A stretch of DNA of 64,000 nt, taken from Thalassospira sp. (GTDB lineage Bacteria; Pseudomonadota; Alphaproteobacteria; Rhodospirillales; Thalassospiraceae). Each line of letters starts with the position of its first letter. The first letter of the stretch is position 1. Of this stretch, positions 1-64,000 are shown piece after piece. Location: assembly GCF_030690045.1 (NCBI RefSeq), contig NZ_JAUYHK010000009.1:1-64000 (forward strand), written 5' to 3'. The notes beneath the pieces were generated by a model. The model did no database searches and was not told the DNA's origin. It saw only the letters and a program-made list of their open reading frames with translations. The position numbers and the translations under genes were made by a program.

Positions 1-390
1 GTATAGCGATAAAGGGCGGCTGGTGGCGTATCACTGCCATGCGGCCGTTCATCGCGAAGATAAATCCAACCGGCCCTGCCTTGTTTTCCCCCGGCCAGGC
101 TCAAGGACGGGCACCGGTGTATCGTCGGCATGGATATGCGAACCGGCCAGAACATGCCGTTCAATCGCAGCAATCAGGGGCTCCATCAGGCTTGAACATT
201 TGCCAACCCAGTTGGCCAGCAATGATCGGGGCAGCTCCATGCCGTCGCGGGCATAAATGCCGACTTGCCGGTACAACGGTACATGATCGGCATATTTCGA
301 GACCAGCACATGGGCGAGAAGATTGGCCGTGGGCATGCCGCGCTCAATCGGCAGGGACGGGATCGTTTCGCGCACTTCAAGAAGACGGCC
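1..390 (-). pseudogene. IS66-family transposase (TnpC) remnant, frameshifted and truncated
   Basis: Translation of the minus strand gives typical IS66 TnpC central-region blocks: LPIERG, LLAHVLVSKYADHVPLYRQ, ANWVGK and HADDTPVPVLEPGRGKT. Near position 60 the frame breaks. The next IS66 block (LRDERPHG, then TPPAALYRY) continues in another frame toward the window edge, so the fragment carries a single-base frameshift. The N-terminal half of the transposase is missing upstream of about position 390, and the HxlR gene ends only about 20 bp away. The family assignment is firm. That it is dead is inferred from the frameshift and truncation. The rest of the element lies outside the window. Confidence 0.8.
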
Positions 391-411
391 ATTGGACAGG
401 CGAACAGTCCA

Positions 412-837
412 TCAAAAAGTTTGCCACGACGGCTTTTCTGCCGGTCGGGAATCGTATTCTTCACGTGATTTTCGAAACAGATCCGAATTTTCAACAACCC
501 ATGTCCAAAGCGGGATCATGCGAATAAGCAGCCCCATTCCCAGCTCTGTCAGCTCGTATTCCACGCGTGGCGGCATCTCCACGAGATCATAGCGTGTGAC
601 CAGCCCATCCCTCTCAAGTTGACGGAGGGTACGTGTCAACATTCTCTGGGTAACGCCATGCATTCGTCGTCCGATATCCGCATGGCGTAGTCTGCCATAG
701 ACACCCAAGGTGTGGATGATGCCCAGAGACCATCTGTTCCCTGCGTGGGTCAGAACTTCGCGCCTTACTCCGTCTTCATCCTCGCGAAGACCGTCGCAGA
801 CAGCTTGAGAATAGCTCAGAATTTCGTCTCTGGTCAT
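412..837 (-). CDS. HxlR-family winged-helix transcriptional regulator
   Basis: A 141-residue protein with the HxlR layout: an N-terminal segment leading to GNRWSLGIIHTLGVYGRLRHADIGRRM, then the recognition-helix region GVTQRMLTRTLRQLERDGLVTR, and the wing YDLVEMPPRVEYELTELG. The ATG at 837 is preferred over an upstream GTG at 858 because GGAGG lies just before it. The gene is divergent from the NmrA-like gene at 940 across about 100 bp, the usual arrangement for HxlR regulators that control a neighbouring oxidoreductase. The inducer is unknown; HxlR proteins often sense electrophiles or quinones. The C-terminus looks complete although an IS66 remnant lies directly downstream. Confidence 0.85.
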   Translation of the reverse strand: MTRDEILSYSQAVCDGLREDEDGVRREVLTHAGNRWSLGIIHTLGVYGRLRHADIGRRMHGVTQRMLTRTLRQLERDGLVTRYDLVEMPPRVEYELTELGMGLLIRMIPLWTWVVENSDLFRKSREEYDSRPAEKPSWQTF

Positions 838-939
838 CTTCCCGCCCTCCGGTATCACGCGTGTGCCTTCTTACGACAGCTTTCGAACTATGTCATCTAC
901 CCGGTCATATCAACGATGAGATTAGGAAGGATTTACACG

Positions 940-1878
940 ATGAACTCTTCGCAAACAGTCGACGCACAGTCGATCTTGGTCATTGGTGCCGGAGAACTCG
1001 GCATGCCGGTTCTGCGCAATCTTGCACGTAAAGCCAAGGCGCATGAAGGGGCAACGGTCAGCGTTCTCTTGCGGGCGGCCACCGTCGAATCCATCGACCC
1101 AGTGAAAAAGCGCGACGTCGCTGAAATGCGCACATTGGGGATCGAGATCGTACCCGGAGATATCCTTGCCGCTTCGATAAGCGAGCTGGCAGCGATCTTT
1201 GCGCCTTATGATACAGTGATCGGCTGCGCAGGCTTTTCCGCCGGTCGAAACACTCCAATGAAACTCGCAAAGGCTGCGCTTGAAGCCAACCTGCAGCGAT
1301 ATTTTCCTTGGCAGTTCGGTGTCGATTTCGACGTCATCGGTCGCGGCAGCCCCCAGGACCTGTTCGACGCCCAGATTGATGTGCGTGAACTCCTGCGCGG
1401 CCAGGACAAAACGGACTGGGTCGTAATTTCCACGGGAATGTTCACGAGCTTTTTATTCGAACCAATATTTGAGGTCGTTGATCTCAAAAAGAACGCGGTC
1501 CACGCGCTGGGCAGCCTGGATACGGAAGTTACACTAACGACCCCTGATGATATCGGTGCCTTGACCGCAGAGGTGGTCTTTGCTCAACCGGCGATCCGAA
1601 ACGAGATCGTCTACCTTGCGGGTGACACGGTGACGTATGGGGAGGTTGCAGACAAGCTTCAGACTGTGCTTGGGCGTCCGTTTACGAAATCGGAATGGAC
1701 AGTTCTTCAGCTCAAATCGGAGCTTGCACAGGACCCCGACAACCACATCAAGAAATATCGGGCTGTCTTTGCCGAAGGGAAGGGTGTGGCATGGCCCAAA
1801 CGCGACAGCTTCAATGAGCGGAATGGCATCAATGTCACGACCGCTGAGGAGTGGATCAGAGAAAACCTTCGCTCCTAA
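940..1878 (+). CDS. NmrA/isoflavone-reductase-like NAD(P)-binding oxidoreductase
   Basis: A 312-residue Rossmann-fold protein. Near the N-terminus, ILVIGAGELGMPVLRNLA contains the GxGxxG dinucleotide motif. The middle part (VIGCAGF, then KAALEANLQRYFPWQFGVDFD) resembles NmrA-like or aromatic alcohol reductase proteins of the atypical short-chain dehydrogenase group. The ATG at 940 is chosen because AGGAAGG sits about 9 bases upstream; the frame is also open further upstream but overlaps the divergent HxlR gene. The substrate is not predictable. HxlR plus NmrA divergent pairs are typically small electrophile- or quinone-stress modules (inference). The pair sits between an IS66 remnant and a tRNA gene, which suggests horizontal acquisition. 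Confidence 0.8.
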   Translation: MNSSQTVDAQSILVIGAGELGMPVLRNLARKAKAHEGATVSVLLRAATVESIDPVKKRDVAEMRTLGIEIVPGDILAASISELAAIFAPYDTVIGCAGFSAGRNTPMKLAKAALEANLQRYFPWQFGVDFDVIGRGSPQDLFDAQIDVRELLRGQDKTDWVVISTGMFTSFLFEPIFEVVDLKKNAVHALGSLDTEVTLTTPDDIGALTAEVVFAQPAIRNEIVYLAGDTVTYGEVADKLQTVLGRPFTKSEWTVLQLKSELAQDPDNHIKKYRAVFAEGKGVAWPKRDSFNERNGINVTTAEEWIRENLRS

Positions 1879-1946
1879 GGGCGATGATACGGTCTACAGT
1901 CTCAGATGCTGTCGGGTTGTGGAGTTTCCTGGGTCGTGATGATTTC

Positions 1947-2003
1947 ATCATTTCCGGCAAGAATGTTATCTTCTCTGGCGAAAATGTCATCTTTTGTGGC
2001 ACT
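1947..2003. repeat. 21-bp tandem direct repeats, nearly three units
   Basis: Units start at 1947, 1968 and 1989 with the pattern ATCttnnctGGCgAnAATGT; the third is partial. They lie between the NmrA-like gene and the tRNA. Short repeated ends of about this length occur at the termini of IS21-type elements, so this may be a leftover IS end, but no transposase of that family is present in the window. Confidence 0.55.
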
Positions 2004-2015
2004 CGACAACAAGAG

Positions 2016-2092
2016 TGGTAGGCCCGGAGGGACTTGAACCCCCAACCAGACCGTTATGAGCGGTCGGCTCTAACCAATTGAGCTACGGGCCC
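2016..2092 (-). tRNA. tRNA with CAU anticodon, probably tRNA-Ile2 (lysidine-modified)
   Basis: A full cloverleaf reads on the minus strand from 2092 to 2016: acceptor GGGCCCG pairing with CGGGCCT (G1-U72 wobble), a D arm, an anticodon loop CTCATAA giving CAU, a T arm with TTCAAGT, and an encoded CCA. C4-G69 and C5-G68 pairs are present. These are recognition features of TilS for tRNA-Ile(CAU), so Ile2 is favoured over elongator Met. It has no initiator features, since it lacks the three G-C pairs closing the anticodon stem. Identity between Ile2 and Met is inference from those pairs. Confidence 0.85.
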
Positions 2093-2098
2093 CCAAGG

Positions 2099-2142
2099 GG
2101 GAAAAGAAAGGACCGCGCCAGCGGTTTGTACCGGCGCGGTCC
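2099..2142 (-). terminator. rho-independent terminator after rpoD
   Basis: GGACCGCGCC (2110-2119) pairs with GGCGCGGTCC (2133-2142). Read on the minus strand, the hairpin is followed by a U-rich tract (CTTTCTTTT). It lies about 50 bp beyond the rpoD stop codon and just before the tRNA gene on the same strand. Confidence 0.8.
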
Positions 2143-2193
2143 CGAAAACTAGCGATTTTCAAGCCAAGGTCAAGCCCGAACGTCGCCTGATTT

Positions 2194-4305
<2,112 letters not shown>

Positions 4306-4325
4306 CTATTCCCCGTTTCCCGCTA

Positions 4326-4339
4326 GGTACATATGTACC
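4326..4339. promoter_or_regulatory. 14-bp perfect palindrome upstream of rpoD
   Basis: GGTACATATGTACC is a perfect inverted repeat centred about 28 bp upstream of the rpoD start codon, within the dnaG-rpoD spacer. Symmetry and position suggest a protein-binding operator or a processing/pausing structure. I do not recognise the motif. Confidence 0.35.
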
Positions 4340-4422
4340 GTTGTTATCCCGTACGCTGCCATTCCACAGCGCAAATCACAAATAGCCCGATCCGCCGACC
4401 CTGTCACCACTGGCAACAACGA

Positions 4423-6327
4423 TCAGTCGTCGAGCTTGAAGACATTTTCCCGGCGTCGGGCCTGATCCTCGCGACGATGCGAAAACCGTTCCCATTCCTC
4501 TTCGCTGACATCGGCGGCCAACTGACGGACGGCATATTGTGCCTCTTCGTCCTCCAGGGCGCTTACAGCCATCGAAAAAACCTGTTCCCAACCCGCTCTT
4601 GCCCGCTCCAGCGGCGTTTCGGGCCTGGCGAAAGCGGCGTGCGCGATAATATCGCTGCCAACCACCCGCAATACTGTCCGAGACAGCCCGTCGCGCTCCA
4701 AATGGGTCTTCACGGCTTCAAAATCAAGTCCGGGGTCACCATCCAGCAGCTTTAAGACGCCCCGCCGGAGATTGTCAAGTTCGGAGTCGACGCAACTGTA
4801 GATTCCCAGCCTTTCCCCGACATCATCATGAAGGTGGGGATGATTGATCAAAGTTGCCAGCAAGATACAATCCTGAACATATCGGCGCTTGCGCGTCGGG
4901 GAATGGGACATGCCCGGCACCGCCTTGCCCGCCGGTTCCCAGAAATAATCTTTTTTTCCGCGTCGGCCACCGGGCATGAATTTTTTGCCCCGCGCCCCGC
5001 CATTGCCATACCCCGCCCCGCCATTCCGGTTGCCGGTCCCCGCTTTGGGTTTTTCACCGCGAAAAAGCTGCCACACCCGGTCGCGGAACATATTTTGATA
5101 CTGATGGCGCACCGCCTCGTCGCCAATCGCGGCGATTCGGTTGTGAATATCGGCCTCCAGCGCCGCCCGGCGTTCGGGCGTATCAATCGGCCGCCCGGCG
5201 GTATCGAGCCGCCACACCAGTTCCGCCAACGGCACCGCCGCATCCAGCAATTTACGAAACGCCGCAACCCCGTCGGCGGTTCCCACCATGCTGTCGGGGT
5301 CCTCGCCTTCGGGCAGGATCGAAAACCGCAAGGATTTCCCCGGCCGCAGGATCGGTATCGCCCGTTCTGCCGCCCGCACCGCCGCCCGTTTGCCCGCCGC
5401 ATCGCCGTCCAGACACAGGACCGGCTCGTTGGTCATTTTCCACAATTCGCCGATTTGTTCTTCGGTCACTGCCGTTCCCAGCGGTGCCACCGCCCCACGA
5501 TATCCGGCCCGGTGCAGGGCAATCACATCCATATAGCCCTCGGTCACAATGATCGGGGCATCCTGCCGGGCGGCTTCGCGCGCCTGCGGCAGGCCATACA
5601 GCAAGCTGCCCTTGTGAAACAGCGGCGTGTCGGGGCTATTCAGATATTTCGGCTTGGTATCGCCCATCACCCGCCCGCCAAAGGCCACCACCCGCCCGCG
5701 CCGGTCCAGAATCGGAAACATCACCCGGCCGCGAAACCGGTCATAGGATTGCCGGTCTTCCCCTTCGGGATCAATCAGCAACCCGGCCTCGATCATCGCG
5801 CCCTCGTCAATGTCCTCGCGTTTCAGGGCGGCTTTCAGCGCCCCGCGGCTGTCGGGCGCAAAACCAAGGCGAAACGCCGCAATGGTGCCATCGTCCAGCC
5901 CGCGCCGATGAAAATAATCCAGCCCTTCGCGGCCTTCGGGCATCCGCAATGTGCGTTCATAAAACACACAGGCCGCCTCCATCACCTCATAAAGGGTTTT
6001 GGCCTTTTTTTCGCGTTCTTCGGCTTCGCGGGACTGTTTGGGAACCTCCATGCCAACCTGATTGGCCAGCATTTCCACCGCCTCGACAAAGGTCAGCCCG
6101 CGATTATTCATCAAAAAGCTGATGACATCGCCATGCGCCCCACAGCCAAAGCAATGGTAAAAACCCTTTTGCTCGTTGACGGTAAAGGATGGCGATTTTT
6201 CACTATGGAACGGGCACAGCCCGGAATATTCGCGCCCACGCTTGATGAGCTTCACGGACGTTCCGACGATATCCGCCAGCCCGACCCGTGCCCGCAAATC
6301 GTCCAGAAACGACTGGGGAAAACTCAT
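4423..6327 (-). CDS. dnaG: DNA primase DnaG
   Basis: A 634-residue primase that makes RNA primers at the replication fork. The N-terminal zinc-binding CHC2 motif is visible (C38, H41, C59, C62 in LCPFH and FYHCFGCG). It is followed by the catalytic core, with the TOPRIM motifs IIVTEGYMDVIALHRAGY and CLDGDAAGKRA. A Gly/Asn/Arg-rich low-complexity linker (GTGNRNGGAGYGNGGARGKKFMPGG) precedes the C-terminal helicase-interaction domain. It lies upstream of rpoD on the same strand, in the conserved macromolecular-synthesis order. The yqeY gene and its terminator precede it. Confidence 0.97.
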   Translation of the reverse strand: MSFPQSFLDDLRARVGLADIVGTSVKLIKRGREYSGLCPFHSEKSPSFTVNEQKGFYHCFGCGAHGDVISFLMNNRGLTFVEAVEMLANQVGMEVPKQSREAEEREKKAKTLYEVMEAACVFYERTLRMPEGREGLDYFHRRGLDDGTIAAFRLGFAPDSRGALKAALKREDIDEGAMIEAGLLIDPEGEDRQSYDRFRGRVMFPILDRRGRVVAFGGRVMGDTKPKYLNSPDTPLFHKGSLLYGLPQAREAARQDAPIIVTEGYMDVIALHRAGYRGAVAPLGTAVTEEQIGELWKMTNEPVLCLDGDAAGKRAAVRAAERAIPILRPGKSLRFSILPEGEDPDSMVGTADGVAAFRKLLDAAVPLAELVWRLDTAGRPIDTPERRAALEADIHNRIAAIGDEAVRHQYQNMFRDRVWQLFRGEKPKAGTGNRNGGAGYGNGGARGKKFMPGGRRGKKDYFWEPAGKAVPGMSHSPTRKRRYVQDCILLATLINHPHLHDDVGERLGIYSCVDSELDNLRRGVLKLLDGDPGLDFEAVKTHLERDGLSRTVLRVVGSDIIAHAAFARPETPLERARAGWEQVFSMAVSALEDEEAQYAVRQLAADVSEEEWERFSHRREDQARRRENVFKLDD

Positions 6328-6375
6328 GGTGCCGTGATCCCTTTATTCCGATGTTTTCCCGCAATGATCCGGGAC

Positions 6376-6407
6376 GACAAAAGCCGGACGCATCCGCATC
6401 CGGCTTT
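6376..6407 (-). terminator. rho-independent terminator after yqeY
   Basis: AAAGCCGGA (6380-6388) and TCCGGCTTT (6399-6407) form a 9-bp stem. On the minus strand it ends in TTTTGTC, between the yqeY stop and the dnaG start. Confidence 0.75.
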
Positions 6408-6430
6408 ACAGTCTAATCGCAGCGATGCCA

Positions 6431-6886
6431 TCAGCCCAGAAGCTTTTTGGCAACTCCGCCTGCCTTGCCAAAATCCATCTGGCCGCCAAATTTGTCGCGC
6501 AGGGCCGCCATGGTGCGCCCCATATCCTTCAAACAGGTCGCCCCCAGATCGGCAACCACGCCGCGTACGGCGGCCTCGATCTCGGCATCGGACATCTGTT
6601 TGGGCAGGAATTTTTCAATCACGACGATTTCGGATGCTTCCTGATCCGCCAGATCGGCGCGATTGCCCTTGGTATACATTTCGATGCTTTCGCGGCGCTG
6701 TTTGACCATCGCCTGAAGCAGGGCCAGAATTTCCTCATCGGGAATGCCGTCCTGATTGCCCTCACCCCGTGCGGCAATATCGCGGTCCTTCAGGGCCGCA
6801 ATGATCAGACGCACTGTGGTAACGGTAACCGTATCCTTGGCAAGGACGGCTTTTTTCAATGCGTCACTCAACTGTGATCGCAGCAT
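6431..6886 (-). CDS. GatB/YqeY domain protein
   Basis: A 151-residue protein matching the YqeY family, whose domain resembles the tRNA-binding C-terminal domain of the GatB amidotransferase subunit. Recognisable segments are MLRSQLSDALKKAVLAKDTVTVTTVRLIIAALKDRDIAARG at the start, QMVKQRRESIEMY-like and EIVVIEKFLPKQMSDAEIEAAV in the middle, and DMGRTMAALRDKFGGQMDFGKAGGVAKKLL at the end. The length is normal. The ATG at 6886 is chosen because the conserved family N-terminus begins there, even though the frame stays open upstream. yqeY-dnaG-rpoD is a frequent gene order. The precise function of stand-alone YqeY proteins is not settled. Confidence 0.92.
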   Translation of the reverse strand: MLRSQLSDALKKAVLAKDTVTVTTVRLIIAALKDRDIAARGEGNQDGIPDEEILALLQAMVKQRRESIEMYTKGNRADLADQEASEIVVIEKFLPKQMSDAEIEAAVRGVVADLGATCLKDMGRTMAALRDKFGGQMDFGKAGGVAKKLLG

Positions 6887-7008
6887 GGCCTGTCTCTGAT
6901 TCTGTGAAAGAAAGGAGTGAACATACCCCAAAACCCGCCCCCAGGCAAAGAAAACATACCGACATAAGCCATTGATTATAAACGATAAATAAAAACAAGG
7001 ATGCGTCC

Positions 7009-7037
7009 TTGACAGGCACGCCCGCATCCCGTAGACA
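7009..7037 (+). promoter_or_regulatory. Candidate sigma-70 promoter for carA
   Basis: TTGACA (7009-7014), a 17-bp spacer and TAGACA (7032-7037) face carA, implying a leader of about 220 nt. The 376-bp yqeY-carA divergent gap holds no other recognisable gene. An AT-rich stretch near 7210 (TATATATAAA) could provide a second, nearer start. Confidence 0.45.
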
Positions 7038-7262
7038 TCCGCCAATTTGCCCGCCCGATTAAGGATTTGCCCCGCTTTTGGCATGTTATCGCAATGATGG
7101 CGACCCTGTGCGCCGGTCGATTGAGACAACACCGAAACCATGCGGCACATTTGCATGTCTGGCATACGCGGCAAATCAGGACCATGTCTATCGGTCCGGA
7201 TATGATTGTTATATATAAAGACTCCGTGTCTCACCGTGGATAAATCGAAAGGACATTCACCG

Positions 7263-8429
7263 ATGTCAGCGCCCACGCACACCCCGCCGCCCGGCGCCAC
7301 CGCCGTTCTCGTTCTTGCCGATGGTTCGGTCTTTTGGGGACGCGGGGCCGGTGCCCGTGGCGAGGTGGTTGGTGAAGTCTGTTTCAACACCTCGATCACC
7401 GGCTATCAGGAAATCATGACCGACCCGTCCTATGCCGGACAGATCATCAGTTTCACCTTCCCCCATATCGGCAATGTCGGCACCAACGACGAAGATATCG
7501 AAAATACCAGCCCGGTCGCCCTTGGCTGCATCCTGCGCCAGGACATCACCGAACCGTCAAATTACCGCGCCACCGGCCATTACAATGACTGGCTGGCCAA
7601 ATATAACCGGGTGGCGATTTGCGGTATTGATACCCGTCAACTGACCAAACGCATCCGCGACGAAGGGGCGCCGACCGGTGTGATCTGCCACAATCCCGAT
7701 GGCATCTTCGATATCCCCGCCCTGATCGCCCGTGCACAGGAATGGCCCGGCCTCGAAGGCATGGATCTTGCCATCGAAAACAGTTGCACCACCGGCTATG
7801 AATGGGAAGAAACCCTGTGGTCGATCAAGGGCGGTTACGGCAAGATCGGCAATGCCCGCCATCATGTCGTCGCCATCGATTACGGCATCAAACGCAATAT
7901 CCTGCGCAATCTGGCCGCCCTTGAATGCAAGGTATCGGTGGTCCCGGCCCAGACATCGGCCGAAGACATTCTGGCGATGAACCCCGACGGGGTGTTTTTG
8001 TCAAACGGCCCCGGCGACCCGGCGGCAACCGGCGTTTATGCGGTGCCGACCATCAAAAAACTGATTGCCTCGGGCAAGCCGGTCTTTGGCATTTGTCTGG
8101 GTCATCAGATGATGGCGCTTGCCCTGGGGGCGACCACCCGCAAAATGACGGTCGGCCATCGCGGGGCCAACCACCCGGTCAAGGATGTCACGACCGGGGT
8201 GGTGGAAATCACCAGCCAGAATCACGGCTTTGTCGTCGATAAAGACAGCCTGCCTGCCAATGTCGAAGCCACGCATTTCTCGTTGTTTGACGGATCGCTG
8301 GCCGGTCTGCGCCTGCGGGACAAGCCGGTCTTTGCCGTGCAATATCACCCCGAAGCCTCGCCAGGACCGCATGACAGTCATTATTTGTTCAAACGTTTTG
8401 TTGACCTGATCGACGCCGCGAAGGCCTGA
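7263..8429 (+). CDS. carA: Carbamoyl-phosphate synthase small (glutaminase) subunit
   Basis: A 388-residue small subunit that hydrolyses glutamine and channels ammonia to CarB for arginine and pyrimidine synthesis. The N-terminal domain (ADGSVFWGRG, FNTSITGYQEIMTDPSYAGQIISFTFPHIGNVG) and the C-terminal class I amidotransferase domain are both complete. The latter has the nucleophile motif PVFGICLGHQMMALALG and the His/Glu pair in VQYHPEASPGP. The ATG at 7263 fits the conserved start. carB follows 81 bp downstream on the same strand, so the two probably form an operon. Confidence 0.97.
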   Translation: MSAPTHTPPPGATAVLVLADGSVFWGRGAGARGEVVGEVCFNTSITGYQEIMTDPSYAGQIISFTFPHIGNVGTNDEDIENTSPVALGCILRQDITEPSNYRATGHYNDWLAKYNRVAICGIDTRQLTKRIRDEGAPTGVICHNPDGIFDIPALIARAQEWPGLEGMDLAIENSCTTGYEWEETLWSIKGGYGKIGNARHHVVAIDYGIKRNILRNLAALECKVSVVPAQTSAEDILAMNPDGVFLSNGPGDPAATGVYAVPTIKKLIASGKPVFGICLGHQMMALALGATTRKMTVGHRGANHPVKDVTTGVVEITSQNHGFVVDKDSLPANVEATHFSLFDGSLAGLRLRDKPVFAVQYHPEASPGPHDSHYLFKRFVDLIDAAKA

Positions 8430-8510
8430 CCTTCGCGCAGACGCCACGATACGCAACGACGGACTCCATTGCGGCGGGCAACGCCCGTTACGCCAAAAGC
8501 GGAAAAAGAC

Positions 8511-11500
8511 ATGCCGAAACGTACAGATATCAAATCCATCCTTATCATCGGGGCAGGCCCGATCGTCATTGGTCAGGCCTGTGAATTTGACTATTCCGGC
8601 GCGCAGGCGTGCAAGGCCCTGAAGGAAGAAGGTTACCGGGTTATTCTGGTCAATTCCAACCCGGCCACCATCATGACCGACCCCAATCTGGCCGATGCCA
8701 CCTATATCGAACCGATCACCCCTGAAATGGTCACCAAGATCATCGAAAAGGAACGCCCGGACGCGCTGTTGCCGACCATGGGCGGGCAAACCGCGCTCAA
8801 TACCGCGCTGGCCCTGTCCGATGACGGCACGCTCGACAAATATGGCGTCGAAATGATCGGCGCCAAAAAGGACGTGATCCGCAAGGCCGAAGACCGCCTG
8901 CTGTTTCGCGATGCCATGGACAAGATCGGCCTTGAAAGTGCGCGTTCCGCCATGGTGCGCACCTATGAAGAAGCCCTGGCCGCCCTTGAACATACCGGCC
9001 TTCCGGCCATCATCCGCCCCAGCTTTACCCTGGGCGGCGAAGGCGGCGGCATTGCCTATAACCGCGAAGAATTTGAACAGATCGTGCGCAACGGTCTGGC
9101 CATTTCCCCAACCCACGAAGTGCTGATCGAAGAAAGCATTCTGGGCTGGAAAGAATATGAGATGGAAGTCGTCCGCGACCATTCGGACAATTGCATCATC
9201 ATCTGTTCGATTGAAAATGTCGATCCGATGGGCATTCACACCGGCGATTCAATCACCGTCGCCCCGGCCCTGACCCTGACCGACAAGGAATATCAGATCA
9301 TGCGCGACGCATCGCTGGCGGTGCTGCGCGAAATCGGCGTCGATACCGGCGGGTCAAACGTGCAATTCGCCGTCAATCCCGTTGATGGCCGTCTGATTGT
9401 CATTGAAATGAATCCGCGGGTGTCGCGGTCATCCGCGCTGGCCTCCAAGGCCACCGGCTTCCCGATTGCCAAAATCGCGGCCAAGCTGGCGGTCGGCTAT
9501 CGCCTTGATGAACTCGATAACGACATTACCGGCGTCACCCCGGCCTCGTTCGAACCGACGATTGATTATGTCGTCACCAAAATTCCGCGCTTTACCTTTG
9601 AAAAATTCCCCGGCGCACAGGCCTTGCTTGGCACTGCGATGAAATCGGTTGGCGAAGCCATGTCGATTGGCGGCTCCTTTGCCGAAAGCCTGCAAAAAGG
9701 CCTGCGGTCGATGGAAACCGGCCTGACCGGGTTGAATGAAGTCAAAATCGAAGGCGCCCCGGATAAATCGGCGATCCGCGCACAGCTGACGCAACCGATC
9801 CCGTTCCGCATTCTCTATGCCGCACAGGCATTTCGTTATGGCCTGACCCTTGACGAAATTCAATCGGCCACGAAATTTGATCCGTGGTATCTGCGTCAGA
9901 TTGAAATGCTGGTCACCGAAGAAGAATCCATTCGCGCCAATGGCCTGCCCAAAGACCGGCACGGTTTCCTGCGCCTGAAAAAACTCGGTTTCTCCGATGC
10001 CCGTCTGGCCGAACTGACCGGTGCCGACGAAGACGATGTGCGCGCCGCCCGTCACGGCCTCAAACTGCATCCGGTTTACAAGCGTATCGATACCTGTGCC
10101 GCCGAATTTCCGTCGCGGACCTCCTATATGTATTCGATTTACGAAGGCGACGGTTTCAACGAACCGGAAAACGAAGCCGAAGTCACGGACCGGAAAAAGG
10201 CGATCATTCTGGGCGGCGGTCCCAACCGCATCGGTCAGGGCATCGAATTTGACTATTGCTGCGTCCACGCCGCCTATGCGCTCCGCGAAGCCGGGATCGA
10301 GGCGATCATGGTCAATTGCAACCCGGAAACGGTTTCAACCGATTATGACACCTCTGATCGCCTGTATTTTGAACCGCTGACCGCCGAAGACGTTCTGGAA
10401 CTGTGCCTGCAAGAACAGGCCAAAGGCGAATTGATGGGCGTCATCGTACAATATGGCGGGCAGACGCCGCTGAAACTTTCTGCCGCCCTTGAAAAGGCCG
10501 GCATTCCGATCCTCGGCACCAGCCCCGACAGCATCGACCTTGCCGAAGACCGCGACCGGTTTCAGGACCTGATCAAAAAACTCGGCCTCAAACAACCGGC
10601 CAACGGCATTGCCCGGTCGGTGGACGAGGCGGTCAAGATTGCCGAAAATATCGGCTATCCGGTGGTGATCCGCCCCAGTTACGTTCTGGGCGGCCGGGCG
10701 ATGGAAATCGTCCATACCACCCAGGATTTGCTGCGCTATATGACCGAGGCGGTGCAGGTCTCGGGCAAAAGCCCGGTCCTGATCGACAGTTTCCTGCAAG
10801 ACGCCATCGAAATTGATGCCGATGCGGTATCGGATGGCACCGATGTTTTTGTTGCCGGAATCATGCAGCATATCGAAGAAGCTGGCATTCATTCGGGCGA
10901 TTCCGCCTGTTCGCTGCCGCCCTATTCGCTGGACGCCGCCATGATCGACCGTCTCAAGGCCCAGACCGTACAACTGGCCAAGGCGCTCAATGTCGTCGGC
11001 CTGATGAATGTGCAATATGCGATCAAGGATGACGATATCTATCTGATCGAAGTCAATCCGCGGGCCTCGCGCACCGTGCCGTTTGTTGCCAAGGCCACCG
11101 GCAATGCGATTGCCAAGATCGGCGCACGGATCATGGCCGGTGAAAAACTCGCCGATTTCAAGATCAATCACGGCCCGTTCAAACATATCGCCGTCAAAGA
11201 GGCCGTCTTCCCCTTCAACCGCTTCCCCGGTGTCGATACCTTGCTGGGACCGGAAATGCGGTCAACCGGCGAAGTCATGGGTCTGGATACCGATTTTGGC
11301 CGGGCTTTTGCCAAGGCACAAATGGCGGCCGGTCACAAATTGCCGCTGGGCGGCAAGATTTTTGTCTCGGTCAAGGACTATGACAAACCCGCCGCTGTTC
11401 AACTGGCCCGCGATGCGATTGCCATGGGCTTTGCCATTGTTGCCACCCGGGGCACGGCAGATGTCCTTGAAAAAGAAGGACTGGACGTCACACCGGTCAA

Positions 11501-11753
11501 TAAGGTACAGGATGGACGTCCCCATATCGTGGATATGATGAAGAATGGCGATATCGATCTGGTGTTCAACACCACCGAAAGCAAACAGGCGCTGGTTGAC
11601 AGTTTTTCAATCCGCCGCACTGCGCTGACCAACGCCATTCCTTATTATACGACCATTGCCGGGGCGCGGGCCACTTTGCGCGCCATCGACAATCTGAAAC
11701 GCGGCGCTCTTGCAGTGCAGACCGTTCAGGCCTATCTTGGGGATGACTACTAG
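8511..11753 (+). CDS. carB: Carbamoyl-phosphate synthase large subunit
   Basis: A 1080-residue large subunit. Two homologous ATP-grasp halves are visible: the first starts [29 protein letters not shown], and the second around [29 protein letters not shown]. Each has the IRPSF/IRPSY-LGG ATP-grasp signature. The C-terminal MGS-like allosteric domain ([14 protein letters not shown], then DLVFNTT) is intact. It makes carbamoyl phosphate from bicarbonate, ammonia and two ATP. The start at 8511 ([10 protein letters not shown]) follows a purine-rich GGAAAAAG and matches the family N-terminus. It ends just before a strong terminator. Confidence 0.98.
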
Positions 11754-11790
11754 TCCTGCGACCCCGCAGAACAGTATCGAAAAGTTTCAG

Positions 11791-11826
11791 ACCGCCCGGC
11801 GGTGATAGCCGGGCGGTTGATTTTGT
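11791..11826 (+). terminator. rho-independent terminator after carB
   Basis: ACCGCCCGGC (11791-11800) pairs perfectly with GCCGGGCGGT (11808-11817) and is followed by TGATTTTG. It separates carAB from greA. Confidence 0.8.
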
Positions 11827-11858
11827 AATATTGGCATTTGCAACAAGGCGTGAGCGCG

Positions 11859-12332
11859 ATGGAAAAAGTACCAATGACCCCCCAGGGGCATCAGCGTCTC
11901 GAACAGGAACTGAAGCACCTGAAATCGGTTGAACGTCTTGAGATCATCAAGGCGATTTCCGATGCACGCGAACATGGCGATCTTTCGGAGAACGCCGAAT
12001 ATCATGCCGCGCGTGAACGCCAAAGCTTCTGCGAAGGCCGCATTGCCGAACTCGAAGATGTGCTGAGCCGCTCCGAAGTGATCGATGTACCGTCGCTGGC
12101 CGGATCCATCATCAAATTTGGCGCGACCGTCACCATGGTCGATGAAGACACCGACGAGGAAACCACCTATCAGGTGGTCGGCCAGATCGAAGCCGACATC
12201 AATGCCGGTCGCATCTCGACCACCTCGCCGATCGGCCGGGCGCTGATTGGCAAATCGGTCGGGGAATCGGTCGAGGTCACGGTGCCCGGCGGCACCAAAG
12301 CCTACGAAATCCTGTCGGTCACCTTCGCCTGA
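11859..12332 (+). CDS. greA: Transcription elongation factor GreA
   Basis: A 157-residue GreA that stimulates RNA polymerase to cleave and rescue backtracked transcripts. It shows the coiled-coil N-terminal domain ([46 protein letters not shown], with the conserved acidic [11 protein letters not shown] tip). The C-terminal domain has [22 protein letters not shown] and [27 protein letters not shown]. Length is typical. The ATG at 11859 is preferred on family length. It is bracketed by terminators and is therefore probably monocistronic. Confidence 0.97.
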
Positions 12333-12354
12333 TCTGAAAATCACCCGCGATGTA

Positions 12355-12390
12355 ACGGCCCGATGACCCCTCATCGGGCCGTTTTTGTTT
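12355..12390 (+). terminator. rho-independent terminator after greA
   Basis: ACGGCCCGATGA (12355-12366) and TCATCGGGCCGT (12371-12382) form a perfect 12-bp stem followed by TTTTGTTT. The next gene starts 14 bp later. Confidence 0.88.
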
Positions 12391-12403
12391 ATGGAACCCT
12401 GCC

Positions 12404-12898
12404 ATGCCGTCCCGTTTTGATATCCGCCCGGCCCGGCCCGGCGATTGCGCCGTGATTGCCGCCATGTCCAATGCCATCCATGCCGAACATGACTATCCCG
12501 GCATCCCCCATAGCGAAGACAGCATCCGCGACATGATGTTCGGGGATCGTCCGATCCTTGAAAGCCTGCTGGTTCAGGATGGCAATGGCAATGATGCCCC
12601 GGTCATCGGGCAGGCCCTGTTTCAGGAATTTTATAATCCCGACCTGTCCGCACGCGGCCTGTGGCTGACCGAACTTTATGTCATGCCCGCATACCGGTCC
12701 GCCAAAATCGGCGGAAAACTGATGACTGCCCTTGCCGCCGAGGCCCTGCGGCGCAACGCCGTCTCAATCTGGTGGACGGTCCTTGCCGACAATATAAAAG
12801 CCTGCCGGTTTTATCAGCGACTGGGCGCGATTGATGCCGGGGCGGTTCTGTATGAAATTGATGGCGATGCCCTGCGCAATCTGGCACAGCAGCCCTGA
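12404..12898 (+). CDS. GNAT-family N-acetyltransferase
   Basis: A 164-residue single-domain GNAT protein. It begins with the usual FDIRPARPGDCAVIAAMSNAI first strand and helix. The central acetyl-CoA binding stretch is LTELYVMPAYRSAKIGGKLMTALAAEALRRNA, where motif A (R/Q-x-x-G-x-G/A) is recognisable as RSAKIGG. DNIKACRFYQRLGAIDAG follows as the typical C-terminal strand-helix. The acceptor substrate cannot be told. It sits alone between the greA terminator and the convergent lrp gene. Confidence 0.82.
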   Translation: MPSRFDIRPARPGDCAVIAAMSNAIHAEHDYPGIPHSEDSIRDMMFGDRPILESLLVQDGNGNDAPVIGQALFQEFYNPDLSARGLWLTELYVMPAYRSAKIGGKLMTALAAEALRRNAVSIWWTVLADNIKACRFYQRLGAIDAGAVLYEIDGDALRNLAQQP

Positions 12899-12925
12899 AA
12901 ATCAAACCCGGTCAAAACCGGAAAT

Positions 12926-13411
12926 TCAGTCTTCGCCATCCAGATCAATCGGCACGCCCGGTTCGCTTTTGGCGGTGCGAATCGACAGGGCCGATTTGAC
13001 GTGATTGACGTTTTCCGCCATCGTCAGTTGGGTCGTCAGGAATTTCTGATATTCGTCCCAGCTATGCGATACGATTTTCAACAAAAAATCCATATCACCC
13101 GCCACCATGTGGCATTCGCGAACTTCCGGCCACGCCGCCGCACGGGCTTCAAAGGCCCGCAAATCATGTTCGGCTTGGCTGGCCAGCCCGACCAGCGCAA
13201 ACACCGTCACATTATATCCCAGCGCCTGGGCATCGACATCGGCGTGATAGCCCTGAATAAACCCGGCTTCTTCCAGCGCACGCACACGACGCAAACAGGG
13301 CGGCGCCGATATCCCGGCGCGGCGCGCCAGTTCAACATTGGTCATCCGGCCGTCTTCCTGAAGATCGCGCAAAATTCTGCGGTCGATCCTGTCGAGTTTG
13401 ACCCGTTGCAT
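12926..13411 (-). CDS. Lrp/AsnC-family transcriptional regulator
   Basis: A 161-residue Lrp-type regulator. The N-terminal helix-turn-helix is clear (LDRIDRRILRDLQEDGRMTNVELARRAGISAPPCLRRVRALEEAGFIQGYHADVD). It is followed by a RAM ligand-binding domain (ALGYNVTVFALVGLASQAEHDLRAFEARAAAWPEVRECHMVAGDMDFLLKIV). The family controls amino acid metabolism genes by binding DNA as an octamer or dimer and sensing amino acids. The start at 13411 (MQRVKLDRIDRRI) matches the family. It is divergent from trxB across 255 bp; whether it controls trxB is unknown. Confidence 0.93.
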   Translation of the reverse strand: MQRVKLDRIDRRILRDLQEDGRMTNVELARRAGISAPPCLRRVRALEEAGFIQGYHADVDAQALGYNVTVFALVGLASQAEHDLRAFEARAAAWPEVRECHMVAGDMDFLLKIVSHSWDEYQKFLTTQLTMAENVNHVKSALSIRTAKSEPGVPIDLDGED

Positions 13412-13666
13412 GTATTCCTCAATTCTGTGCGCTGATATCACCCTGTACGAAACAATATTACAGGGGGGCAATGTGCTGGCAATAATATATTCTGTGCCAG
13501 AATGCAATCTGACCCATGTAACAATTGCTAACAATTCGCAAAATCCGTGCCGTTCCGGCACCCGACCCGCAAAATCTTGTGGCAAAATCCTGTTTTGGGC
13601 GGTTGCGCCCCGGCGCATGTGCCCATATGTTCGACGCCAGTTTCATCCATCAAGACAGCAAAGAAC

Positions 13667-14617
13667 ATGGCCCAGACACATCACACCAAAGTCCTGATCA
13701 TCGGTTCCGGCCCGGCGGGTTATACCGCCGCCATCTATGCCGCGCGCGCCAATCTTGAACCCATGATGGTCATGGGGTTGCAGCCGGGCGGGCAGTTGAC
13801 CATCACCACCGATGTTGAAAACTATCCGGGCTTTGCCGATGTCATTCAGGGGCCGTGGCTGATGGAGCAAATGAAAGCCCAAGCCGAACATGTCGGCACC
13901 AAAATGGCCCATGACCTGATTGTCGATGTCGATTTTTCCAAACGCCCCTTTGTCTGCAAGGGCGATTCCGGCGACAGTTACGTTGCCGAAAGCGTGATCA
14001 TCACCACCGGGGCGCAGGCCCGCTGGCTCGGCCTGCCCGGCGAGGCAAAATACAATGGCCGCGGTGTATCGGCCTGTGCGACCTGTGACGGGTTTTTCTA
14101 TCGCAACAAACCGGTTGTCGTGGTCGGCGGCGGCAATACCGCCGTGGAAGAAGCCCTCTATCTCGCCGGAATTTGCAGCAAGGTGACGCTGGTCCATCGC
14201 CGCGATGAATTGCGTGCCGAAAAAATGTTGCAGGACCGCCTGTTCAATCACGACAAAATCGATGTGATCTGGGACAGCGTGATCGACGATATTCTGGGCG
14301 GCGACGGCCCGATGGACGGGGTCGAAGGCGTTCGCCTGCGCAATATCAAAACCGATGCGCTGACCGATATCGCCGCCGACGGATTTTTCGTTGCCATCGG
14401 CCATGATCCGGCAACCAGGGTGTTTCAGGGCCATATCACGATGGACCCGGAAAATTACATTCTGGTGCAACCCGGCACGACGCGCACCAATGTCGCCGGT
14501 GTTTTCGCCGCTGGCGATGTCACCGACAAAATTTACCGTCAGGCCGTCACTGCGGCGGGGATGGGCTGTATGGCCGCGTTGGAGGCCGAAAAATTCATCG
14601 CCGAACATCAAGGCTGA
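13667..14617 (+). CDS. trxB: Thioredoxin reductase
   Basis: A 316-residue flavoprotein that uses NADPH to reduce thioredoxin in the cytoplasm. The FAD-binding motif GSGPAGYTAAIYAARA is near the N-terminus. The redox-active CATC is in GVSACATCDGFFYR, the NADPH-binding motif is VVVVGGGNTAVEEALYLAGI, and the C-terminal FAD motif is GVFAAGDVTDKIYRQAVTAAGMG. The length is that of the low-molecular-weight bacterial enzymes. The ATG at 13667 gives MAQTHHTKVLIIG, the normal start. A terminator follows closely. Confidence 0.97.
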   Translation: MAQTHHTKVLIIGSGPAGYTAAIYAARANLEPMMVMGLQPGGQLTITTDVENYPGFADVIQGPWLMEQMKAQAEHVGTKMAHDLIVDVDFSKRPFVCKGDSGDSYVAESVIITTGAQARWLGLPGEAKYNGRGVSACATCDGFFYRNKPVVVVGGGNTAVEEALYLAGICSKVTLVHRRDELRAEKMLQDRLFNHDKIDVIWDSVIDDILGGDGPMDGVEGVRLRNIKTDALTDIAADGFFVAIGHDPATRVFQGHITMDPENYILVQPGTTRTNVAGVFAAGDVTDKIYRQAVTAAGMGCMAALEAEKFIAEHQG

Positions 14618-14640
14618 TTTTGCCTGTTGTCCGATCCCTC

Positions 14641-14671
14641 AAACGGCACCCGTCAAACGGTGCCGTTTTTG
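14641..14671 (+). terminator. rho-independent terminator after trxB
   Basis: AAACGGCACC (14641-14650) and GGTGCCGTTT (14659-14668) form the stem and are followed by further T residues. Confidence 0.85.
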
Positions 14672-14841
14672 ATGGGCCTGCCCCTAAAAACACATTGCCT
14701 GCTTGCACATCCTCACAAAGGCCTCATATTAGATCATTAATCCGGTCAGCTTAACCGGCTGGAAACCATATGACTTTAAAAACAGGACAGTATCAGGGGA
14801 CCATCGTTGGGACCACGCGATGGTGACAAAGGAGCAGGTCA

Positions 14842-15753
14842 ATGGATTGGGACAAACTGCGTGTTTTTCACGCTGTTGCCGAGGCGGGAAGTTTTACCCA
14901 TGCGGGGGAAAACCTTAATCTCAGCCAGTCAGCGGTCAGCCGCCAGATCAGCGCACTGGAAGACAGCGTCAAAGTCCCGCTGTTTCACCGCCATGCCCGC
15001 GGTCTGATCCTGACCGAACAGGGCGAACTTCTCTATCGCACCGCCCATGATGTCTTTGCCAAACTGTCGATGGCCGAGGCCCGCATTCGCGAATCGCGCG
15101 AACGGCCCAGCGGCCCGTTAAAGGTCACGACCACCGTTGCCTTTGGTTCCACCTGGCTGACCCCGCGCATCAACGAATTTCTGGAACGCTATCCCGATAT
15201 CGAATTGTCGCTGGTTCTTCATGATCAGGAACTCGATCTGGCGATGCGCGAGGCCGATGTTGCCATTCGCATGATGCCGCCGCGTCAGGCCGATCTGGTG
15301 CAACGGCAATTGATGACCTTGCGCTATCATGTCTTTGCCTCGCCGGAATATCTCAAAATTCATGGCGTGCCGAAAAAACCCGAAGACATCAAAAATCACC
15401 GCCTGATCATTTATGGCGAGGATGCCCGCCCGCCGGTATCAAACGTCAACTGGATGATGAATGTCGCCCGGCAGTTCAAACCCGATATGCGGGCAATCCT
15501 GAAACTCAACAATATCTATGGCATTTTCCGCGCCACCGAATCGGGTCTGGGCATTTCGGCCCTGCCCGATTATCTGGTGCCCGCCGACAGCAATCTGGTC
15601 CGTATCCTGCCCGAACTCGAAGGGCCCAGTTTTGACGCCTATTTCGTCTATCCCGAAGAATTGCGCCATTCCAAACGCATCGGCGTGTTCCGCGATTTCC
15701 TGATTGAAAAAATCAACGAGGCCAAGGCCCGTGTCACCGGCATTCCGGACTGA
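14842..15753 (+). CDS. LysR-family transcriptional regulator
   Basis: A 303-residue LysR protein. It has an N-terminal winged helix (LRVFHAVAEAGSFTHAGENLNLSQSAVSRQISALEDSVKVPLFHRHARG) and a two-lobed effector domain beginning with SGPLKVTTTVAFGSTWLTPRINEFLERYPDIELSLVLHD. Its adjacent genes are trxB upstream (beyond a terminator) and an sRNA-like region downstream, so no neighbouring target is evident. It is flanked by terminators on both sides and is probably a single-gene unit. The ligand is unknown. Confidence 0.93.
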   Translation: MDWDKLRVFHAVAEAGSFTHAGENLNLSQSAVSRQISALEDSVKVPLFHRHARGLILTEQGELLYRTAHDVFAKLSMAEARIRESRERPSGPLKVTTTVAFGSTWLTPRINEFLERYPDIELSLVLHDQELDLAMREADVAIRMMPPRQADLVQRQLMTLRYHVFASPEYLKIHGVPKKPEDIKNHRLIIYGEDARPPVSNVNWMMNVARQFKPDMRAILKLNNIYGIFRATESGLGISALPDYLVPADSNLVRILPELEGPSFDAYFVYPEELRHSKRIGVFRDFLIEKINEAKARVTGIPD

Positions 15754-15786
15754 TCCCCTCCGGGGAAAATCCCGAACCACCCTTCA

Positions 15787-15815
15787 AACGTCCGCCTGGC
15801 AAAGGCGGGCGTTTT
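15787..15815 (+). terminator. rho-independent terminator after LysR gene
   Basis: AACGTCCGCCT and AGGCGGGCGTT (15787-15797 and 15803-15813, one G-T wobble) form a stem followed by TTGC. This separates the LysR gene from the sRNA-like region. The stretch 15816-15961 holds no gene; it contains GACATAATGTC (an 11-bp inverted repeat) and AT-rich promoter-like sequence. Confidence 0.65.
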
Positions 15816-15961
15816 GCATGAAGGCCATCTGCCCGGCTGTGCCATGACAGACTGACATAATGTCTTCATATTGTTGTCATTTTTCCGCCATGCAGAAAAC
15901 GCATGGTTGCTGTGTCGCATTTCTATTTTTAAACGTTACAGACCACACATATATTCACATC

Positions 15962-16139
15962 TGCGGTTGTTAGCGCCTGCACATACGGGCTTGCTCCCAA
16001 CCGCTCCGATCAGTCCCTCCTGATCCGTCCGGCCGGAACGTTATCCGGTCTGGAATCCCCAAGATTCCCCGTCTTCCGGACGTTAAAGCCTCCCTGTTGA
16101 TCCTGCCGGTAACCTTTCGGGGTTACCGGCTTTTTTTTT
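15962..16139 (+). ncRNA. Putative small RNA 1 with C-rich loops and intrinsic terminator
   Basis: The region has no ORF but shows RNA structure. A 7-bp stem GCGGTTG/CAACCGC (15963-15969 with 15998-16004) is followed by a 6-bp hairpin GATCAG/CTGATC (16008-16025) that displays the loop TCCCTC. A long closing stem CGTCCGG/CCGGACG (16026-16032 with 16076-16082) encloses the hairpin GGAAT/ATTCC, whose loop is CCCCAAG (16057-16063). Next come an unpaired CCTCCCTG (16089-16096) and a classic terminator, stem GCCGGTAACC/GGTTACCGGC (16105-16130) plus nine T. A -10-like TATATT at 15950-15955 sets the assumed start. The 3' module is shared with small RNA 2. The exposed C/U-rich loops resemble anti-Shine-Dalgarno sRNAs (inference). 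Confidence 0.6.
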
Positions 16140-16241
16140 CGCAGTCGCACATAAAATTCTGCCCCGCCCCCCTTGCGTCCGGATTGTGGCTCGACCTTTC
16201 GGAAAATTTATTGTTTTATTTCAGATTATTAACCGCCAGTT

Positions 16242-16266
16242 GGAACCTGTTTTAGCTTTATGCGTT
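16242..16266 (+). promoter_or_regulatory. EcfG (general stress sigma factor)-type promoter
   Basis: GGAAC (16242-16246), exactly 16 bp, then CGTT (16263-16266) match the alphaproteobacterial EcfG consensus GGAAC-N16/17-CGTT. It faces small RNA 2, which would then start near 16274. A housekeeping-like TTGTCA at 16290-16295 is an alternative. Confidence 0.5.
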
Positions 16267-16273
16267 TTACGCA

Positions 16274-16504
16274 TGGCAGAAGGATCAATTTGTCAGTGGT
16301 ACTTTGCCGATAAATTGCTATCTTCCCTCTCGAACCACAGCGGCAAACACCGCACCGTGGTAACAGATTTCTCCCTGACCGATTTTCCGGTCTTGGTCGG
16401 GCTCCCAGCCCGGCCACCCAGGGCCCCGAGAGGGGTCCTACGTCTCCCAGACGTGAAGCCTCCCTGATAAACTTGCCGGGCACATTGTTGCCCGGCTTTT
16501 TTTT
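16274..16504 (+). ncRNA. Putative small RNA 2 with C-rich loops and intrinsic terminator
   Basis: Second plus-strand element, about 365 bp downstream of the first. Hairpins in order: CCAC/GTGG with an inner GCGG/CCGC; CGGGCT-CCC-AGCCCG (16398-16412); CCCC-GAGA-GGGG (16424-16435); ACGTCT-CCC-AGACGT (16440-16454). Then come an unpaired GAAGCCTCCCTG and the terminator GCCGGGCA/TGCCCGGC (16475-16482 with 16489-16496) plus eight T. CTCCCTG occurs twice (16371 and 16460). The CCTCCCTG-then-terminator module and the preceding GACG-type hairpin are also found at the same place in element 1, so the two look homologous. The 5' end is uncertain: near 16274 if the EcfG-type promoter is used, near 16322 if the size matches element 1. 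Confidence 0.6.
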
Positions 16505-16636
16505 GTCCTGAATCTCCTCCCACACAAACCCGTGACGCCCCGCGATCATCGGCCCCTTGGCAGAACCGCCATTGCCCGCCACACTGCATCGCCCCGGCGT
16601 CCTGGTCCGGGGGCAAGCAAGGGGGCCGCACACCAC

Positions 16637-17980
16637 ATGAAAACCGATATCGCCGAATTCCTGTTTGGCAAGGCCCCCAAGGCCGGCCTGCCCGACCGCG
16701 TGACCGAGGCCATCGCCCGGCAGCAACGCCAAAGCGAAAAGCTGATCGGTTGGGTGCAGTTATTATTAATGGTGATTTTCGCCAGCCTCTATACCATCAC
16801 CCCCAAAACCGCGATGAATCAGGGTTTTCATCCGGTGCCGTGGGCGCTCGCCCTTTATTTTGTCTTTACCCTGACCCGGCTGGGGCTGTCCTGGCGCATG
16901 GCGCTGGCCGACTGGTTTCTGACCCTCTCGGTCATCGCCGATATCGGGCTTTTGATGGTGCTGATCTGGAGCTTCCACATCCAGTATATGCAGCCCGCCA
17001 GTTTCTATCTTAAAGCGCCGACCATGATGTATGTCTTTATCTTTATCGCGTTGCGCGCCCTGCGGTTTGATCCGCGCTATATCCTGCTGGCCGGGGGGAC
17101 GGCCGCCCTTGGCTGGTTGGCGCTGGTGTTTTATGTGATCTGGAGCGAGGGCGGGCAGAGCATGATCACCCGCAATTACGTCACCTATCTGACCTCCAAT
17201 TCCATCCTGATCGGGGCCGAGATCGACAAGATCATCGCCATTCTGATGGTGTCGGGCATTCTGGCGATTGCGGTTTTGCGCGCACAGCGGTCGTTTCAAC
17301 GCGCCGTCTCCGATGAAATTGCCGCCCGCGACCTGTCGCGCTTTGTCTCGCGCGAGGTGGCCGCCCGCATCACCCATGCCGATCAGCAAATCCGCGCCGG
17401 GGATGGTGAATCGGTCCATGCCACCGTGATGTTTACCGATATCGAAGGCTTTTCAACCCTCTCGGAAACCCTGACCCCGCAGGAACTGGCCCGGATGCTT
17501 AATGACTATTTCGCCGCCACCAATGCGGTGATCGAACAATATGGCGGCGTCATCAACCAGTTTGAGGGCGACGCCATGCTGATCACCTTCAACGCCGTCA
17601 CCCCGGACCCGGACCATGCCCGCAAGGCGGTCCTGACCGCCCTTGGCATTCAGAAAACCTGTCGGGAAACCGTGTTTTGCCATGGTGGTTATCTGAAAAC
17701 GCGCTGTGGTATCAATACCGGCAATGTTGTCGTCGGGGCGATTGGATCGCAGGACCGCCTGACCTTCACCGTGCATGGCGATACCGTCAATATCGCCGCC
17801 CGCCTTGAACAGATGAACAAACAGTTCGGCACTTTTGTCCTGACAACCGGCGAAACCTTGCAAGCCTGTGGCGAAACCCCGCCCTTTGAAAGCCACCCCC
17901 GCGGCGACGTCACCGTGCGCGGGCGCAGCACCCCTACCGCAATTTTCAGCATTGAGGAAATTGGCAAGGTCACCCCATAA
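16637..17980 (+). CDS. Membrane-bound class III adenylate/guanylate cyclase
   Basis: A 447-residue protein with an N-terminal membrane domain of about six hydrophobic segments (for example LIGWVQLLLMVIFASLYTI, WALALYFVFTLTRLGL, FLTLSVIADIGLLMVLIW, YILLAGGTAALGWLALVFYVIW, IIAILMVSGILAIAVL). The C-terminal catalytic domain has the class III nucleotide cyclase signature: VMFTDIEGFSTLSETL with the first metal Asp, NDYFAATNAVIEQYGGVINQFEGDAMLITFNA with the second, CGINTGNVVVGAIGS, and FTVHGDTVNIAARLE. It would make cAMP or cGMP at the inner membrane. The start at 16637 is chosen at the first ATG after the GC-rich leader. The gene is flanked on both sides by the putative sRNAs. Confidence 0.9.
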   Translation: MKTDIAEFLFGKAPKAGLPDRVTEAIARQQRQSEKLIGWVQLLLMVIFASLYTITPKTAMNQGFHPVPWALALYFVFTLTRLGLSWRMALADWFLTLSVIADIGLLMVLIWSFHIQYMQPASFYLKAPTMMYVFIFIALRALRFDPRYILLAGGTAALGWLALVFYVIWSEGGQSMITRNYVTYLTSNSILIGAEIDKIIAILMVSGILAIAVLRAQRSFQRAVSDEIAARDLSRFVSREVAARITHADQQIRAGDGESVHATVMFTDIEGFSTLSETLTPQELARMLNDYFAATNAVIEQYGGVINQFEGDAMLITFNAVTPDPDHARKAVLTALGIQKTCRETVFCHGGYLKTRCGINTGNVVVGAIGSQDRLTFTVHGDTVNIAARLEQMNKQFGTFVLTTGETLQACGETPPFESHPRGDVTVRGRSTPTAIFSIEEIGKVTP

Positions 17981-17981
17981 A

Positions 17982-18155
17982 AAAAGAGCGGGGCGGGGTT
18001 TGAAACCCGCCCCGTCTTTGGGGGACAGTTGGTCTTGGGGAGACCTTAATGCCAAACGCGCCGTTCGACCCTGGGGTGCAGATGCTGCGGGGGACAGCAA
18101 ATTGGGGTCCCGGTGTTTGCGAGGGAGGGACGCACACCGGTTGTCGCGTTTGACA
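17982..18155 (-). ncRNA. Putative small RNA 3 (minus strand) with three C-rich loops
   Basis: Read on the minus strand. The first hairpin CCGGTGT/ACACCGG plus GCG/CGC (18110-18140) presents the loop TCCCTCCCT. A GACCC/GGGTC stem (18067-18071 with 18105-18109) encloses hairpin GCTG/CAGC with loop TCCCCCG. GGTCT-CCCCA-AGACC follows (18031-18045). The terminator is a GGGGCGGG/CCCGCCCC hairpin ending in CTCTTTTTTTT just outside the cyclase stop codon. A candidate promoter (TTTTCA, 16 bp, CATAGT on the minus strand at 18162-18189) precedes it. It is a diverged tandem copy of element 4. No ORF of note overlaps it. Confidence 0.6.
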
Positions 18156-18250
18156 ATTGTGACTATGCCCGATAATTGCGGCATGAAAACCAGCGACTTA
18201 AGACCATTTCAGGGCAAATAAAGGCAAAAGAAGACAACCCGGAAAAACGC

Positions 18251-18415
18251 AAAAAAGAAGGGGCGGGGTTTGAAACCCGCCCCATTTTCGGGGTCAAATG
18301 GTCTTGGGGAGACCGATCAGTTCGAGGCGTCATTTGCTCTCTCACGGGGGACGATAAAGAGCGTCGGTAACGCTTGAGGGGGGACAGAAATGTTCCGACA
18401 ACCACCTCGTCTGAC
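18251..18415 (-). ncRNA. Putative small RNA 4 (minus strand), tandem paralogue of small RNA 3
   Basis: Same architecture as element 3, offset by about 270 bp. A GTCGG/CCGAC stem (18363-18367 with 18395-18399) exposes TGTCCCCCCTC. GCTCT/AGAGC (18336-18362) exposes TCCCCC. A long-range CGAGG/CCTCG pairing (18323-18327 with 18405-18409) closes both. GGTCT-CCCCA-AGACC (18300-18314) and the terminator hairpin with CTTCTTTTTT are nearly identical to element 3. The upstream stretch TTTCAGGGCA...AAATAAAGGCA is also shared. A similar promoter candidate (TGTTTT, 18 bp, CATATT on the minus strand) lies at 18422-18451. The remaining gap 18452-18716 before the EF-G-like gene shows nothing I can identify. 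Confidence 0.6.
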
Positions 18416-18716
18416 ATTCCCAATATGACTTGGGATTAAGGCCGGAAAACAGGCCGGTTAAGGTGATTTCAGGGCAGATCATGGCGAAATAAAGGCACAT
18501 CTTTCAAAACCTGAAATAGAAAGCCTGTCACCGGCCATCAATTTTCCTTGCTGTTGATGCGCAGCAGTGAAAGGATTATCCGGAAGAAGCAAAGCCCGGA
18601 ACCGGTCCCTTGCACAGGGCCGCCATACCGGGCCCATACGGCACCAGGATCGCGACCGACGGGACGCGCTGCCGCCTCCTGCCGGACGGATCATTTTCCG
18701 CCGCGAGGAGATGACC

Positions 18717-20768
18717 ATGCCCTTTACACCCCACCCGCCGCGTGTTGCCGCCCTTGTCGGCCCCTATACCAGCGGCAAGACCAGCCTTCTGGAAAGTTTG
18801 TTGTTGGCCACCGGCACCCTGCATCGCAAGGGATCGGTGCGCGATCATAACACAATTGGCGATTACAGCGCCGACTCCCGCGAACGCGGCATGAGCACCC
18901 TTCTGACCGTCGCCAAAACCACCTGGCTGGACGAAGAATGGCATTTTATCGATTGCCCCGGCTCGGTCGATTTCGCCCAGGACAGCCGCGAAGCCGCGAT
19001 GATCTGCGATGTTGCCGTGGTGGTGATCGAACCCGACCCGGCCAAAATCATGACCGCCGCCCCGATCCTGAAATATCTGGACCGGGGCCGCATCCCGCAT
19101 CTGATTTTCATCAACAAGGCCGACCATGCCGGGGTGCGCCTGCGCGATACGCTGAGCGCCTTGCAGGATATTTCCGACCGGCCCCTCGTCCTGCGCGAAA
19201 TCCCGATCCGCGGCAATGACGGCACCGGCGAAGAAATCACCGGCTTTGTCGATGTCGTGTCGCAACGCGCCTATGAATATCTCGACAGCCATCCGTCCAG
19301 ACTGGTCTCCCTGCCCGCCCAAATGGCGGAGCGTGAACAGCAGGCCCGCGACGGATTGCTTGAAACACTGGCCGATTTTGATGATGGCTTGCTGGAAAAA
19401 ATCCTTGAGGATCAAACCCCCGCCCCCGATGAAATTTACGACAATCTGGGCCGCGATCTGGCCAATGATCTGATTGTGCCGGTGTTTTTCGGATCGGCCG
19501 AAAAGGATTACGGCATTCGCCGCCTGCTCAAGGCCCTGCGTCACGAAGCCCCCAATGCCGATGTCTGCGCCCAACGTCTGGGTATCGAGACAGAGGGCAA
19601 TACCAATGGGGGCGAAGCCCCGGTTGTCCAGATTTTCAAGACCCTTCACCTGCCCCATGCCGGGCGGTTTTGTTATGGGCGGGTGTTATCGGGCATGGTG
19701 CAGGAAGGCGATGGCATCGGCGCGGACCGGATCAGCGGCCTGTGTGCCCTGTCGGGTGACAAAACCGAAAAAATCGCCAGTGCCGGCCCCGGTGCCATCA
19801 TCGGCCTGCCGCGCATGGACAAGGCCCGCACCGGGCAGGCCCTTGGCCCGGCGGGGAAAATCATGGATGGCCTGTGGCCCGATCCGCTGCCGCCACTTTA
19901 TGCCGTTGCCCTTCAGGTCAACACACCGGGCGATGACGTCAAACTGACCGAGGCCCTGCACCATCTGACCGAACAGGACCGCTCCCTTGACGCCCTGCAT
20001 GATCCCCATACCGGGCAACTGGTCCTGCGCGGGCAGGGCGACATTCATCTGCAACTGGCACTGATGCAATTGCGCGACCGCTATCACCTTGATCTGTCAA
20101 CCGTGCCGGTCCAGACCGCCTATCAGGAAACCATCCGCAAACCCGTACAGGTGCAGGGTCGCTATAAAAAACAGACCGGCGGCCACGGCCAGTTTGGCGA
20201 TGTCAAAATCACCCTCACCCCGCAGGCCCGCGGGGCGGGCTTTACCTTTACCGACAAGGTGGTCGGCGGCACCGTGCCGCGCCATTATATCCCGGCGGTG
20301 GAAAAGGGCATTCGCGATGGCATGCGGTCCGGGCCGCTGGGCTTTCCGGTGGTTGATTTTGCCGTCGAACTCACGGATGGCTCCTATCATGCCGTGGACA
20401 GTTCCGATCAGGCCTTTCAGATGGCCGCCCGCATCGCCTTGCAGGACGGGTTGAAACTGGCCGACCCGGTGATTCTGGAGCCGGTAGACCGGATCATTGT
20501 GTCGGTCCCGTCCGAATTCACCTCCAAAGCCCAACGGCTGGTCAGTGCGCGGCGCGGCCAGATTGCGGGCTTTTGCGCCAAGGAAGGCTGGCAGGGCTGG
20601 GACGAGATCGAGGTGCTGATGCCCGCATCCGAAACCGGCGATATGGTGATGGAACTCCGATCGCTCAGCCTTGGCACCGGCTTTTTTGAACGCCGCTTTG
20701 CCCATATGCAGGAACTGACCGGCAAGAATGCCGCACAGTTGCGGGGTGGCCGAAACACCCCCAAATAA
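18717..20768 (+). CDS. EF-G-like translational GTPase with altered G3 motif
   Basis: A 683-residue paralogue of elongation factor G with all its domains: GTPase G1 GPYTSGKTS (residues 15-23), switch I RERGMST, G3 DCPGSVDF (79-86), G4 NKAD (133-136), domain II, and the EF-G domain IV/V region (ETIRKPVQVQGRYKKQTGGHGQFGDVKITL and the C-terminal EVLMPASETGDMVMELRSLSLGTGFFERRF). In canonical EF-G the G3 motif is DTPGHVDF; here the catalytic His is Ser83. It is therefore not the housekeeping fusA and belongs to an EF-G-like subgroup of unclear role. The start at 18717 is favoured over the ATG at 18711 because GAGGAG ends 6 bases before it. Confidence 0.88.
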   Translation: MPFTPHPPRVAALVGPYTSGKTSLLESLLLATGTLHRKGSVRDHNTIGDYSADSRERGMSTLLTVAKTTWLDEEWHFIDCPGSVDFAQDSREAAMICDVAVVVIEPDPAKIMTAAPILKYLDRGRIPHLIFINKADHAGVRLRDTLSALQDISDRPLVLREIPIRGNDGTGEEITGFVDVVSQRAYEYLDSHPSRLVSLPAQMAEREQQARDGLLETLADFDDGLLEKILEDQTPAPDEIYDNLGRDLANDLIVPVFFGSAEKDYGIRRLLKALRHEAPNADVCAQRLGIETEGNTNGGEAPVVQIFKTLHLPHAGRFCYGRVLSGMVQEGDGIGADRISGLCALSGDKTEKIASAGPGAIIGLPRMDKARTGQALGPAGKIMDGLWPDPLPPLYAVALQVNTPGDDVKLTEALHHLTEQDRSLDALHDPHTGQLVLRGQGDIHLQLALMQLRDRYHLDLSTVPVQTAYQETIRKPVQVQGRYKKQTGGHGQFGDVKITLTPQARGAGFTFTDKVVGGTVPRHYIPAVEKGIRDGMRSGPLGFPVVDFAVELTDGSYHAVDSSDQAFQMAARIALQDGLKLADPVILEPVDRIIVSVPSEFTSKAQRLVSARRGQIAGFCAKEGWQGWDEIEVLMPASETGDMVMELRSLSLGTGFFERRFAHMQELTGKNAAQLRGGRNTPK

Positions 20769-20784
20769 CACCAGACATACTGTG

Positions 20785-20799
20785 ATAGATTTGATCTAT
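20785..20799. promoter_or_regulatory. OxyR-type half-site pair upstream of dps
   Basis: ATAGATTTGATCTAT matches the OxyR module ATAG-N7-CTAT, including the inner T and A. It lies about 95 bp before the dps start. dps is a classical OxyR target and an oxyR gene is present at 37.8 kb, which supports the reading. Only one of the usual two modules is clear. Confidence 0.4.
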
Positions 20800-20893
20800 C
20801 CACATTCACCAAACTATTGATTGGATTATCTATTCGGGAAGAACGATAATCCCGTCATAATCCTTATGCGCCACCGCACCGGAGAAACACAGC

Positions 20894-21364
20894 ATGAAAA
20901 TCGATATTGGCATTACCGAAAAAAACCGCACCGAAATCGCCGAGGGCCTTGGCCGTTTGCTGGCGGATTCCTATGCGCTCTATCTGAAAACCCACAATTT
21001 CCACTGGAACGTCACCGGCCCGATGTTCCAGACCCTGCACACCATGTTTGAAATGCAATATACCGAACTGGCAACCGCCGTTGATGAAATTGCCGAACGC
21101 ATCCGCTCGCTTGGCGCCTTCGCACCGGGCAGTTTTTCGGCCTACAAAAAACTGTCCTCGATCAAGGAAGAAACCGGCGTTCCCGCCGCCAGGGACATGA
21201 TCAAACAACTGGTCGAAGGCCACGAAACCGTCATCAAAACGGCCCGTGCGCTTTATCCGCTCTGCGCCAGTTCGGACGACGACGCCACCGCCGATCTGCT
21301 GACCCAGCGCATCCAGACCCACGAAAAAACCGCCTGGATGCTGCGCAGCCTGCTGGAAAGCTGA
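20894..21364 (+). CDS. dps: Dps-family DNA-binding ferritin-like protein
   Basis: A 156-residue Dps/ferritin-like protein that oxidises and stores iron using hydrogen peroxide and protects DNA in starvation and stress. The ferroxidase-site helix [46 protein letters not shown] carries the conserved His (THNFHWN) and Asp/Glu (VDEIAERIR) ligands. The C-terminal helix region is [29 protein letters not shown]. It is preceded by an OxyR-like site and followed by a strong terminator, so it is probably a monocistronic stress gene. Confidence 0.95.
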
Positions 21365-21397
21365 CCGGCCCCAACCGGCCCTACACCATCCCCCCGC

Positions 21398-21424
21398 AAC
21401 GGCCCGGAATTTCCGGGCCGTTTG
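21398..21424 (+). terminator. rho-independent terminator after dps
   Basis: AACGGCCCGGAA (21398-21409) pairs with TTCCGGGCCGTT (21411-21422), giving a long nearly loopless inverted repeat that runs into TTGCC. Confidence 0.7.
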
Positions 21425-21497
21425 CCTTGGAAAACAACCGGAAAAAGTGAAGGGAACCCAGGGCCAGATCACTCAAACAATCAGAAAGTAACGGTTT

Positions 21498-22253
21498 TCA
21501 GGATTGGCTGGCCTGATCCTGTCCTGCGATCCAGTGGCCCAGAGACGGTGAAAGCCCGGTGTTCGGTTTTGAAGGAGGTCGCGCAAAACTCCCTTGCGAC
21601 GCCCCTTTTGGAAACAGCCGAAATTGCGCAACGGCTTGCAGCGCGGCGGCTTGCACGGGATCAATCAGAATGCGGGGAATGTCGTTTTTGATTTCGTTGG
21701 CCAACCCGGCGATTGGGGCACCGGCAAGGATAAGCACGTCGGCATCACGGGCCGCGCGGCGGCAGGTGGCGACAAGAGGCTGTCGCAAATCCTCGGCCAC
21801 GCCAGACAGTGTCTTGAAAGCCTCGTTTGGTGTGAAAATCCCGGCGAAGCGTCCTTCGAGACCGGCAAGGCGGACCTGTTCTTCAAACCAGGGGGCAAGA
21901 TGCCTGCTAAAGGTGACGAAGGCAAACCGCCGCCCCAGTGACATGGCCATCATCATCGATGCCTCTGTCATGCCCGAAACAGGCAGGTCAAAAAGTTCAC
22001 GCGCAGCCAGCAATCCGGGATCACCAAAGGCGGCGATGACGGCAGCATCACACTCTGCTTGCCTCTCGGCCAAAGTCTCCAGAACAAGCGCACCCGCTAT
22101 CTGCGCCTCGGCGCGGGACGAGATATAGGGAAACCCCCGAGAAGCCGTCACAGGCAGGAGTGTGACATCCGGCGGCAGCACGGCGGATACAGACGCGACA
22201 AGCCGCCGGGTCAGCGCCTCCGTTGTGTTGGGATTGATCATGAGAAGGCGCAT
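21498..22253 (-). CDS. Asp/Glu/hydantoin racemase-family protein lacking both catalytic cysteines
   Basis: A 251-residue protein whose start MRLLMINPNTTEAL and AFGDPGLLAARELFDLPVSGMTEASMM block are typical of the hydantoin/allantoin racemase family. The two cysteines that act as acid/base in those enzymes (in CFGDPG and GCAGMA contexts) are replaced by Ala75 (AAFGDPG) and Gly178 (LAGAPIAG). Racemase activity is therefore doubtful. Its ATG overlaps the dctM stop codon by one base (TGATG), so it is the last gene of the uraD-dctPQM transcript. By context it acts on a ureide or related purine-breakdown compound (inference). The C-terminal 35 residues are Ser/Pro-rich. Confidence 0.8.
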   Translation of the reverse strand: MRLLMINPNTTEALTRRLVASVSAVLPPDVTLLPVTASRGFPYISSRAEAQIAGALVLETLAERQAECDAAVIAAFGDPGLLAARELFDLPVSGMTEASMMMAMSLGRRFAFVTFSRHLAPWFEEQVRLAGLEGRFAGIFTPNEAFKTLSGVAEDLRQPLVATCRRAARDADVLILAGAPIAGLANEIKNDIPRILIDPVQAAALQAVAQFRLFPKGASQGSFARPPSKPNTGLSPSLGHWIAGQDQASQS

Positions 22254-23533
22254 CAGTACCCCATTCGTTCCGGCAACCATGTCACGACGCCGGGAAATAT
22301 CATACATAACAACAAGATGGCATACATCGCCACAATGAACGGCCAGCTTTCGCGCACCAGTTCACCCATCTTCACGCCGGTGATCCCGCACACCACAAAC
22401 AGGATCACGCCCACCGGCGGTGTCAGCATGCCAATCACAAGATTGAGCACAAAGAGAAAACCAAAATGCAGCGGGTCTATCCCGTATTGCATCGCAATCG
22501 GGTGAAACAGCGGCACCAGCATGATGTAGGCAGCGTTGGATTCAAGGAACATACCAACAACCAGCAGCATCACGGCGATAAGACAAAGGAAAGCAAACGG
22601 GTTGTCCGTAAACCCCTGAAGCAGCCCTGCCAGCTTGAACGGCAGCATGTCGATGGTGAACAGAAATGTCACGGTCGAGGCAAAAGCAATCATCGCACCG
22701 ACCAGCGCAGAAGTCTTGGCCGCCGTCAGCAGCACCTCGGGCAGATCGCTGAGTTTCAACTGCCGCGTGACGAAGAAACCAAGAAACAAGGAATAGCAGA
22801 CACCGACGGCCGCACCCTCGGTCGCGGTAAAGGCTCCGGCGACGATCCCGCCGATCACGATAACCGGCATCAGAAAGACGACAAAAGAACGGCGCAGTTC
22901 CCGCAGGATGTTCCTGAGGGTGACGGGGTTGCCAGACAGGGGATAGTCACGCTTCCACGCGATTAACCAGCACAGCACCATGAAGGTCGCAAACAGGATC
23001 AGTCCGGGAATGACACCTGCCATGAACAGCCCGCCGACCGACACACTGGACCCTGCCATAAAGGCATAGACGATCATGGCCCCCGACGGCGGGATGATGG
23101 GCCCAAGATTTGCCGCTGCCGCAACAACCCCGGTTGAGAACCCAAGCCCGTATTGCTTTTTCAAGGAAGGTACGAGTGTTGATGACAAGGCCGAGGCATC
23201 GGCAACCGCCGCCCCCGAAACAGACGCAAGACCCGCGCCCGAGATAATTGCAACCTGCGCCAGCCCGCCGCGCATGCGCCCGATGAACGCATTGGCGAAA
23301 TCCACAAGCCGGTCCATGATCCCGCCCTTGAGCATCAACTCCCCCGCGATCATGAAAAGCGGGATCGACATCAGCGGAAAGGAATTCACCGCATTCATCA
23401 AGCGCGGCGGCAGCACCAGCAGATCGAACCCGGCCATCCAAAGCCCGACCAGCGCCGAAACGCCAAGCGAAAACGCCAGGGGCATGCCCAGAAACGCCAG
23501 TACCAGAAACGTGCAAATGACGAAAAGGCTCAT
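22253..23533 (-). CDS. TRAP transporter large permease subunit (DctM type)
   Basis: A 426-residue integral membrane protein with about twelve hydrophobic segments. It has DctM family features: FPLMSIPLFMIAGELMLKGGIMDRLVDFANAFIGRMRGGLAQVAI near residue 60, SVSGAAVADASALSSTLVP, GPIIPPSGAMIVYAF, and a second such block NLVIGMLTPPVGVILFV. It forms the transport channel of a tripartite ATP-independent periplasmic transporter driven by ion gradients. It overlaps the DctQ gene by 4 bp (ATGA) and the downstream racemase-like gene by 1 bp. Confidence 0.96.
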   Translation of the reverse strand: MSLFVICTFLVLAFLGMPLAFSLGVSALVGLWMAGFDLLVLPPRLMNAVNSFPLMSIPLFMIAGELMLKGGIMDRLVDFANAFIGRMRGGLAQVAIISGAGLASVSGAAVADASALSSTLVPSLKKQYGLGFSTGVVAAAANLGPIIPPSGAMIVYAFMAGSSVSVGGLFMAGVIPGLILFATFMVLCWLIAWKRDYPLSGNPVTLRNILRELRRSFVVFLMPVIVIGGIVAGAFTATEGAAVGVCYSLFLGFFVTRQLKLSDLPEVLLTAAKTSALVGAMIAFASTVTFLFTIDMLPFKLAGLLQGFTDNPFAFLCLIAVMLLVVGMFLESNAAYIMLVPLFHPIAMQYGIDPLHFGFLFVLNLVIGMLTPPVGVILFVVCGITGVKMGELVRESWPFIVAMYAILLLCMIFPGVVTWLPERMGY

Positions 23534-24030
23534 GTTCGGGGTTCCGATGTCCTGGGATCTGATGGGAACAGGGCCATCTGTGTCAGGTGAAGTGCTGCGT
23601 GCAGCGACCCAAGAATGACCGGAAAGAAAAAGACGCTGGACGTCATGTTGAGCACGCCCAGCCTCTCGGACCAGGTCACCATCGCCACGATGATCGAGGT
23701 CCAGAACACGATCAACATCATCACAGCCGCCAGTCCGTTTGTCACACGGGCAAGCATGGCGCGCAGGCGGACCGGGAACCGCTTGACCAGCAACTCGATC
23801 CCCACATGCGTGCCGTCCCGTATCCCCAGGGGGATGGCCAGAAAAATCGTCCAGACAAAGGCGATTCGCGACACTTCATCGGCCCAGTCAAATGAACTGT
23901 TGAACATATAGCGCGCGACCACCTGGGCGGAGACGACGCCAACCATCGCCGCCGCGCCAAATATCACAAGATGACGGGCGCCGGTATCGGCGCGCGTCAG
24001 GATCAATGTGAAAATACGATCCGCTTTCAA
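23530..24030 (-). CDS. TRAP transporter small permease subunit (DctQ type)
   Basis: About 166 residues with four hydrophobic segments. Typical DctQ stretches are SAQVVARYMFNSSFDWADEVSRIAFVWTIFLAIPLGIRDGTHVGIELLV and SSVFFFPVILGSLHAALHL. No ATG gives a normal start. The TTG at 24030, only a few bases after the dctP stop, yields the usual length (LKADRIFTLILTRADTGARHLVIFG). An upstream ATG at 24117 would overlap dctP by more than 80 bp and add an atypical tail. It bridges DctP and DctM and overlaps dctM by ATGA. Confidence 0.85.
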   Translation of the reverse strand: MKADRIFTLILTRADTGARHLVIFGAAAMVGVVSAQVVARYMFNSSFDWADEVSRIAFVWTIFLAIPLGIRDGTHVGIELLVKRFPVRLRAMLARVTNGLAAVMMLIVFWTSIIVAMVTWSERLGVLNMTSSVFFFPVILGSLHAALHLTQMALFPSDPRTSEPRT

Positions 24031-24034
24031 GGGA

Positions 24035-25027
24035 TCACATGCCAAGCTTGGCTGTTTCGGCGTCCAACAGCTCGACAAGATCCGCATCAAGGCGCGACTT
24101 GGTCTCGGCAGCAACACCTGCGGTCTTTGCGCGAAGCGCTGCGGCCAGTTCGGGCGACACTTCCGAGTAACTCATCCCCTTTTCGATGAGCACACCAAGC
24201 CCGTCAGCATCCTGTTGGGCAGCCAGTTCGCGCTGATAGGTTATTGCGGTATCCATGGCTTCATGCACCATTGCCTGCGTCTCGGCATCAAGACCATCGA
24301 ACCAGGCCTTGTTCCCCACGACAGAGATGAAATCAAAGAAGTGCCCCGTGTTGGAGACGTTTTTCTGGACTTCGGCGTATCCGGCCACGTTGATGATGGC
24401 AAACGGATTTTCCTGACCGTCGATAACGCCCTGCTCCAGCGCGGAATAAAGCTCTTTGACATCCATGGCAACGGGGTTGGCCCCAAGGGCGCGGAAAGTG
24501 GCCAGATGCGTTTCATTCGGTTGCAGGCGGATTTTGAGGCCTGCAATATCCTCGACTGTCACAATGGGGCGGACATTGTTGGTCAGTTGGCGGAACCCAA
24601 GCTCCATATACCCCATCGACTTAAGACCCTCGGTCGCAAGCTTGTCATCCAGCGCCGCACCGACCGGGCCATCCACGATGGCAAAGGCCGCTTTACGATC
24701 AGGGAACTGGAACGGCAGACCAACGACTTCCAGTTCCGGCACGGTGCGGGTGAGGTAGGCTGTGCCCACCCACATCAGTTCAATTGCCCCGGTCTTGACC
24801 GACTGCACGTTCTCGGCTGCACCGCCAAGCTGTTGGGCGGGGAAAATATTCACGTCGATTGCCCCGCCCGAAAGGCGTTCAAGTTCTTCCTCGAACTTGA
24901 CCATCGCCAGCGACGAGGAATGTTCGGTGGCAAAATTGCCGGCAACGCGGATCACGTCTTGTGCCTGTGCCGATACGGCAAACAGGGCGAGTGCTGATGT
25001 TGTCAGAATTGTTTTAAAGACGGTCAT
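24035..25027 (-). CDS. TRAP transporter periplasmic solute-binding protein (DctP family)
   Basis: A 330-residue secreted protein with a Sec signal peptide (MTVFKTILTTSALALFAVSAQA, cleavage before QD). The DctP fold blocks are present: VKTGAIELMWVGTAYLTRTVPELEVVGLPFQFPDRKAAF, LGFRQLTNNVRPIVTVEDIAGLKIRLQPNETHLATFRALGANPVAMDVKELYSALEQGVIDGQENPFAIINVAGYAEVQKNVSNTGHFFD. The conserved Arg (KIRLQ) and QGVIDGQENP motif are the ligand-binding signature. Located after uraD, it probably captures a purine-derived acid or ureide; the exact ligand is not known. Confidence 0.95.
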   Translation of the reverse strand: MTVFKTILTTSALALFAVSAQAQDVIRVAGNFATEHSSSLAMVKFEEELERLSGGAIDVNIFPAQQLGGAAENVQSVKTGAIELMWVGTAYLTRTVPELEVVGLPFQFPDRKAAFAIVDGPVGAALDDKLATEGLKSMGYMELGFRQLTNNVRPIVTVEDIAGLKIRLQPNETHLATFRALGANPVAMDVKELYSALEQGVIDGQENPFAIINVAGYAEVQKNVSNTGHFFDFISVVGNKAWFDGLDAETQAMVHEAMDTAITYQRELAAQQDADGLGVLIEKGMSYSEVSPELAAALRAKTAGVAAETKSRLDADLVELLDAETAKLGM

Positions 25028-25068
25028 GTCGGGTTACTCCAGGGGTGCGGGTGCGGTTGGGGACGGAG

Positions 25069-25605
25069 TCAGGTTTCGGCAAAGGCTGCGTCCGGCCCAA
25101 AGACCTTGGCAGTTCTGGCGCAGATCACCGAGGCAATCTCGGCCAGTGTTCTGATATGTTCTTCGACGGCAGTGGCACAAAGCCTCTGCTCGAAGGTTTC
25201 AAACAGTGTGTGCAGGTCTTCGACCTTGTGCAGGGCGATAATGAACGGATAGCCAAAGCGCGCACGATAGGCCGCGTTCAGGCGGGACAGTCGGGCCAGA
25301 TCGTCAGCGGCCAAATTCAAAAGCCCAAGGCGACCCTGTTCACTTTGCGAGGCGGGGGTCATGCTGCCCTCCAGCGCTTCTCGCCCGGCCAGTTCCGGGT
25401 GCACCTTGAACATCGCAATACGGCGCGCGACATCCGCCTTGAGGATCGTCTCGACCAACGCCTCGGCCAAGGCTGCGTCCGTTTCGAAAGGCCGGGCATC
25501 AACCGTTGCCTCACCAACCCACCCCGACAATTCCACAAGCGGCGTCACCATTGCAATCGCGGTCTGGCGGGAGGCGGAATTGAGAACGTCCAGGGCGTGT
25601 GTCAT
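25069..25605 (-). CDS. uraD: 2-oxo-4-hydroxy-4-carboxy-5-ureidoimidazoline (OHCU) decarboxylase
   Basis: A 178-residue UraD-type enzyme that converts OHCU to S-allantoin, the last step of urate oxidation. Recognisable motifs are FKVHPELAG (catalytic His69 region), SQSEQGRLGL (around residues 86-95) and FGYPFIIALH (around 118). It is the first gene of the minus-strand operon uraD-dctP-dctQ-dctM-racemase-like, with a 41-bp gap to dctP. No urate oxidase or HIU hydrolase gene is in the window, so the earlier steps must be encoded elsewhere. The divergent LysR gene is its probable regulator. Confidence 0.9.
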   Translation of the reverse strand: MTHALDVLNSASRQTAIAMVTPLVELSGWVGEATVDARPFETDAALAEALVETILKADVARRIAMFKVHPELAGREALEGSMTPASQSEQGRLGLLNLAADDLARLSRLNAAYRARFGYPFIIALHKVEDLHTLFETFEQRLCATAVEEHIRTLAEIASVICARTAKVFGPDAAFAET

Positions 25606-25639
25606 AGGATATAAATCTCGGTTCTGGTTCTGTTAACCA

Positions 25640-25649
25640 AGACTAGTCT
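25640..25649. promoter_or_regulatory. Inverted repeat between uraD and the LysR gene
   Basis: AGACTAGTCT is a perfect 10-bp palindrome in the 111-bp divergent gap. LysR proteins bind such sites, so it is a candidate operator. The call rests on position and symmetry only. Confidence 0.3.
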
Positions 25650-25716
25650 CGCTTTTGCATTACAATCCATGACATTATCAGCAACAAACCATTCTTGAAA
25701 TTAGGTGGGCTGCATC

Positions 25717-26646
25717 GTGTCCCTTCACCTTACGCCGCGCGGACTACAATACATTGAAGCCGTGGCAGAGCATGGTTCAATCCAGGCCGCTTCCCGTTCT
25801 ACCGGGATTGCCGCTTCTGCGATTGACCGCCAAATCAAACTGATGGAAGACCGGCTGGGCGTCCTGCTGTTTGATCGTATGACGACCGGCATGTCGATCA
25901 CACCTGCGGGCGAGATGTTCGTTGTTCTGGCCCGGCGGTGGAAAGCAGATGAGAACCAGATTTTTTCTGATATCAAAAAGATGCAGGGGGTCGATCTGGG
26001 CCATATCCGCATCATGGCCATGGACAGTCTGGTCAATGGTCTGGTGCCACGTTTCCTGGCGCGGATGGCTGCCAACTATCCGCGCGTGCGGATCGATGTC
26101 GATGTGGGCACACCCGATGATGCCGTCAGCGCATTGGAAGACGGCAGGTGCGACATTGCGCTGGCGTTCAACCTTCGGCCACAGCGCGACTTGCACGTTG
26201 TATGGTCGACGGACCTGCCTCTCTATTGTGTGGTACGGCCGGATCATGCATTGGCCAGCAGCACAAACGTGACGCTCAACGATGTCAGGAACCATGCCAG
26301 CGTGGTTCAAAGCCGCGCCCTGCCGATCCGGCGAATTCTTGAGGCGCGCCACTCATGGATGTTCTCGGACGGCCCGCCGCAGGTCGTGACCAATTCCCTG
26401 CAATTGCTGAAACATCTGGTGGTGGAAGGAAACCACGTGGCCCTGACCTCGGAACTGGATGCCGCTCCCGAGTTGCTGGATGGTCGGCTGGTCGGGATTT
26501 CCGTATCGGGCATCAATATCCCGGCACAAAGCATCAGTATCGTCATCCATTCCCGGCGCGTCCTGCCACGCATGACGATGATGGTAAGCGACTTTCTGGC
26601 GGATGAAGCACAATCGCTGCTTGAGGCCGTTCGCACCAAGGCTTGA
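25717..26646 (+). CDS. LysR-family regulator, divergent from the uraD-TRAP operon
   Basis: A 309-residue LysR protein. The helix-turn-helix region LTPRGLQYIEAVAEHGSIQAASRSTGIAASAIDRQIKLMEDRLGVLLFDR is followed by an effector domain (LGHIRIMAMDSLVNGLVPRFLARMAANYPRVRIDVDVG). A GTG at 25717 is favoured because TAGGTGG sits 8 bases before it; another in-frame GTG is at 25705. It is transcribed away from uraD, and in this arrangement LysR proteins commonly activate the divergent operon in response to a pathway compound. It is likely the ureide/urate regulator (inference from context). Confidence 0.9.
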   Translation: MSLHLTPRGLQYIEAVAEHGSIQAASRSTGIAASAIDRQIKLMEDRLGVLLFDRMTTGMSITPAGEMFVVLARRWKADENQIFSDIKKMQGVDLGHIRIMAMDSLVNGLVPRFLARMAANYPRVRIDVDVGTPDDAVSALEDGRCDIALAFNLRPQRDLHVVWSTDLPLYCVVRPDHALASSTNVTLNDVRNHASVVQSRALPIRRILEARHSWMFSDGPPQVVTNSLQLLKHLVVEGNHVALTSELDAAPELLDGRLVGISVSGINIPAQSISIVIHSRRVLPRMTMMVSDFLADEAQSLLEAVRTKA

Positions 26647-26719
26647 TACCCGGGACACCCGGCATATCACAAAACACCTGTTGCCGCGTAAAAAGCCATG
26701 GCCCGCCTTGGATATCCAA

Positions 26720-27300
26720 TCCCCGCACAATGCTCCACCCCCGCCGCAAAGCCACCGCTCCCGAACGCAATCCCGGTTCCGGCCCTCGCCCCGATCCCGA
26801 ACCAAAGCCCGGTGCAAAACCGGTGCCATCCGGACACAATCCGGGCGCAATGCAGACGCATCTCGGGCATCCGCCGCCCCGGACCCACCCCGGGCAAACC
26901 CCGATGCACCGCCCCCACCGCAAGCCACCACACCCCGGACGCCCCGGCGCTGGTTCTGGCCCCGGTGCCGTCCGATTACATCCGGACACACTCCGGGCGC
27001 AAGGCAGGCGCATTTCGGGCATCCGCCGCCCCGGTCCTGATCCCGGACGCAAAGCCCGCCGCAACCCCGGAACCGTCCCGATGCCATCCGGGTACACTCC
27101 GGACGCACTCCGGGCACAAGGCAGACGCATTTCGGGCATCCGCCGCTCCCGGCCCCGGCTCCGATCCCGGACCAAATCCCGCTGCGAACCCGCCGCAACC
27201 CCGGCACCGTTCCAATGCCATCCGGGCAGACTCCGGGCGCACTCCGGGCGCATTTCGGGCGTCCGCCGCATCGGGTCCGGTTGGCGCGGGATGCAATTCG
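26720..27300. repeat. GC-rich degenerate tandem-repeat array
   Basis: Four cores start at about 26828, 26980, 27086 and 27220. Each runs ATCCGG..CACtCCGGGCGCa..GCGCATtTCGGGCATCCGCCGC with small changes. Spacers between them also share pieces such as CCGATCCCGgACCAAAnCCCG. Distances between matching points (the GCAT at 26858, 27010, 27127, 27250) are 152, 117 and 123 bp, so the array is irregular. All six frames stay open because of the base composition, and none gives a protein I recognise. It fills most of the 1 kb between the LysR gene and msrP. Function unknown. Confidence 0.7.
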
Positions 27301-27426
27301 GGCGTTTGGCCGGTTACATCACCCGCGCCCTGCGCCCGGACTCCCCCGGATATCGGGCATATGCCGCCCGTTCCCTGTTCTCAAACCTGTCATCTCATCC
27401 TCCTGTGTTGCACATCGCCAAACGCA

Positions 27427-27458
27427 AAAACCCGCAAGGAATAATCCCTGCGGGTTTT
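27427..27458. terminator. Bidirectional terminator-like hairpin
   Basis: AAAACCCGCA (27427-27436) and TGCGGGTTTT (27449-27458) pair around a short loop, with A and T runs on the two sides. It may end transcription from the array side. Between it and msrP (27459-27687) there is an AT-rich stretch and the 11-bp direct repeat CCGTTCACC(T/G)C; I see no gene there. Confidence 0.7.
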
Positions 27459-27687
27459 GTGTCCGGGCGCATTTATCGCCTTGATTTTTCTGTTATGCCA
27501 CAGCGAAAAGAACAAAGCAAGAACTTTTTTCAGAAAAAATGCATTTTGATTTTTTTCTTATCAAAGCATTGGTTTTACAAGAGTTTTCCAACGGATTTTC
27601 CCCGTTCACCTCCCGTTCACCGAGGCGTGACTTGCCCAAATCGCCTTTTGACGAAATGGTATTCCCAGTTTGAAGCAGGAGCACCCA

Positions 27688-28656
27688 ATGCTGATTCGCC
27701 GTCAAAAAGGATGGGAAATTCCCGAGCGGGACGTCACCCCGCAGGCCCTCTATCGCAACCGGCGACAATTTCTGGGCGGCCTTGCCGCCGGCACCATCGG
27801 GGCGGCCGCCGCCACCCTGCCCGCCGGGCGGGTTCTGGCCCAGGCAATGGATCCGACCGCCGATCTGTATCCCGCCCCGCGTAATGAGTCCTATACCGTG
27901 GACCGGGCGATTGACGAAAAAGCCAAGGCCCTGACCTATAATAATTTTTATGAATTCGGGTCGCACAAATTCATTTCCGATGCCGCCCAGGCGATGAAAA
28001 TCCGCCCATGGACCATCAAGATCGACGGCATGGTCGAACAGGAAATCGAAATTGATTTCGACGATCTGGTGCGCAAAATGCCGCTGGAAGAACGGGTTTA
28101 TCGCTTTCGCTGTGTCGAGGCATGGGCGATGACCGTCCCCTGGACCGGCTTTCCGATGAAGGCGCTGGTCGATTTCGCCAAACCGTTATCGGGCGCAAAA
28201 TATGTCGAAATGGAAACCGCCAGCCAGCGCGACACCATGCCCGGCCTGCGGCAATTCTGGTATCCTTGGCCCTATGTCGAGGGCCTGACCCTCGCCGAGG
28301 CCACCAACGAACTTTCCATGATCGCCACCGGCATTTACGGCGAAGCCATGCCCAAACAAAACGGCGCGCCCCTGCGGCTGGTCACACCGTGGAAATACGG
28401 TTTTAAAAACATCAAATCGATTGTGCGCTTTACCTTCACCGACAAACGCCCGGTCAGTTTCTGGGAACGGATTGCCGAAACCGAATATGGTTTCTGGGCC
28501 AATGTAAACCCGCAAATCCCCCATCCCCGCTGGAGTCAGGCCCAGGAACGCCTGCTGACCACCGGCGAAGAAGTTCCGACCTTGCTGTTTAACGGCTATG
28601 GCGATTATGTCGCCGATCTGTACAAGGATATGGACGGCGAAAACCTGTATATGTAG
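27688..28656 (+). CDS. msrP: Protein-methionine-sulfoxide reductase catalytic subunit MsrP (YedY)
   Basis: A 322-residue periplasmic molybdopterin enzyme that repairs oxidised methionine in envelope proteins. The twin-arginine signal NRRQFLGGLAAGTIGAAAATLPAGRVLAQA marks Tat export. Mature motifs are YNNFYEFG, YRFRCVEAWAMTVPWTGFPMKALV (the Mo-binding Cys in RCVEAW), and the C-terminal VTPWKYGFKNIKSIVRFTFTDKRPVSFWE. The start is the ATG at 27688, with CAGGAG 6 bases upstream. The heme membrane partner gene msrQ is not adjacent, unlike the usual msrPQ pair. Confidence 0.95.
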   Translation: MLIRRQKGWEIPERDVTPQALYRNRRQFLGGLAAGTIGAAAATLPAGRVLAQAMDPTADLYPAPRNESYTVDRAIDEKAKALTYNNFYEFGSHKFISDAAQAMKIRPWTIKIDGMVEQEIEIDFDDLVRKMPLEERVYRFRCVEAWAMTVPWTGFPMKALVDFAKPLSGAKYVEMETASQRDTMPGLRQFWYPWPYVEGLTLAEATNELSMIATGIYGEAMPKQNGAPLRLVTPWKYGFKNIKSIVRFTFTDKRPVSFWERIAETEYGFWANVNPQIPHPRWSQAQERLLTTGEEVPTLLFNGYGDYVADLYKDMDGENLYM

Positions 28657-28670
28657 GGGCACACCAGCCC

Positions 28671-29441
28671 CTACAAACCCGACCCGTCATAATGCTGATA
28701 AATCCGGTCAAACGTGCCGTCCTCGCGCATGGCAATCAGGGCATTTTCCAGCCCCTCATAACGTTCTTCGGTAAAAAACCGCGAAGCCCGCGAGACCGCA
28801 ATAAAGGACGGCTTCCCGTCCAGCACCAGACTCGCCTTGCGAATGGCAAAATTTTCGGGGCGCAACAAATGGCTGGCAAGCAAGGACGGCACGATCACGG
28901 CGCGCAACCGCCCCTGATCCAGCATCCGAAACAGGGTGGTATAATCGGTGGCCTCGATCCGGTCGATCCCAAGGGCCGTATCAAAGGCCAGATTGTGAGA
29001 CGCCCCGCGCATCACCCCCACCGTCTGTCCGGCCAAATCGGACAAATCCAAAACATCCCCCGCCGATGCCGCAATATAAACCGCTTTGGGTTCGGCAGGC
29101 AGTTCGGCCTTCAGGAAATACATGAAATCTTCGCGTTCCGGCGTGCGGTTCGGTCCCAGCATCAGGTCGGCACCACCGGTTTCCATCAACAGCAAGGCGC
29201 GTCGGAACGGCACATTCTGATAGGTCAGTTGCAAACCGGTTCTGCGGGCGGCTTCTTCAAGGACGTCCATGTAAATACCGGAATAAACAGGGCGGCCATC
29301 GATTTCATCAAGTATCCGGTAAGGCGGCGCATGATTGACCGCAACCGTCAGTTCGGCGGCCCTTCCCGGCAGGCTGCCCGTCGTCAAGGCACCCGAAACC
29401 CCCAGCAAAAAGATCGCAATCCACCGTCCTGTGGCTGTCAA
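28671..29441 (-). CDS. Periplasmic substrate-binding-like protein (SBP family 3)
   Basis: A 256-residue secreted protein. A signal peptide (WIAIFLLGVSGALTTGSLPGRA, then AELTV) precedes a type II periplasmic-binding fold: VAVNHAPPYRI, GIYMDVLEEAARRTGLQLTYQNVPFRRALLLMETGGADLMLG, AGQTVGVMRGASHN. Such stand-alone proteins may bind amino acids or act as sensors. There is no ABC permease or ATPase gene nearby, so its transport role is unproven. It converges on msrP with only 14 bp between the stop codons. Confidence 0.85.
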   Translation of the reverse strand: MTATGRWIAIFLLGVSGALTTGSLPGRAAELTVAVNHAPPYRILDEIDGRPVYSGIYMDVLEEAARRTGLQLTYQNVPFRRALLLMETGGADLMLGPNRTPEREDFMYFLKAELPAEPKAVYIAASAGDVLDLSDLAGQTVGVMRGASHNLAFDTALGIDRIEATDYTTLFRMLDQGRLRAVIVPSLLASHLLRPENFAIRKASLVLDGKPSFIAVSRASRFFTEERYEGLENALIAMREDGTFDRIYQHYDGSGL

Positions 29442-29592
29442 AAAAGCCTCCGCCCTGTCGCGTCATGCCGCCTGGAACCGGGAAATCCTGCACCCGAATA
29501 TACAACCGGTAATTTTACAGGATATTGTTGCGAAACGTTAGAAAGAAAGACCCGTGACGCAATTTAATCAGGCAAGGCAAAGACAAGGCCCA

Positions 29593-31743
<2,151 letters not shown>

Positions 31744-31943
31744 GGCAGATAGTTATAAGCCAACAATCCCGAACCGCAAGCCCGCCCCTGACAGTTTGCG
31801 TCAGAAGATGTCAGCAGAACGTCATCAAAAAATTCGGAACCGGCCACCCTGATTGGCGTTGAAAAAGCGATATCGTTGCAAAACCGTATGAGGGGGCCGG
31901 AAAACATCCCAAAGAACCCGCAAAAACCCCGAAACCACCTTGA

Positions 31944-33227
<1,284 letters not shown>

Positions 33228-33255
33228 TCAACAGCTTGCGCGTGAAAAAACTACC

Positions 33256-33282
33256 CAAAGCCCGGCCTTGCGCCGGGCTTTG
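33256..33282 (+). terminator. Terminator-like hairpin after the aminotransferase gene
   Basis: CAAAGCCCGGC (33256-33266) pairs with GCCGGGCTTTG (33272-33282). The T run is short, so terminator strength is uncertain. Confidence 0.6.
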
Positions 33283-33352
33283 GCGCATTGACAGAGTGTG
33301 TTGTTTTAGAAATAAATAAACCCGCACCGAATAACCGAAAAAGAGGCGCATT

Positions 33353-34144
33353 TTGACCGACGATTTTTTTGTCACCGTGGACGGCGTGCGCCTTGCCTGT
33401 CAGAAAATCACCCCGCCCGAAGCCCGGCCCGATGCCCCCGTGATCGTGTTTCTGCACGAGGCCCTTGGCAGCATCCGCATGTGGCGCGATTTCCCAAAAA
33501 AGCTGGCCGCGGCCACCGGGTACCCGGTTCTGGTCTATGAACGGCGCGGACATGGGAGATCCGACCCGCATACGGTTATCCCGCGCCCGATTGATTTCCA
33601 TAACGAGGAATCAGACCGTTTTTTGCACGGGCTTTTGACCGCGCTTGCAATCAAAAAACCAATCCTGTTTGGCCACAGTGACGGGGCGACGATTGCCCTG
33701 AAATATGCCGCGCGATTTCCGGACAATGTCTGCGCCGTGATCAGCGAAGCCGCCCATGTAATGGTCGAGGATGTGACGGTTGCCGGAATCACGGAGGCGG
33801 CCAAAACCTATGCCGAAACCGACTGGAAATCTCGGCTGGAACGCCATCATTTCGATCAGACGGACGATGTGGTACGCGCATGGATCGACACATGGACCCA
33901 ACCCGCCTTTCGCGACTGGAATATGACCGGCGACCTTGCCGCCATCACCTGCCCGATACTGGTTATTCAAGGCGAAACCGACCAGTTCGGCAGCATCCGG
34001 CAGGTGGAATTGATCTGTTCCCATTCCGGCGGCCCGGCAACACCCCTGATCCTGCCCGATTCCGGCCATATCCCACATCTGGAACAACCTGATGCGGTGA
34101 TTGCCGCCAGCACCGTTTTTTTAGACGGCCTTTCCATCACCTGA
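33353..34144 (+). CDS. Alpha/beta hydrolase
   Basis: A 263-residue alpha/beta-hydrolase. It shows VIVFLHEALGSIRMWRDFPKKLA (oxyanion-hole HEALG), the nucleophile elbow LFGHSDGATIALKYAARFP with the catalytic Ser, the acidic residue in VIQGETDQFGS, and the catalytic His in LPDSGHIPHLEQPDAV. The TTG at 33353 is the best start, as AAGAGG lies 6 bases upstream and the protein begins MTDDFFVTVDGVRLAC. The substrate is unknown. It converges on the SHMT-like gene. Confidence 0.88.
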   Translation: MTDDFFVTVDGVRLACQKITPPEARPDAPVIVFLHEALGSIRMWRDFPKKLAAATGYPVLVYERRGHGRSDPHTVIPRPIDFHNEESDRFLHGLLTALAIKKPILFGHSDGATIALKYAARFPDNVCAVISEAAHVMVEDVTVAGITEAAKTYAETDWKSRLERHHFDQTDDVVRAWIDTWTQPAFRDWNMTGDLAAITCPILVIQGETDQFGSIRQVELICSHSGGPATPLILPDSGHIPHLEQPDAVIAASTVFLDGLSIT

Positions 34145-34152
34145 CGGGCGGA

Positions 34153-35475
34153 TTAGCGACATATGTAATGCAACCGGTTAAAGCGCGCCCGAAGGCCTGC
34201 AACGTCGGGGGCGATAATTTCGGAGTTTTCGATCATCAGAGCACGGGCGATCAGGCGGGCCAGTTCCGGCGTATCCGTTACGTCCACGCCCCAGCGCACC
34301 AGTTCCGGCGTGCCTATGCGCAGACCGTTCATATCACCCGCAACCGGTGGCAGCGGCAGGCCAATGCCGCAAGCCAGAAACCCGGCCTTGCGCAGGGTTT
34401 TGGAAGCCGTCTGTCCACCCCCATATGACGCCGCCATGATCGCGAACTGGTGCGACATGGTAAAACCACGGTCCTTGCCAAATACCGGAATGCCTTCATC
34501 GTCCAGTGCGTGGGCCAACGCCACAGCGACATTCACCATCTTTTGCGCATAAGCCGCGCCATATTCGCGCCAGTCGATCATTGTCAAGGCCAGCGCGGCA
34601 GATTTGGCGACGTCAAAATTTGCCGTCATGCCCGGAAAGGCAATGGTATCGAGATTGCGCGCCAGTGCGGCGTCATTGGTAACAATCAGGCCCCCTGCCG
34701 GACCGGCAAGGCTTTTATAAGTGCTCATGGTCATCAGATGTGCGCCTTCGGCCAACGGATTGGGCCAGACCCCACCCGCAATCAGCCCACATTGATGGGC
34801 GGCATCAAACAACACCAGCGCCTCGACATCATCGGCAATCGCACGGATTTGTTTCACGGGATGGGGAAACAGATTAAGGCTGCCGCCCACCGTAATCAGT
34901 TTGGGGCGGACTTGCTTTGCCAGATCGCGCAAACCGTCCAGATCAATCGTATAGCCATCGGCATCCACCGGGGCCTCATGAATGATCAGTCCATAAAGCC
35001 CGGCGCAGCCGCCATTGTTATGCGTAACATGCCCGCCAATGGCCGCGGGCGGCACAATGATCACATCACCCGGCTGGCAGATCGCCATAAAGCTATACAA
35101 ATTCGCCATCGCGCCGGACGCCACCCGAATTTCAGCATATCCGGCATCGAAAATTTCGGCGCACAACTCGGCGGCGATTACCTCAATCTCCTCAATTGCC
35201 TCCAGCCCCGTTTCATATTTATCTCCGGGATAGCCCAGAGACGGACGAGATCCCAGACCGGAAGCCAGCATCGCCTCGGCCCGCGGATTCATCACATTGG
35301 TTGCCGGGTTCAGGTTGAAACATTCCTGTTCATGGATCACGCGGTTGCGCTGCGCCAAACCTATAATCCGACTGGCAATATCCGTCCCGGTCGCGACCGA
35401 CGTCGCCCCGGCATATTTCTGAATAATATCTTCGCAGGCCTGCGGCACCCAGGAACGACGTACAAGATGGTTCAT
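34153..35475 (-). CDS. SHMT-like PLP-dependent enzyme (atypical serine hydroxymethyltransferase paralogue)
   Basis: A 440-residue fold-type I enzyme close to serine hydroxymethyltransferase: NPRAEAMLASGLGSRPSLGYPGDKYETGLEAIEEIE, GGHVTHNNGG, LVLFDAAHQCGLIAGG (Asp224 to PLP) and the Schiff-base Lys254 in STYKSLAGPAGGLI. Housekeeping GlyA normally has EGYPGKRYYGG and THKTLRGPRGG. Here both are changed, so the acceptor or cofactor is likely different (alpha-methylserine, beta-hydroxy amino acid aldolase, or similar are possibilities). A LysR gene is divergent across 106 bp, which suggests an inducible catabolic role rather than one-carbon housekeeping. Confidence 0.8.
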   Translation of the reverse strand: MNHLVRRSWVPQACEDIIQKYAGATSVATGTDIASRIIGLAQRNRVIHEQECFNLNPATNVMNPRAEAMLASGLGSRPSLGYPGDKYETGLEAIEEIEVIAAELCAEIFDAGYAEIRVASGAMANLYSFMAICQPGDVIIVPPAAIGGHVTHNNGGCAGLYGLIIHEAPVDADGYTIDLDGLRDLAKQVRPKLITVGGSLNLFPHPVKQIRAIADDVEALVLFDAAHQCGLIAGGVWPNPLAEGAHLMTMSTYKSLAGPAGGLIVTNDAALARNLDTIAFPGMTANFDVAKSAALALTMIDWREYGAAYAQKMVNVAVALAHALDDEGIPVFGKDRGFTMSHQFAIMAASYGGGQTASKTLRKAGFLACGIGLPLPPVAGDMNGLRIGTPELVRWGVDVTDTPELARLIARALMIENSEIIAPDVAGLRARFNRLHYICR

Positions 35476-35581
35476 AATCTTCTCCCCGATGATGAAGCCC
35501 CCAGCAGATCAAAAAACCCGCTGTCACGCAAATCAGTTTTGCTATAAATTACCCGTAGAAAAACTATGCTAAGGACAATTC

Positions 35582-36460
35582 ATGCCCGTATCGCCACCCC
35601 GGCCCAAAGGGCCGCCGTTAAACGCCCTGCGCGCCTTTGAAGCCGCAGCACGTCTGGGCGGCTTTGCTGCCGCTGCCGATGAATTATCGGTCACCCCCGG
35701 CGCAATTGCCCAGCATGTCAAATCGCTGGAGGCATGGGCAGGTACTGATCTGTTTGAACGCCGATCCCAAGGTATCGCCTTAACCCGGCTGGGTGCACAG
35801 GTGATTGAAAAACTCAGTCTGGCTTTTGATCAGTTGGGTAACGCTGTGCAGTCCCTGCGTGCGCTGGCCGCACCCGGCCATATCAGTATCGCCGCCCTGC
35901 CCTGTATAGCGCAATTATGGTTATCGCCCCGGTTGCCGGCGATCCGGTCAGCTTTGCCCCATATCGGCATTTCGATCACTGCCCTTGAACAAATGCCCAA
36001 TTTGCAGCGGGAACCCTTTGACTTGTGTATTTTTTACCAGACATTGCCGATCGATCCGGGCGCGATCATCCTGTGTGACGATGACATTTATCCGGTATGC
36101 ACCCCGGCTATCGCTCATACCCTGAAATCCCCCACCGATATTGGCAATGCGGTTTGTTTGCATGACAGCACATGGTCAAGCGACTGGGCGTTATGGCTTG
36201 AATCCGCCTGCCCGGATGTGGCGGTTCAGACAAAGGGGCCGGTATTTTCCCTTTATAGTCTGGCGCTGGAAGAAGCCCGCAATGGTGCTGGAGTTTTGAT
36301 CGGACATGACGCGCTGGTGCGCCCGCATCTTGAAAGTGGCGCACTGGTCGCCCCTTTTGCCACCCGACGTCGGCTGAATCGCGCCCTGACGATCACGCGC
36401 TCCCGGGTCTTGCGCGATAACCCGGTATTGCAACAGGTGGTCGAGCTGTTGCAGGCATAA
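35582..36460 (+). CDS. LysR-family (GcvA-like) regulator of the SHMT-like gene
   Basis: A 292-residue LysR protein of the GcvA-like subgroup: PPLNALRAFEAAARLGGFAAAADELSVTPGAIAQHVKSLEAWAGTDLFERRSQGIALT. It is divergent from the SHMT-like gene, and GcvA-like regulators often control glycine or amino-acid use. That association is inference from context. The effector domain is full length, ending RVLRDNPVLQQVVELLQA. Confidence 0.9.
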   Translation: MPVSPPRPKGPPLNALRAFEAAARLGGFAAAADELSVTPGAIAQHVKSLEAWAGTDLFERRSQGIALTRLGAQVIEKLSLAFDQLGNAVQSLRALAAPGHISIAALPCIAQLWLSPRLPAIRSALPHIGISITALEQMPNLQREPFDLCIFYQTLPIDPGAIILCDDDIYPVCTPAIAHTLKSPTDIGNAVCLHDSTWSSDWALWLESACPDVAVQTKGPVFSLYSLALEEARNGAGVLIGHDALVRPHLESGALVAPFATRRRLNRALTITRSRVLRDNPVLQQVVELLQA

Positions 36461-36490
36461 AAAATCCCGGCGATTGCAAACCGCCGGGAT
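36457..36490 (-). terminator. rho-independent terminator after ahpD
   Basis: ATCCCGGCG (36464-36472) and CGCCGGGAT (36482-36490) form a 9-bp stem. On the minus strand it runs straight into TTTTTTATG, at the end of the LysR gene on the other strand. It terminates the ahpC-ahpD transcript. Confidence 0.8.
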
Positions 36491-36512
36491 GATCTCAAAT
36501 TGAAGACCGTTT

Positions 36513-37046
36513 TTATGCCGACAGCGCGGCTTCGGCATCCAGCACAGCCGCAACCGCATGCAGGACCGAGGCAATGCGCACGGCATTCTGCACGACTTCC
36601 TTGTTCAGGCCCGCCTGTTTGAGGATTTTTTCGTGGGAATCAATGCACATACCACACCCGTTAATCGCCGATACCGCCAGCGAAAACAGTTCAAAATCGG
36701 CCTTGTCGATGCCCGGCTTGCCGATGATGTTCATCCGCAGGCGGGCAGGCATCGTGCCATATTCCTTTTCCGACACCAGATGCACGAAACGGTAATAGAT
36801 GTTGTTCATGCCCATGATAGCAGCCGCACCCTTGGCCGCCGTGATCGCATCATCGGTCAACTTGCCTTCGGCTTCGGCGGCAATCGCGCGCAACAATACG
36901 CCATTGCGCGACGCATAGGCACAGGCAAGGGCGGTGCCATAAACCTGCTGGTCGGTCATGCCCGGATTGTTAAACAGACTGCCAAGATTCAATTTCAAAT
37001 CCTTGGCGTATTCCGGCAGGGCATCCTTGATTTCAGCAATAGTCAT
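36513..37046 (-). CDS. ahpD: Alkyl hydroperoxide reductase AhpD
   Basis: A 177-residue AhpD protein that passes electrons to AhpC or has its own peroxidase activity. The redox motif [17 protein letters not shown] (C131, C134 and H138) sits in the AhpD domain. The helical family segments [52 protein letters not shown] are intact. It lies about 100 bp downstream of ahpC and is probably co-transcribed. The start at 37046 follows the family N-terminus. Confidence 0.94.
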
Positions 37047-37148
37047 GAAAAACATCCCGTTTTCAGGAAAGACAATAAGGACGGTCCGGGCAATTCGGGG
37101 CAAACCAGATCAATGCCCGGACCGTAACATCAGAAACCCGCAGAAAGA

Positions 37149-37676
37149 TTAGAGGGTTTCTTCACCCTGTTTCCAGTTGCAAGGGCACAGTTCGTCGGTC
37201 TGAAGCGCGTCGAGAATACGCAGGGCTTCCTGCGGATTACGGCCAACCGACAGATCATTGACCTGAACATGGCGAATGATGTTGTCCGGATCGACGATGA
37301 AGGTCGCACGCAGGGCAACGCCTTCACCTTTGGCGATGATGCCAAGGGCCGATGCCAGTTCTTTTTTCTCGTCGGCCAGCCAGACGAACGGGCTGTCGGC
37401 AAGGTCTTCATGGTGGGTGCGCCATGCGGCATGCACAAAGTCGGTATCGGTTGAAGCACCAAGCAGAACGGCATCACGGTCTTTGAAATCGCCATTCAGA
37501 TCACCATAACCGACGATTTCGGTCGGGCAGACAAAGGTGAAATCCTTCGGCCAGAAGAACAAAATCTTCCATTTGCCTTCAAAAGACTGATCGGTAACCG
37601 GTGCAAAGCTGTCCGGGGTCTTGCCCGAAACACCAGTCAGATTAAATTCAGGAAGCTTGTCACCAACTGTAAGCAT
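37149..37676 (-). CDS. ahpC: Alkyl hydroperoxide reductase subunit AhpC (peroxiredoxin)
   Basis: A 175-residue 2-Cys peroxiredoxin. The peroxidatic cysteine C50 lies in FFWPKDFTFVCPTEIVGYGDLNGDFKDRDAVLLGASTDT. The C-terminal DELCPCNWKQGEETL holds C164 and C166, a CPC arrangement typical of the AhpD-dependent (AhpE/actinobacterial-like) AhpC subgroup. No AhpF gene is adjacent, consistent with AhpD as electron donor. It is divergent from oxyR. Confidence 0.95.
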   Translation of the reverse strand: MLTVGDKLPEFNLTGVSGKTPDSFAPVTDQSFEGKWKILFFWPKDFTFVCPTEIVGYGDLNGDFKDRDAVLLGASTDTDFVHAAWRTHHEDLADSPFVWLADEKKELASALGIIAKGEGVALRATFIVDPDNIIRHVQVNDLSVGRNPQEALRILDALQTDELCPCNWKQGEETL

Positions 37677-37768
37677 CGTATTGTCTCCTAACGCTTGTTT
37701 GTTTTAAATCCCGATCCCGGCCCCCGACGGGCCAAACCTGATATAGTTCGCACATGCAAAAAATCCAT

Positions 37769-37782
37769 ATCGCAGTGGCGAT
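37769..37782. promoter_or_regulatory. Inverted repeat in the ahpC-oxyR divergent gap
   Basis: ATCGC-AGTG-GCGAT is a perfect interrupted palindrome at 37769-37782, located between ahpC and oxyR. LysR-type proteins, including OxyR, bind interrupted dyads in such gaps. It does not match the strict ATAG-N7-CTAT module seen at dps, so the protein that binds it is uncertain. Confidence 0.35.
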
Positions 37783-37845
37783 TAGTAAATAATTGCGTTA
37801 CCAATGACCAATTAAATAAATCTGGAAAGACGATAGGAAAAATCG

Positions 37846-38769
37846 ATGGCCGCACAGCCAAGCATCAAACAGCTGAAATATCTGGTGGCCCTCGCGGAAA
37901 CCGGCCATTTTGGCCGTGCAGCCGAGTCCTGTTTCATCACCCAGCCCAGCCTGTCTTCGGCGATTAGCGAGCTTGAAAACCTGCTTGGTGCGCAATTGGT
38001 GGAACGAAACAAACGTCAGGTTCTGATCACCGCGCTTGGACAGGAAGTTGTGCTGCGGGCGCGAAGCATCCTGCATGATGTGGATGAACTGGCCCTGATG
38101 GCCCATGCTGCCAGTGAACCGCTGGTTGGACCTGTCCGGTTCGGGGTGATCCCGACCATCGGCCCCTATCTTTTGCCCGATGTGATTGGCCGCCTGCGCA
38201 CCGGATTTCCGAAATTGCAGCCTTTCCTGCGCGAAGATCAGACCGGCAAACTGATCGATCTTTTGCTGGCAGGGAAACTCGATATTGCCCTGATCGCCCT
38301 GCCGATCGAGGAAAACGGGCTGGAAGACATGGAACTGTTTGAAGACCGGTTTGTTTTCGCCTGTTCGCCGGACAATCCACTGACCAAAAAGAAATTTATT
38401 GATATCGATGATATCAAGGATGAAAAACTTTTGCTGCTGGAAGACGGTCATTGCCTCCGCGATCAGGCACTGGAAATCTGCCATCGCGCCGGATGGAGCA
38501 AATCGGCGAACTTTCAGGCCAACAGCCTGTCAACGCTGGTGCAAATGGTTGCCGCCGGGATCGGATCGACCCTGTTGCCGGAAATGTCACTGGAAGTCGA
38601 GGCGCGCCGACGCGATTCGATTGCGACATTGCCGTTCCGCAATCCGGTGCCGGTGCGCCGTATCGGCCTTGTCTGGCGCAGAAGTTCCGCCCGCAAGGGT
38701 GAATATCGCAAGCTGGGCAATTTTTTACGAAGTGCGCTGCATCCCTGCCGGGCAAGTGACGTTGCCTGA
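37846..38769 (+). CDS. oxyR: OxyR-type hydrogen-peroxide-sensing LysR regulator
   Basis: A 307-residue LysR protein with the two OxyR redox cysteines nine residues apart, C203 and C212, in LLLLEDGHCLRDQALEICHRAG. The N-terminal helix-turn-helix is IKQLKYLVALAETGHFGRAAESCFITQPSLSSAISELENLLGAQLVERNKRQVL. Peroxide oxidises C203 to a disulfide, switching on ahpC and other peroxide genes. It is divergent from ahpCD, and dps carries a matching OxyR-like site. Confidence 0.95.
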   Translation: MAAQPSIKQLKYLVALAETGHFGRAAESCFITQPSLSSAISELENLLGAQLVERNKRQVLITALGQEVVLRARSILHDVDELALMAHAASEPLVGPVRFGVIPTIGPYLLPDVIGRLRTGFPKLQPFLREDQTGKLIDLLLAGKLDIALIALPIEENGLEDMELFEDRFVFACSPDNPLTKKKFIDIDDIKDEKLLLLEDGHCLRDQALEICHRAGWSKSANFQANSLSTLVQMVAAGIGSTLLPEMSLEVEARRRDSIATLPFRNPVPVRRIGLVWRRSSARKGEYRKLGNFLRSALHPCRASDVA

Positions 38770-38812
38770 CTGACCGGCGCAGATTGGCGTTTTCAAACGG
38801 AACCGACGGCCA

Positions 38813-39736
38813 ATGTTACCCATCAAGGACAATAATCCGACCACCATCACGCCATGGGTGACATGGGCGCTGATCGCCCTCAATGTCGTAGTTTTTGTCG
38901 CCACGGTCACATTGGGACCGCACGGATCGTTTCGGGTCAGCTTGCAATATGGTGCGATCCCGGCGGTTTTGTTCGGGCATGTCGATATGCCGCCGCAATT
39001 GGCCGTTTTTCCCGGCGGAATGGAATTCTTCAGCATTTTTACCGCGATGTTCCTGCATGGCGGCTGGATGCATTTGGGCGGCAACATGTTGTATCTGTGG
39101 GTGTTTGGCAACAATGTCGAAGACGCCATGGGGCATCTGCGGTTTCTGGTGTTTTATTTGCTGTGCGGGGTTGCCGCCGCCCTTGGCCATGCTCTGGCCG
39201 ATACCACATCTCAAATCCCGATGATCGGCGCATCGGGGGCGCTGGCCGGGGTTTTGGGAGCGTATTTTCTGCTCTACCCCAAGGCCCGCATTCTGGTGTG
39301 GTTTTTCTGGGTTCTGGTTTTTTATGTTCCGGCGGTTTTCGTTCTGGGGTTCTGGATTGTCATGCAATTTGTCAATCTGGGCAGCGGGGCCGATGACGGT
39401 ATTGCGTGGCTGGCACATATTGCCGGTTTTCTGGCAGGTATGGCGCTAATCCCGTTTTTCAAACACCGCAATCTGCCGCTGTGGCAGGGTGGCCCCAAAC
39501 AACAGCCAGCCTTTGGCGTCTGGCGCCCCGGACGGCGTGGCCGTGCAACAAGCAATCCACCGCCACCCTGGGCCCAGGCCTATGAACAGGAACGCGCCGC
39601 CCGCCATCAGAAAATGCGGCAGGGCGGTTTTGGTCCGTGGGGCAAGGCCCAAAACCCGACCCCAAAACCCGGCATTGGCGTGCCAAAGGTTGCCCTTGTG
39701 CGTCCGCAAGGCGATGATGACGAAACTGCATCCTGA
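38813..39736 (+). CDS. Rhomboid-family intramembrane serine protease
   Basis: A 307-residue membrane protein with about six transmembrane helices. Catalytic Ser141 is in the GASGALAGVLGAY motif and catalytic His202 is in AWLAHIAGFLAGM. HGGWMHLGGNMLYLWVFGNNVEDAMGHLRFLVFY in the middle is the usual family signature. After about residue 215 a hydrophilic, Gly/Pro/Arg-rich tail of about 90 residues (GRRGRATSNPPPPWAQAYEQERAARHQK) extends beyond the rhomboid core. The substrates are unknown. It follows oxyR on the same strand with a gap of about 43 bp. Confidence 0.9.
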   Translation: MLPIKDNNPTTITPWVTWALIALNVVVFVATVTLGPHGSFRVSLQYGAIPAVLFGHVDMPPQLAVFPGGMEFFSIFTAMFLHGGWMHLGGNMLYLWVFGNNVEDAMGHLRFLVFYLLCGVAAALGHALADTTSQIPMIGASGALAGVLGAYFLLYPKARILVWFFWVLVFYVPAVFVLGFWIVMQFVNLGSGADDGIAWLAHIAGFLAGMALIPFFKHRNLPLWQGGPKQQPAFGVWRPGRRGRATSNPPPPWAQAYEQERAARHQKMRQGGFGPWGKAQNPTPKPGIGVPKVALVRPQGDDDETAS

Positions 39737-39775
39737 TATCGACAAACCGATATCAAAGTACCGGGGGAAACAAAA

Positions 39776-40825
39776 ATGCGTGCTGCCTTTTTCACTGAAT
39801 ATCAGGGTCCTGTTGCCATTGAAAATGTGCCTGATCCCACCCCCGCCAATGACGGTGTGGTGATCGAGGTCGGCGCAACCGGCCTGTGCCGCAGTGACTG
39901 GCATGGCTGGATGGGTCATGATTCCGATGTCAAACTGCCCCATATACCGGGCCATGAATTTGCCGGAACCATCACCGCCACCGGCAAGGACATTACACGC
40001 TGGAAAATCGGCGACCGGGTGACGGTGCCCTTTGTGTCGGGATGCGGCCATTGCCGGGAATGCCATAGCGGCAATCATCAGGTCTGCGACCATCAGTTCC
40101 AGCCCGGCTTTACCCATTGGGGCAGCTATGCACAATATGTCGCCATTGGCTATGCCGATACCAATCTGGTCGCCCTGCCCGATGATATGGATTTTGTCAC
40201 CGCCGCCAGCCTTGGCTGCCGCTTTGCCACCAGTTTTCGTGGTGTGATTGATCAAGGAAAGGTCAGTGCCGGGCAATGGGTCGCGGTGCATGGCTGTGGC
40301 GGGGTCGGTCTTTCGGCAATCATGATTGCTTATGCCGCCGGGGCCAATGTCATTGCCATTGATATCGATGACGAAAAACTGGCTTTTGCCCGCAACCTTG
40401 GCGCGGCTTTCGGATTGAACGCCCGCACCATTCCCGACATTCCCGACATTCCCGCCGCCATCCGCGATCTGTGTCAGGGTGGTGTGCATGTATCGGTTGA
40501 TGCGCTCGGCAGTGCCCAGACCTGTTTTAATTCGGTCGCCTCCTTGCGTAAACGCGGCAAGCATATCCAGATCGGCCTGATGACTGGCGATCACGCCCAT
40601 GCCCGCATCCCGATGGACCGGGTGGTCGCCCACGAACTGGAAGTCCTGGGCAGCCACGGCATGCAGGCCTTTCGGTATGACGCGATGATCGACATGATCA
40701 GTAGCGGTAAATTACAGCCACAAAAACTGATCGGGGATCGCATCACCCTGGCAGAAGGGGCTACAGCCCTTATGAATATGGACCATTTTGTCGGCACCGG
40801 CGTCACCGTTATCGACCGGTTTTAG
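39776..40825 (+). CDS. Zinc-dependent alcohol dehydrogenase
   Basis: A 349-residue medium-chain dehydrogenase. The catalytic zinc site shows Cys in [16 protein letters not shown] and GHE in [13 protein letters not shown]. The structural zinc site is [15 protein letters not shown]. The NAD(P) Rossmann motif is [30 protein letters not shown]. It oxidises or reduces alcohols or aldehydes; the specific substrate is not clear. It lies 39 bp after the rhomboid gene and before a strong terminator. Confidence 0.9.
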
Positions 40826-40852
40826 AAAACCTTCCGAATCCCCACAAAACAG

Positions 40853-40884
40853 GGCCGCCGGTTGTCATGACCGGCGGCCTTTTT
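40853..40884 (+). terminator. rho-independent terminator after alcohol dehydrogenase gene
   Basis: GGCCGCCGGT (40853-40862) and ACCGGCGGCC (40870-40879) form a 10-bp stem followed by TTTTTGCTGTT. It isolates the nap operon from upstream transcription. Confidence 0.85.
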
Positions 40885-40956
40885 GCTGTTTGTCGCCTGC
40901 CCAATGTGATGCCCCCGCCCGTGAAACCCGCAATATCCCTACTGATCATAAGGAAA

Positions 40957-40970
40957 TTGACGATAATCAA
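40957..40970. promoter_or_regulatory. FNR/CRP-type box upstream of the nap operon
   Basis: TTGACGATAATCAA matches TTGAT-N4-ATCAA at nine of ten consensus positions. It lies about 110 bp before napE, within a 253-bp non-coding gap. FNR-type regulators (FnrL, NnrR and related) commonly control nap genes in alphaproteobacteria, so this is a plausible low-oxygen or nitrogen-oxide switch. Confidence 0.6.
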
Positions 40971-41078
40971 TGCTGATTTATCCCAACAGGTTGAATATGC
41001 GTTTTAGAATTTTCCAAAAAATAAAACTGACGGGACCGGCAACGGCCCTAAAACAGTTACCAAAAAGAGGGAATGTCC

Positions 41079-41255
41079 ATGAGTAACCCGGAAACGGCGG
41101 AAGACGTCCTGCGCAAAAAAACGGAATTGCGGTGCTTTGTTTTACTGGCCGTGGTTCTGGTCCCGGTTCTGGCCGTGGCCGCAGTCGGCGGACTTGGATT
41201 TTCAATCTGGATTTATCAGATGTTTGCCGGTCCTCCCGGCGCACCCCCTCTGTGA
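41079..41255 (+). CDS. napE: Periplasmic nitrate reductase small membrane subunit NapE
   Basis: A 58-residue protein with one membrane helix: KKTELRCFVLLAVVLVPVLAVAAVGGLGFSIWIYQMFAGPPGAPPL. Length, the helix position and the GPPGAPP tail match NapE. The second ATG (41079) is preferred over 41073 because GAGGGA lies at suitable spacing. NapE begins the operon; its function is not well understood. Confidence 0.88.
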   Translation: MSNPETAEDVLRKKTELRCFVLLAVVLVPVLAVAAVGGLGFSIWIYQMFAGPPGAPPL

Positions 41256-41268
41256 TCAGGGGGTTGTG

Positions 41269-41784
41269 ATGTCCAAAACCCCGGTTTCGCAAGATCGCCG
41301 TGATTTTTTAATGGCGCTGCGCGGGCAAACTGCACCAGTTATGGAACCTGCGGCCATTCGTCCGCCATGGGCGTATCATCTGTTTGATACCTGTACACGG
41401 TGCGGCGATTGCGCCCCGGCCTGTCCTGAAAACATCATCATTCATGATCCTGCCGGATTTCCCCAAATCGATTTTTCCAAGGGTGAATGCACCTTTTGCG
41501 GGGCCTGTGCCGATATCTGCCGCTCTGACGTTTTCGATCGAGCGCGCGACGCATGGAGCAACGTCATTGCCGTCAGCCCTGCCTGTTTTTCCGAACGGGG
41601 TATTTATTGCCGGTCCTGTGGCGACGGATGCCCCGAACGCGCCATCCGTATCATGCCGCAATTAGGGGGCCGTGCGCGGGTCATCATCATGGAAGATGCC
41701 TGTTCGGGTTGCGGTGCCTGCGTTTCGGCCTGTCCGGCCGATGCCATATCGATCACCCCGGCAGCGGAGGCCGCCCATGACTGA
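41269..41784 (+). CDS. napF: Ferredoxin-type protein NapF
   Basis: A 171-residue cytoplasmic iron-sulfur protein with cysteine motifs for [4Fe-4S] clusters: CTRCGDCAPACPE, CTFCGACADICR, CRSCGDGCPE (one Cys short of the usual four within a single motif) and CSGCGACVSACP. NapF assists maturation of NapA. It begins 14 bp after napE; its end overlaps napD by 8 bp, implying translational coupling. Confidence 0.92.
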   Translation: MSKTPVSQDRRDFLMALRGQTAPVMEPAAIRPPWAYHLFDTCTRCGDCAPACPENIIIHDPAGFPQIDFSKGECTFCGACADICRSDVFDRARDAWSNVIAVSPACFSERGIYCRSCGDGCPERAIRIMPQLGGRARVIIMEDACSGCGACVSACPADAISITPAAEAAHD

Positions 41785-42025
41785 AGACCACGGTGTCATA
41801 TCCAGCCTGATCGTCCAGACCCGCCCTGAAAATATGAAAACAGTTCAGGCCGGTATTATCGCCTTTGATCAAGCCGAAATTCACGCCACCGATCCCTGCG
41901 GCAAGATTGTCGTGGTGATCGAAGCCCGAAACGACGCCGCACTGGCCGATGAAATGCGCCGCATTGGCGACATCTCCGGCGTATTGGGCGTCAATATGGT
42001 CTTTCATCACAATGCGCTGCAATAA
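41777..42025 (+). CDS. napD: NapD chaperone for Tat export of NapA
   Basis: An 82-residue protein: [74 protein letters not shown]. It is a ferredoxin-like-fold chaperone that binds the twin-arginine signal of NapA until the cofactor is inserted. The ATG at 41777 overlaps the napF end. Length is normal for NapD. Confidence 0.9.
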
Positions 42026-42062
42026 CAATACCCACAGGACGACCAGTCCCCGGAGGATGTCC

Positions 42063-44567
42063 ATGTTCAATACCAAAATTTCCCGTCGCGATGCTCTCAA
42101 AGCGCAGGCCGCCGCCGTGGCCATAGCTGCCGCCGGTCTTCCGGCATCGGCACTGTCGCAAAATCTGGTCACCAGGGCCGAAGAAACCGAACTGAAATGG
42201 TCCAAGGCCCCCTGCCGGTTCTGCGGCACCGGCTGCTCGGTGATGGTCGCCACCAAGGATAACCATATCGTCGCCACCCACGGCGATGTGCAGTCGCCGG
42301 TCAATCGCGGCCTGAACTGCGTAAAAGGCTATTTTCTGTCCAAGATCATGTATGGCCGAGACCGCCTGACCACACCGCTTTTGCGCAAGACCAATGGCGT
42401 TTACGACAAGAACGGCGAATTCACCCCGGTAACATGGGACGAGGCCTTTGACGTGATGGCCGAAAAATGGAAGGAAACCCTGCGCGCCAAGGGCCCGACA
42501 GCAGTCGGTATGTTCGGGTCCGGACAATGGACGGTGTTTGAAGGTTATGCCGCCTCAAAACTGATGAAGGCCGGTTTCCGATCCAACAATCTGGACCCCA
42601 ATGCCCGCCATTGCATGGCGTCTGCCGTTGCCGGGTTCATGCGGACCTTTGGCATGGACGAACCGATGGGCTGCTATGACGATATGGAAGCCGCCGATGC
42701 CTTTGTATTGTGGGGATCGAACATGGCGGAAATGCACCCGATCCTGTGGACGCGGATCACCGACCGTCGCCTGTCGGCGCCACATGTCAAGGTCGCGGTG
42801 CTGTCAACCTATGAACATCGCTGTTTTGATCTGGCCGATATTCCGATGGTGTTTACGCCGCAAACCGATCTGGCAATTTTGAATTATATCGCCCATCACA
42901 TTATTTCGACCGGCCGGGTCAACACCGGTTTCGTCAATGCCCATACGGTGTTCAAACTGGGCAATCCCGATATCGGTTATGGTTTGCGCCCCGATCATCC
43001 CCTCGAACAGGCCGCCGCCAATGCCGGTGATTCCAACGGCGCAAAGGACATGACGTTCGAGGAATATGCCACCTTTGTCAGCGACTATACCCTTGATAAG
43101 GTGCATGAAATTTCCGGTGTGCCAAAAAACCGGTTGGAGGCAATGGCCGAACTTTACGCCGATCCCGCCATCAAGGTCACATCCTTCTGGACCATGGGCT
43201 TCAACCAGCATACCCGCGGGGTCTGGGCCAACAATCTGGTTTATAACATCCATCTTCTGACCGGCAAGATTGCCGAACCGGGCAATTCGCCCTTTTCTCT
43301 GACCGGACAACCATCGGCCTGTGGCACCGCGCGCGAGGTCGGCACCTTTTCGCACCGCCTGCCCGCCGATATGGTCGTCACCAATCCGGATCACCGGGCG
43401 ACCGCCGAAAAAATCTGGAAATTGCCGGATGGCACTATTCCTGACAAAGTTGGCTATCATGCGGTTCAGCAAAACCGCATGCTGAAAGACGGCAAACTCA
43501 ATGCCTATTGGGTTCAGTGTAATAACAATATGCAGGCCGCCGCCAATATCAACGAGGAAGGCCTGCCCGGTTATCGCAACCCGGAAAACTTCATTGCGGT
43601 TTCCGATGCCTACCCGACCGTCACCTGCGAGGCCGCCGATCTGATCCTGCCGACCGCAATGTGGGTGGAAAAGGAAGGCTGTTACGGCAATGCCGAACGC
43701 CGCACCCATATGTGGCACCAACTGGTCAATGCGCCAGGTGATGCCAAATCGGATTTGTGGCAATTGATGGAATTTTCCAAACGTTTTGTCATGGAAGATG
43801 TCTGGCCCGAAGAATTGCTGGCCAAACAGCCCGATTATCGCGGCAAGTCTCTATATGACGTTTTGTACCGCAATGGTCAGGTCGATGCCTTTCCGGTTTC
43901 CGATATTGAGGCGGGGTATAACAATCAGGAATCCGAAGAATGCGGCTTTTATATCCAGAAGGGCCTGTTTGAAGAATATGCCAGCTTTGGCCGTGGTCAT
44001 GCCCATGACCTTGCGCCATTTGATGCCTATCACGCCACACGCGGCCTGCGCTGGCCGGTAGTCGATGGCAAAGAAACCCGCTGGCGCTATCGCGAGGGAT
44101 ATGATCCCTATGTGACCGCCGGTGCCGGAGTTGAATTTTATGGCCACAAGGATGGCAAGGCGCGGATATTTGCCCTGCCGTTTGAACCTGCCGCCGAAAG
44201 CCCGGATGACGAATATCCGATGTGGTTATGTACCGGGCGCGTTCTGGAACACTGGCATTCCGGATCGATGACCCAGCGCGTTCCAGAACTGTATCGCGCC
44301 TTTCCCGATGCTGTTTGTTTCATTCACCCCGACGATGCCAGCGAGTTGGGCCTGCGTCGGGGGGATGAAGTGCGGGTGATTTCACGCCGGGGCGACATGC
44401 TGACCCGGGTTGAAACACGGGGCCGCAACCGCCCGCCCCGCGGTCTGGTGTTTGTGCCGTGGTTCGACGCCAGCCAGTTGATCAACAAGGTGACCCTGGA
44501 CGCCACCGATCCGATTTCAAAACAGACAGATTTCAAAAAATGCGCCATCCGGCTGGAAAAGGTGTGA
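42063..44567 (+). CDS. napA: Periplasmic nitrate reductase catalytic subunit
   Basis: An 834-residue molybdopterin enzyme that reduces nitrate to nitrite in the periplasm. The Tat signal [27 protein letters not shown] starts the protein. The [4Fe-4S] motif is C51-x2-C54-x3-C58 (PCRFCGTGC) with C86 (GLNCVKGY), and the Mo ligand C184 is in [10 protein letters not shown]. It is full length for NapA. The ATG at 42063 is favoured because GGAGG (42052-42056) lies 6 bases before it. It follows napD at 37 bp. Confidence 0.98.
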
Positions 44568-44575
44568 GGGAAGTC

Positions 44576-45055
44576 ATGATGAAACCGATCAACAAATGGC
44601 TGATGATGGCCTGTGGCCTGATTGTCATCGGCATTGCCGGTGCGGCATGGGCCGCCGAACCGGTTGCCACCCTGCGCGGCGGTGTTGCCATTGACAGGGA
44701 AACAACCCCGCCCCGCATCACCCAGTTTGAAGACACCGATCAGAAACGCCCGCGCAATTACCCGGAACAGCCGCCGACGATCCCGCATGATATTGACGGG
44801 TATCGCGTCGATATCAATTCCAACAAATGCCTGTCCTGCCATGCACGGTCTCGCACGGGTGAAAGCGGCGCACCAATGGTTTCGATCACCCATTTCATGG
44901 ACCGGGAAGGGCAGTTTCGCGCGGCAGTAAGCCCGCGCCGTTATTTCTGTCTGCAATGCCATGTCCCGCAACATCAGACCGACCCGTTGGTGATCAATGA
45001 CTTTGTTGATGTCGACACCTTGTTGTTGAACGATGCCCGTCACGGCAAAGAATAA
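44576..45055 (+). CDS. napB: Diheme cytochrome c NapB, electron-transfer subunit
   Basis: A 159-residue secreted protein with signal peptide ([18 protein letters not shown]) and two CxxCH heme-binding motifs, [10 protein letters not shown] and [10 protein letters not shown]. Conserved NapB text follows ([48 protein letters not shown]). It passes electrons from NapC to NapA in the periplasm. It starts about 8 bp after the napA stop; an adjacent ATG at 44579 is equally possible. Confidence 0.95.
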
Positions 45056-45066
45056 GGATGGTCGCC

Positions 45067-45657
45067 ATGCGCAAGATTCTGCTTCGCTACTGGAAGGTTC
45101 TGTCCACGCCCAGCGTCCATTACAGTCTGGCCTTCCTGACGATTGGCGGTTTTATCGCCGGGGTGATTTTCTGGGGTGGGTTCAATACCGCGCTTGAGGT
45201 CACCAACACCGAAAAATTCTGCATTTCGTGCCATGAAATGAAGGACAATGTTTTCGTCGAACTGCAATCGACCATTCATTACAGCAACCGGTCAGGTGTC
45301 CGTGCCACCTGCCCGGATTGCCATGTGCCACATCAATGGACCGACAAGATTGCCCGTAAAATGCAGGCCTCGAAAGAAGTCTGGGGCAAGATTTTCGGCA
45401 CCATCAGTACCCGTGAAAAGTTCGAGGAAAAACGTCTTGAACTGGCGATGCATGAATGGAATCGCCTGAAAGCCAACAATTCATTGGAATGCCGCAATTG
45501 TCATTCCGCGGAATCAATGGATATCACCCGGCAAAGTCCGCGGGCGGTGGACGCCCATCAGACATTCCTGTTTACCGGGGAAAAAACCTGTATTGATTGC
45601 CACAAGGGAATTGCCCATCATCTGCCCAATATGGCCGGTGCACCCGGATGGCAATGA
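45067..45657 (+). CDS. napC: Tetraheme membrane cytochrome c NapC (NapC/NirT family)
   Basis: A 196-residue quinol dehydrogenase with one N-terminal membrane anchor ([21 protein letters not shown]) and four CxxCH motifs: CISCH, CPDCH, CRNCH and CIDCH. It oxidises membrane quinol and feeds NapB. The start at 45067 is preferred over 45058 because AAGG is better spaced to it. It closes the nap structural series; the DUF2478 gene follows 16 bp on. Confidence 0.95.
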
Positions 45658-45673
45658 TCAGGTTGATCCGCAA

Positions 45674-46204
45674 ATGAGTGATAACAATTTTGTCATGGCG
45701 TCCGTCCTGTTTGATACAGCAGGGCGGATTGATACCCTGCTGGGCGATACCGCCGCCCGTTTGCAACGGGATGGCTTGCAGGTGGCGGGTTATGTGCAGT
45801 TCAAACGCGCCTCTACCGGACAAAGGCCGCTGGTCTATGCTCGGCAACTGGCCACTGGTACAGAAACCGCGATCACGCGCAATAATGGCAAGCTGGCATC
45901 GGGCTGCAAACTGGATTCCGATGCCCTTGCCGCCCTGTCATCCGATCTGGAATACAGCCTGTCTGACCATCCCGATATCCTGATCATCGCCCGGTTTGGC
46001 CGCAGCGAAGCCGAAGGACGCGGCCTGCGCGATACCATTTCACAGGCCCTGATGGCCGGCATTCCGGTTCTGGTCGGGGTTCGGCAGGAATATAAGGATG
46101 TCTGGCAGGAATTTCAGGGTGGTATTGCGCAAATCCTGCCGCAAGACCCGACCGAGATCCTGCAATGGTGCCAACACGCCGTCGGCACCAAGGTTACCTG
46201 CTAA
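45674..46204 (+). CDS. DUF2478-type protein, last gene of the nap operon
   Basis: A 176-residue soluble protein. The order is MASVLFDTAGRIDTLLGDTAARLQRDGLQVAGYVQ, then CKLDSDALAAL, then DILIIARFGRSEAEGRGLRDTISQALMAGIPVLVGVR and WQEFQGG. This fits the DUF2478 family, often found near molybdenum-related genes. A nucleoside-binding fold is plausible but no clear Walker motif is seen. Its 16-bp distance to napC suggests co-transcription and a role in nitrate reductase maturation or cofactor supply (inference). Confidence 0.75.
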   Translation: MSDNNFVMASVLFDTAGRIDTLLGDTAARLQRDGLQVAGYVQFKRASTGQRPLVYARQLATGTETAITRNNGKLASGCKLDSDALAALSSDLEYSLSDHPDILIIARFGRSEAEGRGLRDTISQALMAGIPVLVGVRQEYKDVWQEFQGGIAQILPQDPTEILQWCQHAVGTKVTC

Positions 46205-46206
46205 TT

Positions 46207-46938
46207 TTATTGCGACAGGCAATCCGCATCCAGCGGGGTCAACAGGCTTTGACGGGCAAAATCCTTGAACCATGCGCCAAGGGCCTCATCATAGCGTATC
46301 CGTCCCGCTCTTTGCTGATCCGGATTTTGCGCATTGGGCAAAGCCGTTTTTTCCACAGCATCGCGCAACCAGCGTTCATGAATTTCGTCATCAACTTCGG
46401 GATGAAATTGCAGGCCCCAGATGCGGTTCCCCACCCGGTAAGCCTGATGGGGAAACACCGTTCCTCGCGCCAAAAGCTCCGCCCCCGGTGGTAAATCAAA
46501 CCCTTCGCGGTGCCAGTGATAGACCACCAACTCATCGGGGAAATGATCGCGGCCTGCCCCGGTCGCATAAACCGGATAATACCCGATTTCGGTCTGGCCT
46601 GCGGGATGGGGCAGAACCGCCGCCCCCAAATGCCGCGCCATCAACTGTGCCCCAAGGCAAACACCCAGATACCGCACATCGCTTGCCACCACATGGGGCA
46701 ACCATGCCATGATCCGCGCAATATTGGGCAAGTCATCATCATTGGCACTCATCGGGCCGCCAAACACGATGGCGGCATGATAACCTGACAGATCGCGGGG
46801 CAGTTCATCCCCCTCGCCGGGACGGCGGATGTCAAATTCAAATCCGTGCCGATGCAACACAGAACCGATCCGGCCCGGTTGCCCGGTGGCGGAATTGAAC
46901 ACCATGATGATGCGTTTGCAAACAGACGAATAATTCAC
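46207..46938 (-). CDS. Class I glutamine amidotransferase-like protein
   Basis: A 243-residue single-domain class I amidotransferase. The nucleophile elbow is YLGVCLGAQLMARHLG and the His/Glu pair is in GLQFHPEVDDEI. Stand-alone proteins of this type include GMP synthase-like and gamma-glutamyl-compound hydrolases; the acceptor is unknown. A GTG at 46938 is used; an ATG at 46905 is an alternative. It converges on the DUF2478 gene with 2 bp between stop codons. Confidence 0.85.
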   Translation of the reverse strand: MNYSSVCKRIIMVFNSATGQPGRIGSVLHRHGFEFDIRRPGEGDELPRDLSGYHAAIVFGGPMSANDDDLPNIARIMAWLPHVVASDVRYLGVCLGAQLMARHLGAAVLPHPAGQTEIGYYPVYATGAGRDHFPDELVVYHWHREGFDLPPGAELLARGTVFPHQAYRVGNRIWGLQFHPEVDDEIHERWLRDAVEKTALPNAQNPDQQRAGRIRYDEALGAWFKDFARQSLLTPLDADCLSQ

Positions 46939-47009
46939 AAGACGGCCTTTTTATTGCAATGCCGCAAGAGTGCCGTCCCAAGGACTTTCTGGCAAGACTG
47001 GATTTTGTC

Positions 47010-47044
47010 CAAACAAAAAGCCGCCGCAGTTTCCTGCGACGGCT
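47010..47044 (-). terminator. rho-independent terminator after ychF
   Basis: AGCCGCCGCAG (47019-47029) and CTGCGACGGCT (47034-47044) pair with one mismatch. On the minus strand it continues into TTTTTGTTTGG. Confidence 0.82.
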
Positions 47045-47073
47045 CTGGTTATCTTCCCGCCAGGGTTGGCGTC

Positions 47074-48177
47074 CTAGACATTGAATTTAAAATGGAAAAT
47101 ATCGCCGTCCTTGACGATATAGGTCTTGCCTTCCTGCCGCAATTTTCCGGCATCTCGCGCCCCGGCTTCGCCGTTAAAGGCGATGAAATCGTCATAGGCG
47201 ATGGTTTCGGCCTTGATAAAACCGCGTTCAAAATCGGTGTGGATCACCCCGGCGGCATTGGGTGCCGTCGCCCCGTTATACACGGTCCATGCACGGGCTT
47301 CTTTCGGACCGACCGTAAAGAAGGTCAGCAGGTTCAAAAGCTTATACCCTTCGCGGATCACGCGGGTCAGTCCAGTTTCCGACAGGCCAAGCCCTTCAAG
47401 GAATTCCTGTTTTTCTTCGGCATTATCCAGCAAGGCAACTTCGGCCTCAATTGCGGCTGAAATCACAACGGAGCGCGCCCCTTGTTTTTCAGCCATTTCG
47501 GCAACCTTTGCCGACAATTCATTGCCTTCGGCCGCATGATCTTCGTCAACATTACAGGCATACAGAACCGGCTTGCTGGTCAAAAGCTGCAACATGCGAA
47601 ACGCCTTGGCTTCGTCTTCATTGTTGATGGCGACAATGCGGGCCGGCTTGCCTTCGCGCAGAACTTCAAGGGTGCGTTCCACCAGTTCCAGCGCCAGTTT
47701 GGCGTCCTTGTCATTGCCCTTGGCACGTTTTTGCAGGCCGACAACCCGTTTCTCAAGGCTGTCCATATCGGCCAGCATCAATTCGGTTTCGATGGTTTCG
47801 GCATCGCGCACCGGATCGACCGAGCCTTCGACATGGGTGATATCGTCATTTTCAAAACAGCGCAGCACATGCACAATCGCATCGGTTTCGCGGATATTGG
47901 CCAGAAATTGGTTACCCAGCCCTTCACCCTTGGACGCGCCACGCACCAGCCCGGCAATATCGACAAATTCAAGCTGGGTCGGAATAATCTGGGCCGATTT
48001 GGAAATCGCCACGATTTTATCGAGCCGATCATCAGGAACACTGACACGACCGGTATTCGGTTCGATGGTGCAAAACGGAAAATTGGCCGCCTCGGCGGCT
48101 GCCGTCTGCGTCAGGGCGTTAAACAGGGTCGATTTCCCGACATTGGGCAGACCGACAATACCACATTTGAATCCCAT
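47074..48177 (-). CDS. ychF: Redox-regulated ATPase YchF (OBG family)
   Basis: A 367-residue P-loop ATPase of the Obg superfamily. G1 is [14 protein letters not shown]; the following [18 protein letters not shown] is the YchF switch region. The C-terminal TGS-domain part is [41 protein letters not shown]. It is linked to stress responses and translation. The ATG at 48177 is chosen over a GTG at 48195 because the family starts [11 protein letters not shown]. It precedes a strong terminator and follows pth. Confidence 0.95.
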
Positions 48178-48241
48178 CTTTCCGGGCTCCGTCACTTGAA
48201 TTCATAATCTGACACGGGATCAGGTATCTGCCTGCCCGAAC

Positions 48242-48979
48242 TTAATGTTTCTTGCCGAACGCCTTTGCAAGGGCCTGCGCCATCGCGCTGGCGGCATTGC
48301 TGATCGGGGTATCGGGTTTGTCCGACACATCATATTTTTCACGCGGGGCCTCAACGGGCGCGTCCGCCTTTGCCTCTTTCGGCACCTTTGGCGTTCTGGG
48401 TTTGGGTGGGGTTACTTCATGCGCGACCTTGCTCATGAAACCACTGTCATCGTCCGCAAACAGGCGCGGCATTTCACGGGCCACCGCATCAAGTAACGTC
48501 ATCAGCCAGCCATCCTGCTCGGATTTGGCAAAGTCGCCCAGCACATATCCATGCACCCGCGCCTTGTCGCCGGGATGACCAATGCCCAGACGGACACGGC
48601 GATATTCCTTGCCGCAATGGGCATCGATTGACCGCAATCCGTTATGCCCGCCATGACCACCGGCCCGTTTGACACGCAAGCGTCCGGGCGGCAAATCCAG
48701 TTCATCATGCAGGACAATCACGTCTTCGACCGGAATTTTATAGAATCGCAAGGCCTCGCCGACACTTTGCCCGGAATTGTTCATAAAGGTTTCGGGTTTG
48801 AGAACCAGAACCTTGTGCCCGGCAATCGTGCCTTCGGCCAGTTGTCCCTGAAATTTCTTGCGCCAGGGACCAAAGGAATGGCGGCGAACAATTTCGTCCG
48901 CCGCCATAAATCCGATATTATGGCGGTTACCGGCATATCCCGAACCCGGGTTCCCCAGTCCAACCACCAAAAACATCAT
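48242..48979 (-). CDS. pth: Peptidyl-tRNA hydrolase
   Basis: A 245-residue Pth that frees tRNA from stalled peptides. The active-site residues are present: N10 (VGLGNPG), H20 (GNRHNIGF), the FMNNSGQSV loop and [18 protein letters not shown]-terminal extension of about 55 residues ([54 protein letters not shown]) goes beyond the usual end and is Lys/Pro-rich. It lies downstream of rplY with 14 bp between them, as in many alphaproteobacteria. Confidence 0.95.
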
Positions 48980-48993
48980 AGACCCCGATCTGA

Positions 48994-49608
48994 TTATTCG
49001 GTCTCGCCTTCTTCACCGTCCTCTGCGTTATCTTCAGAACGCAAGGAAGACGGTGCAGCAATGGTCGCAACGGTAAAGTCACGGTCGGTAATGGTCGGCT
49101 CAACACCCTTCGGCAACTTGGTCGCCGAAATGTGGATCGAGTCGCCCACTTCAAAGCCGGTCAGATCGAAAACCAGTTCTTCAGGGATCGCGTTCGGGGC
49201 GCAGTTCAGTTCAACATCGTGACGCACGATGTTCAGAACGCCACCGCGCTTCAGGCCTGGCGATTTTTCTTCATTGACGAAGCGAACCGGAACTTCGACC
49301 GTCAGTTTGTGGTCGTCTGCGAAACGCAGAAGATCGACATGCAGCGGCACATCGGTAACCTTGTCAAACTGAACGTCGCGCGGCAGAACTTCATAAGACT
49401 TGCTACCGACCTTAACAGTCAGAATGTGCGAGAAAAAACCCGGCTTGTGCAGCAATTTCACGAGCGGACGCGGGTCAATCTGGAACATAACAGGATCCTG
49501 TTTTGCACCATAGATGACACCAGGGACCATACCGGCACGACGCACGGCACGGGCGGCCCCCTTTCCGGCCCGTTCACGGATTTCCGCATTAAGTACGGCA
49601 TTTGCCAT
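48994..49608 (-). CDS. rplY: Large ribosomal subunit protein bL25 (CTC form)
   Basis: A 204-residue bL25 of the longer CTC type. The N-terminal RNA-binding domain is [40 protein letters not shown] and it is followed by the C-terminal TL5/CTC domain ([72 protein letters not shown]). The tail is acidic. It binds 5S rRNA in the large subunit. It sits between prs and pth, a conserved order. The ATG at 49608 fits [12 protein letters not shown]. Confidence 0.95.
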
Positions 49609-49680
49609 CGGAAAAGCTCCTTGAACTAAGACAGTCATGTTTTCGCGGGATCGGTGATTGTCACCGCTGAAAGCCCATGA

Positions 49681-49716
49681 AAACAGGTTCGCTGGCCTCC
49701 AGGGGTGCCAGCGAAC
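49681..49716 (-). terminator. Terminator-like hairpin between prs and rplY
   Basis: GTTCGCTGGC (49687-49696) and GCCAGCGAAC (49707-49716) form a perfect 10-bp stem. On the minus strand it is followed by CTGTTTTC. It may reduce read-through from prs into rplY. Confidence 0.65.
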
Positions 49717-49731
49717 GTGGGCCTTATACGC

Positions 49732-50664
49732 TTAATCGAAAAGAACGGAAACAGATTTTTCTTCCGAAATGCGACGAATCGCCTCGGCCATCAGCGGGGC
49801 AATCGGCAATTGCCGGATTTTGGAACATGCCCGCACGGCATCCGATGCCTTGATCGAGTCCGTGGTCACGACTTCACTGATCGGTGAATTGGCAATTCGT
49901 TCCACCGCCGGGCCCGATAACACCCCATGACTGACATAGGCCGCAACAGAAGCCGCCCCGCGTTCTTTCAGCGCCGTGGCCGCATTGCACAGGGTGCCTG
50001 CCGAATCCACGATGTCATCAACCAGAATGCAAACGGCGTCATTCACATCGCCAATCACATGCATGACTTCGGAAACTCCGGCCTGCGCACGGCGTTTGTC
50101 GATAATCGCCAGTTCGGCATCAATGCGTTTCGCCACCGAACGCGCACGGGCCACACCGCCGACATCGGGGCTGACAACAACCAGTTTCTGGCCTTCAAAC
50201 TTGTTACGGATGTCGCTGGTCAGAACCGGCGACGCAAACAGATTATCAAGCGGGATATCGAAAAAGCCCTGAATCTGACCGGCATGAAGATCCATGGTCA
50301 GAACGCGATCTGCGCCCGCTACCGTAATCAGGTTCGCAACCAACTTGGCCGAAATCGGGGTACGGGGACCCGATTTGCGATCCTGCCGGGCATAGCCGAA
50401 ATAGGGCATGACTGCGGTAATACGGCGCGCCGAACCACGGCGCAGCGCATCAAGCATCACCAGCAGTTCCATCAAATTGTCGTTGGCCGGAAAAGAGGTG
50501 CTCTGAATGACAAAAACGTCCTCACCGCGGACGTTTTCCTGAATTTCACACCAGATTTCCTGATCCGAGAATCGCTTCACATCGGCTTTGGTCAATTGCA
50601 GATTAAGGTGATCTGCAATGGTTTCTGCCAAAGGGCGGTTGCTGTTACAGGCGAGGATTTTCAT
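49732..50664 (-). CDS. prs: Ribose-phosphate pyrophosphokinase (PRPP synthetase)
   Basis: A 310-residue enzyme that makes PRPP from ribose 5-phosphate and ATP. The divalent-cation site is [26 protein letters not shown] and the PRPP-binding loop is [100 protein letters not shown] also matches the family. It feeds purine, pyrimidine, His and Trp synthesis. The 164-bp stretch upstream to the lipoprotein gene shows no gene. Confidence 0.97.
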
Positions 50665-50828
50665 CGTGGGGGCCTCGGGTTACATGGGTGCCGGGAAAGC
50701 AAATGAATTCATGCAGCCCGCCATTGGACCGCGGCGGTTTTATAACCATCCGTTAACGGTCTGTAAATGGTACCATTGCCCAACGGCGACATGGCACAGT
50801 TGCACAATGCCGCCATCCTTTGCAAATC

Positions 50829-51824
50829 TTATGATTTCCGCCGATCTGCCCGCAATAACAGCCCCCGGTCACTGGCAATCTGGCGCAACGCCCCTTCAAG
50901 GGCATCAATCGCCGCCTGTGCCGCCAAAGACGCCACCGATCCCCATCTTTCATCCAGCCGCCCGTGGGGCACGGCATTATTCTGCACCATCTGTCCCAGT
51001 TCTGCCCCGCCATGATCCAGAATCATCCAGGTGATGCTGACCCGGTCCATCGCCTCGCCAGTTTTATTGTTGGCCGGTTTCACCTCAATACTGGCACTCA
51101 GCACAACGGTTTGTTCGTCAATCTCGTGGCCAATCTCGATCCCCTTGTTTTGCAGGAACGCCGATGCTGATCGCAACAGGGCCTCGTTGCCATCACCGGA
51201 CGCACCAGCAAAATCAAACAGGGCAATTTTCATCGGCAAGGCCATTTTGACCGTTTGACGGTCCCCGCCGATCAAGGATGCCACTGCGTTGGCCGGTGCC
51301 GCGACCAGATCATCGAACGCCAGTTCGACCGGATCAGGTTTTTCACCTTTCAGGCGCTTTATTTCCGGCACAAGATGATCAGGGACTTGCAGATTGCCTT
51401 CCTCCGCCCCTTCGGGCGGTGGGGCAAACCATGCTTCCACAGCCAGATCTCCCGGACTTTGAATCGATTCAATCGCCAGCATATCCTTGTTATACAAAAC
51501 CCAGGTCACATCCAGACTGGCACTTTCGGCCCCGGCAAGGCGGGCCTCAACCACCGGGCGCAAAATATAATCACCACCCACCTGACTGTCGCTAAACGCC
51601 GGAATGTCATGGCCACGCAGGGCGCGTGCCATCGCGCGTGCCAGATGCATTCCTGCCCCGTCGGGCAAATCCCCGGCCTGCTCGACCCGCACAGCAGCCG
51701 CATCGCGCAGCACCAGTAAATCCGGATTGTTTTCACGTCCGGCCCCTTCAAACGGGCGGGGAACCTGACCACATCCGGCCAGAACAATCAGGCATAAAAC
51801 AGAAATCAAAAACCGTATTTTCAT
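50829..51824 (-). CDS. Hypothetical lipoprotein
   Basis: A 331-residue protein with a lipoprotein signal: KIRFLISVLCLIVLAGCGQ gives a lipobox LAGC with the lipidated Cys at residue 18. The mature part has no family I recognise; it includes DITRP-like PVVEARLAGAESASLDVTWVLYNKDMLAIESIQS. A late segment (EAMDRVSITWMILDHGGAELGQMVQNNAVPHG) might be a beta-rich domain. The predicted site is the outer or inner membrane face in the periplasm. It begins 4 bp after the possible small peptide ORF and has only a weak ribosome-binding site, so translational coupling is possible. Confidence 0.75.
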   Translation of the reverse strand: MKIRFLISVLCLIVLAGCGQVPRPFEGAGRENNPDLLVLRDAAAVRVEQAGDLPDGAGMHLARAMARALRGHDIPAFSDSQVGGDYILRPVVEARLAGAESASLDVTWVLYNKDMLAIESIQSPGDLAVEAWFAPPPEGAEEGNLQVPDHLVPEIKRLKGEKPDPVELAFDDLVAAPANAVASLIGGDRQTVKMALPMKIALFDFAGASGDGNEALLRSASAFLQNKGIEIGHEIDEQTVVLSASIEVKPANNKTGEAMDRVSITWMILDHGGAELGQMVQNNAVPHGRLDERWGSVASLAAQAAIDALEGALRQIASDRGLLLRADRRKS

Positions 51825-51828
51825 GCGA

Positions 51829-51897
51829 TCACATCAACACGCAACCGACCATCGCGACGATAATCATAAATAAAAACAACATCATTAAATGGGGCAT
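51829..51897 (-). CDS. Possible 22-residue hydrophobic membrane peptide
   Basis: A short reading frame with GGAG about 7 bases before the ATG. It encodes MPHLMMLFLFMIIVAMVGCV followed by LM, almost entirely hydrophobic, long enough for one membrane helix. It lies between pgeF and the lipoprotein gene on the same strand; its stop is 4 bp before the lipoprotein ATG. It may be a real small membrane protein, a leader that couples translation of the lipoprotein, or a chance ORF. Confidence 0.35.
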   Translation of the reverse strand: MPHLMMLFLFMIIVAMVGCVLM

Positions 51898-51936
51898 CTC
51901 AAATCTCCAAGGCGGCACTGGCCGCCAGACGCGGTG

Positions 51937-52746
51937 TTATGGATGCAACATGATCGCGGATAATTGCCGCCCGTAATCCGGTTCCCCGCGCAGGGTGGTA
52001 CGCCGGTAACTGTAAAACAAGTCTTCTTCAGCCAGGGTATCACGTGGCAAAACCTCGACCTTGGCAATACCGGTCGCCACCGTGCGCCGCCGCACATATT
52101 CCGGCAAATCAAACATGAAATGCCCGGACCGAACGGATGGATCGAACAGATCCGCATTCCCCGACGGACCCGACAGGATGGTATCGCGAAATGTCGCATC
52201 GACCTCATACGATGCCCGACCAATACAGGGGCCAATGGCGGCAATAATATGGGTGCGTTGTGCCCCCAATTGTTCCATTGCCACCACCGTACTTTCGGAT
52301 ATTCCGGCAAAGGACCCACGCCAGCCCGAATGGGCCGCACCAATCACCCGTGCGACCGGATCACAAAACAGCACCGGCGTACAATCGGCAGTCAGGATTC
52401 CCAGCATGATATCGGGCCGGTCGGTGACCATCGCATCGGCCTTGGGTGCTTCGTCCCTTGTCAGCGGCCGGTCCAGCCGGGCAACATTCACACCATGCAC
52501 CTGATAGACTGTGGTCAGGCGATCTGCGCCAACGCCAAAGGCGGCGGCGGCACGATTGCGGTTTTCGGCGACGCGGTGCGTACTGTCATCCGACCCGAAA
52601 CCGACATTCAACCCGGCATGAATGCCATCACTGACCCCGCCCTTGCGGGTGAAAAAACCGTGTTTGATGCCCGATACTGCCCCAAGCCCGTTAGAAACCA
52701 GCAGCATCGGGATTTCGTTATCTGTTGAAATGGCGTGATCTGACAT
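51937..52746 (-). CDS. pgeF: Laccase-domain polyphenol/peptidoglycan editing protein PgeF (YfiH)
   Basis: A 269-residue YfiH-family protein that removes mis-incorporated Ser from peptidoglycan precursors or acts as a purine nucleosidase in some members. It has GLGAVSGIKHGFFTRKGGVSDGIHAGLNVGFGSDD, the Zn site residues in LGILTADCTPVLFCDPVARVIGAAHSGWRGSFAGI, and the final His in AIGPCIGRASYEVDATFRD. The ATG at 52746 falls 22 bp after the methyltransferase stop. Confidence 0.92.
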   Translation of the reverse strand: MSDHAISTDNEIPMLLVSNGLGAVSGIKHGFFTRKGGVSDGIHAGLNVGFGSDDSTHRVAENRNRAAAAFGVGADRLTTVYQVHGVNVARLDRPLTRDEAPKADAMVTDRPDIMLGILTADCTPVLFCDPVARVIGAAHSGWRGSFAGISESTVVAMEQLGAQRTHIIAAIGPCIGRASYEVDATFRDTILSGPSGNADLFDPSVRSGHFMFDLPEYVRRRTVATGIAKVEVLPRDTLAEEDLFYSYRRTTLRGEPDYGRQLSAIMLHP

Positions 52747-52768
52747 GACAGGTCCCTGATTTCCCTGA

Positions 52769-53887
52769 TTATCCTTCAACACCACTGACACAGGGTGGCG
52801 GTGCACTGTTGCGACCATAGGCGATCATCACTTTAAAAAGCGTTCCCATTTGCGCCGGTGAAATCAACCGTTGCAACGCGCTGTCAATTTCAAGTGCCTG
52901 CAACGGATCCGCCGATTGTTTCAGCAATTCCGCCCGCGCCTCGATACCCAGCATTTTCAAAAAGGTGCCCTGGGTCAAAACCGCACTGGTGCGGGCATCT
53001 GCCTCGGTTATGGTACGCGACAGCGCCCCGAAATCAACATGCGCTGTCAAATCGGCATCGCCTGGCGTTTGCAAAACATCATAATATTTATGGTCACGCA
53101 CCGCCTGCAAGGTTTCGCCAAAGGCGCTGTGCGCATGACCATAATCGATAATCAGGGCCACCCCGCCATGATCATTCATCCGGTGGGCCATCTGGTCGGC
53201 AATGGCAATGGCAGGTGCACAACATTCAAACATGTCGCCCGGCTTTGCCGTGCCACGCAAATGCACCGGGATCAGGGCGTCGGCAATGGGCGTTTCCTGC
53301 CCACGGACAAAACACAAATGACCGCTATCGGCCTCCATCGCCACCAATCGTTCGCACCAGCCCGAATTGCCGCGCTCAAACTGCCGGACCGGCAGAGCAT
53401 CAAAAAATTCATTGGCAATCACAATCATCGGCACCCCCGGCGTATCGGGCACCGCATCAAAACTTTCATGCCAAACCGCAGGCACGCCATACGGCATGAT
53501 GGCGGCTTGTTGATAGTTGCGCAAAACCGGGCTGGTTTCGACAAACCGGATGGTAATCGCATCGTAAAATCCCGGCACCATTTTCACGGCGCGCAGGGCA
53601 TCGGCCATCAGGGTGCCGCGACCTGGCCCCAATTCAACCAGATGACATTTCGATGGTGCGCCCATTTGCTGCCATGTGACCGCCGCCCACAGGCCGATCA
53701 ATTCACCAAACATCTGGCTGATTTCAGGGGCGGTGATAAAATCCCCCCCCCGGCCCAGCGGATCACGCTTGCGATAATATCCCAGTTCGGGATGCGCCAG
53801 TGCCTCGTTCATATAATCGGCAATACTGATCGGCCCTTGCAGGGCGATCCGGCGTTTCAACACATCAATCAGGGCAGTATCGGTCAC
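52769..53887 (-). CDS. MidA-type (NDUFAF7-like) SAM-dependent methyltransferase
   Basis: A 372-residue protein of COG1565 type. The SAM-binding motif is CHLVELGPGRGTLMADALRAVK, preceded by the family block YMNEALAHPELGYYRKRDPLGRGGDFITAPEISQMFGELIGLWAA. The mitochondrial homologue NDUFAF7 dimethylates an Arg of the complex I NuoD-equivalent subunit, so a role in NADH dehydrogenase assembly is plausible. Its start overlaps the lgt stop by 4 bp (ATGA). Confidence 0.9.
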   Translation of the reverse strand: MTDTALIDVLKRRIALQGPISIADYMNEALAHPELGYYRKRDPLGRGGDFITAPEISQMFGELIGLWAAVTWQQMGAPSKCHLVELGPGRGTLMADALRAVKMVPGFYDAITIRFVETSPVLRNYQQAAIMPYGVPAVWHESFDAVPDTPGVPMIVIANEFFDALPVRQFERGNSGWCERLVAMEADSGHLCFVRGQETPIADALIPVHLRGTAKPGDMFECCAPAIAIADQMAHRMNDHGGVALIIDYGHAHSAFGETLQAVRDHKYYDVLQTPGDADLTAHVDFGALSRTITEADARTSAVLTQGTFLKMLGIEARAELLKQSADPLQALEIDSALQRLISPAQMGTLFKVMIAYGRNSAPPPCVSGVEG

Positions 53888-54705
53888 GCAGCCTTCCCGT
53901 CTTTCATCCGTAGCGGCGGGTTTTTCAGGCCATAAACCGCAACTGCCCCACCAATTAGAACCATCGGGATCGACAATAACTGCCCCATCGACGCGCCAAA
54001 AGCCAACAGACCCAGTTGCGCATCCGGTTCGCGGAAAAATTCGATGATAATCCGTGAAATGCCATAACCCGCCAGAAAAGTGCCCCCAATGACGCCGGGC
54101 CGCGACCGCAGATTGTCGCTACGCGACAGCACAAACAGAATGACAAACAGGATCAGGCCTTCCAGAAAGGCTTCGTAAAGCTGGCTGGGATGGCGCGGCA
54201 ACGGCCCGCCATTGGGAAATACCATGCCCCACGCAACATCGGTGGTGCGGCCAAACAATTCGCCATTGATGAAATTGGCGATCCGGCCAAAAAACAGGCC
54301 AATCGGCGCGGCGGCGGCCACGGCATCGACAATGGCAAGAAACGACAATCCCCGGTACCGTGCAAACAGCCAAACCGCAGCAATCACGCCAACCATGCCA
54401 CCATGAAACGCCATACCACCCTGCCAGACTTTCAGGATATTGCCCGGATGATCCAGATAATAATCCAGATTGTAAAACAGCACATACCCAACACGGCCGC
54501 CCAGAATCACGCCCAAAGTCGCCCAGAACAACAAATCATCAACCTGCGCACGGGTCATGGCGTGCGGCGTTCTGCCGACATAGGCAATGACATAGCGCCA
54601 GCCCAGCAACAGCCCGGCAATATAAGCCAGCGCATACCAGCGTAACGCCAGCGGACCAATCTGGATGGCGACGGGATCAATTGCCGGAAAGGCAAGACTG
54701 AACAT
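53884..54705 (-). CDS. lgt: Prolipoprotein diacylglyceryl transferase
   Basis: A 273-residue membrane enzyme that attaches diacylglycerol to lipobox cysteines. It has seven predicted membrane segments and the Lgt signature GLFFGRIANFINGELFGRTTDVAWGMVFPNGGPLPRHPSQLYEAFLEG. The Arg-rich active site is complete. It precedes midA-like and pgeF in one minus-strand operon (ATGA overlap, then 22 bp). The lipoprotein gene nearby is a potential substrate. Confidence 0.95.
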   Translation of the reverse strand: MFSLAFPAIDPVAIQIGPLALRWYALAYIAGLLLGWRYVIAYVGRTPHAMTRAQVDDLLFWATLGVILGGRVGYVLFYNLDYYLDHPGNILKVWQGGMAFHGGMVGVIAAVWLFARYRGLSFLAIVDAVAAAAPIGLFFGRIANFINGELFGRTTDVAWGMVFPNGGPLPRHPSQLYEAFLEGLILFVILFVLSRSDNLRSRPGVIGGTFLAGYGISRIIIEFFREPDAQLGLLAFGASMGQLLSIPMVLIGGAVAVYGLKNPPLRMKDGKAA

Positions 54706-54788
54706 CAGGAGGGCTCCGTTATGCGGGCTAAGTCATGATTGGAAAACAGTTCCTGCCCGACAAACTGGGCAGCAACATGGCATATCCT

Positions 54789-55775
54789 TTATCGGAACGG
54801 ATCATCGGTCGCCAGATAATCCCGGATATATTGCCCCACCCCGTCTTCCAGCGACGTCATCGGTGCCGCATATCCGGCTGCACGCAGCTTGGTCATGTCG
54901 GCCTGGGTGAAATACTGATATTTGTCGCGAATGGCCTCGGGGGTTGGCACATATCCGATATCGGGCGTCTTCCCCATTGCATGGAAAACGGCGGTCGCCA
55001 GATCCTTGAAACTTCTGGCCTGACCGGTACCAATATTAAACAGGTCCGATACCTGCGGATTGTCATACAGCCACAGAATGATATTGACGACATCACCCAC
55101 CCAGACAAAATCGCGCAATTGCCCGCCATCCTCATAATCAGGATGATGGGATTTGAACAGGGTCGCTTTTTCCCCGGCCGACACTTTGTCATACATCTGC
55201 GATACCACAGACCGCATACCGCCCTTATGATATTCATTGGGGCCGTAAACATTGAAAAATTTCAGACCTGCCCATTGTTTGGGGCGGAAACTGTTTTGAT
55301 CCAGAATGCGGCGAAACCGCCGGTCGGTCAGATGCTTGGACCAGCCATAGGCATTCAGCGGTTGCAGTTTTGCCAGACTTTCCGGGTCAAACGCATCGGC
55401 AAACCCCTGTGTGCCATCGCCATAGGTCGCCGCCGACGACGCATAAATCAGCCGGGTGGACCGGCGCGCGCACCATTCCCACAGGTCGGTGGTCAGCCGG
55501 AAATTGTTTTCGATGATTTTATCGGCATCGCGTTCGGTGGTCGCTGAAATGGCCCCCATGTGAAAAATGGCATCAATGTCATCGGGATGCGCATCCAGAA
55601 ACGCCGACAAATGATCCGGATGCACAATATCGCGAATTTCACGTTTGGCGATGTTGCGCCACTTGATCCCGTCGCGCAACCGGTCAACAACAACAATGTC
55701 GGTTTCCCCGCGTTCTTCAAGGGCGGCAACAATATTGGACCCGATAAATCCGGCCCCACCGGTTACGATGATCAT
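54789..55775 (-). CDS. hldD: ADP-L-glycero-D-manno-heptose 6-epimerase
   Basis: A 328-residue short-chain-dehydrogenase-fold epimerase for LPS inner-core heptose. The NAD motif is MIIVTGGAGFIGSNIVAALEERG; the catalytic Tyr/Lys pair is in NAYGWSKHLTDRRF; HldD-specific stretches are DIDAIFHMGAISATTERDADKIIENN and GLKFFNVYGPNEYHKGGMRSVV. The ATG at 55775 is favoured on family start. Its presence shows the organism makes heptose-containing LPS. Confidence 0.94.
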   Translation of the reverse strand: MIIVTGGAGFIGSNIVAALEERGETDIVVVDRLRDGIKWRNIAKREIRDIVHPDHLSAFLDAHPDDIDAIFHMGAISATTERDADKIIENNFRLTTDLWEWCARRSTRLIYASSAATYGDGTQGFADAFDPESLAKLQPLNAYGWSKHLTDRRFRRILDQNSFRPKQWAGLKFFNVYGPNEYHKGGMRSVVSQMYDKVSAGEKATLFKSHHPDYEDGGQLRDFVWVGDVVNIILWLYDNPQVSDLFNIGTGQARSFKDLATAVFHAMGKTPDIGYVPTPEAIRDKYQYFTQADMTKLRAAGYAAPMTSLEDGVGQYIRDYLATDDPFR

Positions 55776-55968
55776 TGTATTCTCCTGCTCTGCGCGGAAC
55801 CTGATGTTTCTTGCGTCCTTTATAGGCAGCCCCCCGGCGCAGGGCAATACGGCGCGACACCAATGGACAATATCTTTGATCCCTGCCTTGCCCGCCGCCC
55901 GTCACCCACCTATGATAGAGTGCGCTGATCATCGGATCAGGACCACCCCATGCAAGCCGGAGAAACAA

Positions 55969-56280
55969 ATGCAGATCAACAACCGTCTTCTTGATGACCT
56001 GACCCGTGTCACCAACAGCGCACTGGGCACCATGACCGGCGTGAAGGGCGAGGTCGATGCCCTGATCCGGCAGCAATTTGAAAAAATCCTTGCAACGATG
56101 GATATGGTCACGCGCGAGGAATTTGACGTGGTACGCGAAATCGCCGCTCGCGCCAGCCTGCGCGCCGACGCCATGGAACAGCAAGTCGCCAAACTCGAAT
56201 CCCGTCTGGCCGCGCTGGAATCCGCCAAACCGGCGGCAAAACCGGCCCCCCGCAAGACGACAGCGAAAAAAGACGCATAA
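55969..56280 (+). CDS. ubiK: UbiK-type ubiquinone biosynthesis accessory factor (BMFP domain)
   Basis: A 103-residue coiled-coil protein: RLLDDLTRVTNSALGTMTGVKGEVDALIRQQFEKILATMDMVTREEFDVVREIAARASLRADAMEQQVAKLESRLAALE is the BMFP/UbiK coiled coil. The C-terminus is Lys/Ala/Pro-rich. UbiK supports ubiquinone synthesis in the UbiJ complex and binds lipids. The ATG at 55969 has AGAAACAAAT and GGAGA upstream. It is divergent from hldD. Confidence 0.88.
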   Translation: MQINNRLLDDLTRVTNSALGTMTGVKGEVDALIRQQFEKILATMDMVTREEFDVVREIAARASLRADAMEQQVAKLESRLAALESAKPAAKPAPRKTTAKKDA

Positions 56281-56404
56281 ACCGCCCACCGTCCCCATAT
56301 GATATGGCACACGCATCACCCCATTATGCACAGCAGTTGCAAGGTGGTGCGCCGGGCTCTATAGTGCGCGCCCTTTGGCACACGCAGGAACTGATTGAAT
56401 TTTG

Positions 56405-56911
56405 ATGACCGACCGATTGCATGATGACAGTGAACTGGGCGACGACAATCCGCTGGTACTTGTCGAGGATATCGCACGCACCAATGACTGGAGTCTGGAA
56501 CGGCGCACCGATGATGAAATCGTCGTCGAAATTCCAGGGCACTGGTGTACCTATCTGGTATATTTCACGTGGCGCGAAGATGCCGAGGCCCTGCATATCG
56601 CCTGTTGTTACGATCTGTTCGTGCCCGAGCCGCTGCGACCTCGCATTTATGAATTGCTGTCGAAATGCAATGAACAGCTTTGGCTGGGCCATTTCAGCCT
56701 GTGGCAGGATGAAAACATGCCACTGTTTCGCCATACCCTGTTATTTGGCGGCGACATGCCCCCCGCCACCGAACAGTTTGAAGAACTGATCGAGATCGCC
56801 ATTTCCGAATGTGAACGGTTTTTCCCGGCCTTTAATTTTGTACTGGGACAGGGCAAAACCCCGGACGAGGCCCTGACACATTCGATGCTGGAACCGCAGG
56901 GACAGGCATAA
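56405..56911 (+). CDS. YbjN-domain protein
   Basis: A 168-residue protein matching the YbjN family: NDWSLERRTDDEIVVEIPGHWCTYLVYFTWREDAEALHIACCYDLFVPEPLRPRIYELLSKCNEQLWLGHFSLWQDENMPLFRHTLLFGG. The family is soluble and linked to stress and motility phenotypes; a sensory or chaperone role is unclear. It lies between ubiK and proC on the same strand. The second of two adjacent start codons is used. Confidence 0.85.
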   Translation: MTDRLHDDSELGDDNPLVLVEDIARTNDWSLERRTDDEIVVEIPGHWCTYLVYFTWREDAEALHIACCYDLFVPEPLRPRIYELLSKCNEQLWLGHFSLWQDENMPLFRHTLLFGGDMPPATEQFEELIEIAISECERFFPAFNFVLGQGKTPDEALTHSMLEPQGQA

Positions 56912-57065
56912 GGCCGCACCCGCAATCCTTTTGCCAACCTGTTTTGCAATTTCCCGCCCGCCCCTTGCCGGGGTCGGTGTCTTGACCCATGTTCTGATCA
57001 ACGCTACGGCTTGTTCTGGTTGCCAGCAGGCAACAGGTACAGGCATGTCAAAAGCGGAGCGATAG

Positions 57066-57881
57066 ATGAATATCAGAATGTTGCTGGTCGGATGCGGCAA
57101 GATGGGGGGTGCCATGCTGGAAGGCTGGCTGGCTCGCGGTCTTAGGGCGGACAATGTTTATGTCATCGAACAGGAAGATACCGCCGAAAAACTGGAATCC
57201 CGGCTGGGCGTTCATGGCATTTCCGACCCGACCAATCTGCCGGAGGATTTCATCCCGCAAGTCGTCCTGTTTGCCGTCAAACCCCAGGTTCTGCCCGATA
57301 TCATTGCAGCCTATAAACCGCTGGTGCGGGCGGAAACGGTTTTTCTGTCGGTGGCGGCTGGCCGTACATCTGCCTTTTTTACCCGTCATCTTGGCGACAC
57401 GGCGCGTATTGTTCGGGCCATGCCCAATACCCCGGCGGCAGTGTCGCGTGGCATGACGGTGATGTTCCCGACCGATATCGTCAGTATGGCCCAACGCGAC
57501 ATGTGCGAAAGCCTTTTGACCAGTGTCGGGATGGTGTCGTGGATTACGGATGAAAGCCTGATGGATGCGGTTACCGCCCTGTCGGGCAGTGGCCCGGCCT
57601 ATATATTCCATCTGGTCGAGGCGATGGCAAAGGCCGGCGAAGCCGCCGGACTGCCTGCCGATCAGGCAATGATTCTGGCCCGACAAACCGTCGTCGGGGC
57701 GGGTTTCTTGCTTGATGATAGTGATGAAACTGCGTCCACCCTGCGCGAAAATGTCACTAGCCCCGGTGGCACCACCGCCGCCGCACTTGGCGTTTTGATG
57801 GATCCGGAAACCGGCCTGACGCCACTTATGATCCGGGCAGTCGAAGCGGCACGTAAACGATCTGTGGAATTGGCCGGATAA
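57066..57881 (+). CDS. proC: Pyrroline-5-carboxylate reductase
   Basis: A 271-residue enzyme for the last proline step. The NAD(P) motif is MLLVGCGKMGGAMLEGWL; FAVKPQVLPDI and RAMPNTPAAVSRGMTVMFP match ProC, and the C-terminal dimer helix is DAVTALSGSGPAYIFHLVEAMAKAGEAAGLPADQAMILARQTVVGAG. It starts 154 bp after the ybjN-like gene; TetR follows 44 bp later. Confidence 0.95.
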   Translation: MNIRMLLVGCGKMGGAMLEGWLARGLRADNVYVIEQEDTAEKLESRLGVHGISDPTNLPEDFIPQVVLFAVKPQVLPDIIAAYKPLVRAETVFLSVAAGRTSAFFTRHLGDTARIVRAMPNTPAAVSRGMTVMFPTDIVSMAQRDMCESLLTSVGMVSWITDESLMDAVTALSGSGPAYIFHLVEAMAKAGEAAGLPADQAMILARQTVVGAGFLLDDSDETASTLRENVTSPGGTTAAALGVLMDPETGLTPLMIRAVEAARKRSVELAG

Positions 57882-57925
57882 CACCGTCCCCCACCGGCCC
57901 ATCGATAACCCGCAAGGAGGTTCTG

Positions 57926-58630
57926 ATGCCTGCCAAAAAAGACCCACAACAGAAAATCATTGATGCCGCCCTTGATCTGGCCGCGGCTGAGCCGTGGCGC
58001 CAGATCACCCTTGTCGATATTGCCCGCCATGCCACCATCGACATGGTTACCCTGTATGGTCAGTTCAGCAGCAAGGCCGACATTCTGCGGGCCTGGGTTC
58101 GGGATATCGACCGGCAGGTTCTGGCCGGGCTAAATGATGATGACTTCACCGAATCGCGACGCGACCGTCTGTTTGACATCATCATGGCCCGGTTTGATGC
58201 CCTGGCCCCGCGAAAGGCCGCTTTGCGCTCGATCCTGCATGACAGGGGCGACCTTGCCCTGACCGATGCGTCAGGATCGGTCAAAACCATGATGACATCA
58301 ATGCGCTGGATGCTGGAGGCATCAGGTTTTGAAACCGGTGGCCTTCGCGGGTCCCTGCGCATCGTTGGAATCAGTGCGGTTTATGCCCGCTGTTTCCGAC
58401 AGTGGTTAAAAGATGACAGCCCCGATCTTGGCCCGACCATGTCGGCACTGGATCGGGAATTGATTCGCGGGCGGCTCTGGGACAAACGCCTGACCCGTGG
58501 CACCGAAAAACTGGAGAATCTGGGCAAAAAAATTCGTGCCAATTGCTGCAAATTTCCCCAAAAGCCCGCGACCGGGACCCAGAACACACATAATGAGGCA
58601 ACAGGCCGCCCGGTAGAAACAGCAGGGTAA
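57926..58630 (+). CDS. TetR-family transcriptional regulator
   Basis: A 234-residue TetR protein. The N-terminal helix-turn-helix is QQKIIDAALDLAAAEPWRQITLVDIARHATIDMVTLYGQFSSKADILRAWVRDIDRQVL. The C-terminal ligand domain is all-helical. The gene is preceded by a strong AAGGAGG ribosome-binding site. Its context, between proC and the phasin gene, suggests but does not prove a link to carbon storage. An extra tail follows the usual end. Confidence 0.88.
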   Translation: MPAKKDPQQKIIDAALDLAAAEPWRQITLVDIARHATIDMVTLYGQFSSKADILRAWVRDIDRQVLAGLNDDDFTESRRDRLFDIIMARFDALAPRKAALRSILHDRGDLALTDASGSVKTMMTSMRWMLEASGFETGGLRGSLRIVGISAVYARCFRQWLKDDSPDLGPTMSALDRELIRGRLWDKRLTRGTEKLENLGKKIRANCCKFPQKPATGTQNTHNEATGRPVETAG

Positions 58631-58728
58631 CATTTTGATAAGAAACAACCTTTCCAGAAAATAACCCAAGGTTATAATTATGTCAAAAAACTTTAACCCC
58701 AGATTTTTGTGCAGTGCAAAATAAATCC

Positions 58729-58757
58729 TTGACTGCGGTGCAGCATTTTGACATAGT
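58729..58757 (+). promoter_or_regulatory. Phasin promoter overlapped by a PhaR-like operator
   Basis: TTGACT (58729-58734), 17 bp, CATAGT (58752-58757) form a sigma-70-type promoter facing the phasin gene. Within it CTGC-GGT-GCAG (58733-58743) matches the PhaR operator CTGC-N3/4-GCAG, and extra TGCAG half-sites flank it (58709 region, 58757 region). PhaR is the repressor of phasin genes in several alphaproteobacteria. The rest of the 198-bp gap (58631-58728) is AT-rich. Confidence 0.55.
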
Positions 58758-58828
58758 GCAGTTGGAATTCAGCGGCGCACATCGAAGCGCCTCGTCCCAA
58801 AACACGTAACTTAGATGGAGTGCAAACC

Positions 58829-59281
58829 ATGACCGCCGCGAAAAAAGCAACCAACCCGTTCTTTGATGTCGATTTCACCAAATTCACCACCGACTTCAAG
58901 CTTCCGGGTGTTGACGTCAACGAAATGATGGCCTTTCAGCGCAAGAATATTGAAGCCCTGACCAAAGCCAACAAAGTGGCTTTCGATGGCTTTCAGGCTG
59001 TTGCCCAGCGTCAGAGCGAAATCTTCAAATCGCTTCTCGAACAGGTCACCAGCCAGAGCAAGGGCTTCTCGACCACTTCGACCGAAAATCCGATGGAAGC
59101 CGCTGCAAAGCAAGCTGAAGTCGCCAAGGATGCCTATGAATCCGCCCTTGCCAATGCCAAGGAACTGACCGGACTCGTCAGCAAATCGCAGGAAGAAGCA
59201 ACTGCTCTGCTTCAGGCCCGTTTTTCTGAATCCCTCGACGAACTGAAGGCTGCGATCTCCAAGGCCGCTGCCTCCAAGTAA
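58829..59281 (+). CDS. Phasin family protein (PHA-granule-associated)
   Basis: A 150-residue Ala/Lys-rich phasin: NEMMAFQRKNIEALTKANKVAFDGFQAVAQRQSEIFKSLLEQV and AAKQAEVAKDAYESALANAKELTGLVSKSQEEATALLQARFSESLDELKAAI. Phasins coat polyhydroxyalkanoate granules. It is preceded by TGGAG 8 bases before the ATG at 58829, and by a PhaR-like operator. No PHA synthase is in the window. A double hairpin follows. Confidence 0.9.
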   Translation: MTAAKKATNPFFDVDFTKFTTDFKLPGVDVNEMMAFQRKNIEALTKANKVAFDGFQAVAQRQSEIFKSLLEQVTSQSKGFSTTSTENPMEAAAKQAEVAKDAYESALANAKELTGLVSKSQEEATALLQARFSESLDELKAAISKAAASK

Positions 59282-59340
59282 TTTGATAACTTCCCGTTAT
59301 CAAACTGCGGCAGGATCAACTGGTCCTGCCGCTTTTTTTT
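59282..59340 (+). terminator. Double hairpin and terminator after the phasin gene
   Basis: TTTGATAAC/GTTATCAAA (59282-59304) is a first hairpin just after the stop codon. GCGGCAGGA/TCCTGCCGC (59307-59332) with eight T (59333-59340) is a strong intrinsic terminator. The first may protect the mRNA 3' end. Confidence 0.85.
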
Positions 59341-59434
59341 GCCCGGACTCCTGATCTTCATCCCTCCCCGACATTTTCTTTGCCATACCGGTCAATGCCG
59401 GTAGGGTCGGGACATAAATTTCAGGAGACATAAT

Positions 59435-59779
59435 ATGAGCGACATCAGTTTTGATGATTTTCTAAAGGTCGATATCCGGGTCGGCACCGTGATTGACGCC
59501 CAGACCTTCCCCGAGGCCCGCCGCCCGGCCCTGAAAATGTGGGTCGATTTCGGGCCGGAAATCGGGGTGAAAAAAACATCTGCCCAGATCACCAAATATT
59601 ACACGCCCGAAACCCTGATCGGGGTTCAGGTTGCCGGGGTTGTCAATTTTCCCCCGCGCCAGATCGGCCCGTTCATGTCGGAATTTCTTGCCCTGGGCTT
59701 CCCCGACGGTACCGAGGATCACGGCATTGTCCTGATCCGGCCAGAACGCAAGGTACCCGATGGCGGTCGGATGTTCTGA
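59435..59779 (+). CDS. csaA: CsaA-like tRNA-binding-domain protein
   Basis: A 114-residue OB-fold protein: DFLKVDIRVGTVIDAQTFPEARRPALKMWVDFGPEIGVKKTSAQITKYYTPETLIGVQVAGVVNFPPRQIGPFMSEFLALGFPDGTEDHGIVLIRPERKVPDGGRMF. This is the CsaA family, a proposed secretion chaperone with tRNA-binding ability. Length is normal. It is transcribed alone, converging on fpr across a shared terminator. Confidence 0.92.
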   Translation: MSDISFDDFLKVDIRVGTVIDAQTFPEARRPALKMWVDFGPEIGVKKTSAQITKYYTPETLIGVQVAGVVNFPPRQIGPFMSEFLALGFPDGTEDHGIVLIRPERKVPDGGRMF

Positions 59780-59789
59780 CCTGAGACCA

Positions 59790-59822
59790 AAAAAGGCGCA
59801 AACCCGTTGGCTGCGCCTTTTT
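59790..59822. terminator. Bidirectional terminator between csaA and fpr
   Basis: AAAAAGGCGCA (59790-59800) and TGCGCCTTTTT (59812-59822) form an 11-bp stem flanked by A and T runs. It can end transcription from both the csaA and fpr sides. Confidence 0.85.
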
Positions 59823-59843
59823 AATTCCGGTCGTCAATCGTCG

Positions 59844-60620
59844 TTATTTCTCGACAAAGGCCTTTTCGATCACGAAATGCCCCGGCTCGTTCATATTGCC
59901 TTCGACCCCGCCCCATTCAACCAGCATCTTGCGGGTATCGGCAATCATTTCCGGATTGCCACACAACATGAAACGGTCATCTTCAAGGGTTGGTTTGGAC
60001 ATGCCCAGATCGTCATACAGCTTGCCTGACGCCATCAATTCAGTGATCCGACCCTGATTTTTAAAATCTTCGCGGGTAACGGTCGGGTAATAAATCAGCT
60101 TATTCTGAACGTCTTCGCCAAAAAATTCATTATTGGGCAATTCGCTGTGAATAAATTCCTGATAGGCCAGTTCGCGCACTTCGCGGCAGCCATGCACCAG
60201 AATAACCTTTTCATAGCGCTCATAGGTTTCATAATCGCGAATGACGCTCATGAACGGGGCCAGACCGGTACCGGTCGACAGCAGATACAAATTCTTGCCC
60301 GGCAACAGATTGTCATGAATCAGGGTGCCTGTCGGTTTGCGCCCGACCAGGATTTTGTCACCGACCTTGATATGCTGCAACCGCGATGTCAGCGGCCCGT
60401 TCGGTACCTTGATCGAAAAGAATTCAAGTTCTTCGTCGTAATTGGCACTGACCATAGAATAGGCGCGCAAAAGCGGCTTGCCCTCGACCTCGAGTCCGAT
60501 CATCGCGAACTGGCCGTTGATAAAGCGAAAACCCGGATCACGGGTTGTCTTGAAGCTGAACAGGGTGTCCGTCCAGTGATGGACATAGGTGACTGTTTCT
60601 TCGTTTAAATTGCTGGCCAT
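59844..60620 (-). CDS. fpr: Ferredoxin/flavodoxin-NADP(+) reductase
   Basis: A 258-residue FAD-binding reductase of the bacterial subclass I type. The FAD motif is LLRAYSMVSANYDEELEFFSIKVPNGPLTSRLQHIKVGDKIL; NADP-binding text is LYLLSTGTGLAPFMSVIRDYETYERYEKVILVHGCREVRELAY. The C-terminus ends FVIEKAFVEK, the expected subclass I tail. It exchanges electrons between NADPH and ferredoxin or flavodoxin and aids defence against oxidative stress. A perfect FNR-type box lies about 170 bp upstream. Confidence 0.94.
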   Translation of the reverse strand: MASNLNEETVTYVHHWTDTLFSFKTTRDPGFRFINGQFAMIGLEVEGKPLLRAYSMVSANYDEELEFFSIKVPNGPLTSRLQHIKVGDKILVGRKPTGTLIHDNLLPGKNLYLLSTGTGLAPFMSVIRDYETYERYEKVILVHGCREVRELAYQEFIHSELPNNEFFGEDVQNKLIYYPTVTREDFKNQGRITELMASGKLYDDLGMSKPTLEDDRFMLCGNPEMIADTRKMLVEWGGVEGNMNEPGHFVIEKAFVEK

Positions 60621-60789
60621 AACGCTGCATCAATCCGTTTCGTCAAAAGCATCAGGTGGGAAGTACGGCGGAAACGACACATACCGTATTGCGGCATAAT
60701 GTCCATACCAAACTGGCGTTATTTAACATTGAAAGAGCGTATATCGCAAGAAAACATTACATCGTTGTGTAAATTATTTGAAATCCGCC

Positions 60790-60803
60790 TTGATCTATAT
60801 CAA
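60790..60803. promoter_or_regulatory. FNR-type box upstream of fpr
   Basis: TTGATCTATATCAA is an exact TTGAT-N4-ATCAA match in the AT-rich 273-bp gap between fpr and the kinase gene. The kinase gene ends here, so only fpr could be regulated from this site. The distance to the fpr start (about 170 bp) would imply a long leader. Confidence 0.6.
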
Positions 60804-60851
60804 TTTTATGTAGAATATTGCCCGAACCGGCGAACATCCCCAGCCTGAATG

Positions 60852-60877
60852 CAAAACCCGCCAAAAGGCGGGTTTTG
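60852..60877 (-). terminator. rho-independent terminator after the kinase gene
   Basis: CAAAACCCGCC and GGCGGGTTTTG (60852-60862 and 60867-60877) pair around AAAA, near the stop codon of the histidine kinase gene. Confidence 0.85.
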
Positions 60878-60893
60878 TCAGGATCTGTCCTGT

Positions 60894-62234
60894 TTATTGT
60901 CCGATGGGTAAAACCAGTCGCACCCGCAAACCGCCGCCCGGCGCGTCTTCCAGAAACACATCACCGCCATGACCGCGCGCCGCATCCCTTGCAATGGTCA
61001 GGCCCAGCCCCACCCCGCCGGTGGCCTGATTGCGGGATTCTTCCAGCCGGAAGAAAGGCTTGAAAACATCTTCTCGCTTGTCGGCAGGAATGCCCGGACC
61101 ATCATCATCAAAAACAATTTCGTAATCATGCCCGCGCCGCCCGGCCCGAATCGCCACATTATTGGCATATCGTCCGGCATTCGACATGATGTTCGCCAAG
61201 CAGCGCCCGATTGATTGCGGGCGCAATTCCATTATCAGATGATCGGCAATATGCAGGTCAATCTGTTGTCCGTCGCGCAAATGCCCACCGACCTGATCGG
61301 TGAGCAATTTGCCGATATCGGTTTCAACCGCCTGTTCGCCTTCTTCGCCACGTGCAAAAGCCAGATAGGCATCGACCATGCGTTCCATGTCGATGACATC
61401 CTGTTTCAGGGCATCAACACCGGGCGAACTGCCCTGCATCGCCAGTTCCAGTTTCATCCGGGTCAAGGGCGTGCGCAAATCATGCGACACTCCGGCCAGC
61501 AACGCCGTGCGTTGCGTCATATGACGCACGATACGATCACGCATCGCCATAAAGGACGTGGCCGCCGTCCGAACTTCTTCCGCCCCTTCGGGTTTGAAAT
61601 CACCCACGTCAATCCCACGGCCAAACTGATCGGCCGCACGGGCCAATTTGCGAATCGGTCGGACCTGATTGCGCATGAACATCACCGCAACCCCATACAA
61701 AATCAGAGCCGACCCGGCGATCCACATAAAGAAAATATAGGTCGTCGAATTATACAGACGCTTGCGCGGTGCAATGATGGACAAAACGCCGTCGCGCAAC
61801 TGCACCCGCACTTCAAGCAAGCGGTCATCAATATCCATGTCGAAATAAAACGGCCGTTGCAGGCGCTCGTTCAGGGCGACAAACAGTTCTTCTGACACCA
61901 GCCCGAAGGATGGTCGGGTAATCTGGCGTTCCAAAACTGCATCGGGTTCAAAAACCAGATCCAGTTGCAACCGTATCCGGGCATTATGGGAAATCCAGTC
62001 GAAAGCTTCATCACCGGGATGCTCGCCAAGATAATCAAGGACAAAGGCAATATCCCCGGCCAGCCCGCGGCTGAGCTGCCGGGCCACGGTATCCCAGTGC
62101 CGTTCAAAAAAAATCAGCACCGTGACGATCTGCAACAACAGCATCGGCGTCATCAGAATCAACAGCGAACGGCCCAAAAGACCTTTCGGCAATAATGATT
62201 TGATCCATCCGTCTCGTGCGTCGCCCAAAACCAT
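60894..62234 (-). CDS. EnvZ-type two-component sensor histidine kinase
   Basis: A 446-residue membrane kinase. Two membrane segments (LLILMTPMLLLQIVTVLIFF and YIFFMWIAGSALILYGVAVMFM) enclose a periplasmic domain of about 125 residues. A HAMP region (RPIRKLARAADQFGRG) follows. The H-box is AGVSHDLRTPLTRMKLELAMQ and the ATP-binding N/G boxes are NIMSNAGRYANNVA, DDGPGIPADKREDVFKPFFRLEESRNQATGGVGLGLTIARDAARGHGG. It pairs with the response regulator 43 bp upstream. This resembles EnvZ/OmpR-type pairs; the signal is unknown. Confidence 0.92.
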   Translation of the reverse strand: MVLGDARDGWIKSLLPKGLLGRSLLILMTPMLLLQIVTVLIFFERHWDTVARQLSRGLAGDIAFVLDYLGEHPGDEAFDWISHNARIRLQLDLVFEPDAVLERQITRPSFGLVSEELFVALNERLQRPFYFDMDIDDRLLEVRVQLRDGVLSIIAPRKRLYNSTTYIFFMWIAGSALILYGVAVMFMRNQVRPIRKLARAADQFGRGIDVGDFKPEGAEEVRTAATSFMAMRDRIVRHMTQRTALLAGVSHDLRTPLTRMKLELAMQGSSPGVDALKQDVIDMERMVDAYLAFARGEEGEQAVETDIGKLLTDQVGGHLRDGQQIDLHIADHLIMELRPQSIGRCLANIMSNAGRYANNVAIRAGRRGHDYEIVFDDDGPGIPADKREDVFKPFFRLEESRNQATGGVGLGLTIARDAARGHGGDVFLEDAPGGGLRVRLVLPIGQ

Positions 62235-62277
62235 CTTCCTTCAATCTGCTCGTATTTGCACATTCCGTCCGGAATGT

Positions 62278-62991
62278 TCAATCGGTATACAGGACATAGC
62301 CCCGACCGCGCACGGTCTGCAAGTATCTTGGCTGTTTGGGGTCCTGTTCAATTTTCCGACGCAAGCGGGTCACCTGCACATCAATGCTGCGCGATGCCGC
62401 CGGATCGGCGTCATTTCCCGACATCATCCCATGCAGGTCCGCCCGTGATGTAATCTGCCCGCGCCGCTGCACAAGCGCCAGCAGCAGTTGTTGTTCAGCA
62501 CCGGTCAGGTAAATATGCTGATCGCCCTGCCGCAAAATCATCCGGGCCGGATCAAAACCAAACCCACCAAAGACCACCTCGCCGCCGGTTTCCTCCGGCC
62601 CGGTATTTTCATCGGGAATCGCGGCATAGCGGCGCAGAATGGCCTCAATGCGCAAAACCAGTTCGCGCGGCTCGAACGGTTTGGCCAGATAATCATCCAC
62701 CCCGGCTTCAAGACCTGCGATACGGTCTTCGGATTCCGAAAGCGCGGTCAGCAACAAGATCGGCACGCGAAAGCCCCCCTCGCGCAAGGACCGCGCCAGA
62801 TCGACACCCTTTTCGCCCGGCATCAAAACATCCAGTACCAACAGGTCAAAGGTAATACCCGCCAAACGCGCCCGTGCCTCGACCGCATCGCGGGCGGCTG
62901 TGACCATAAACCCGTTTTCACCCAGATAGCGTTTCAGCAAATCGCGCAAACGGTCATCATCATCAATGACCAGAATATGTGGCTGATCCAT
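62278..62991 (-). CDS. OmpR-family response regulator
   Basis: A 237-residue regulator. The receiver domain has ILVIDDDDRLRDLLKRYL, phospho-acceptor D54 in LLVLDVLMPGEKG, T82 and K104 (YLAKPF). The C-terminal winged helix is LTGAEQQLLLALVQRRGQITSRADLHGMMSGNDADPAASRSIDVQVTRLRRKIEQDPKQPRYLQTVRGRGYVL. It sits between the MarR gene and its partner kinase on the same strand, spacings 28 and 43 bp. Confidence 0.94.
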   Translation of the reverse strand: MDQPHILVIDDDDRLRDLLKRYLGENGFMVTAARDAVEARARLAGITFDLLVLDVLMPGEKGVDLARSLREGGFRVPILLLTALSESEDRIAGLEAGVDDYLAKPFEPRELVLRIEAILRRYAAIPDENTGPEETGGEVVFGGFGFDPARMILRQGDQHIYLTGAEQQLLLALVQRRGQITSRADLHGMMSGNDADPAASRSIDVQVTRLRRKIEQDPKQPRYLQTVRGRGYVLYTD

Positions 62992-63019
62992 ATCGCGTAA
63001 CGACCTTTCCGACCTTTGC

Positions 63020-63541
63020 CTAACTCGCCCGGCGGCGCAATCCGCCGCCTGTCGGAGTATCTTCGGTGAAACGTTCGCGGTCTTCCTCGCCCAATATGCC
63101 CAGCATCACCTTGCGGAAACCCTCCACCGCCTCGGCCCCGGCCTCGCGATAGGCCGCAGCAATCAGCGCACGTTGATTTTCCGACAATTTGCGTTCCAGT
63201 TCCGCCCCGCGCGGTGTCAGTTGCAATAACCGTTGCCGCCGGTCACGGGTGCCGGTTTTCTGGTCGATAAACCCTTCGCGCACCAATTGACCCAAAACCC
63301 GCGACAACGACTGTTTGGTGATTTTGAGAATCGCCAGAAGGTCGCTGACCGTGATGCCGGGATTGCGGCTGACGAAATAAATCACCCGGTGGTGGGCGCG
63401 CCCGAATTTGTAATGATCCAGAATCTGATCGGCTTCGGCGGTGAAGTCGCGATAGGCATAAAACAGCAATTCAATGCCCTGTCGCAGCTCTTCCTCGCGC
63501 AGAAAAAGCGGATTGACCTTACGTGTGGAGATATCTGCCAT
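63020..63541 (-). CDS. MarR-family transcriptional regulator
   Basis: A 173-residue MarR protein. The winged helix region is GRAHHRVIYFVSRNPGITVSDLLAILKITKQSLSRVLGQLVREGFIDQKTGTRDRRQRLLQLTPRGAELERKLSENQ. It lies upstream of the OmpR-type/EnvZ-type pair and is likely in the same transcript. A 7-7-7 inverted repeat sits just before its start, so it probably regulates itself. It is divergent from ilvE. Confidence 0.9.
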   Translation of the reverse strand: MADISTRKVNPLFLREEELRQGIELLFYAYRDFTAEADQILDHYKFGRAHHRVIYFVSRNPGITVSDLLAILKITKQSLSRVLGQLVREGFIDQKTGTRDRRQRLLQLTPRGAELERKLSENQRALIAAAYREAGAEAVEGFRKVMLGILGEEDRERFTEDTPTGGGLRRRAS

Positions 63542-63551
63542 GCTGTCCCGT

Positions 63552-63572
63552 TATGTCAGTTTTGTTGACATA
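63552..63572. promoter_or_regulatory. Inverted-repeat operator upstream of the MarR gene
   Basis: TATGTCA (63552-63558), 7 bp, TGACATA (63566-63572) is a perfect inverted repeat starting 11 bp before the MarR start codon. MarR proteins typically bind 16-21-bp inverted repeats of this kind in their own promoters. Confidence 0.55.
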
Positions 63573-63590
63573 TTAATCTATGAATGTTAC

Positions 63591-63618
63591 TTCGACCAGA
63601 CAAATAAGGACATAATAT
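63591..63618 (+). promoter_or_regulatory. Candidate promoter for ilvE
   Basis: TTCGAC (63591-63596), 16 bp, TAATAT (63613-63618) faces ilvE. The spacing is one short of ideal and the hexamers match partly, so this is a weak call. Confidence 0.35.
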
Positions 63619-63654
63619 TACGTCCCGGTGCTCCTTTGACATGGAATTTGGCAA

Positions 63655-64000
63655 ATGACGACTCCCACATTCGATAATCGCGACGGTTTTATCTGGTTTA
63701 ACGGCGAACTGAAACCCTGGCGCGACAGCACGCTGCATGTGCTCAGTCACGCACTGCATTATGGCAGCGCTGTGTTTGAAGGGGAACGGGCTTATAATGG
63801 AAAAGTTTTCAAGCTGGCCGAACATGGTGAACGCCTGATCAATTCCGGCAAAATTCTGGACATGAACATCCCCTATAGCTCGACCGAGTTGGATGATGCC
63901 GTGATCGAAACCCTTGCCGCCAACAAGATTTCCGATGGCTATATCCGCCGTATCGCATGGCGCGGCAGTGAAATGATGGGCGTTGCCGCCCAGACCACCC
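63655..64000 (+). CDS. ilvE: Branched-chain amino acid aminotransferase, 5' part
   Basis: The first 115 codons of a fold-type IV PLP aminotransferase: DGFIWFNGELKPWRDSTLHVLSHALHYGSAVFEGERAYNGKVFKLAEHGERLINSGKILDMNIPYSSTELDDAVIETLAANKISDGYIRRIAWRGSEMMGVAAQ. HVLSHALHYGSAVFEGERAY is the family N-terminal signature. It carries out the final transamination for Leu, Ile and Val. The gene runs off the window end, so the PLP-lysine region is not visible. Start ATG 63655; the MarR gene is divergent. Confidence 0.9.
   Translation, partial: MTTPTFDNRDGFIWFNGELKPWRDSTLHVLSHALHYGSAVFEGERAYNGKVFKLAEHGERLINSGKILDMNIPYSSTELDDAVIETLAANKISDGYIRRIAWRGSEMMGVAAQTT

Follow-up and report, generated by a model that had tools for sequence, protein, structure and literature searches.

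AbcR RNAs are regulators of host interaction and nutrient uptake in the Rhizobiales. In Sinorhizobium, Agrobacterium, and Brucella, AbcR1 and AbcR2 (alpha-r15, RF02345) form a tandem pair, and the published Agrobacterium gene order is trxB-vtlR-abcR1-abcR2. For the regulator, VtlR or LsrB, the literature gives a consensus, GCAT-N3-TG-N3-T, at -61..-49 of the S. meliloti promoter PabcR1, and a thiol switch in the Agrobacterium protein. Another group, the cuckoo/CcsR/NfeR1 type (alpha-r14), is described as displaying CCUCCUCCC in hairpin loops (PMC10746234) and, for the CcsR type, as having a DUF1127 gene upstream in one transcript (PMC10253847); our definition of the cuckoo RNAs follows citing papers. 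The analysis also drew on PMC7486931, PMC8844928, PMC5461406, PMC11975290, PMC3927594, PMC3712013, and PMC7685610.

We analyzed a stretch of 64,000 nt from Thalassospira sp. (contig NZ_JAUYHK010000009.1, hereafter the window), in which trxB, encoding thioredoxin-disulfide reductase (13667..14617, plus strand; NCBIfam TIGR01292, 405 bits versus a cut-off of 343), is followed by a gene for a LysR regulator of the LsrB/VtlR type (14842..15753, plus strand). This protein is an ortholog of A. tumefaciens LsrB, its best PDB match (9hh1, 341 bits; the next reached 126). Directly downstream lie two elements, E1 and E2, in the place of abcR1 and abcR2 in Sinorhizobium and Agrobacterium, so that the order trxB-lsrB-E1-E2 equals the one described for Agrobacterium. 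The window LsrB contains no cysteine, and because of this an Agrobacterium-type thiol switch cannot work in the same way; which signal is sensed becomes the question. We consider it likely that E1 and E2 are LsrB-activated, AbcR-like anti-Shine-Dalgarno small RNAs, that two further elements, E3 and E4, form a second pair, and that the cyclase gene between the pairs is incidental.

E1 (15962..16136, terminator 16105-16130) and E2 (16331..16502, terminator 16475-16496), both on the plus strand and with 5' ends predicted from their -10 hexamers, precede a membrane class III adenylate/guanylate cyclase gene (16637..17980, plus strand; PF00211, 1e-26). E3 (17981..18156, terminator 18014-17989) and E4 (18254..18416, terminator 18283-18260) follow it on the minus strand with approximate 5' ends, and the 3' module of E4 resembles that of E3. 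An earlier note had placed the four elements at these positions and on these strands, each with C-rich loops and an intrinsic terminator at its 3' end, and in all of this it was right; its length estimate of 165-230 nt was too generous, the elements measuring nearer 157-175 nt. Eight terminator-like sites occur in the 3-kb region, where shuffled sequences average 4.5 (sd 2.3). Single-strand fold z scores were -5.4, -6.1, -4.7, and -3.9 for E1 to E4 (200 dinucleotide shuffles each), with no shuffle as stable as the native fold for any of them (0/200). At the Rfam gathering threshold, the only match in the whole window was a tRNA, and there was none in the E1-E4 region. None of 89 short tags from the printed tables of a small-RNA sequencing study on nine Thalassospira species, which hold miRNA-like picks only, fell in E1-E4 at up to two mismatches (PMC6413936). 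As predicted from sequence features, all four are very probably real small-RNA genes.

Both members of the first pair have conserved promoter regions. Upstream of E1, a TGC-N7-GCA operator (15891..15903, plus strand), which is a T-N11-A LysR box, was found in 19/19 Thalassospira genomes, and overlapping it is an exact VtlR/LsrB box, GCAT-N3-TG-N3-T (15901..15913, plus strand), also in all 19. This box starts 49 nt before the -10 hexamer TATATT (15950..15955, plus strand), at about -61, the same position as in S. meliloti PabcR1. E2 has the TGC-N7-GCA operator as well (16261..16273, plus strand; 19/19 genomes), GCATGG standing 48 nt ahead of the -10 hexamer TATCTT (16319..16324, plus strand); the full VtlR consensus before E2 was found in 0/19 genus genomes, where only the palindrome is present.

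The pair was present in 19/19 genomes of the genus, the window's own included. The E2 transcripts share a mean pairwise identity of 90% and those of E1 77%, compared with 56-59% in two flanking spacers. A covariance model (R1) built from 47 sequences, among them E1 and E2 of the window, matches both of these as well as the loci of the 18 other genus genomes. RNAalifold gave only five pairs on the R1 alignment because the terminators misalign, and covariation was therefore judged on E3.

E2 contains a 23-nt core, TCTCCCAGACGTGAAGCCTCCCT (16443..16465, plus strand), which consists of a CUCCCA hairpin (ACGTCTCCCAGACGT) and a single-stranded CCUCCCU and is exact in the E2 of all 19 genus genomes. 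In E1, the CUCCCA loop occurs in 18/19 genomes, the window's own copy having lost it (UCUUCCGGA). A slightly degenerate form of the core was detected in 88/289 alphaproteobacterial genomes (none with a reversed-pattern control), the core was found in 69 of the 223 alphaproteobacterial genera sampled, and the exact core occurs in at least 119 stretches of GTDB contigs. Among the matches listed, 95 named contigs extend 1.5 kb or more upstream of the core; 84 of them had a same-strand LsrB gene there, at a median distance of 207 nt, and 11/95 had none. Of the LsrB loci parsed in the order, 6/29 have no motif pair within the stretch examined; L130 is not among the 29, its LysR frame having gone unparsed. 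Among the core matches listed, TGC-N7-GCA lay within 300 nt upstream in 84/111 GTDB contig windows, which are related rather than independent sequences; Markov-made windows would give 10.7, and downstream windows gave 15/112. The exact VtlR box was present in 21/111 windows versus 2.6 expected. Rfam at the gathering threshold gave no match on the core loci behind LsrB of 20 relatives. E1 and E2 belong to a widespread, apparently uncatalogued family adjoining a conserved regulator gene.

The likeness to AbcR extends to the RNAs themselves. The M1 motif CUCCCA, known from Brucella, sits in a hairpin loop there and in E2 (19/19 genomes), and a second C-rich strand is common to AbcR and the E1/E2 type. 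However, the AbcR M2 motif (GUUCCC/UUCCCCUC) lies between hairpins 1 and 2, whereas E2 has CCUCCCUG before the terminator, and the predicted E1/E2-type transcripts are about 166-178 nt long compared with 114-121 nt for AbcR. The Rfam ar15 model gave no row over 15750-18650 at E values up to 10; this miss is a weak, uninformative test because the model also matched 0/115 genomes of the class and 0/14 controls.

E3 exposes C-rich loops of another kind (UCCCUCCCU, UCCCCCG, and GGTCT-CCCCA-AGACC) and a single-stranded CUGUCCCCC. On the minus strand, a -10-like hexamer, CATAGT (18162..18167), is preceded at 40 nt by a box, TGCCCTGAAATGG (18204..18216), and this type of box stands at the same spacing in 30 of the 42 E3/E4 rows scanned; the pattern was not matched at the window's own E4. 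The E3/E4 hairpin occurs at least twice in each of the 19 genus genomes. Alignment A2 leaves out the truncated E3 of G008 and an E4-type copy of G011. At the E3 split, no repeated word of 12 bases or longer turned up. In the E3 test, 90.1% of cells were paired, falling to 60.9% in helix 3. Two-sided changes affected 20/43 pairs and 63 cells, versus 10.0 and 18.4 in shuffles, while the level of further pair types was reached by 30/500 shuffles; E4 pair counts come from a script only, with part of E4 P1/P3 misaligned. Stem covariation, whose absence the earlier note had named as a refutation, is thus seen for E3, and together with conservation, conserved promoter boxes, and terminators it supports the view that the four elements are small RNAs with anti-Shine-Dalgarno loops.

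That note had treated all four elements as one family, either distantly related to the cuckoo RNAs or independent of them. The several hairpins, anti-Shine-Dalgarno loops, and variable stems, notably of E3 and E4, do recall NfeR1/cuckoo/CcsR, and Rfam gives matches below threshold to further C-rich RNAs of Alphaproteobacteria, namely suhB/MmgR (RF00519; E2 29.3, E1 23.4, E4 16.7 bits; gathering 41) and SorX (RF02784; E2 27.0, E1 20.6 bits; gathering 46.6), in which, as in E1 and E2, a CUCCCU strand leads into a GC-rich terminator. However, every score stays below gathering and no Rfam family reached its cut-off; the cuckoo motif CCTCCTCCC has 0 matches in the window, CCUCCUCCC is absent, and the loop sequences differ. 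Upstream of E1 lie trxB and a LysR gene, not a DUF1127 gene, and E1, E2, E3, and most E4 copies of the genus have promoter-like sites of their own, with a terminator on all four, so that membership in alpha-r14 by processing from a DUF1127-sRNA operon is very improbable. The common origin fared somewhat better. The order of a GTCTCCC-type hairpin, a C-rich strand, and a terminator is alike in both pairs, and the weak suhB match extends to E4, as would be expected if E3 and E4 were distant paralogs that diverged from E1 and E2 after duplication and shared one target set. We regard this as possible but doubtful, since R1 matches neither E3 nor E4 in the window at E values up to 10, the promoter boxes differ, and E3 was found in 0/12 genomes outside the genus. 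The four elements look like two families, E3 and E4 being by sequence a second one, seen only in Thalassospira, which is laid out similarly but has a different upstream box. R1 finds neither of them, so the function proposed for E3 and E4 is based on their layout.

The many redundant C-rich loops per molecule would also suit sponges for an RNA-binding protein or for other RNAs; we find a mainly sponge-like role unlikely, given that every letter of the 23-nt core is conserved, as a pairing seed would require, and that the AbcR RNAs encoded at this locus elsewhere work through pairing. Less probable still is that the elements serve the cyclase in cis, as its leader or attenuator. Between the end of the E2 terminator and the possible cyclase starts there are 36-141 nt, E3 and E4 converge on the 3' end of the gene, and the ortholog is in place in 18/19 genus genomes; however, all four elements persist in G007, a species without the cyclase, insertions of about 5.5 kb (G004) and 4 kb (G011) separate E2 from the gene, and, among the matches listed, only 2/119 core contigs had a cyclase match, both Thalassospira. 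On the evidence of G007 and the outgroups we also reject the cyclase as a functional partner. The placement around a cyclase, which the earlier note had considered new, is so for the genus, but it probably has no functional meaning, the cyclase being probably an incidental, genus-specific neighbor.

Returning to E1 and E2 as putative LsrB-activated RNAs, we examined candidate targets in this genome by Pfam assignment of ORFs longer than 60 aa behind RBS-like motifs. Parts of ABC, TRAP, or tripartite transporters made up 11/23 ORFs with CAGGGAGG (5/28 left out; two of the 28 matches are a single site counted for two different ATGs) and 6/15 with [A/G]AGGGAGG (6/21 left out). Since the latter still pairs with CCUCCCU and is not independent, the less well pairing CAAGGAGG was taken as the control, with 3/21 (7/28 left out). 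One-sided Fisher tests against it gave p values of 0.018 for 11/23 and 0.016 for 17/38, but the sets are small and come from one genome, there was a single main control, and the category was picked once the matches had been seen; one counted target, L381 (TctC), is barely above its cut-off, and an MFS gene of the control was not counted. This weakly suggests that E1 and E2 may silence transport mRNAs and so affect nutrient uptake. Genes of the DctP and Peripla_BP_4 types are among the predicted targets. AbcR RNAs, for their part, bind Hfq and repress mRNAs of ABC transporters through pairing at the RBS. In the mechanism that we propose, the LsrB/VtlR ortholog encoded just upstream would bind the TGC-N7-GCA boxes, which lie some 60 nt ahead of either start site, and activate E1 and E2 as tandem trans-acting small RNAs. 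Their exposed C-rich stretches (the CUCCCA hairpin loop, the CCUCCCU strand before the terminator, and further CUCCC loops) would prevent translation by pairing with Shine-Dalgarno sequences of the GGGAGG type, most likely those of ABC and TRAP uptake genes as main targets, forming an AbcR-type brake on nutrient uptake. The genus-restricted, multi-hairpin pair E3/E4 would probably work likewise, but under the control of a different regulator.

A broader joint reading, which we put forward as speculation and think improbable as a whole, is that the LsrB-AbcR circuit goes back further than has been assumed and spans much of the Rhodospirillales-like Alphaproteobacteria with a letter-perfect 23-nt core missing from Rfam; that Thalassospira has made it a multi-small-RNA hub by adding the second, new C-rich family E3/E4; and that another class III cyclase has a third relative nearby, one that carries an apparent CtrA-type box. 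If this were true, the silencing of uptake and cyclic-nucleotide signaling could be wired together. If the LsrB-linked counterpart of AbcR is real, it would be among the broader small-RNA circuits of the Alphaproteobacteria, with an operator motif and a seed ready for testing in Azospirillum, Acetobacteraceae, and marine bacteria.

The earlier note placed four candidate sRNA genes around a membrane cyclase gene (class III; 16637..17980, plus strand), E1 (15962..16136) and E2 (16331..16502) before it on the plus strand and E3 (17981..18156) and E4 (18254..18416) after it on the minus strand. Both the sites and the C-rich loops had been described correctly. Strong intrinsic terminators close all four elements, whose folds are far more stable than shuffled controls. 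Conserved synteny in related genomes was also borne out, E1 and E2 being present in 19 of 19 Thalassospira genomes (that of the window included). Mean pairwise identity was 90% for the E2 transcript and 77% for E1, and 56 to 59% for two adjacent spacers. At least two elements of the E3/E4 type, with an invariant GGTCTCCCCAAGACC hairpin, were found in all 19 genomes. None of the 12 genomes searched from outside Thalassospira had a match to E3. In genome G011 (locus L102, 9065-10715) this type has expanded to at least four copies (four exact), with two cyclase genes adjoining. Genome G008 holds a second copy of the locus on contig C18 (L099 and L368, ~1.7 to 40.8 kb) with E3 split by an insert of ~39 kb, unlike the intact copy on contig C9.

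The suggestion that the stems covary in relatives held in part for E3. Over 43 pairs and 19 distinct sequences, compared with shuffles and slid versions, 90.1% of cells were paired (at most 44% when slid), and two-sided changes were seen in 20 pairs (shuffles, 10.0) and in 63 cells (shuffles, 18.4). However, 30 of the 500 shuffles reached as many further pair types, and pairing in helix 3 was poor (60.9%). The CCCCA hairpin is uninformative here because it is invariant.

The gene before E1 (14842..15753, plus strand) encodes a LysR protein, to which the closest solved structure is A. tumefaciens LsrB (9hh1, 341 bits, with 126 for the second best), and trxB (13667..14617, plus strand) lies before this gene, so that trxB, the LysR gene, E1, and E2 follow the order of the abcR locus. 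The LsrB paper presents LsrB as unique to Rhizobiales; in contrast, the LysR protein of the window has a match at an E value of ≤1e-70 in 53 of the 60 genomes sampled from its own order. Agrobacterium LsrB senses oxidants through cysteines, a thiol switch, whereas the ortholog in the window has no cysteine (as in 18 of the 22 orthologs parsed, own included), and therefore the signal sensed must differ.

Upstream of E1, GCAT-N3-TG-N3-T, the VtlR consensus given in PMC7486931, was found in 19/19 genus genomes, its start at a constant distance of 49 nt from the -10, that is, at -61, since the -10 is counted as -12 to -7. In S. meliloti, PabcR1 has its LsrB box at -61 to -49 (PMC8844928). Before E2, the palindrome TGC-N7-GCA was present in 19/19 genus genomes, GCATGG being 48 nt away from the -10, and the full VtlR consensus in 0/19. 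Another box, YGCCC..AAATGG, is common to many E3/E4 copies and is separated by 40 nt from a CATATT-like -10 downstream of it (30 of 42 rows); E4 of the window did not match this pattern.

The 23-nt core of E2 (16443..16465, plus strand) is TCTCCCAGACGTGAAGCCTCCCT. Its ACGTCTCCCAGACGT segment folds into a hairpin of six pairs around a CCC loop and contains CUCCCA, which is also the M1 motif of Brucella AbcR (PMC5461406); single-stranded GAAGCCUCCCUG and then the terminator come next. When four positions were left free and at most one mismatch was allowed, a scan of 289 class genomes (223 genera) found the core in 88 (69 genera) and the reversed control pattern in none. The exact core occurred in at least 119 GTDB stretches, titled as alphaproteobacterial taxa or plain Proteobacteria, and a T-run followed it in 117 of the 119 listed. 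Among the listed windows, TGC-N7-GCA preceded the core in 84/111 (10.7 expected; downstream, 15/112) and the exact VtlR box in 21/111 (2.6 expected; downstream, 1/112). An LsrB gene lay upstream on the same strand in 84 of the 95 listed stretches with at least 1.5 kb upstream (median, 207 nt), and, in the sample of the order, the motif pair appeared in 23 of 29 parsed LsrB loci (30 loci covered; 53 genomes matched). In the other 11 of 95 (L200, L219, L220, L223, and seven more contigs) there was no upstream LsrB gene; some lineages have therefore either relocated the sRNA or lost the linkage. An Rfam search of 20 core loci gave no match above the cut-off, and the open literature searched contained neither the core string nor a description of this RNA as an AbcR of Rhodospirillales, Azospirillum, or related taxa.

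The preferred reading of the cyclase, an ortholog of which is carried by 18 of the 19 Thalassospira genomes, is that of a neighbor of E1 to E4. G007 lacks it, yet keeps all four elements; this cyclase accompanies 2 of the 119 listed core stretches, both Thalassospira; and in the six outgroup genomes in which both were compared (G019, G020, G022, G024, G025, and G027) the sRNA matches are on contigs other than that of the top cyclase match. A third sRNA-like element, with a CCTCCCTGTTAAACT strand and a terminator as in E2, lies elsewhere in the same genome (contig C22, 163930-164017; L361, 931-1018), and all 13 Thalassospira genomes searched for it gave matches of 23 to 28 bits away from the E1/E2 locus. 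In the six copies examined, the start is preceded by TTAA-N7-TTAA, which resembles a CtrA site, and a class III cyclase gene lies nearby (identified by PF00211 for L361 and by tblastn homology for the remaining five).

Insertions of ~5.5 kb in G004 (L094) and ~4 kb in G011 (L102) sit right at the 3′ end of E2, between it and the cyclase. The former carries a tyrosine integrase gene (Pfam), with a near-identical ORF in the latter, and in both the 3′ end of E2 is duplicated. This conserved end therefore seems to be used for integration, a role often played by tRNA genes.

Regarding expression, a small-RNA sequencing study covers nine Thalassospira species (PMC6413936), and of 89 miRNA-like tags compared from its printed tables none falls within E1 to E4. 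One printed tag from T. australica (2252 reads) matches exactly between lsrB and E1, on the strand opposite to E1 (L096 of G006, ~598-617, minus).

Seed-complementary sites in the genome of the window, CAGGGAGG-N3-10-ATG, gave 28 matches, 23 of them with an ORF of >60 amino acids, and Pfam assigns 11 of these 23 to ABC, TRAP, or tripartite transport systems as parts. AAGGGAGG and GAGGGAGG jointly gave 21 matches, 15 ORFs, and 6 such parts; CAAGGAGG, a comparison Shine-Dalgarno site with one extra mismatch to the seed, gave 28, 21, and 3. One-sided Fisher tests (P = 0.018 for 11/23 and 0.016 for 17/38) are suggestive only of an enrichment of transport genes at these sites in this one genome.

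We did not file E1 and E2 as members of alpha-r15, the AbcR family, because they depart from it on two of its sequence-level criteria. They nevertheless occupy the AbcR locus and are predicted to work in an AbcR-like manner, and E3 and E4 make up a family of their own at the level of the genus, broadly similar in kind.
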